This document shows, one piece after another, positions 1-32,893 of a DNA stretch of 32,893 bases; positions within the stretch are counted from its first letter, which is position 1; the number at the start of each line of letters is the position of its first letter. The stretch is taken from assembly GCA_903847935.1 (NCBI GenBank), contig CAINEX010000018.1, forward strand, positions 1 through 32,893. The letters are read 5' to 3'. Position numbers and translations under genes: made by a program. The stretch comes from an uncultured Spartobacteria bacterium (GTDB taxonomy: Bacteria > Verrucomicrobiota > Verrucomicrobiia > Chthoniobacterales > UBA6821). The notes beneath the pieces were generated by a model. It worked only from the letters and a program-made list of their open reading frames with translations. It was not told where the DNA came from and ran no database searches.

Positions 1-57
1 CGGACTCAAATGTCCTGAGGCTTCGGGACGCGACAGCATCAAATCCAAACCAACACC

Positions 58-441
58 ATGTCCGATAACCAAGCCATTGTAGATCAACTCAGCAACCTGA
101 CGGTCCTTCAGATTGCAGACCTCGTTAAGTCCCTTGAAGAGAAGTGGGGCGTGAGCGCCGCCGCTCCTGTTGCCGTAGCCGCTGCCGGAGGCGGTGGTGG
201 AGCAGCAGCTCCTGCCGCTGAAGAGAAAACCTCATTCGACGTCATCCTCAAGGAGGCCGGATCCAATAAGATCGGCGTCATCAAAGAGGTTCGTGCAGCA
301 GTTCCGGGTCTCGGTCTTGCCGAGGCCAAGGCACTCGTCGAGAGCGCACCCAAGGCCATTAAGGAAGGTGCCTCCAAGGAAGAGGCTGAAGAGATCAAGA
401 AGAAGATCGAGGCCGCTGGCGCCAAGGTCGAGATCAAGTAG
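58..441 (+). CDS. rplL: 50S ribosomal protein L7/L12
   Basis: Stalk protein of the large ribosomal subunit; it binds L10 in multiple copies and recruits and stimulates the translational GTPases. The 127 residues show the full family layout: an N-terminal dimerisation helix region (about 1-33), a flexible Ala/Gly/Pro hinge (about 34-55, including a five-glycine run) and the globular C-terminal domain (about 56-127) with the conserved segment KIGVIKEVR and a lysine/glutamate-rich factor-binding face. Length is normal. The ATG is preceded by a CA-rich leader without a Shine-Dalgarno sequence. It lies just upstream of rpoB, the classical order; rplJ would be expected immediately left of the window. 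A strong hairpin follows its stop codon. Confidence 0.98.
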
Positions 442-468
442 CCCTAGGCTACCTGATTACGCAATTCC

Positions 469-518
469 TGCCGGTCATTGTGCTCAAGGGGACTTCCCCA
501 TTGACACAATGACCGGCA
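469..518 (+). promoter_or_regulatory. Long hairpin in rplL-rpoB spacer (attenuator/RNA-processing candidate)
   Basis: A perfect 14-bp outer stem (469-482 with 505-518) continues, after single-base bulges C483 and A500 on opposite sides, into TCAA/TTGA (484-487 with 501-504) and GGGG/CCCC (488-491 with 496-499), closed by an ACTT loop. That gives 22 pairs in 50 nt. There is no U-tract after it (the next bases are purine-rich), so it is not a textbook intrinsic terminator. In E. coli the same spacer carries a partial attenuator and an RNase III cleavage hairpin that set the ratio of L7/L12 to RNA polymerase. A similar role here is inferred from position and structure. Confidence 0.7.
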
Positions 519-596
519 AAGCGTAAAAGAAAAAGTTCCACCTGCCTCAAGTTCTGCACCTCAGTCTCAAGACTCCTAGTCAATCATCTTATCGTG

Positions 597-636
597 CCGC
601 CCGCTCCGGTCCCTCAAGGGAACCAAGAGCAGGCGG
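597..636 (+). promoter_or_regulatory. Second hairpin in the rpoB 5' leader
   Basis: CCGCC (597-601) pairs with GGCGG (632-636), GCTC (603-606) with GAGC (627-630), and GGTCCC (608-613) with GGGAACC (618-624, one bulged A) around a TCAA loop. That makes about 15 pairs with small interruptions. It lies 142 nt before the rpoB start and 78 nt after the larger hairpin. The remainder of the 337-base spacer shows no open reading frame I would support; its last ~50 bases are CAACAA-rich and lack a Shine-Dalgarno sequence. Confidence 0.5.
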
Positions 637-778
637 ACATTTTGGTTTATTGGTTCCCTCCTCCCTCTCTCCCAGCACACAACCCCGTCTCACCATTCTT
701 GGCAGAAGCCTGAAATGGTAGCGAAAGCCACACCGGCGATCACTAGCGACAACAACGCGACAACAACGACCCAGTACC

Positions 779-3700
779 ATGTCTGACCGTATCTCCTTTG
801 GCAAATTGTACGAAGCTATCCAACCACCGAACCTCATTGAGCTGCAGATCAAGTCCTATGAGGAGTTTTTCCAGACGGGTGTCGATCCCTCAAAAAGGAA
901 AAACGTTGGTCTTCAGGCCGTCTTCCGTGAGTTTTTCCCTATCTATGGCTTCGAGGAGAAGTCGCATCTGGACTTTGTCAGTTACACCTTGGAGGAGCCC
1001 AAGATCGGGCCCGTAGAGTGTCAGATCGAGGGTGAAACCTACAGTGCCCCCCTTTATGTGACCTTCCGATATAAAGACGAGAAGTCCACCAAGGAGGAGA
1101 AGGTCTACATGGGCGAAATTCCTCTCATGACCAAGCAGGGCACCTTCATGGTCAATGGTGCCGAGCGGGTGGTTGTCAGCCAGTTGCACCGTTCTCCAGG
1201 CATCTGTTTTGAGAGCGACGTGCATCTCAACGGGAAGCTGCTTTACGGCTTCCGCATCATTCCTGATCGCGGTTCTTGGACGGAAGTGCAGTTTGACACG
1301 AACGACTTGCTTTATGTCTACCTTGACCGACGCAAGCGTCGTCGCAAGTTCCTTGCCACAACGTTCCTCCGCGCCCTTGGTTTCCCGACCGATGAGGAGA
1401 TTGCCGCCCTGTTCTACAAGATTGAATCGTTAAAACTCACTGACAAACTCAACGACGAGGTGCTGAGCACCAAGGTCCTTCTACAGGATGTCAGGGAGGG
1501 GGATGCCATCATTGCAAGGGCCTACGAACCACTGACACCCGCCATCGTGCGTGACCTTCTTCGATTGGGTCATTCCACAGTCAAGGTAATCGACACCAAG
1601 GAGGACGACACAATCGTCAAGTCACTCAAGCGTGACACGACAAAGAACGAGGAGGAGGCCCTCAAGGATATCTACCGCAAGCTTCGTCCCGGCGATCCTC
1701 CGACAGTACAAAATGCACGCGGCATGCTCAAGCGCCTCTTCTTCGATTCCAAGCGCTACGATCTTGGGCGTGTTGGACGTCATAAAATCCAGCAGAAACT
1801 CGGTCTGGATCCTAAAATCGACGACCGAATCCTTCGCAAGGAGGACATCGTTGAGTCAATGCGTTACCTTCTAAAGCTCAGGCGTGGTGACGGCATGACC
1901 GATGACATCGATCATTTGGGCAGCCGTCGTGTGCGCACGGTGGGGGAGCTTCTTGCCAACCAATGCCGTGTTGGTCTTTCCCGCACCGAGCGTCTCGTCC
2001 GCGAACGCATGGCCCTCTACGATCCCGCAGTCGATCACATCACACCGCAGAAGCTCATCAATCCCAAATCGCTTAGCGCCGTGGTCCGTGATTTCTTCGG
2101 CCGTTCACAGCTGAGCCAGTTCATGGATCAGACCAATCCGCTTTCCGAATTGACGCACAAACGCCGTCTCTCGGCCCTTGGGCCTGGAGGTCTCTCCCGG
2201 GAGCGAGCAGGATTCGAAGTTCGTGACGTTCATCCCTCGCACTACGGGCGCATCTGTCCGATTGAGACCCCAGAAGGTCCGAACATCGGACTAATCAGCT
2301 CTTTGAGCACCTATGCGCGAGTCAATGACTTTGGTTTCATTGAGACGCCGTACCGCAAGGTCATCAATGGCAAGGTTACTGATGAGATCGAGTATCTCAC
2401 CGGAGACCGCGATGAGAATTTCTACATTGCTCAGGCAAATTCAACCGTGGACAGCAAGGGCAAGTTCCTTGGTGAGACTGTTTCTTCGCGTTATCGCGGG
2501 GATTTCCTCGAGATTGAACCGGACAAGGTTCAGTACATGGATGTCTCTCCGAAGCAGTTGGTATCTGTTGCTGCCGGCCTTATCCCATTCCTTGAGCATG
2601 ATGACGCAAACCGTGCCCTCATGGGTTCGAACATGCAACGGCAAGGCGTGCCTCTCCTCATCTCTGAGGCTCCGATTATCGGAACCGGACTTGAGGGCCG
2701 TGTTGCACGTGATTCACGAGCCGTCATTGTCTCCGAGGTCACCGGTAAGGTTGCATCCGTAGACTCACAGCGGATCATCATCACGAAAAACGGGGAGCTA
2801 CCGGAGGGACGCAAGAAGCTCAAGCATGACCCAGAGAACGGCCTTCATGTTTATGAACTCCGCAAGTTCATGCGCTCGAACAGCAGCACCTGTATCAATC
2901 AGCACCCTCTTGTTAAAAAAGGGCAGTCGGTGAAAGTAGGTGACGTTCTTGCAGACGGACCAAACACTGAGAATGGTGAACTCGCTCTAGGTCGCAACGT
3001 GCTTGTCGCGTTCATGCCTTGGAATGGTTACAACTTCGAGGATGCCATCATGATCTCGGAAAGGGTTGTAAAGGAGGACATTTACACGTCCATCCACATC
3101 GATGAGTTTGAAATCGGTGCACGAGACACAAAACTCGGACCCGAAGAAATCACCCGCGATATCCCGAACGTCAGTGAGGAAGCCCTTCTCAACCTTGGGC
3201 CCGATGGCGTGATCCGCATCGGTGCGGAGGTAAAGCCAGGGGATATTCTTGTCGGAAAGATCACCCCGAAGAGCGAGACGGAGCTAGCGCCTGAAGAGCG
3301 TCTTCTGCGTGCCATTTTCGGCGAGAAGGCAGCCGACGTAAAGGACACTTCCCTCACCGTACCATCAGGCACCTACGGTATTGTTATGGACGTGCGCGTC
3401 TCCTCCAAGGAGAAGGCCGCCAAGATCAAGATGACCCCTTCGGAGTCGAAGCGTCAGCAGAAGATGATCCAAGAGGACAACAAGAAGCGGAAGGATGAGC
3501 TCTTCGAGCAACTTACGGAAGCCCTCGCTAATGTCCTTCTTGGCGAGAAGATCCCTCTCGACGTTGTCAACGGCGAGTCCGGAGAGATCATCATCCCGGC
3601 CAATCGTAAGATCACCAAGATGCTCCTACGCAAGCTCGCCGGCGTCTACAATCATGTTGAGATCGACCCAAGCCCGATCCGCAACAAAATCCAGGAGATC

Positions 3701-4585
3701 ATCGGCCAGTTCGAGCACCGTTTTGCCGACCTCGAGAACGAGAAGGAGGAGAATCTCGGCCGTGTCGAGAGCGGCGACGATGTCGATCCCGGAATCATCA
3801 AGCAGGTCAAGGTCTTCATTGCCAGCAAGAGGAAACTCAGCGTTGGTGACAAAATGGCGGGTCGTCACGGTAACAAAGGTGTCGTGGCCAAGATTGTTCC
3901 CGAGGAGGACATGCCTTTCCTCCCGGATGGAACTCCCGTTGACATCGTTCTCAACCCGCTGGGAGTGCCAAGCCGCATGAACGTCGGGCAGGTTCTCGAG
4001 ACACACCTTGGCATCGCCGCAAAGGCGCTCGGATTCAAAGTGGCAACACCCGTGTTCGACGGCATACCCGAGAGTCGCATCCGCGAATATCTCGTTGAAG
4101 CTGGTCAGAAAGAGGGCTTCTCGTGGATTCAGGAAAATGGAAAATCCACCCTCTATGACGGACGCACCGGTGATGTCTTCGACCAGCAGGTTGTTGTCGG
4201 CATCATTTACATGCTCAAACTAGGTCACCTTGTCGCTGACAAGATCCACGCTCGTGCTGTTGGACCATACTCCCTCGTCACCCAGCAACCGCTGGGAGGT
4301 AAGGCTCAGTATGGTGGCCAGCGTTTCGGTGAGATGGAGGTCTGGGCACTTGAGGCCTATGGTGCGGCTTACACCCTTCAGGAGTTGCTCACCGTCAAAT
4401 CGGATGACGTCCAGGGTCGTACACGCATTTACGAGAGTATTGTCAAGGGTGACAACTCGTTGGAGGCCGGCATTCCCGAGTCCTTCAACGTACTCATCAA
4501 GGAGATGCAGGGTCTCGGACTCGATGTTCATGTGGGCCGCAAGGATGCAGCCCAATCCTTCATTGATGAAGCCGCCTCAGTCTGA
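779..4585 (+). CDS. rpoB: DNA-directed RNA polymerase subunit beta
   Basis: Beta subunit of RNA polymerase, forming one pincer of the catalytic cleft. The 1268 residues cover the protein from the N-terminal protrusion/lobe to the C-terminal clamp-proximal end. The rifampicin-binding region is intact and of wild-type sensitive form: D450, H460 and S465 correspond to E. coli D516, H526 and S531. It is followed by the invariant segment [19 protein letters not shown]. The conserved [10 protein letters not shown] stretch and the C-terminal [20 protein letters not shown] stretch are present. The constant numbering offset of 66 shows that the shortening relative to E. coli lies at least partly N-terminal. 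The start has no Shine-Dalgarno sequence. It is followed after 77 bases by rpoC. Confidence 0.99.
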
Positions 4586-4662
4586 GCGACCTTCTCAAGC
4601 ACATCCACTTACAGCAACAAGCCGCAAAAACAGCGCAGCAACAAGCAGCATAATAACGAGCC

Positions 4663-7600
4663 ATGACCGACACAGCACTTGCAGTAGAAGCCAGCATCCT
4701 TACAACCCCTATCAAGTCAAACTTTGACGAGGTGGGAATCACGGTTGCCAACCCCGAGACGATGAGGAGTTGGAGCAAAGGTGAAGTAAAGAATCCGGAG
4801 ACCATTAACTACAGGACATTCAAGCCCGAGAAGGGTGGACTGTTCTGCGAACGAATCTTCGGACCCACGCGTGACTGGGAGTGTTCCTGCGGTAAGTACA
4901 AGAGAATCAAGCACAAGAACGTGGTCTGCGACCGTTGCGGCGTTGAGGTCTGCCTGAGTCGCGTGCGCCGCGAGCGCATGGGTCACATTGACCTTGCTGT
5001 GCCCGTGTCCCACATCTGGTTCTACAAGTGCATGCCTTCGCGCATCGGTCTCATGCTGGATCTCACCGGTCGCCAACTTGAGCGCGTGATCTACTATGAG
5101 GATTATATCGTCATTGATCCGGGTAAGACTCCTTTTGAAAAAGGACAACTCCTGACGGAAGTAGAGTTCCGTGAGGCCGAGGATCAGTATGGCGAAGACT
5201 TCATTGCGGGAATGGGCGCGGAGGCCATACAGAAGTTGATGGAGGGACTTGATTTGCTCGAGGAGCAGCAGTCCATCGAGAAACAGATGACCCAGACCAA
5301 GAGCAAGCAGATACGTAAGAAGCTTGCGAAGCGGCTTAAGCTTGTCCAAGGGTTCATGTCCTCCAAGACACGTCCCGAGTGGATGATCCTTAATGTTCTT
5401 CCCGTCATCCCTCCCGATCTCCGACCGCTGGTACCTCTCGAGGGAGGTCGTTTCGCAACATCCGATCTCAACGATCTCTACCGTCGCGTCATCAACCGGA
5501 ACAACCGTCTCCGCACCCTTCTCCAGTTAAAGACCCCAGAGGTCATCATTCGTAACGAGAAGCGCATGCTTCAGGAGGCCGTTGATGCCCTTTATGACAA
5601 TGGTCGTCATGGCCGTGCCGTCACAGGTGCAGCCAATCGTCCTCTGAAGTCCCTTAGCGACATGCTGAAGGGTAAGGGTGGTCGCTTCCGCCAGAACCTT
5701 CTCGGTAAGCGCGTTGACTACTCAGGCCGATCAGTCATCGTCATTGGACCTGAGCTCAAGCTTAACCAATGCGGTCTTCCCAAGAAGATGGCACTTGTTC
5801 TTTTCGAGCCATTCATCATTCGTCGACTCAAGGAGCTAGGTTATGTCCACACGGTCCGCAGCGCCAAAAAACTCATCGAGCGCCAGACACCCGAGGTCTG
5901 GGATATCCTTGAAGAGGTTACCAAGGGCCATGCCGTTCTGCTGAACCGCGCACCGACGCTTCACCGTCTTTCGATTCAGGCTTTCGAGCCTATTCTGATT
6001 GAGGGAGAGGCTATCCGCGTCCATCCCCTCGTCTGCACTGCCTATAACGCTGACTTCGACGGGGATCAGATGGCAGTCCACGTGCCGCTTTCAGTCGAGG
6101 CCCAACTTGAGGCCAGGACGCTGATGCTCGCTCCAAACAACATCTTCTCGCCCTCCAGCGGCAAACCGATCACGAACCCTTCGCAGGATATTCCTCTCGG
6201 TTGCTACTACTTGACGCAGAATCCGCGCAACATCACGCCAAAGGATGTAAAAGCTGCATCGGAAGCCCGTCTTCCCCTGTTTGCAGAACCCTCCGAGGTT
6301 GAACTGGCCCTTTCTGAGGAAAGTGTCAAGATTCACACGCGCATTCGGTTGAAGAATCCCGACCGCGGTATCAAGACGGTTTACGGAAACGCTGAACTGG
6401 CTGTCATCGAGACCACCGTTGGGCGCGTTCTGTTCAACCAGATTTGGCCCAAGGAGCTTGGTTTTTACAATAAGGTTGCCGGAAAGAAACAGCTCAGTGA
6501 CATTATCTGGCGCTGCTACAAGGCGGTCGGTCAGGCTCGCACCGTCGAAACCCTCGACCTGCTCAAGCAGATCGGTTTCCGTGAGGCCACGCGTGCCGGC
6601 GCCTCCATCGGTATCAATGACATGATCATTCCGAAGGAGAAGGCTTCCCTCATCGAGGGTGCTCAGAAGCAGATCTCCGAGGTGCAGAAACAGTATCGCC
6701 GCGGTATCATTACTGACGGTGAGCGTAAGAACAAGGTGCAGGATATTTGGACTCACACAGGTGAGGAAATCGCCAACGCACTCTTCAGAACCCTTGAGCA
6801 CAACGAGGGTCGTCGTGAGGCCAACCCCGTCTTCATGATGGTCGATTCTGGAGCCCGAGGCAACCGTACCCAAGTCAAGCAGTTGGCCGGTATGCGTGGA
6901 TTGATGGCCAAGCCATCGGGAGAGATCATTGAGCGCCCGATCCTTTCGAATTTCCGTGAGGGTCTGTCTGTGCTTGAGTACTTCATTTCCACTCACGGTG
7001 CGCGAAAGGGTCTTGCCGATACAGCTCTCAAGACCGCTGATTCAGGATACCTAACCCGTAAGCTTGTGGACGCGGCCCAAGACGTGATCATCAACAACGA
7101 GGATTGCGGAACCGTCAATGGCATCGTCGTCAGACCCATCTACGAGGGAGACGAGGAAGTTGTCAGTCTGGCGACCCGTATCATCGGGCGTGTCAGTTGC
7201 GAAACCGTCAAGGATCCGGTCAACAATGAGCCAATCCTCAAGGCTAACCAGCTCATCGATGAGGAGACCGCAGCCGCACTCGACAGAATCGGCCACGAGC
7301 AGATAAAGATCCGCTCCGTGCTCACCTGTGAGAACAAGCGTGGAGTCTGTGCCAAGTGTTACGGCCGCAATCTTTCAACCGGTCTCATGATCGGGCTCGG
7401 CGAGGCTGTTGGAATTATTGCCGCCCAATCTATCGGCGAGCCTGGAACTCAGCTCACGATGCGAACCTTCCACGTGGGTGGAACCGCCAGCCAGACATTC
7501 AAGCAGCCCATTATCAAGGCCAAAAACGACGGACAACTCCGTTTCAACGACCTCCGTACCGTGAAGGCGCTGGATGGAACCTATATTGTTCTTTCCAAGA

Positions 7601-8790
7601 ACGGAACGGTCGGCGTCCACGGAAAAGATGGCCGCGAGCTTGAAAGTTACCCAGTCGTCATCGGCTCGGTCATCTCGACCGAAGATGGTGGCATGATCAA
7701 GAAGGGCGAGACATTCGTCCAATGGGATCCCTACAACGTGCCCATCATCACGGAAAAGACCGGTAAGGTTGAATTCCGTGACATGATCAATGGTGTCACA
7801 ATCCGTAAGGAAGTTGACGAAGAGACCGGCGTGATGGGTACCGTGCTCATCGAGCACAAGGATGACCTTCATCCTCAGATCGTTATCGTCGACGCCGCCA
7901 AGGAAGTCCTGGCGAGCTACTCTATTCCGGCTGGGGCCCACCTTGAAGTTAAGGAAGGAGAGAAAGTTCAGGCCGGACAGCGTATGGCCAAGACTCCTCG
8001 AAAGATTGCCAAGACGAAGGACATCACCGGGGGTCTCCCGCGTGTTGCCGAACTCTTTGAGGCACGCCGTCCGAAGGACGCCTGTGAAATCGCGAGGATC
8101 GACGGTGTTGTCGACATCGGCGGCACAGTGCGCGGTAAGCGTAAGTTGATCGTCCGTGATTCCCAGACTGGGACTGAAGAAGAGCACCTTATCCCTCTTT
8201 CCAAACACATCATCGCTTTCAAGGGTGATTTCGTGAAGAAGGGACAGCAACTCACCGAGGGGCCCGTTGTGCCTCATGAGATCCTCGATGTCTGCGGACC
8301 ACAGGAACTTCAAGAGCATCTCCTCAACGAGGTTCAGGAGGTCTATCGTCTTCAGGGCGTGGAGATCAATGATAAGCACATTGAAATCATCGTTCGCCAG
8401 ATGCTCCGTAAGGTGAAGATCACCGATCCCGGTGATACCCTTCTCCTATGGGGTGATCAAATCGATCGTCTTGAGTTTGAGAGTGAAAACGAGCGAGTCA
8501 CTGCCAAGGGTGGAAAACCCGCGGAAGCCGCACCCGTCCTCCTCGGTATCACCAAGGCCTCTCTTGAAACGGACAGCTTCATCTCGGCGGCATCCTTCCA
8601 AGACACGACCAGGGTCCTCACGGAGGCTGCCACACTTGGCAAATCCGACAGACTTCGCGGTTTCAAGGAGAATGTCATCATGGGCCATCTCATTCCTGCA
8701 GGAACGGGATTCAAGTCGAATCGTACATTCGACCTTGTCCATCTCGGAGAACCCACCGATACAGAATCCCCAGTTGAAGAAGCCATCTAA
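4663..8790 (+). CDS. rpoC: DNA-directed RNA polymerase subunit beta'
   Basis: Catalytic beta' subunit. The active-site motif NADFDGD lies at residues 462-468, with D464, D466 and D468 as the Mg2+ ligands. The N-terminal zinc site is complete (C74, C76, C89, C92). The second zinc site is represented by the Cys in EDCGTV and the later [11 protein letters not shown] cluster. The bridge helix/trigger-loop region reads [21 protein letters not shown]. Length (1375) is close to E. coli (1407). The spacer from rpoB is CA/AACAA-rich with no Shine-Dalgarno sequence or terminator, so rpoB and rpoC are co-transcribed. Confidence 0.99.
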
Positions 8791-8825
8791 GCAAGTCACC
8801 CAATTAAGCAACCAAACACCTTCCT

Positions 8826-9569
8826 ATGCCACTTGAAACCATGACAGAACTCCTCGAAGCGGGAGTCCACTACGGCCACCAGACCAAACGCTGGAATCCA
8901 AGAATGCGCGACTTCATTCTTGAGGAGAAAAACTCAATCCATATCATCGACCTCTCCAAGACGGTCGAGCAACTCGAGAAAGCCGGCGAATATCTTGCCG
9001 GTGTTACACGGCAGGGTGGAAAGATCCTCTTCGTGGGCTGTAAAAAACAAGCTCAGGAGGCTGTCAAAGAGGCCGCTCAAGCTTGTGGGCAGTTCTATGT
9101 CAATCAGCGTTGGCTGGGTGGAACGCTCACCAATCTTGTCACCATCCGTAAGAGCGTTTCAAAGTTGAAAGATTTCGAGGCTCTTGAGAAGTCTGCTGGA
9201 TTTAGCAAGATCAACAAGGCCGAGGCTTCAGCCCTACGTCGTGAAGCCACTCGCATCCGTCAGAATCTCGAGGGTGTACTTGAGATGGACAAACTTCCAG
9301 ACGTCATCGTGATCATTGATACTGTCAAGGAGGCCATTGCTGTTGCCGAAGCCCGCAGACTCAATATTCCAATTGTGGCTGTTGTTGACTCCAATAGTAA
9401 TCCCGAAGAGATCAACTACCCGATTGCTGGGAACGATGACGCCATCCGCGCCATCCGCATCATTCTCCAGAAATTAGTCGATGCCATTGTGAAATCGCGA
9501 TCGGAGGGTAACAAGATTGCGCCCCAAACAGCGCAACTTACCGAAGAACTCACTGCCGTCGCTGAATAA
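8826..9569 (+). CDS. rpsB: 30S ribosomal protein S2
   Basis: Small-subunit ribosomal protein, needed with S1 for mRNA binding. The 247 residues match the family length. Conserved segments are visible: LLEAGVHYGHQTKRWNPRM at the N-terminus, FVNQRWLGG-type NQRWLGGTLTN around residue 95, and the C-terminal half with PDVIVIIDT, NIPIVAVVDSNSNP and the end of the Rossmann-like fold IAGNDDAIRAI. It begins 35 bases after rpoC with no terminator between, so it is probably read through from the rpo genes, and it precedes tsf by 32 bases as in most bacteria. Confidence 0.98.
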   Translation: MPLETMTELLEAGVHYGHQTKRWNPRMRDFILEEKNSIHIIDLSKTVEQLEKAGEYLAGVTRQGGKILFVGCKKQAQEAVKEAAQACGQFYVNQRWLGGTLTNLVTIRKSVSKLKDFEALEKSAGFSKINKAEASALRREATRIRQNLEGVLEMDKLPDVIVIIDTVKEAIAVAEARRLNIPIVAVVDSNSNPEEINYPIAGNDDAIRAIRIILQKLVDAIVKSRSEGNKIAPQTAQLTEELTAVAE

Positions 9570-9601
9570 GCAACGGATTCAACATCACACTTTTTATCAT
9601 C

Positions 9602-10498
9602 ATGGCTGATATCAACCCAAAGCTGGTAATGACCCTCCGGGAAAAAACCAATGCCGGTATGATGGACTGCAAGAGAGCCCTCACTGAAGCGGGGGGAGAC
9701 ATAGAAAAGGCCGAGTCCATACTCCGCCAAAAGGGCATTGCTAGTGCGGGCAAAAAAGCATCACGCCATGCCAAGGAAGGTGTGGTTATCTCGCACATCC
9801 ATCCATCAGGGAAGACGGGTGTTCTGGTTGAGATTAACTGCGAGACTGATTTTGTTGCAAAAAACGATATTTTCTCGAAATTCGTCAAGGAGATCACGGA
9901 AGAGATCTGTTCCGCGAAAGCTGATACTGTTGAAACTCTTCTTGAGGCCGCGAACTCCTCCGGCATCCTTTTCAAGGATGAGATTGCTTCCAAGATCTCC
10001 GCTCTTGGAGAAAACATCGTTATCCGACGCTTCGCACGATTTCATATCGGGGAGGGTAACGGAGGACTCGTTGCCTCCTACATTCATCTCCAGGGCAAAG
10101 TCGGTGTCCTCGTTGAGATCAGTTGCGGTTCTGAGGCCTCAGCAAAACAAGAGAGCTTCCGTGATTTCGTCAAGGACATCACCCTCCAGATAGCCGCTGC
10201 ACATCCAACAGTTGTTTCCCGCAACGAGGTGGACGCCTCTTTGGTGGCCTCCGAGCGCGAAATTTTCAAGGCACAGATGGCAGGAAAACCCGAGGCCATT
10301 GTTGAGAAGATTGTTGATGGTAAGATGGACAAGTTTTACAGCACGACTTGCCTCTTGGAGCAGGCCTGTATCAAGAACCCTGACATTACCGTTAAGGATC
10401 TGTTGGCTACCAAGGAAAAGGAGCTTGCTGACAAAATTGTCATCACCAAGTTTGTCCGTTACGCACTTGGCGAAGAGTCGGGTGAGGAACCGGTTTAG
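9602..10498 (+). CDS. tsf: Elongation factor Ts
   Basis: Guanine-nucleotide exchange factor that recycles EF-Tu-GDP. The N-terminal UBA-like module (about 1-52) contains the signature region REKTNAGMMDCKRAL. It is followed by two core subdomains, each opening with an EI(N/S)C-type strand (VLVEINCETDFVAKN near residue 80; VLVEISCGSEASAKQ further on) and containing the TDFVAKN motif that contacts EF-Tu. The C-terminal module has LLEQACIKNPDITVKDLL. At 298 residues it is a full-length two-subdomain EF-Ts. It is directly downstream of rpsB, the standard pair; no Shine-Dalgarno sequence is apparent. Confidence 0.98.
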   Translation: MADINPKLVMTLREKTNAGMMDCKRALTEAGGDIEKAESILRQKGIASAGKKASRHAKEGVVISHIHPSGKTGVLVEINCETDFVAKNDIFSKFVKEITEEICSAKADTVETLLEAANSSGILFKDEIASKISALGENIVIRRFARFHIGEGNGGLVASYIHLQGKVGVLVEISCGSEASAKQESFRDFVKDITLQIAAAHPTVVSRNEVDASLVASEREIFKAQMAGKPEAIVEKIVDGKMDKFYSTTCLLEQACIKNPDITVKDLLATKEKELADKIVITKFVRYALGEESGEEPV

Positions 10499-10533
10499 TA
10501 AGAACCGTATCCCTTAACCGGGATCAAAAAAAC

Positions 10534-11004
10534 ATGACCCTCGCGAGTCTCCTCTCCGAGAACCAGATTATTCCAGATATGGTCGCTACCGACAGGTGGC
10601 AGGCCATTGAGGAAATGGTTTCTTGTTTGGTGACAACGGGACATCTTGAGTCATCTCGCAAGGAGGAGGCCGTTGCGGCCTTAAGTCACCGTGAAGAGAC
10701 GATGAGTACCGGCATAGGTTTCGGAATCGCCATTCCTCATGCGAGTTGTGATGCGGTCAGTAGAGTCACTGCATGCTTCGGTCGCTCAAAGGCCGGCATT
10801 GATTTCGAGTCGCTTGACGGCAAGCCCGCCCACTTGATCGTCCTCTTTCTCGTACCCAAGGATCAGTTCCAGGAACACCTCAGGACACTTGCCGCGATTG
10901 CCAAGTTTCTCAATGATCCGGCAGTTCGAGAGTCACTTGCCTCCGCCACGGAGGCTCCCCAGTTGCTGGCTGTCTTCAAGACAAAAGAAGGCACAAAAAG
11001 CTAG
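10534..11004 (+). CDS. ptsN: PTS EIIA-2 domain protein (PtsN/EIIA-Fru type)
   Basis: Single-domain phosphotransferase EIIA of the fructose/nitrogen class (156 residues, usual for PtsN). The phosphoacceptor is His69 in GIGFGIAIPHA, preceded by the typical REE(T)xSTGI stretch. The middle carries the hydrophobic core LIVLFLVPKD, and the C-terminal helices include HLRTLAAIAKFLND. No EIIB, EIIC or transporter gene is nearby, so a regulatory rather than transport role is more likely; that is inference. It starts 35 bases after tsf, making it the last gene of the rplL-to-tsf run. The symbol is by family resemblance; a stand-alone EIIA-Fru cannot be excluded. Confidence 0.85.
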   Translation: MTLASLLSENQIIPDMVATDRWQAIEEMVSCLVTTGHLESSRKEEAVAALSHREETMSTGIGFGIAIPHASCDAVSRVTACFGRSKAGIDFESLDGKPAHLIVLFLVPKDQFQEHLRTLAAIAKFLNDPAVRESLASATEAPQLLAVFKTKEGTKS

Positions 11005-11005
11005 T

Positions 11006-11053
11006 ACTCCCGAATGTTGAACGGGGGAGTCTATTTCTCATTTCAAGTGAGAA
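11006..11053 (+). terminator. Tandem hairpins after the ptsN-like gene
   Basis: Two adjacent small hairpins lie directly after the stop codon: ACTCCC (11006-11011) with GGGAGT (11025-11030), and TTCTCA (11035-11040) with TGAGAA (11048-11053). The first is followed by a short T-rich stretch and the second by a looser one ending in TTGTTTTT before argS. Termination of the rpo-rpsB-tsf block here is plausible, but the U-tracts are imperfect. Confidence 0.45.
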
Positions 11054-11086
11054 GCCGGTTTTATAGAGTGTTGTTTTTCATAAAAA

Positions 11087-12799
11087 ATGAGTCTACAATC
11101 CCTACTTCAGTCACGTTTGGCAGCTGCCTTAAGTAAGGTGGGAATTGATGCCGCGATCGGCATTGTGACGCCGGCAGCGGATGCACGATTCGGGGATTTT
11201 CAGAGCAATGCCGCAATGGTCGCGGCCAAGGTGCAAAAGAAAAACCCCCGCGAACTGGCGACCTCTATCCTGAAATATTTGCAGGTGGAGGATCTGTGTG
11301 AGCCCCCTACTGTGGCCGGTGCGGGATTTATCAACTTCAAGGTACTCGACTCAGCCCTCTCCGATGCGGTCAACACAGTCAGGAGTGATGCCTGCCTCGG
11401 GGTGTCTCCTGTTCCAAATCCCAAGACAATCATCGTTGATTTCAGTTCGCCCAATGTGGCCAAACCGATGCATGTTGGACACATCCGCAGCACCATCCTC
11501 GGGGACTCTCTCTCCCGGATAGCCCGACATCTCGGTCACTGTGTTGTCACTGACAACCATATCGGCGATTGGGGTACCCAGTTTGGCAAGGTCATCTACG
11601 GTTGGAAGCATCTCCTGAACAAAGAGTCTTTGGAAATGTCGCCCATCGAGGAGCTGGTTCGTCTTTATCGCGAGGTGAATGCCTTAGAGGAGCATGATCC
11701 TGCGATCAAGGAGACGGTCCGAGGTGAGCTTGTTAAACTCCAGCAGGGTGATGCTGAGAATCTTGAGATCTGGAGACAAGCCGTGGCGCTATCCTGGAAC
11801 GAGTTTGAGCATCTCTATGACCTGCTTGGTATCACCTTCGACGAACGACTGGGAGAGAGTTTTTACAACGACGCCTTGGGGCCTCTAGCCGATCGTCTGC
11901 TATCGCAACAGATTGCCAAAGAGAGTGAAGGAGCCGTCTGCATCTTCTTCCCTGACATTCCTGCGCTTGAGGACAAACCCTGTCTTATCAGAAAGAGTGA
12001 CGGTGGATTCCTCTACGCCACGACCGATCTTGCGACCATGGAATACCGGGAGAAGCGTTGGAAACCGGACGCTGTGTGGTATGTGACAGGCGCCCCCCAG
12101 CAGCTTCACTTCGAGCAAGTCTTCGCAGTCGGTCGCAAAATGGGGATTGCAACCGATCTTCGTCACATTGCTTTTGGGAGTATCCTAGGTGACGACCGCA
12201 AGATGATGAAGACCCGCTCCGGCGAGAATGTTGAGCTGGGAGGACTGCTTCGCGAGGCCATCGAGCGAGCCCTGACTGTCGTCGCCGAGAAGAACTCCAA
12301 TCTCTCGAAGTCCGAGCAGGAGGAGGTGGCTCGAACTATCGGTCTTGGCGCTGTAAAGTACGCCGATCTGATGCAGCACAGGCTCACTGACTACGTCTTC
12401 TCGTGGGAGAAGATGCTCTCCTTTCAGGGTAATACTGCTCCCTATCTGCAAAACGCCTACGTGCGCATCTGCTCAATCTTCCGCAAGGCGGAGGTCGAAG
12501 GAATAGGAATCCAGTCGGGATCAATCTCAATCTCCGAACCAGCCGAGCGTGCACTCGCCCTGCAGATTTTGAAATTCGGAGAGATACTGCATGCCGTTCT
12601 GGAAGACCAGCGGCCCAATCTTCTCTGCCTCTATCTCTATGAGCTTGCCGACTCCTTTCACCACTTCTATGAGGCGTGCCCCATTCTCAAATCCGAGGGG
12701 GGGATTCGCTCATCGAGGATGGAGTTGGCCGGAGTCACCTCCAAGGTCCTCAAGACAGGCCTCGGATTACTCGGGATCGGTGTTCCTGAACGCATGTAA
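11087..12799 (+). CDS. argS: Arginyl-tRNA synthetase
   Basis: Class I aminoacyl-tRNA synthetase charging tRNA-Arg. At 570 residues it has the expected order: an N-terminal additional domain (about 1-110), then the HIGH-type signature in SPNVAKPMHVGHIRSTILGD, the characteristic DNHIGDWGTQFG segment, the Rossmann core with DGGFLYATTDLAT and YVTGAPQQLHFEQVF, the degenerate KMSK-loop DDRKMMKTRSGENV, and the alpha-helical anticodon-binding DALR domain with NTAPYLQNAYVRICSIFRKA at the C-terminus. It has its own 82-base upstream gap with hairpins and an A-rich, Shine-Dalgarno-free leader. It ends convergently toward rpsR. Confidence 0.98.
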   Translation: MSLQSLLQSRLAAALSKVGIDAAIGIVTPAADARFGDFQSNAAMVAAKVQKKNPRELATSILKYLQVEDLCEPPTVAGAGFINFKVLDSALSDAVNTVRSDACLGVSPVPNPKTIIVDFSSPNVAKPMHVGHIRSTILGDSLSRIARHLGHCVVTDNHIGDWGTQFGKVIYGWKHLLNKESLEMSPIEELVRLYREVNALEEHDPAIKETVRGELVKLQQGDAENLEIWRQAVALSWNEFEHLYDLLGITFDERLGESFYNDALGPLADRLLSQQIAKESEGAVCIFFPDIPALEDKPCLIRKSDGGFLYATTDLATMEYREKRWKPDAVWYVTGAPQQLHFEQVFAVGRKMGIATDLRHIAFGSILGDDRKMMKTRSGENVELGGLLREAIERALTVVAEKNSNLSKSEQEEVARTIGLGAVKYADLMQHRLTDYVFSWEKMLSFQGNTAPYLQNAYVRICSIFRKAEVEGIGIQSGSISISEPAERALALQILKFGEILHAVLEDQRPNLLCLYLYELADSFHHFYEACPILKSEGGIRSSRMELAGVTSKVLKTGLGLLGIGVPERM

Positions 12800-12929
12800 G
12801 TTTTTAAGGGTAAAGTTGAGGGAGGATAGATGATTTTTCATTGCTACTCTTTGGACTTTAATTCGGTTTCTCTATAGCCCCCTAAGTTTCAACATTTAAA
12901 AATCAATACGCGTCTTTCTTATTATCTAA

Positions 12930-12959
12930 TAAAAAAGGCGACCCTTTGACAGGTCGCCT
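12930..12959 (-). terminator. Intrinsic terminator of the rpsR operon
   Basis: An 8-bp perfect stem (12936-12943 with 12952-12959, AGGCGACC/GGTCGCCT) with an 8-base loop. Read leftward it is followed by six consecutive U residues (the A-run at 12930-12935), a textbook Rho-independent terminator 24 bases after the rpsR stop. Read rightward there is only a short TCTTTAAT stretch, so it may also weakly stop argS transcription. The rest of the argS-rpsR gap (12800-12929) shows nothing else. Confidence 0.85.
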
Positions 12960-12982
12960 CTTTAATAAGAATCTCTTCCTGA

Positions 12983-13225
12983 TTACTTCATCAGGAGAAC
13001 GTTACGTGAGCGCTTGATCGCTTTGGTGATCTTGCGGTGGAGGTGCGCTGCCACTCCGGTCATGCGACGGGGGAGGATCTTGCCGCTCTCGGTCGTGAAT
13101 TTCTTGAGGAGGTCGGGGTTCTTGAAGTCGATCGCATCTGTGGAGATGTCGAGACGACGGTGGGGCATGGCGCGGTTTGCGCGGCGGAAGTTGGACTTTC
13201 GCTGTGGTGTCTTTGGCGTGCTCAT
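12983..13225 (-). CDS. rpsR: 30S ribosomal protein S18
   Basis: Small-subunit platform protein that binds as a heterodimer with S6. The 80-residue product contains the conserved core [19 protein letters not shown] followed by [20 protein letters not shown], diagnostic for S18, with the usual basic termini. It is the last gene of a leftward group after rpmG (33 bases away) and the DksA/TraR-like gene. It ends just before a strong terminator. No rpsF or rplI is adjacent, unlike the common rpsF-rpsR-rplI arrangement. Confidence 0.97.
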
Positions 13226-13258
13226 TGATGAATAGATTGAGGAATTTCCGATCGACGA

Positions 13259-13432
13259 CTACTTGGTCTCGCGGTGGAGAGTATGGCGTCGAAGATTCGG
13301 ATTATACTTTTTCTTCTCCAGACGGCCAGGGGTGTTAAGACTCTTTTTGTTACGGGTGGTGACGTAACGGGAGACGGGCTTTCCCTCGGCAACTGCTTCG
13401 GTGCACTCCAGAGTGATGATATCGCGTGGCAT
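13259..13432 (-). CDS. rpmG: 50S ribosomal protein L33
   Basis: A 57-residue ORF reading leftward from the ATG at 13432 to the TAG at 13259. The sequence shows the L33 hallmarks: [12 protein letters not shown] at the start, a central [19 protein letters not shown], then the [16 protein letters not shown] ending. Only one cysteine (C10) remains and the paired CxxC motifs are absent, so this is the zinc-independent (C-minus) form. It is 33 bases upstream of rpsR and 29 bases downstream of the DksA-like gene, all on the same strand; rpmG-rpsR pairing is seen in several phyla. Confidence 0.95.
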
Positions 13433-13461
13433 AAAAGTAAGTGTTGGGTTGGTCGGCGGTA

Positions 13462-14337
13462 TTAGCTGGCTTCTGTGGTTTCTTCCTCTTCGCTTTCAGT
13501 CTCCTCCTCGGTCAGGCCGAAGAGAGAGGTGATTTGCGGCCTTGCACTGTGATGGTGCTGGCGCTTTTCAAGCTCAGCCTGACACTCCACCGTGTAACGG
13601 GTGAAAGGAAGGGCCTCAAGGCGGTCGTGTCGGATCGGCTTTTCGCAGGTCTCACACACGCCGTAGGTACCATCTTCAATCCTTTTGAGCGCCTCGTCAA
13701 TCTCGTAAAGCGATCCTTGCTCTTTGGAGAGCATACTGAGGGCGAAGTCACGGTCGTAGGCATCGCTACCCGCATCTGCCTGATGCATGCCGAAAGCAGA
13801 GGTTTCCGTCCCTGCATGCAGGTTGTCCCGGGCTACTCCCCTCATGGCATCAAGAAGTGTATCCTTGAGTTCTAGGAGACGCTGACGTTGTTTGGTAAGG
13901 AAAGGGGTGAGTTTGAGGTTTTTATTGCTCAAGGGTTTCCTGATGAATTGCTGAGCCAGGACCCTGTGGTTGGAAGAAAAAGATGGAGTAACTTTTTTAG
14001 CGGAAGTCTTGGAGGACTTCTTCGAGGGAGCCTTCGCCACGATAAGAGGCTTCTTCGTTGCATCACCCTTTGTGTGAGCCGTTTTGACGGAAGGCTTGGC
14101 TTTGGATGTCGCTTTGGCAACTGGCACCAGTTTCGCCTTAAGGGTCTTAGTGGGAGATTTCTTGGGGGCTAATTTCTTGGCGACTGGCTTGGCTTTTGGC
14201 TTGGCGACTGGCTTGGCGACTGGCTTTGCCTTGGATTTCAAAGTCTTTGCGGGTGCCTTTTTCAAGGGTGTTGGTGCCGTTTTTTTGATGGGTTTTACAA
14301 CCTTCTTTTTAACGGGAGGAGCTGATTTCTTGGCCAT
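13462..14337 (-). CDS. DksA/TraR-type zinc-finger protein with histone-H1-like N-terminal tail
   Basis: A 291-residue two-part protein. Residues about 1-115 are a low-complexity Lys/Ala/Pro tail built of KPVAK, KPKAK and PAK-type repeats, resembling the C-terminal tails of H1-like proteins. Residues about 140-260 form a DksA/TraR domain: a coiled-coil region ([19 protein letters not shown]), an acidic [12 protein letters not shown] segment at the coiled-coil tip, then the finger with C228, C231 and C252. The fourth expected cysteine is Thr249. The C-terminus is a Glu-rich acidic patch. DksA proteins modulate RNA polymerase through the secondary channel; the tail suggests nucleic-acid binding (inference). 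It heads the rpmG-rpsR group, a ribosomal context consistent with growth-rate control. Confidence 0.88.
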
Positions 14338-14438
14338 ATCGGTATCTGAAAGTGGTTTTCTGGTAGTGGGTCGGGGAACTTAGGGGAAGGGCTTGTTATC
14401 TGCAGCAATCCCATCCCGCAAGAGAAAACATACCCTTT

Positions 14439-14897
14439 TTAAAAAATCTTCCCAATGTCGAGCAGGATGCCAAGAAGCGCCAACCTCAGGGACCAAAGAA
14501 GAGTCCGAATCCAGTTGCCTAAGACAAGAAGATCCATTGTGCGAGAATCAGCCCGAAGGCTGAGGATGCCATGAAGCGGAATCTGTACCAAAAGTGTACT
14601 CAACCAGATCAGAAGAAGGCACCCCAGTGCAATCAGGTACAGGGGATTGTATGCAATCCTGTATCCCGAGAGGATCAGGGCGAGCGCCGTGCCGATTTCC
14701 ACAAGCATGATCGGAGTCACGACCCAAGCGGTCCGCGTGGTGTTGCAGTTCTCGTAAGCCACAAAACCCTCCTTGGGAATCTTTTCGAAAAGTGGGTAAT
14801 GGGCGATCTGAACGAACCAGATGATCCCGGTCATCATGGCAGTTGCCAGTGTTTGAATGAGAAAGAGATGTTGAAGGGAGAGGGGCCTAAGATTCAT
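14439..14897 (-). CDS. Small four-helix integral membrane protein, unknown function
   Basis: 152 residues with about four hydrophobic segments: roughly 8-30 (FLIQTLATAMMTGIIWFVQI), 55-75 (AWVVTPIMLVEIGTALALIL), 83-105 (PLYLIALGCLLLIWLSTLLV) and 125-148. The first helix ends in WFVQIAHYPLF, and polar residues NTTRTAW precede the second. This pattern recalls a conserved family of small uncharacterised membrane proteins, possibly related to DUF1772, but I cannot name it firmly. It lies about 100 bases upstream of the DksA-like gene on the same strand and diverges from hisS. The start has no Shine-Dalgarno sequence. Confidence 0.75.
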   Translation of the reverse strand: MNLRPLSLQHLFLIQTLATAMMTGIIWFVQIAHYPLFEKIPKEGFVAYENCNTTRTAWVVTPIMLVEIGTALALILSGYRIAYNPLYLIALGCLLLIWLSTLLVQIPLHGILSLRADSRTMDLLVLGNWIRTLLWSLRLALLGILLDIGKIF

Positions 14898-15008
14898 GAA
14901 GGGATCCTAAGGGAAGAAGTGGGATGATTGAAGTTGGAATAAAGATTGGCGATTGGAGGGTTGAAGAGTGGGGAGCGATCCCCTAGTTTCCTGTTTCTGC
15001 TTCTCTCC

Positions 15009-16277
15009 ATGAAAACATTACCCGGCTTTCGCGATCTCTTTCCTGAAGATTTTGCGCGTCGCCTCTACCTTACGGGACTCTGGAGGGAGACCGCCCGGCG
15101 CTACGGATTTGTTGAGTTCGACGGGCCCACTCTTGAATCCGCCGAACTTTATAGGAAGAAAAACAGCGGAGGGGAGATTCTCGGTCAACTCTATGAATTC
15201 ACGGACAAAGGTGACCGAGCCGTGGCTCTGAGGCCCGAAGTCACACCGACCCTGGCCCGCATGGTGGCTGCAAAGCACCGTGATTACCCCAAGCCGATTC
15301 GCTGGTTCAATGTCGGGACCTGCTTCCGCTATGAGCGCCAGCAGCGGGGAAGGTTGCGCGAATTCCTGCAGTTCAACTGCGACCTGGTCGGAGACGCAAC
15401 GCCGGCGGCCGATGCGGAGGTGGTGGCACTTTTGATCGATCTCCTTCGTTCCTTCGGTCTTGGTCCGCAAGATTTTGCCATCAGGTTGAGTGACCGTTCC
15501 GCATGGCATGACTTCCTGCATCTCCATGGCGTCGAGAGTGATCGTGCAGCGGAGTTTCTCAACATTGTGGACAAGATGGAAAAAATGCCTGTTGAAAAAA
15601 CAGAGGAACTTCTGTCTGCCTTCGGGATCCCATATGTGACAATCCAAGAGTTTATCTCCACCTGCAGGATTCCTGCCCTTGATCCGATGCTTGCCGATCT
15701 GGAGGCTCGTGGCCTGCGTGCGTACGTCCGACCCGACCTGGGTGTGGTTCGCGGACTTGCCTATTACACGGGAGTGGTTTTCGAGGCTTTTGCGCTTCAA
15801 GGCAATTTGCGGGCCATTGCCGGAGGAGGAAGGTATGACCGACTTCTTGCGGACCTCAGTGACGGCTCGGCCGATCTGCCGGCTGTCGGATTCGGTGTCG
15901 GCGATGCCGTGCTCCTCGAGTTGATCAATGAGATCCCATCTGCCAAGTCACTTCAAACCCTCTTTCTCAAGTCTGAAACTCCCGTGCAGGTCTATCTTGT
16001 CATTGCGGATGAGAGTCACCGGCTGAATGCCCTCGCTCTAGCCCAGCAACTCCGCGCCACCGGATGGCGCGTGGGATTCCCTCTTGGTCAGGAAAAAGTT
16101 GGCAAGCAGTTTGGGACAGCGGAGGCGCTGGGGGCATCTCATGCGGTCGTGATCGGGACCGAATGGCCAAGCGTGAAAGTAAAACGGCTTTCCGACCGCA
16201 TGGAGCAGGAGTTGGATCACTCTGCTCTTGCCATTTGGCTTGAGGAACATGTCGCTGCAGCTCTCCTAGATAGATAG
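15009..16277 (+). CDS. hisS: Histidyl-tRNA synthetase
   Basis: Class II synthetase charging tRNA-His. I chose the ATG at 15009 because the product then begins MKTLPGFRDLFPEDFARR, as in other HisRS proteins; an in-frame TTG at 14946 adds 21 non-conserved residues. The 422-residue product contains the RPEVTPTLAR strand, motif 2 (CFRYERQQRGRLREFLQFN), the histidine-specific loop GLAYYTGVVFE, AGGGRYDRLL, motif 3 (PAVGFGVGDAVLLE) and a C-terminal anticodon-binding domain with WRVGFPLGQEKVGKQFGTAE. The histidine-specific loops argue against the HisZ paralogue. It is followed by aspS after 55 bases, a pairing found in many bacteria. Confidence 0.95.
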   Translation: MKTLPGFRDLFPEDFARRLYLTGLWRETARRYGFVEFDGPTLESAELYRKKNSGGEILGQLYEFTDKGDRAVALRPEVTPTLARMVAAKHRDYPKPIRWFNVGTCFRYERQQRGRLREFLQFNCDLVGDATPAADAEVVALLIDLLRSFGLGPQDFAIRLSDRSAWHDFLHLHGVESDRAAEFLNIVDKMEKMPVEKTEELLSAFGIPYVTIQEFISTCRIPALDPMLADLEARGLRAYVRPDLGVVRGLAYYTGVVFEAFALQGNLRAIAGGGRYDRLLADLSDGSADLPAVGFGVGDAVLLELINEIPSAKSLQTLFLKSETPVQVYLVIADESHRLNALALAQQLRATGWRVGFPLGQEKVGKQFGTAEALGASHAVVIGTEWPSVKVKRLSDRMEQELDHSALAIWLEEHVAAALLDR

Positions 16278-16332
16278 CTTTTTTTCACCTTTTACCTTTC
16301 GGCCGATAACCGGTTAATGTTTGGATTTTCCT

Positions 16333-18135
16333 ATGCACTATCGTGACTGCCTATGCGGCGCCCTGCGCCCTTCTGATATTGGACGTGATGTAACCCTGAG
16401 TGGTTGGGTCGCCGCACGCCGTGATCATGGTGGGGTTATCTTCATCGACCTGCGCGACCGCGAGGGGATCACCCAAATTGTATTCCGTCCCGAGTTGCAT
16501 GCCGAAGCGGCCACCTCCGCCCACAGCCTGCGCTCCGAGGATGTGATCACTGTTGTCGGTCAGGTGGCGGCCCGACTTGTTGGTACTGAAAACCCAAAGC
16601 TTGCAACAGGCGCCGTGGAGTTGATCGTTTCCTCGCTGACCGTGCTCAACCGCTCCGAGGTTCCTCCCTTCCCGATGGACGAGAAGATTGCCAATGAGGA
16701 CCTTCGACTTACCCACCGATTCCTTGATCTGCGACGTCCTGCCATGGCGGCGAACCTTCGCCTGCGACACCGCGTCACCAAGTCGATCCGCGATGTCCTG
16801 GACACCGAGGGCTTCTGGGAGATCGAGACACCGATTCTTTCCAAGAGCACTCCTGAAGGGGCTCGAGACTTCCTTGTGCCATCGCGCCTGACGCCGGGTT
16901 CCTTCTACGCACTCCCCCAGGCACCGCAGCAGTACAAGCAACTCCTCATGGTCGGCGGTGTTGACAAGTACTTTCAGATAGCCCGCTGCTTCCGCGATGA
17001 GGATCTTAGGGCCAATCGTCAACCCGAGTTCACCCAGGTCGACATCGAGGCCTCCTTCACCAAGGCTCAGGACCTTCAGGATCTGATCGAGAGAATCTTC
17101 CAGCGTGTCTTCCGTGAGGCTCGTGGTGTCGAGATTCCTGTGCCCTTTCCCCGCATGACCCATGCCGATGCGATGAACCGTTATGGGAGTGATAAGCCCG
17201 ACACCCGCTTCGACATGGAGATCAGTGACGCAAGTGATATCTTCGCCCGGAGCCAGTTTAAGGTCTTCCGCGGAGCCCTTGATGCTGGTGGTGTGGTCAA
17301 GGCGATGAATGCCAAGGGATTCGCCGGCATCACCACGGGGCAGATCGAGGAACTCACCGAGATGGCCAAGTTGGCAGGCGCCAAAGGGCTTGCTTTTATC
17401 AAGGTTGAGAACGGCGAATGGAAGTCTCCGATCGTGAAGTTCTTCAGTGAGGAGGAGAAAGTCGCCCTCTCGGCTCGCCTCGATATGCAGGAGGGAGATC
17501 TTGTCCTTTTTGGAGCCGACGCCTGGGAGACCGCCTGCACCGTCCTTGGTCGCGTCCGACTCCGTGTCGCAGAGATTCAAAAACTCGCAATCGATCCACT
17601 TCAACTCAATTTCCTGTGGGTCGTTGATTTTCCCATGCTTGCCTTCAATGCCGAAGAGAAGAAGTGGAACGCCGTGCATCACCCCTTCACCCGCCCAAAG
17701 GCGGAGGACCGCGATCTGCTCAAAAATCCATCCAAGTTGGGAGAGATCCGTGCCGAGGCCTATGATATCGTGCTCAACGGCGTTGAGATCGGTGGCGGCA
17801 GTATCCGAATCCATGAGGGGGATCTTCAGTCCGAGACGTTTTCCGTGCTGGGCATCGGAGAAGAGGAGCAGGAGGAACTCTTTGGACATCTTTTACGGGC
17901 TTTCCGCCACGGAGCACCTCCTCACGGTGGCATTGCGCTGGGACTTGACCGTCTGGTGGCCCTGATTGCCGGAGAGGAGTCTATCCGCGAAGTCATTGCC
18001 TTCCCGAAGAACAACCGTGGTGTCGAGCTTCTCACCGGATCGCCCGCCACCGCAGAGATGAAGCAACTCAGGGAACTCTATATTTCCTCGACGGTGAAAC
18101 CCAAGGTGTCCGCTTCAGGGACTCCCGTTACCTGA
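16333..18135 (+). CDS. aspS: Aspartyl-tRNA synthetase, probably non-discriminating (Asp/Asn)
   Basis: Class II synthetase of bacterial type, 600 residues from the ATG at 16333. An in-frame TTG at 16321 would add only four residues, and bacterial AspRS proteins begin at about this point. Domains: N-terminal OB-fold anticodon-binding domain (about 1-105; RDREGITQIVF), catalytic core with motif 2 (CFRDEDLRANRQPEFTQVDI), the bacterial GAD insertion domain after MTHADAMNRYGSDKPDTRF, and motif 3 (GIALGLDRLVALIAGEESIR). His32 and Gly84 occupy positions that in Pseudomonas aeruginosa AspRS (H31, G83) favour charging both tRNA-Asp and tRNA-Asn, whereas E. coli has Leu and Lys there. This predicts reliance on a GatCAB amidotransferase. 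Confidence 0.97.
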   Translation: MHYRDCLCGALRPSDIGRDVTLSGWVAARRDHGGVIFIDLRDREGITQIVFRPELHAEAATSAHSLRSEDVITVVGQVAARLVGTENPKLATGAVELIVSSLTVLNRSEVPPFPMDEKIANEDLRLTHRFLDLRRPAMAANLRLRHRVTKSIRDVLDTEGFWEIETPILSKSTPEGARDFLVPSRLTPGSFYALPQAPQQYKQLLMVGGVDKYFQIARCFRDEDLRANRQPEFTQVDIEASFTKAQDLQDLIERIFQRVFREARGVEIPVPFPRMTHADAMNRYGSDKPDTRFDMEISDASDIFARSQFKVFRGALDAGGVVKAMNAKGFAGITTGQIEELTEMAKLAGAKGLAFIKVENGEWKSPIVKFFSEEEKVALSARLDMQEGDLVLFGADAWETACTVLGRVRLRVAEIQKLAIDPLQLNFLWVVDFPMLAFNAEEKKWNAVHHPFTRPKAEDRDLLKNPSKLGEIRAEAYDIVLNGVEIGGGSIRIHEGDLQSETFSVLGIGEEEQEELFGHLLRAFRHGAPPHGGIALGLDRLVALIAGEESIREVIAFPKNNRGVELLTGSPATAEMKQLRELYISSTVKPKVSASGTPVT

Positions 18136-18154
18136 TTTCACAACTTCCCGACCG

Positions 18155-18532
18155 ATGCGGGCTGAACTCCTTCAGGGATTCGAGGCGATCGTTGATCGGG
18201 TGGTATATGATCCCGAGTTGCCTGCTTCACCCGATCAACCTCACCCCTTCGTCTACCACATTACCATCCGCAACGGGAGTGACCGCACCCTCAGCGTGAA
18301 AGGACGCAAGTGGGTGGTCCGCGCAGAGAGCGGCGAGATAACGGCCGTCGAGGGAGACGGGGTCGTGGGATGCTATCCGCGGCTCGAACCGGGTGAGGAG
18401 TTCTCCTACAACAGCTACCACACCACCGCGGGTCGTGCCGTTGCGGAGGGAGCCTACCTTGCTGTCACCGAAGAGGGGGACGTTGTCCTAGCCAAGATAC
18501 CCGCCTTCCATTTGATTCCTCCGGCAGAGTAA
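18155..18532 (+). CDS. apaG: ApaG domain protein (DUF525)
   Basis: A 125-residue single-domain protein of the ApaG family, an immunoglobulin-like beta sandwich whose bacterial role is still debated (linked genetically to cobalt/magnesium phenotypes; related to F-box-associated domains). Visible family features are the early strand FVYHITIRNGSDRTLSVKGR(K)W, the GVVGCYPRLEPGEEFSYNS stretch leading to the HTTAGRAVAEGAY loop, and the terminal IPAFHLIPP. It begins 19 bases after aspS, so it is very likely co-transcribed with hisS-aspS. No Shine-Dalgarno sequence is evident. Confidence 0.88.
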   Translation: MRAELLQGFEAIVDRVVYDPELPASPDQPHPFVYHITIRNGSDRTLSVKGRKWVVRAESGEITAVEGDGVVGCYPRLEPGEEFSYNSYHTTAGRAVAEGAYLAVTEEGDVVLAKIPAFHLIPPAE

Positions 18533-18627
18533 TTGAGCCGGTTCTTTTTAGAATTTTTCGGGTGCCGCTGACTCTTATTTATAAATTCCTATTTAGAGGA
18601 GCAGGAGCGTGATAAAGATTGAAGACA

Positions 18628-20772
18628 ATGAGGGCCGCGTTCCATCACACCCATGAGTTCGGAGGCTTCCGCATGCGCTACGGCCATGCACTCCCTTATG
18701 GGGCGAGTCATGCCCCGGGTGGAGTGAACTTTTCGATCTTTTCTTCGCATGCGACCAGTTGCACGCTTGTTCTCTTCAGGAGGGGGGAACCCGAACCCTA
18801 TGCTGAGATCCCGTTTCCGCCAGAGTGCAAGATTGGTGATGTCTATGCGATGATCGTATATGACCTCGACTATGAGGAGATGGAATACGGTTTCCGGATG
18901 GAAGGACCCATGGATCCAAAAGCAGGGTATCTCTTCGATCCCAAAAAGATCCTTCTTGATCCCTTTGCCCGTGAGATCGCAGGTCGTGATGTCTGGCTTT
19001 CGCCTCCCCGCAAAGAGGAAGTTTATCCTCACCGAGCACGTATGCCGTACGAGGATTATGATTGGGGGCACGATCGTCCGATCAATCTTCCCGTGCAGGA
19101 TTTGGTGATCTATGAGATGCATGTACGGGGATTCACCCGACACCCCTCCTCGGGAGTGAGGCATCCGGGAACCTACGAGGGGATGATCGAGAAGATCCCC
19201 TATTTGCAGTCCATCGGAGTGAATTGCGTGGAACTGATGCCTGTCTTTGAGTTTGATGAGTATGAAAACAAGTTGGTGAATCCGCTTACTGGGACACCGC
19301 TCTGCAACTACTGGGGATACAGTACGGTGGGATTTTTTGCACCCAAGGGGGGGTACGCCGCCACGGGACACCATGGCACTCAGGTCTCGGAGTTCAAGAA
19401 TCTCGTTAAGTCCCTGCATTCGGCTGGCATCTCGGTAATCCTGGACGTTGTCTTCAATCATACGGCCGAGGGGGATCTGCGTGGTCCAACCATCTCCTTT
19501 AGGGGGATCGACAACCAGACCTATTACATGCTCAACCCCGACGGGAGTTATGCAAACTACACGGGGTGTGGAAACACGCTTAATTGCAACCATCCGGTGG
19601 TTCGTGCCTTTGTGCTCGACTGTCTTCACTACTGGGTCTCGGAGTTCCATATCGATGGGTTCCGCTTCGATCTGGCCTCCGTGCTTGGACGTGATCGCAA
19701 CGGGCACCCGCTCTCGAACCCGCCCCTGCTCGAGGCTCTTGCCCTCGACCCTATCCTCGCGAGATGCGATCTGATTGCGGAGGCATGGGACGCTGGCGGT
19801 CTCTACCAGGTAGGAAATTTTCCCGCCTATGGGCGTTGGATGGAGTGGAACGGTCACTACCGTGATGCCGCGAGGAAATTCCTGCGCGGAGATCCCGGCG
19901 TGGTGGGAGAAGTCGTGCAGGGGATCCTGGGGTCACCCAATCTCTATGCAGCCGCGGGACGCAAGCCCACCGCTTCCGTGAATTTCATTACGTGCCATGA
20001 TGGCTTCACCCTTCGCGATCTCTACTCCTACAACGAGAAGCACAACCTGGCCAACGGAGAGGGAAATCGCGACGGGGCGAATGACAACTTCACATGGAAT
20101 TGCGGTGCGGAGGGTGTCACGGATGATGAGGGGATCAATGCCCTGAGGGCCAGACTTCAACGCAACGCTATGGCTCTTCTCTTTCTGAGTCAAGGCGTGC
20201 CCATGCTTTCGATGGGTGATGAATTGGGGCGTACCCAAAATGGTAACAACAACGCCTACTGTCATGACGAGGAGTGGAACTGGCTGGACTGGAATCCCCC
20301 GGAGTGCGGCGGCGGCTCGGGCGAGGGACTTCGGCGTTTTGTCTCCCTGATGGCGGATTTTCGTCGCCGGCACGGTCAATTGCACAGGGCTGAATATTTC
20401 TCCGGCACGAATACCCGTGATAGCGGATATCCGGATATCAGTTGGCACGGAGTAAAGGTCGGGGTGCCGGACTGGGGGGGTGAGAGTCGTTCGCTGGCCT
20501 TCATGATCGCTGGAGACAGGTCTCAGTCCTACGGACCTGAGGGTGATTTTATTTATGCCGCCTTCAACATGTGGCACGAGCCGTTGGCTTTTGCTTTACC
20601 GGTGCTTCCCTCAGGCATGCGCTGGAGGCGCGCCATCGACACGGGAAGTGCTTCCCCCGATGACTTCTTCGAATCCGGATCGGAGCAACTCCTTTCCGAT
20701 CAATCGCAGGTTATGCTCTCTGGTCGAAGTGTTGTTGTCCTGATTGGCAATTTGGCCGGCAGGCTCGGTTGA
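18628..20772 (+). CDS. glgX: Glycogen debranching enzyme, GlgX/isoamylase type (GH13)
   Basis: Hydrolyses alpha-1,6 branches of glycogen or limit dextrins. From the ATG at 18628 the 714-residue product has an N-terminal CBM48-like domain (YGASHAPGGVNFSIFSSHA to about residue 150) and a GH13 barrel: region I DVVFNHT (from D273), nucleophile D348 in FRFDL, acid/base E385 in IAEAWD, and H457-D458 in CHDGF. NYWGYSTVGFFAPKG and NNAYCHDEEWNWLDW are GlgX/TreX hallmarks. An AGGAG at 18603-18607 could serve this ATG or the in-frame TTG at 18619; a later ATG at 18673 is also possible. No glgA, glgB, glgC or glgP is adjacent. It ends convergently with a nucleotidyltransferase gene. Confidence 0.95.
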   Translation: MRAAFHHTHEFGGFRMRYGHALPYGASHAPGGVNFSIFSSHATSCTLVLFRRGEPEPYAEIPFPPECKIGDVYAMIVYDLDYEEMEYGFRMEGPMDPKAGYLFDPKKILLDPFAREIAGRDVWLSPPRKEEVYPHRARMPYEDYDWGHDRPINLPVQDLVIYEMHVRGFTRHPSSGVRHPGTYEGMIEKIPYLQSIGVNCVELMPVFEFDEYENKLVNPLTGTPLCNYWGYSTVGFFAPKGGYAATGHHGTQVSEFKNLVKSLHSAGISVILDVVFNHTAEGDLRGPTISFRGIDNQTYYMLNPDGSYANYTGCGNTLNCNHPVVRAFVLDCLHYWVSEFHIDGFRFDLASVLGRDRNGHPLSNPPLLEALALDPILARCDLIAEAWDAGGLYQVGNFPAYGRWMEWNGHYRDAARKFLRGDPGVVGEVVQGILGSPNLYAAAGRKPTASVNFITCHDGFTLRDLYSYNEKHNLANGEGNRDGANDNFTWNCGAEGVTDDEGINALRARLQRNAMALLFLSQGVPMLSMGDELGRTQNGNNNAYCHDEEWNWLDWNPPECGGGSGEGLRRFVSLMADFRRRHGQLHRAEYFSGTNTRDSGYPDISWHGVKVGVPDWGGESRSLAFMIAGDRSQSYGPEGDFIYAAFNMWHEPLAFALPVLPSGMRWRRAIDTGSASPDDFFESGSEQLLSDQSQVMLSGRSVVVLIGNLAGRLG

Positions 20773-20787
20773 CCGCGAGGGCGGTCA
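20770..20787. terminator. Hairpin between convergent glgX and nucleotidyltransferase genes
   Basis: A perfect 7-bp stem TGACCGC/GCGGTCA with a GAGG loop, beginning at the glgX stop codon and ending 9 bases before the stop of the opposing gene. It has no U-tract on either side, so it is only a candidate bidirectional stop or mRNA 3'-end stabiliser. Confidence 0.4.
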
Positions 20788-20795
20788 TGAATTGG

Positions 20796-21548
20796 TCAGG
20801 AAACGAACTTCTGAAAGACCTCGTTTGCCTCAATCAGAGTTTCCTTGCTACCAATATCAAACCAGGTCCCGGGGACATCCCAAGTGCCGACCTTAACGCG
20901 CCGGTAGAGCCATTGGATAAGGCGCCCGGGTTGGTCCGGATTGTTGCCTTCAGCCATGTAGGTATCGACAAGGGGGAGAACGTCGGAGCGGTAGTAGTAG
21001 AGGGCGATGCCGGTCTTCGTGGTCGTGGGATGAGCAGGTTTTTCCTCAAAATGAGTGATGACGCCGTCCGTGTCAGTGGAGACATTGTTGTATTTGCGTA
21101 TCGCTTCCAGGTCACCCACGTCGTAAAGAGCAAGTGTTGCCGGGTGATTCTTTGCGACCACCGCAAAGTCGGGAACGGGTTGGCTAAAGAGGTTGTCGCC
21201 GGCCACGACCAGAAGATCCTGATGGGAGATATTCTGCGACTTGATGACATGGTGAATATCGCCGATTGCACCCAACTTATCGGCGTCGCTGGTTGATCCG
21301 TCGTTGACGATCGTGAACTCAAGCCCGGCATGACGCTTCTTGTAATCGGCCGCCCACTCCTCGAAGGAAGCGGCAAATTTGTTGTTGGTGACGACGTAGA
21401 CCCTGTCGATGTCTGGAATCGGTGCAAGATTGTCCAAAACCCACTCGATCATCGGCTTGCCGGCGACATCAAGGAGCGGTTTTGCTTTGTTTTCCGTCAG
21501 AGGATAGAGGCGAGTGGCATACCCGGCGGCAAGAATGAGGATGTTCAT
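20796..21548 (-). CDS. Sugar-1-phosphate nucleotidyltransferase
   Basis: A 250-residue Rossmann-like NTP transferase that would form an NDP-sugar from a sugar 1-phosphate and NTP. The nucleotide-binding signature is AAGYATRLYPLTENKAKPLL (residues about 7-26), with Tyr-Ala replacing the usual Gly-Gly/Thr of GxGTRL. Further landmarks are the metal-binding DLLVVAGDNLF, ITHFEEKP, and the C-terminal GTWFDIGSKETLIEAN, all as in RmlA/GalU-like enzymes. The product sugar and nucleotide cannot be told from sequence. It is monocistronic as seen here: convergent with glgX and divergent from the DUF3431-like gene (36 bases between starts). Confidence 0.9.
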   Translation of the reverse strand: MNILILAAGYATRLYPLTENKAKPLLDVAGKPMIEWVLDNLAPIPDIDRVYVVTNNKFAASFEEWAADYKKRHAGLEFTIVNDGSTSDADKLGAIGDIHHVIKSQNISHQDLLVVAGDNLFSQPVPDFAVVAKNHPATLALYDVGDLEAIRKYNNVSTDTDGVITHFEEKPAHPTTTKTGIALYYYRSDVLPLVDTYMAEGNNPDQPGRLIQWLYRRVKVGTWDVPGTWFDIGSKETLIEANEVFQKFVS

Positions 21549-21584
21549 AAAATGAAGTGGTCTTTACTAATGCAACCGGTGTGA

Positions 21585-22340
21585 ATGCGCCAAGCCTTAT
21601 TGGAATATGGAAATAACTCACTCTGTACGATGACGTCGCCCCGTCCATTCATTGAGTTGGTCATTGCCCGCCATGAGGAGAATCTGCGTTGGCTCAAAAG
21701 AGTGCCAACTTCAGTGCATCTGACCGTCCTCAACAAGGGTGATTCTCCAGCTCTCCCCCACGGTTTTCCGCAGCGTGAGGGATTATCAGTTATTTCCCTT
21801 CCCAATGTGGGGAGGGAGGCTCATTCCTACCTGAACCATCTGATCAACCGCTATGATTCAATGGCTGAAGTGACAGTTTTTTGTCAGGGGCATCCCTTTG
21901 ATCATGCGCCCGATTTTCATGACCGTTTGCAGGCACTTGCTGATGGAAGCGAGCGGCCGGATGCCTTCCTCTGGTATGGTTTTTTGGAGGAAAAGGATGA
22001 TCCCTTTGGGCGGCGACTTTTCGTTCCCTGGAGTAAAAATTCAGATCGCAGGGAACTTTCCACGGGAAAGCTTTTTTCGGAACTGTTCCTCGAGCATTCT
22101 CCGGAGTTTTTTTATTTTCGAGTAGGGGCGCAGTTTGCCATCTCAAGGAGAGCGATGAATGGCAGGTCGGTGAACTTCTATCGGAAGGCACTAGCTCTTT
22201 CATTATCGGTTCCAGATGCCGCGCATTGTTTTGAGAGAATCTGGGATCGTCTTTTTGGCGATCCGATCATCGATCCTTCGAGCCTGGGGACAGACGGGGT
22301 GAGGTATCTCAAGCGAATTAGGAGATTGGAGGAACGGTGA
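21585..22340 (+). CDS. DUF3431-like protein
   Basis: Up to 251 residues; a second in-frame ATG at 21630 gives a 236-residue product starting directly before the conserved FIELVIARHEENLRWL and may be the real start. Landmarks resembling DUF3431 (glycosyltransferase-like fold of unknown activity) are ARHEENLRWL, TVLNKGD, the central NVGREAHSYLNHLINRYD, VTVFCQGHPFDHAPDF, and VGAQFAISRRAM-NGRSVNFY near the C-terminus. No signal peptide or membrane segment is seen. It is divergent from the nucleotidyltransferase gene, which might indicate a shared surface-glycan role, but that is only inference from proximity. Confidence 0.7.
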   Translation: MRQALLEYGNNSLCTMTSPRPFIELVIARHEENLRWLKRVPTSVHLTVLNKGDSPALPHGFPQREGLSVISLPNVGREAHSYLNHLINRYDSMAEVTVFCQGHPFDHAPDFHDRLQALADGSERPDAFLWYGFLEEKDDPFGRRLFVPWSKNSDRRELSTGKLFSELFLEHSPEFFYFRVGAQFAISRRAMNGRSVNFYRKALALSLSVPDAAHCFERIWDRLFGDPIIDPSSLGTDGVRYLKRIRRLEER

Positions 22341-22419
22341 AACCGGAAGAATCTGGCATTCAAATACCGTTGACACACTGGCTCTCGTAGGAGTCGATGG
22401 AGCACAACCAAGACGAATC

Positions 22420-23724
22420 ATGCCGAATTTCTCCTATAGTGCCCTTGATGCCGGAGGTCGTCCCGATCACGGCCGGATCGAGGCGCTTTCAGGAGCCGAT
22501 GCCTACCGCAAACTTCGTGAGAGGGGGCTGCAGCCAAGCAAAGTCGTCGAGGAGGGAGGGGTGACGGTCAAGACGAACGGAGGCTGGTTAGGTGGTTTGG
22601 TTTCCGGATTTTCAGGATCAGGAAATTCATCGGCAACGAGTATCCCCAGTTCGGCCTCATTCAGCAGTGCGGGTGAGCTTCCTCGTCTGACGACTCCCCA
22701 ACTTCTTTTCTTCACGGAGGAGCTTGCCGAACTTCTAGACGCGGGACTGCAGTTGGAGGGTGCACTCAAAGTTATCGAACAGCGTCAGGAACGATCACCG
22801 GTGAAGACCGTGGCTGCCTACTTGAGGCAACAGGTACGGGAGGGAGTCAGTTTTTCAAAATCACTCCGTAACTGCGGCAAGACCTTCGATCCCCTCTATT
22901 GCAACCTTGTTGCGGCTGGGGAAAGCGGCGGGGTTCTACCTCAGATCCTGAAGAGGCAATGCGCCCATCTGGAAATGGTCGGCGAGCTTGGCAAAAAAGT
23001 CACTTCGGCTCTTGTCTATCCGGCAATCGTCTTCTCGTCGGCCATCCTATTGATGTTTATCTTCCTGACATTTCTGGTGCCGCAGCTTTCCGTCCTGCTC
23101 GGGAAATCGGGACAGAAGTTACCGGCCGTCACTCAGGCGCTCATCACGGTGAGTCTTTTCTGCGGGCACTGGTGGTGGGCGATTCTGGCTTTTATCGGCG
23201 CTGTTGTGCTGGGGGTAAGATTTGCGATCGCTACTCCATCAGGTCGCATGTGGTGGGGTGAGAAGCAGCTTTCGATACCGGTGGTGGGACCGGTGCTCAA
23301 GGCGCGTTTCTATGCCGAGGTGATGCAGAATCTCTCCACGCTTGTTTCCAATGGAGTGACGATGCTTTCCGCGATGGATCTCATGAGGGCGGCCACGGGT
23401 AATGTTTTTCTCAAGGGGTTGCTGGAGGAGGTTGCCGAAAGGGTGCGCGAGGGGAGTTCCATCGCTTCAGCGATGAGGCGCACCGGCTTTTTTCCGCCCG
23501 TGCTTCTCGATATCCTGGCCGTTGGCGAGCAGACCGGTGATCTGGCCGGATCCCTTGCCCGTGCTGCAAAACGCTACGATCGTGAGTTGACCTCCCGGAT
23601 CGGTCACCTCACGACATTGATTCAGCCCGCCGTGATTCTGATTGTTGCCCTTTTTGTGGGGTTGGTGGCCTATTCGATGATTTCAGGAATCCTCACCAGC
23701 GTGAACGCCCTGAAAGCTCGCTAA
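22420..23724 (+). CDS. gspF: Type II secretion / type IV pilus inner-membrane platform protein (GspF/PilC family)
   Basis: Polytopic platform protein of the secretin-linked fibre machines. The 434 residues start with the typical FSYSALDAGGRPDHGRIEA segment, then a Gly/Ser-rich linker, and two repeated T2SSF domains. The first (about residues 90-210) contains LLFFTEELAELLDAGLQLEG and GESGGVLPQIL; the second (about 290-410) contains VMQNLSTLVSNGVTMLSAMD and VGEQTGDL. Membrane segments are near 200-230, 245-270 and 405-430. None of the partner genes (ATPase, pseudopilins, secretin) is in this window, so the machine it serves cannot be determined; the symbol is used in the family sense. Confidence 0.9.
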   Translation: MPNFSYSALDAGGRPDHGRIEALSGADAYRKLRERGLQPSKVVEEGGVTVKTNGGWLGGLVSGFSGSGNSSATSIPSSASFSSAGELPRLTTPQLLFFTEELAELLDAGLQLEGALKVIEQRQERSPVKTVAAYLRQQVREGVSFSKSLRNCGKTFDPLYCNLVAAGESGGVLPQILKRQCAHLEMVGELGKKVTSALVYPAIVFSSAILLMFIFLTFLVPQLSVLLGKSGQKLPAVTQALITVSLFCGHWWWAILAFIGAVVLGVRFAIATPSGRMWWGEKQLSIPVVGPVLKARFYAEVMQNLSTLVSNGVTMLSAMDLMRAATGNVFLKGLLEEVAERVREGSSIASAMRRTGFFPPVLLDILAVGEQTGDLAGSLARAAKRYDRELTSRIGHLTTLIQPAVILIVALFVGLVAYSMISGILTSVNALKAR

Positions 23725-23784
23725 GGCAATACCAAGTGCCTATTCACCACTGTGTCCTCCAATTTCATGAACCCATAACCCCCC

Positions 23785-25308
23785 ATGCTTTTACCTATCC
23801 TTCTTGCAACCATCGTGACAACGGCACCGGATTCCGGTGCAACGAATGCGACCGGTGATGCGGTTTCAACCGGCACACCTCCTCACAAGGTGATGTCCGT
23901 TCGGATTCCAATGCCATCGTTCATCACTCCTGACGAACAGCTCAAGTTTGACATACCCTACCAAATTCCCGAACTGAATTGGGGTAATCAGCGCTTCTGG
24001 GATCCGTATCGCACTGCCCATGATAATACGACCAACTGGTTTCAGTCCGATTACGCCACCATGAATTGGTTTGGCTTACGTGATACACTCGCCACCAACG
24101 GTCTTGATATCTCTGCCTCGTACACGGCCAACCTCGCCGGTAATCCTGTGGGTGGCAAAAGCTCTGGATTCACTTACTGTGATAACTTCACAGTTGACCT
24201 GGAGTTCCAGTCCAAGCCCCTTCTTGGCTATGATGGTGGCACGCTTAGCGTGATCGCCCTTAACCGCGACGGAAACAACCTCTCCGCGCAGCACATCGGC
24301 AACCAGTTCACCGTCCAGCAGGTCTATGGAGGAACCGGAACCATCTTTTATGGTCTCGCTTACAATCAACGCTTCGACGACGACAAGATCAGCTTTAAAT
24401 TCGGGCGAATGGCCGCGGGTGATGATTTCGCCTCATCCCCCCTCTACTGGCTCTATATGAACAATGGCATAGACGGAAACCCTCAGGCTTTACCTGTCAA
24501 TGGCTCCTTCTCTACCTATCCTTGGTCTGTCTGGGGTGCCCGCCTTCGAGCACTACTGACCAAGGAAACCGAGGCGATGCTGGGCATCTATCAAGTAACT
24601 CCTCAGGTTTCCCAGTCCTACATGCATGGCTTCAACTGGAACATGAATCCGGGCGATGGAGTCATGCTTATCGGCCAGTACGGATGGGCACCGGAATTCT
24701 TCAAGCCATCCCCGTCTGCTGCTCCAAAGACCTCGGATGGCAAGTCGGTTGTATCAGTAAACAATGACGGCAAGACCTTCTCTGTGCCGGCATCCGACGC
24801 CATTCCCCACGGCCTGCCTGGTCACTACTGGATGGGAGGCTATTACTCCACCTGGACCTATTCCCAATTCGGCAGTACCCAAGGCCAACCTGGCGCCTAT
24901 GGCCTCTACTGGCACTTCGATCAGATGCTCTACCGCATGGATCCTTGCAAGGACACCGGTCTTACCGCCTGGAGCGCCTTCGTGCTCTCGCCTCAGCAGA
25001 ACACGGCGAAGGTTCCCTTCCAGTACAATGGAGGTTTGGTCTATACGGGCATGATCCCCGCGCGTCCGCGCGATATCTCCATTTTTGGAGTCGCGTACGG
25101 AAATTTTAGCTCCAACTACGCTCAGGCGAATCAGTCATCCCTTGGCGGGTATGCCACCTATGAACTTGCCTATGAATTCGGCTACCGCATTAACCTTACC
25201 AAGTTTGCGTATGTTCAGCCGGATGCTCAATGGATCATTAATCCTGGCGGTACGGGTAATATCCCAAACGCTCTGGTGCTGGGCGCCCAGATCGGGGTGA
25301 CTTTTTAG
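23785..25308 (+). CDS. OprB-family carbohydrate-selective porin
   Basis: Predicted outer-membrane beta-barrel of 507 residues. Evidence: a TNWFQSDYATMNWFGLRDTLATNGLDISASYTANLAGNP-like opening of the barrel (seen in OprB proteins), alternating aromatic strands such as FYGLAYNQRFDDDKISFKFGRMAAGDDF, WSVWGARLRA and GLYWHFDQMLYR, and a terminal phenylalanine in GAQIGVTF, the usual insertion signal. OprB porins admit glucose and other sugars. The N-terminus (MLLPILLATIVTTAPDSGA) is hydrophobic but has no basic residue, so the signal peptide is atypical; a stop codon (ATG AAC CCA TAA upstream) rules out the nearest alternative start. Not obviously part of an operon. Confidence 0.85.
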   Translation: MLLPILLATIVTTAPDSGATNATGDAVSTGTPPHKVMSVRIPMPSFITPDEQLKFDIPYQIPELNWGNQRFWDPYRTAHDNTTNWFQSDYATMNWFGLRDTLATNGLDISASYTANLAGNPVGGKSSGFTYCDNFTVDLEFQSKPLLGYDGGTLSVIALNRDGNNLSAQHIGNQFTVQQVYGGTGTIFYGLAYNQRFDDDKISFKFGRMAAGDDFASSPLYWLYMNNGIDGNPQALPVNGSFSTYPWSVWGARLRALLTKETEAMLGIYQVTPQVSQSYMHGFNWNMNPGDGVMLIGQYGWAPEFFKPSPSAAPKTSDGKSVVSVNNDGKTFSVPASDAIPHGLPGHYWMGGYYSTWTYSQFGSTQGQPGAYGLYWHFDQMLYRMDPCKDTGLTAWSAFVLSPQQNTAKVPFQYNGGLVYTGMIPARPRDISIFGVAYGNFSSNYAQANQSSLGGYATYELAYEFGYRINLTKFAYVQPDAQWIINPGGTGNIPNALVLGAQIGVTF

Positions 25309-25337
25309 CAGCCCCTGCTAAAAACCTCTTTGGGCTG
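25309..25337 (+). terminator. Possible hairpin after the porin gene
   Basis: CAGCCC (25309-25314) is complementary to GGGCTG (25332-25337) across a 17-base loop, immediately after the porin stop codon. The stem is short, the loop long and no U-tract follows, so support is weak. The rest of the 144-base gap to mtnN contains no gene I would accept. Confidence 0.25.
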
Positions 25338-25452
25338 AAGTCCTTTGAATCGTCAGGTCAAATCAAGCAATCAGCGAAGCACCTTCATCTGGAATCCCGG
25401 ATACTTCTTGTAAAAGCCTTCGTCTAAAACGGCTGGTAGCTTGAGTCTGTTT

Positions 25453-26217
25453 TCAGCGGACCAAGGCCCTCAAGGCGTGCCTCACCGTTTCGGCACAGGC
25501 TTTTGATGCCGAGATTTCGACAAACTTTGCGAAGTCGATATGGGCGCTTCCATCTGCCGAGTCAGAGATCACGCGCATCACGCCTAGAGGAATGTCAGCA
25601 GAGCGGCAGACTTGGGCGATTGCAGCCGACTCCATATCGACGCAGCACGCTTTCGGAATGGATTCCAGGACATTGGAGCGTGCATCGTTGCTCGAGAGGA
25701 AGAGATCCCCACTGACCACAAGTCCCTCGAAGACTGAGGAATCCTCGAGCCCCTGCGGGCGCCCAAAGGCCAACATTTCCCGTGCGGCCGCGACAAGTAG
25801 ATGACGCAGTTCCGGTTCCGAATCGATCGTGGAGAATCCCTCAAAGGGGATCTCATGATGAGGAAAGAGGGGGCGCGCATCCATGTCGTGCTGCATGAAG
25901 GAATCACCGATCACGATGTCACCCACTTTTAATCCCTCAGCCAGACCGCCTGAGATGCCTGTGACGAGAATTCTGGAAACCTTGGCATGGCAGGCCAGCA
26001 GGGTTGAAGATAGGGCGGCATTCACCTTTCCGCAGCCGCAGAGGACGATGGCCACTGGCTGATCTTCAAGGTGGCCGTAGTGAATCTCCCTCCCTGCAAT
26101 CTTCTCGGTGCGCTCGTGTTGGAGATCTTTGGAGAGATCACGGAGCTCCGATTCCATGGCGGCGATGATACCGGTACGATTTTTTGATGAAGTCATGGCG
26201 TCAGTCCTATCATGCAA
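25453..26217 (-). CDS. mtnN: 5'-methylthioadenosine/S-adenosylhomocysteine nucleosidase
   Basis: Nucleosidase that cleaves MTA and SAH to adenine plus the thiosugar in methionine salvage. The 254-residue product shows the PNP/MTAN fold: GIIAAMESEL at the start of the domain (Glu equivalent to the E. coli E12 acid), CGCGKVNAALSSTLL, VTGISGGLAEGLKVGDIVIGD, SGDLFLSS, the substrate-binding VDMESAAIAQVC (Glu equivalent to E174) and VISDSADGSAHIDF with the catalytic Asp (E. coli D197). The extra N-terminal residues and an internal ATG at 26196 (MTSSKNRTG) make the exact start uncertain. It diverges from gnd. Confidence 0.88.
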   Translation of the reverse strand: MHDRTDAMTSSKNRTGIIAAMESELRDLSKDLQHERTEKIAGREIHYGHLEDQPVAIVLCGCGKVNAALSSTLLACHAKVSRILVTGISGGLAEGLKVGDIVIGDSFMQHDMDARPLFPHHEIPFEGFSTIDSEPELRHLLVAAAREMLAFGRPQGLEDSSVFEGLVVSGDLFLSSNDARSNVLESIPKACCVDMESAAIAQVCRSADIPLGVMRVISDSADGSAHIDFAKFVEISASKACAETVRHALRALVR

Positions 26218-26267
26218 CGTGAAAGGCTGCCAGCCGGGAGCTTGAAAGAGGGATTACAAGGCGATGC

Positions 26268-26295
26268 TTGACGGAAAGACTTTCCACTATAGATA
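26268..26295 (+). promoter_or_regulatory. Candidate sigma-70-type promoter for gnd-zwf
   Basis: TTGACG at 26268-26273 (five of six matches to the -35 consensus) and TAGATA at 26290-26295 (weaker -10) are separated by 16 bases and end 39 bases before the gnd ATG. An AAGGA sequence about ten bases before that ATG is one of the few Shine-Dalgarno-like sites in the window. The -10 match is imperfect. Confidence 0.4.
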
Positions 26296-26334
26296 AGGAG
26301 TCTCATACAAACCCAAAACAAAGGAACAATCACT

Positions 26335-27354
26335 ATGCGTATCGGAATGGTCGGTCTCGGAAGAATGGGAGCCAACATGGTTCAACGCCTTATCAAGGCA
26401 GGTCATGAAGTCGTCGTTTGGGATCGTAGCGAGGCTGCTATTCAGGATCTCGTGACCAAGGGAGCGATTGCCGCCAAGGATCAGGCTGATCTGGTCAGCA
26501 AATTGACGGGTCCAAAGGCTGTTTGGATGATGATTCCAGCCGCTTATGTGGATGACACAATCGCCACGTTTGCTCCCCTTTTCAGCAAGGGAGACATTCT
26601 GATCGACGGCGGTAATTCCTACTACAAGGACGATATTCGCCGCGCCAAGGAACTCTCCGCAAGGGGTATCGAGTATGTGGACGTCGGTACATCAGGGGGT
26701 GTCTGGGGTCTCGAGCGCGGTTACTGCGAAATGATCGGTGGCTCCAAGGAGACGGTCTCGTATCTTGATCCCATCCTCAAGGCACTTGCTCCAGGCAAGG
26801 GTGATGCTCCGGTGACACCGAGCCGCACCCGTCAGGGAACCGCAGAAGAGGGCTATCTTCATTGCGGTCCCAATGGTGCCGGCCACTTCGTCAAGATGGT
26901 CCACAACGGCATTGAGTACGGCATTATGGCCGCCTATGCGGAGGGCCTGAATATTTTGAAGAATGCCAATGCTGGCAAAGTAACCCGTGAGATCGATGCC
27001 GAGACTACTCCTCTACGTGATCCCGAGAATTACCAGTATGATCTGGATCTTCCTGAGATCACTGAAGTCTGGCGCAGAGGCAGTGTTGTCGCGAGTTGGT
27101 TGCTTGATCTCACCGCTGACGCCATGGCTGGTGACCCTGAGCTTTCCACCTTCGGTGGTCGCGTGAGTGATTCCGGAGAGGGTCGCTGGACAATCCAAGC
27201 AGCGATTGAAGAGGGTGTACCGGCTCCTGTTCTCACAACAGCGTTGTATGAACGATTCTCGAGCCGTAACTTGGGACTCTTCGCCGATAAGATTTGCTCG
27301 GCAATGCGCTACGAGTTCGGAGGTCACCACGAAAAGCCAGCTGATTCCAAGTAA
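26335..27354 (+). CDS. gnd: 6-phosphogluconate dehydrogenase (decarboxylating), short NAD-type
   Basis: Oxidatively decarboxylates 6-phosphogluconate to ribulose 5-phosphate. The 339-residue length and sequence fit the short class (about 300-340) rather than the ~470-residue E. coli Gnd. The N-terminal Rossmann motif is [13 protein letters not shown] (residues 3-15). Beta-strand 2 ends in WDRS with acidic Asp30, where NADP-specific enzymes have Asn-Arg, so NAD preference is likely. [31 protein letters not shown] and the substrate/catalytic segment [19 protein letters not shown] are intact, as is the helical C-terminal domain ([19 protein letters not shown]). It is followed after 34 bases by zwf. 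Confidence 0.95.
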
Positions 27355-27388
27355 TTCACGGCACCTCAAAAAAAACCTTTCAAAGATC

Positions 27389-28768
27389 ATGTCCGCACTC
27401 AAAAGCGACGCGCTCGTCCTCTTCGGGGCGACTGGAGACCTGGCTCATAAGAAACTCTTCGACACGATTCAGGCTCTCTATCGTCGTGGTGTGATTGAAG
27501 GGCCGGTTATCGGTGTCGCTAAAAGTGAAATGACTCGCGATCAGGTCATTGACCGCGCCCGCGAAGGAATCGTCACTTATGGCCGGGGTGTGGACGAGGC
27601 CAACTTCAAGAAGTTTGCAGATCAATTCCAGTACGTCGACGGGGATTACGGGGATGCAGCGACATTTGAGGCACTCAGGAAAGCCCTTGGCGGCGCCCAG
27701 CGTCCGATTCACTACTTGGCAATTCCCCCGGTTCTTTTCGGAACCGTGACCAAAGGGCTCAAGGCGGCTGGATGCATCAACGACGATACGCGCGTTGTTG
27801 TCGAGAAACCGTTCGGTCACGACAAGGCCTCTGCCGAGGCTCTGAATAATATCCTCCATGAGGTACTGGAAGAGAAACAGGTCTTCCGTATCGACCATTA
27901 CTTGGGCAAGGAGGCAACGCAGAATGTTCTCTACACCCGTTTTGCGAATGCATTCCTCGAGCCGATCTGGAACCGCAATCATATCAGCAATATCCAGATC
28001 ACCATGGCCGAATCTTTCGGAGTCGATGGACGTGGTGCTTTTTATGACGCCACCGGATGCCTCCGTGACGTGATTGAGAACCACCTCATGCAAGTCGTTG
28101 GATTCCTTTGCATGGAGCCCCCTTACTGGCCTGACAAGGAGCGCGTCCGTGACGAACAGGTGAAGCTCTTCCGTTCCATCCGCACCATTTCCCCCAACGA
28201 TATCGTCAGGGGGCAATTTGAGGGTTACCTGCAGGAGCCTGGGGTTGCCCCGAACAGTACCACGGAGACATTTGCAGCAGTCCGCGTATTCATTGATAAC
28301 TGGCGCTGGCAGGGAGTTCCGATCTATATCCGAGCCGGTAAGAATCTACCCGTCTCCGCAACTGAAGTTCGCGTTCAGTTTCATCGTCCACCCCAAGTTG
28401 TTTTCCCAGATGAGCAGGCTCCGATGCACAACCACGTACGGTTCCTCTTCTCACCCCGCATCGAAATAGGCCTCTGCATGCAGGTTAAGATCGACGGTGA
28501 GAGGATGGTCGGTGAACCAATGGAAATGAAGGTTGTCGATCAGCAACCCGACGAGATGACTCCCTACGAGCGACTCATCGGTGATGCCATCCAAGGAGAT
28601 CAGGCCCTCTTTGCTCGTCAGGATGTGGTTGAGGAGGGATGGCGTATTGTGGAGAAAATCATCGGCAACTCTGTTCCCGTTCATCCCTACAAGAAGGGAA
28701 CCTGGGGGCCGGAAGAGGTCAATGATGTCCTTCTTCCTTCGGGCGGATGGCATGGCCCGCAGGTGTGA
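27389..28768 (+). CDS. zwf: Glucose-6-phosphate 1-dehydrogenase
   Basis: First enzyme of the oxidative pentose phosphate pathway. I place the start at the ATG at 27389, 34 bases after gnd, because the protein then begins [24 protein letters not shown], the family N-terminus; the longer in-frame extension would overlap gnd. The 459-residue product has the coenzyme motif GATGDLA (about 14-20), [17 protein letters not shown], the catalytic signature RIDHYLGKE and the C-terminal beta+alpha domain with [15 protein letters not shown] and [18 protein letters not shown]. The direct gnd-zwf arrangement implies coordinate expression of both NAD(P)H-producing steps. Confidence 0.97.
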
Positions 28769-28805
28769 AAACAGGCTGAAGGCTGTCGTTGCATAGAGTT
28801 AAAGA

Positions 28806-29606
28806 ATGAGACGCCTCGGGCTTGTTTCGCTGGTGTTGCTTCTTTTTTTGCCCTCCTGCTCGCGAAAGGAAACAACAGGCTTGTTCTCAGATTCCAAGCC
28901 CCTTGTAGTGGGCATGGATCTCTCCTACCCTCCATTTGAGACCATTAATGCCGAAGGTAAGCCCTCGGGTATCAGTGTCGATCTTGCCCATTCGCTTGGG
29001 GAGTCGCTGCATCGACAGGTGAGGATTGAGAGCATTCCTTTCACGGGATTGATCCCTTCATTGCTCACTGGGAAAATTGATCTGATCCTCTCATCAATGA
29101 CCGATACCGCAGAGAGGGAGAAGACGATTTCCTTCTCCGATCCTTATCTGAAAATCGGTCTTTCTCTTCTTGCCGCGAAGAAGAGTTCTCTCTCGGGTTG
29201 CAAGGATCTTGATCAATCGGGCCGGACTTTTGCCGTTCGCCAAGGAACCACTGCTCAGGTATGGGCTCAGGAAAACCTGAGGCTGGCCAAAACCCTGGTT
29301 CTCGACAAAGAGTCCTCCGCCGTCTTGGAGGTCGTTCAGGGAAAGGTTGATGGATTTCTGTATGACCAGATGAGTGTTTGGAAGAATCAGCAGGAGCATC
29401 CAGCCGAGACGATTGCCTTACTGGAACCCCTTCAGAGCGAGTCCTGGGCCATCGGCTTACGACCAGGCGACACGGAACTGCGTGAGCAGGTGAATCGCTT
29501 TATCAAGTCCTTCCGGGAGTCGGGGGGATTTGAGCGTCTGGGCAATCTCTACCTAAGGGATCAGAAAGAGGCTTTTACCAAAGCCGGAATACCTTTTTAC
29601 TTTTGA
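28806..29606 (+). CDS. Periplasmic amino-acid-type solute-binding lipoprotein (SBP family 3)
   Basis: 266 residues beginning with a lipoprotein signal: basic MRR, a hydrophobic core and lipobox LPSC with Cys18. The mature part follows the bacterial extracellular solute-binding family 3 pattern: LVVGMDLSYPPFETINAEGK, GISVDLAHSLGESL, FTGLIPSLLTGKIDLILSSMTDTAERE, ISFSDPYL and FAVRQGTTAQVWAQ in lobe 2, ending with SFRESGGFERLGNLYL. Such proteins deliver polar amino acids or related ligands to ABC permeases. No permease or ATPase gene is adjacent, so it is an orphan or serves a distant transporter. It sits 37 bases after zwf and 13 bases before fabD on the same strand. Confidence 0.9.
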   Translation: MRRLGLVSLVLLLFLPSCSRKETTGLFSDSKPLVVGMDLSYPPFETINAEGKPSGISVDLAHSLGESLHRQVRIESIPFTGLIPSLLTGKIDLILSSMTDTAEREKTISFSDPYLKIGLSLLAAKKSSLSGCKDLDQSGRTFAVRQGTTAQVWAQENLRLAKTLVLDKESSAVLEVVQGKVDGFLYDQMSVWKNQQEHPAETIALLEPLQSESWAIGLRPGDTELREQVNRFIKSFRESGGFERLGNLYLRDQKEAFTKAGIPFYF

Positions 29607-29619
29607 ACAACAAGCACTC

Positions 29620-30549
29620 ATGAAAACAGCACTCCTCTTCTCCGGTCAAGGAGCTCAATCGGTAGGCATGGGCAAAGACCTTGTTTCCCGCTTCCCCGTT
29701 GCAGCCGATCTTTTCAACAAGGCTGATCGCCTTCTCGGTTATTCTCTCTCTGCAACTGCCTTTGAAGGGCCTGCTGATGAGTTGACGCGCACTTCTATCT
29801 GCCAACCTGCGCTCTATGTGCATGGCTTGGCTACGTTGACCGTCCTTAAGGATGCCTGCCCTGATCTTTGCTTCGATGCGGCGGCGGGCCTCTCGCTTGG
29901 GGAGTTCACAGCGTACTCCGCGGCGGGAGCCTTTGATTTTGAAACCGGCCTGAAGCTTGTCGATCAGCGCTCACGATTCATGCAGGAAGCCTGCGAGGCG
30001 AGCGAGGGGGGGATGGCAGCCATCATTGGCGCCGATGAGCAGGGGGTCCGGAATCTTGCGGCGGCCGCAGATGTCGATGTCGCCAATTTTAACAGCCCGG
30101 GGCAGATCGTCATCTCCGGAGAGAAGTCAAAGATCGCCTTGGCCGTGGGCATGGCCAAGGAATTCGGCGCCCGCAAAGCGGTCGAGTTAACGGTGGCGGG
30201 GGCCTTCCACTCACGGCTCATGGAGCCCGCTTACCAGCGACTCCGTGCCGTTCTGGAGGAGACTCCGATCGTGATGCCTCGGATCAAGGTCGTCAGTAAT
30301 GTGGATGCCCTTCCGGCAGAGTCTCCCGATGGCATCCGTAAGTCACTTGCTGATCAGGTCACAGGCTCTGTCTGTTGGACCGCCAGTATCGAGTACATGA
30401 TCGATCATCTCGGCATCACTCGTTTCCTAGAATTGGGGCCGGGAGGGATTATTGCAGGACTCGTGGGTCGGATCCGGAAGGGGACCGAGGTGATTAGTAT
30501 CTCGGATGTTGTCTCGCTGGAATCCACCCTTCCCCTTCTTCGATCATAG
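29620..30549 (+). CDS. fabD: Malonyl-CoA:ACP transacylase
   Basis: Loads malonyl groups onto acyl carrier protein for fatty-acid synthesis. At 309 residues the sequence begins with ALLFSGQGAQSVGMGKDLV; the nucleophile lies in AAGLSLGEF (the GxSxG motif, here G-L-S-L-G), with R117-type QRSRFMQEA, the NFNSPGQIVISG segment and the catalytic His in GAFHSRLMEPA. FLELGPGGIIAGLVGR closes the fold. All key residues are present. No other fab genes are in the window. The leader contains ACAACAAGC and lacks a Shine-Dalgarno sequence. tatA follows after 54 bases. Confidence 0.97.
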   Translation: MKTALLFSGQGAQSVGMGKDLVSRFPVAADLFNKADRLLGYSLSATAFEGPADELTRTSICQPALYVHGLATLTVLKDACPDLCFDAAAGLSLGEFTAYSAAGAFDFETGLKLVDQRSRFMQEACEASEGGMAAIIGADEQGVRNLAAAADVDVANFNSPGQIVISGEKSKIALAVGMAKEFGARKAVELTVAGAFHSRLMEPAYQRLRAVLEETPIVMPRIKVVSNVDALPAESPDGIRKSLADQVTGSVCWTASIEYMIDHLGITRFLELGPGGIIAGLVGRIRKGTEVISISDVVSLESTLPLLRS

Positions 30550-30603
30550 ATCAGCGAGAGAGAACTGCTTGTTAAGCAACCCAAGAAAAATAACTTTCCA
30601 AGC

Positions 30604-30957
30604 ATGATCACAATTCTGGCATTTGGAATGCCTGCAGCCCCCGAATGGATTTTCATCGGGATTCTGGCCCTTGTCCTCCTAGGACCAAAAAAGCTTCCCG
30701 AACTCGCGCGAGGACTTGGCAAGGCTCTCGGTGAGTTGCAGAAGGCCAAGGAGGACTTTCAGCGCGAGATCACCGGTGTCCCACCGGTACCGAAGATTGA
30801 GATACCCTCTGGCAAGGTCGCCCAGTCTGGGCATACGGATGCTATTTCAGAACTAACCGGAAACTTATCGGCATCGACCACCTCTGCTGAAGTTTCAATG
30901 GGAAAAAAGACCCAGGAGAATCACGTTCCTGTCACTAGTTCAGAACGAAGCAACTGA
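30604..30957 (+). CDS. tatA: Sec-independent translocase TatA/E component
   Basis: Small pore-forming subunit of the twin-arginine translocase. The 117 residues have a short N-terminal periplasmic stretch, one transmembrane helix (PEWIFIGILALVLLG, about 13-27), the hinge and amphipathic helix KKLPELARGLGKALGELQKA, and a polar, Ser/Thr-rich tail to the end. The hinge reads LLGPKKLP where many TatA proteins have LFGPKKLP. No tatB or tatC is adjacent. Its last 18 bases overlap, tail to tail, the end of the reductase remnant on the other strand, marking the boundary of the accessory patch. Confidence 0.9.
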   Translation: MITILAFGMPAAPEWIFIGILALVLLGPKKLPELARGLGKALGELQKAKEDFQREITGVPPVPKIEIPSGKVAQSGHTDAISELTGNLSASTTSAEVSMGKKTQENHVPVTSSERSN

Positions 30958-31623
30958 GTGGAGGTAGTTTCGGAAAAAGTCCGCATTTGGACTCGTTAAA
31001 GCTTTTTCCGTTTTGAAAGAAGTAAAAAGGTTCCGGCAATCGAAATCCACTCGGTAAATATTTGAATGGAATTGCGACAAAGTTGGATCCGCCGCAGTCA
31101 ATGCCACTGCTGGGAAAAGACCACTCTGGCTCAGGGCAAATTTTTTGAGCTGCCGACTCCACTCATCGGAAGGAATTCGTGTTATGCTGGAATTCTCAGC
31201 TAGTGCCTTTTGGATCAGATCAGACCAAGCAAGCGGGGGAAATGGTGTGAGATGATATATATTCGGATAACTTGAAGTGAGAAGGGAGAGGCGAACAACA
31301 ATTTCCGCACCTAAATCAACAGGTAGATATGTAAGCAAAAAATCTATTTCGGGAGCCAAGGAGGTTTTGATCACCGCTTTAAGAAGTTGTTCAATCTGTC
31401 CCCTTGGATTGCAACTGGAAGAGTAAAAGTCTCCAAGAAGATAGGGGAGGCGGAGGATCCTAACAGGAAGCCCGGTTGCAACGGCATTTTCGCAGAGACG
31501 TTCGGCCATCCACTTTGATTTTGCATATCCGGAATACCTGCTCATGAATTTTGGATGAAGTCCTGCAAGCGGTTTTTCAAAAACGACGAGCAATGCTGCC
31601 GATATTGTGAAGAAGGTTCTCAT
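30940..31623 (-). pseudogene. Thioester reductase (R) domain fragment, N-terminally truncated
   Basis: Remnant of the terminal reductase domain that releases the product of an NRPS/PKS assembly line as an aldehyde or alcohol. From about 31580 leftward the translation (FEKPLAGLHPKF...) includes the catalytic YAKSK of the SDR active site in GYAKSKWMAERL, LPVRILRLPYLLGD, TYLPVDLGAEIVVRLSLL, and the C-terminal NIYHLTPFPPLAWSDLI. The Rossmann glycine motif (GATGFLG type) and roughly the first 130-150 residues of the domain are absent. The first 14 or so residues of the open frame are merely the ligase fragment read in another frame, so the annotated ATG at 31623 is not a real start. Not expected to bind NADPH. 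Confidence 0.8.
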
Positions 31624-32176
31624 TAGAAACTACCACGCCCTTTGGATTGCCAGTTGAGCCCGAGGTATATTGAAGAAAAAGAGGATCTGATGGACTACGT
31701 GGGAGGCCGATCGCTTCCAGGTGATTGGATCCATCGAGATGGTCAACTGCTATCCAGATCAGTTGTTTCAGGGGAGAATCTTCCGTAATCCTAGACATTA
31801 ATGCTTCTGAAACCGCTTGGGTACAGAGGAGGATGCGAGCACTGGAATCGATAGCAACTCTCTCTAGTCCTGAGAGAGATTGCTTCGCCCGCGGAATACT
31901 TAGAGGAACAGCAGGAAAACCAGCCAGAGCACAACCGAGAAATGCTTCGATGAACTCTAGGCCTGGAGGAAACAATAAAAGAACATTGCCGACCGAGTTG
32001 CCATGCTTAAGCAGTTCTGCGGCAATGCATGAAGCGGACAAGTATAGATTCCGATACGATAAAGAGTTCTCTACTTCATCGGTTTTCAAGAATGTGTAAG
32101 CCGTGGCATCCGGTTTGTGGGAGGCATGAGAGGAAATAATATCCCTTAGAAGTCCGTAGCGAGGGTGGGAAAACAT
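31577..32176 (-). pseudogene. Fatty-acyl-AMP ligase N-terminal fragment (broken megasynthase)
   Basis: 199 residues matching the beginning of a fatty-acyl-AMP ligase (FAAL), the loading module that activates a fatty acid for lipopeptide or polyketide synthesis. Visible features are the start LLRDIISSHASHKPDATAYTFL, LLLFPPGLEFIEAFLGCALA, AVPLSIPRA and the ATP-binding A3 motif LFLQYTSGSTGNPKGVVVSN followed by ENLLHN. FAALs normally continue for about 350-400 more residues through the motifs that bind AMP and the C-terminal lid; here the frame stops right after SIARRF. The next bases code, in another frame, for the end of a thioester reductase, so the gene is internally deleted and inactive. Confidence 0.8.
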
Positions 32177-32303
32177 ATCTGTATACTACGCTTAAATAAG
32201 TATGAAACGATTGGATTCATTAGAGAATCGCAATCATTTAAAAAGCGTAAAAAGTTTATAAGACTTCCAACTGCTTGCCCAGATCGGGCCTAAAGAACAA
32301 GTA

Positions 32304-32333
32304 TTTCCGGAGGGTGTAATAACCCTCCGGAAA
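32304..32333 (-). terminator. Strong hairpin terminator of the 112-residue gene
   Basis: A perfect 12-bp stem TTTCCGGAGGGT (32304-32315) with ACCCTCCGGAAA (32322-32333) and a 6-base loop, lying 13 bases after the stop of the minus-strand gene at 32347. Read leftward it is followed by a moderately U-rich stretch. No plus-strand gene ends nearby. The rest of the 170-base gap (32177-32346) is A+T-rich without a gene. Confidence 0.75.
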
Positions 32334-32346
32334 CGTGCAGTTAGAA

Positions 32347-32685
32347 CTAGAGAAGTGTCAGATATTCCTCAATGTACTGGTGACTAGGATCACCCATCAC
32401 GGTGATTTTGGTTTCCTGGGTTCCATCCACAACACATTCGTTCAACTGATCGCGGAGTTTGTTCAACTCGGCATCGGCCTTGAGGTTATTAATTTCTTGA
32501 ATCATTACATCGAATGTCGGGTATGTAGCCACGAAATTTAATTCACGGGTACGTCCAAAGATAGTCGATGTTAGGTAGACATTGATTCCCTTCGACTTAA
32601 GATAATCGACGGTTTTGTGTGCCAAGGCAAAGGCCTCGTCAAACTTACTGGCTTTTGCAACAGCGCTTTTAGTTTTGATGTACAT
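32347..32685 (-). CDS. Uncharacterised 112-residue protein
   Basis: I do not recognise this protein. It is hydrophilic, has no signal peptide, membrane segment or cysteine pair (one Cys), and alternates predicted helices (FDEAFALAHKTVDYLKSKG, DVMIQEINNLKADAELNKL) with strands (NVYLTSTIFGRTRELNFVATY, TQETKITVMG). That pattern is compatible with a dimeric alpha/beta-barrel-like or other small alpha/beta fold (inference). The coding potential is supported by a full-length frame, an ATG preceded by an A/T-rich leader, and a strong dedicated terminator downstream. It sits between a broken megasynthase gene and a possible mobile-element edge in the A+T-rich patch, so horizontal origin is likely. 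Confidence 0.65.
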   Translation of the reverse strand: MYIKTKSAVAKASKFDEAFALAHKTVDYLKSKGINVYLTSTIFGRTRELNFVATYPTFDVMIQEINNLKADAELNKLRDQLNECVVDGTQETKITVMGDPSHQYIEEYLTLL

Positions 32686-32803
32686 TAATTTTTATTGAAC
32701 AGAGGTTGTCGCCACAACTCACTAGAATTAGGGACGATTTTTCTTATTATCATATCACTAGTGTCCGGTTAAGAGGGTGATTGGATTTTGTTGATTGTTC
32801 AAG

Positions 32804-32893
32804 ATGAGTGAGTTGCGATTCAAAATGGATGTGAGGGATTTGAACTTGGAAGGTCGTTTGGTGACGATCTGCGCCCATGAACACTGGCCGCTA
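32804..32893 (+). CDS. Partial open reading frame at window edge, possible transposase start
   Basis: From ATG 32804 the frame stays open for 30 codons to the window end (MSELRFKMDVRDLNLEGRLV, then TICAHEHWPL). It is preceded at 32759-32770 by AGTGTCCGGTTA, a type of sequence often found at the tips of insertion sequences, 34 bases upstream, a usual distance for a transposase start. With so few residues the family cannot be named; a transposase of the IS4/IS5 sort is a guess. No Shine-Dalgarno sequence is obvious. Confidence 0.3.
   Translation, partial: MSELRFKMDVRDLNLEGRLVTICAHEHWPL

Follow-up and report, generated by a model that had tools for sequence, protein, structure and literature searches.

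It is a textbook problem how bacteria draw on neighboring genes to make the several copies of L7/L12 needed by each ribosome but far less RNA polymerase, and it has been resolved mostly in E. coli. In that organism the attenuator and the RNase III structure that lie between rplL and rpoB are separate elements; the RNase III site at the junction was reportedly described by Barry et al. in 1980 (listed in PMC5371410), and internal rpoBC promoters around it are said to have been found by Ma, Newman and Hayward in 1981 (listed in PMC10971746). The attenuator is placed at the rplL-rpoB junction (PMC4670729) and the RNase III site within the rplL-rpoB spacer (PMC2777011). Our literature search, which covered open-access sources only and whose silence is not proof of absence, turned up no account of the junction in Verrucomicrobiota.

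The stretch of DNA analyzed here (32,893 nucleotides, hereafter the window) belongs to the draft genome of a member of the order Chthoniobacterales ('Spartobacteria', Verrucomicrobiota). Among public contigs its RpoB is closest to that of an uncultured Spartobacteria bacterium (94%) and then to those of other Chthoniobacterales. Both genes of interest are on the forward strand and are defined by their open reading frames and translations: rplL, encoding L7/L12, at 58-441, with homologues in relatives that are 57-98% identical and lie directly 5' of the spacer, and rpoB at 779-4585. The spacer between them is 337 bp long. The order rplL-spacer-rpoB is the same in all 15 other genomes of the genus, with spacers of 327 to 356 bp.

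Shortly after rplL, the spacer is predicted to fold into a hairpin at 469-518 with 22 base pairs and a folding energy of -37.0 kcal/mol (z = -8.7, with none of 200 dinucleotide shuffles as stable). Fourteen outer pairs (469-482 with 505-518) are followed by a bulged C483, four further pairs (484-487 with 501-504), a bulged A500 on the opposite side, and a last set of four pairs (488-491 with 496-499), so that the upper stem and its ACTT loop (492-495) together occupy the stretch from 484 on the 5' side to 499, closed by 501-504. The main stem reappears when 440-560 is folded, and an outer helix between 457-462 and 521-526 is then added across an internal loop. No run of T follows the hairpin on either strand, a terminator scan was negative, and the bases that come next are AAAGCGTAAAAG. 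The initial annotation had drawn exactly this arrangement of helices, bulges and loop, and was correct in describing it as free of a U-tract. No family matched the hairpin at the gathering threshold in an Rfam scan of the window. A repeated palindrome of the REP or MITE type was ruled out, as the sequence occurs at one place in the genome (plus its own reverse complement).

The pairing is conserved within the genus. It had been proposed from the single sequence that the spacers of relatives be compared for compensatory changes, and an alignment of 16 spacers (the window and the 15 other same-genus genomes) finds the pairing kept in those 15 genomes, with seven pairs of the stem changed on both sides. 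Standard pairs make up 85.6% of the cells of the 20-pair structure that was scored, compared with a shuffled mean of 77.8 (0 of 500 as high), and the covariation score of 0.263 exceeds both the shuffled value of 0.129 +/- 0.017 (again 0 of 500 as high) and the values of at most 0.131 obtained with slid partners; the genomes are related by descent, and these shuffle figures are not probabilities nor are the counts independent. The main 14-bp stem is paired in 88.4% of cells and contains five of the two-sided pairs. Changes on both sides are also seen in the outer helix, at 460-523 and 462-521, while its outermost pairs, 457-526 and 458-525, are kept in only 6-9 of the 16 genomes. The 4-bp helix that faces TTGA is often broken in relatives; TTGA itself is unchanged. 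Twelve of the 16 genomes have a U-G wobble at 475-512, which is a pair in RNA but a mismatch in DNA and so points to pairing in RNA rather than DNA.

The same bases hold a promoter pattern. On the 3' side of the hairpin, TTGACA at 501-506 has the form of a -35 element, and TAAAAG at 524-529, 17 nt further on, stands in the place of a -10 element. The 3' arm of the main stem (505-518) shares bases with the -35 and with the promoter spacer at 507-523, and the 3' side of the outer helix (521-526) overlaps the -10. TTGAC (501-505) is invariant in all 16 members of the genus, even where its stem partners differ, and the spacing of 17 nt is equally constant. At this distance from TTGACA the genus has TAAAAG, TAAAAA, TACAAC, TATAAA or similar, with TACTTG in two genomes; the sister genus has TTGACA-N17-TATATT, TACATT or TATAGT at the same place, and a full -10 is found in many families too. 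Judged by its sequence, the 3' arm with the bases that follow it appears to place a sigma70-like promoter for rpoBC inside the hairpin. The weak point of this promoter in the window is the -10, which has no final T in any of the 16 genus members (A at its second position in 16/16, T at its sixth in 0/16), and a promoter scan that required T at the last -10 position did not detect 501-529. Two of the six sister-genus members (L101 and L115) have a different configuration, in which the hairpin ends CTCCTTGACAT, TTGACA is kept, and TAGAAT lies only 7 nt on, too close for the usual spacing of a promoter.

Hairpin and promoter pattern occur together across the order. Our set of rplL-rpoB spacers from Chthoniobacterales comprised 97 sequences representing 13 families, and 88 of the spacers have TTG between the apical loop and the 3' end of the hairpin. 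TANNNT follows TTGNNN at 16 nt in 24 of these 88 spacers and at 17 nt in 13 (37 together), against about one at other offsets, and by our reading of the list these matches are spread over nine families. The best promoter match within the first 180 nt begins in the 3' half of the hairpin in 71 of the 97 spacers, including 16/16 from this genus and 21/21 from family f7, although this half makes up only roughly one seventh of the sequence searched. The -35 is often preceded by A/T-rich DNA. Single matches are weak, with a per-sequence promoter score of P <= 0.05 in only 36 of 97 spacers, and members of family f9 mostly have no clear -10 where one is expected; the strength of the promoter case is its fixed spacing and position across families. 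The match is not incidental, because the spacing of 16-17 nt recurs in many families and TTGAC persists even where the bases paired with it vary. Across 237 kb of the genome there are 50 promoter-like sites, of which only the rpoB site is inside a stem this strong. Outside the order, TTG-N16-18-TANNNT was found in 0 of 33 spacers.

The hairpin has a wider distribution, persisting outside Chthoniobacterales without the promoter pattern. Of 131 Verrucomicrobiota spacers, 80% have a fold with z < -3 in the 100 nt that directly follow the rplL stop codon, compared with 6% for the last 100 nt before rpoB. The arm sequences diverge from family to family while their complementarity is preserved; pairs altered on both sides are seen in the sister genus and in f7, f13, f6 and f10, and the stems of relatives are often only 13-17 bp long. 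The initial annotation had envisaged, in case of conservation within this lineage, an independent solution to the problem of making more L7/L12 than RNA polymerase. That suggestion is not supported, since hairpins behind rplL are common across the phylum and this one is better seen as a shared feature of the junction. What follows the stem varies. Most spacers of the window's genus have 0-2 T in the next 8 bases, T-runs occur at some of the intact f5 and f9 junctions, and those of f5 include terminator-like hairpins (L118, L172, L176). In family c17, which is outside the order and which we read as Opitutaceae, TTTGCC and then a T-run follow the stem in a terminator-like arrangement (TTTGCCTTTTTT).

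The arrangement changes where rplL and rpoB are separated. In eleven genomes, from families f4 and f6, no rplL was found within about 1 kb upstream of rpoB, and in 10 of them rplL was located elsewhere, nine times with readable downstream DNA. Downstream of these nine detached rplL genes there is a comparably strong hairpin together with a U-tract, the median being 6 T in 8 bases compared with 3 where the junction is intact (P = 2e-5). No comparable promoter embedded in a hairpin was seen upstream of the rpoB genes that f4 and f6 have in detached form. The form that is poor in U-tracts and bears a promoter goes with adjacency of rplL and rpoB, as a tendency rather than a rule, and the order uses ordinary terminators where rplL ends the transcript. 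That detached rplL has a U-tract and detached rpoB has no such element makes plain intrinsic termination at 469-518 unlikely, in line with the argument originally drawn from the missing U-tract, and also argues against an operator in the DNA that serves only rpoB. With no T-run on either strand at 469-518, and real terminators after detached rplL, we rejected a plain intrinsic terminator there. The split between rplL and rpoB in several of these genomes (L306-L314) is in itself an unusual break in a usually conserved gene order.

We consider it probable that 457-529 is a composite element in which a hairpin and a promoter both act at the rplL-rpoB junction. The chance that the role of the hairpin is specifically one of processing or protection, rather than partial termination, is slightly under even. 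Under partial termination the hairpin would be an attenuator like that of E. coli, at which a fraction of the transcription arriving from rplL would stop despite the missing U-tract, possibly helped by NusA or Rho. The hairpin is at the position of the E. coli attenuator (PMC4670729), terminator-like forms occur at the same junction in f5 and in the Opitutaceae-like genomes, and the genome has Rho homologues, in the form of two Rho-like genes (G000:C119:21647-22867 and G000:C108:5695-6780) neither of which reaches the curated cut-off of TIGR00767. We nevertheless regard an attenuator as unlikely: the window has no U-tract and most of its genus have few or no T after the stem, whereas rplL genes of the order that stand apart from rpoB do end in U-tracts. 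Nor do we place 469-518 in the family of U-tract attenuators, because the tail that defines them was looked for and is missing.

Another rival is the RNase III site favored by the initial annotation, taken together with a promoter match that is incidental. The genome encodes RNase III (TIGR02191, 233 bits, over the cut-off), the 22-bp duplex is nearly continuous and shows covariation, and the E. coli RNase III site is in the same spacer (PMC2777011). An RNase III site and nothing more is nonetheless very improbable in the face of a promoter pattern whose spacing is fixed in many families and whose TTGAC is kept where the stem partners are not. The remaining alternative is that the palindrome works in DNA, where it would act as an operator or form a cruciform at the rpoBC promoter, and has no role in RNA. 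An inverted repeat does flank the -35 region in all members of the genus, but, unlike a fixed operator, its arms vary in sequence between families while complementarity stays, the U-G wobble at 475-512 would be a mismatch in DNA, and detached rpoB genes have no such repeat. These observations are difficult to reconcile with a purely DNA-level role, to which we give little credence.

The composite reading suggests the following mechanism. In the DNA, TTGACA-N17-TAAAAG would serve as a sigma70-type promoter from which an rpoBC transcript would start near 535. In the RNA, transcripts reading through from rplL would fold into the long hairpin, which would form the 3' boundary of the rplL mRNA, either through cleavage by RNase III or as a block to 3'-5' exonucleases once the RNA has been cut farther downstream. 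The rplL part of the transcript would then outlast the rpoBC part, rpoBC would be supplied by read-through together with the embedded promoter, and hairpin and promoter would jointly give L7/L12 and RNA polymerase in different amounts. Promoter activity, processing or protection, and an effect on the ratio of L7/L12 to RNA polymerase are what we infer from the patterns described above. A gene for RNase E/G is present in the genome alongside that for RNase III. Cleavage of the hairpin by RNase III is only inferred, and the 13-17 bp stems of relatives, which are short for this enzyme, count against the composite reading.

The rpoB leader downstream of the predicted promoter has conserved features of its own. 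A 24-nt block at 535-558 (GTTCCACCTGCCTCAAGTTCTGCA in the window), located at the rpoBC transcript start predicted from the promoter spacing, is strongly kept in the alignment of 16 spacers, with a consensus of about GTTCCACCTGTCCCGAGCCCTGCA and no obvious pairing partner. A second hairpin at 597-636 (CCGCC/GGCGG) is nearly invariant in the same 16 genomes and is followed by TTTT at 640-643. Covariation is uninformative for this hairpin since it hardly varies; together with its T-run it is a possible leader attenuator. The rpoB leaders of f6 and f10 (for example L177 and L109) have a common motif resembling CCCAcTTTTGCCcAAGG shortly after the predicted start, which may belong to a more extensive conserved leader of rpoB.

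The likeness to the E. coli spacer that was originally noted holds in that 469-518 is at the same junction. The two junctions have in common the genes, a hairpin after rplL, a long duplex and internal promoters, here a predicted one; they differ in that here there is no U-tract, hairpin and promoter pattern are in the same bases, and the pattern is confined to one order. Protective 3' structures are an established means of setting operon stoichiometry, and the malE-malF type (PMC5927463) resembles the present case in having a stable hairpin without a U-tract right after the gene needed in excess; unlike that type, the hairpin here has an embedded promoter and the RNA 3' end at it is putative. 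Cappable-seq in Akkermansia has identified -35 and TATAAT-type -10 signals (PMC4782308). The predicted promoter has signals of the same sigma70 type, but its -35 and spacer make up one side, the 3' arm, of a stem that is conserved. In rplL-rpoB spacers of the Akkermansia-like kind the hairpin is kept and this promoter pattern is absent. What sets the present junction apart from the known ones is that the hairpin and the predicted promoter share the same bases across an order.

The rplL-rpoB junction of Chthoniobacterales is a conserved junction with a fused design specific to the order, and the genomes in which the genes are apart are natural controls that make the roles of hairpin and promoter directly testable. 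A more far-reaching proposal, which we put forward tentatively and think doubtful, is that throughout the order the rpoBC promoter is nested in the hairpin that bounds the rplL mRNA, in which case the same bases would set the 3' end of rplL and start RNA polymerase synthesis, and read-through and initiation would compete for the same DNA. If this is true, RNA polymerase would have a built-in means of tuning its own supply relative to that of L7/L12.
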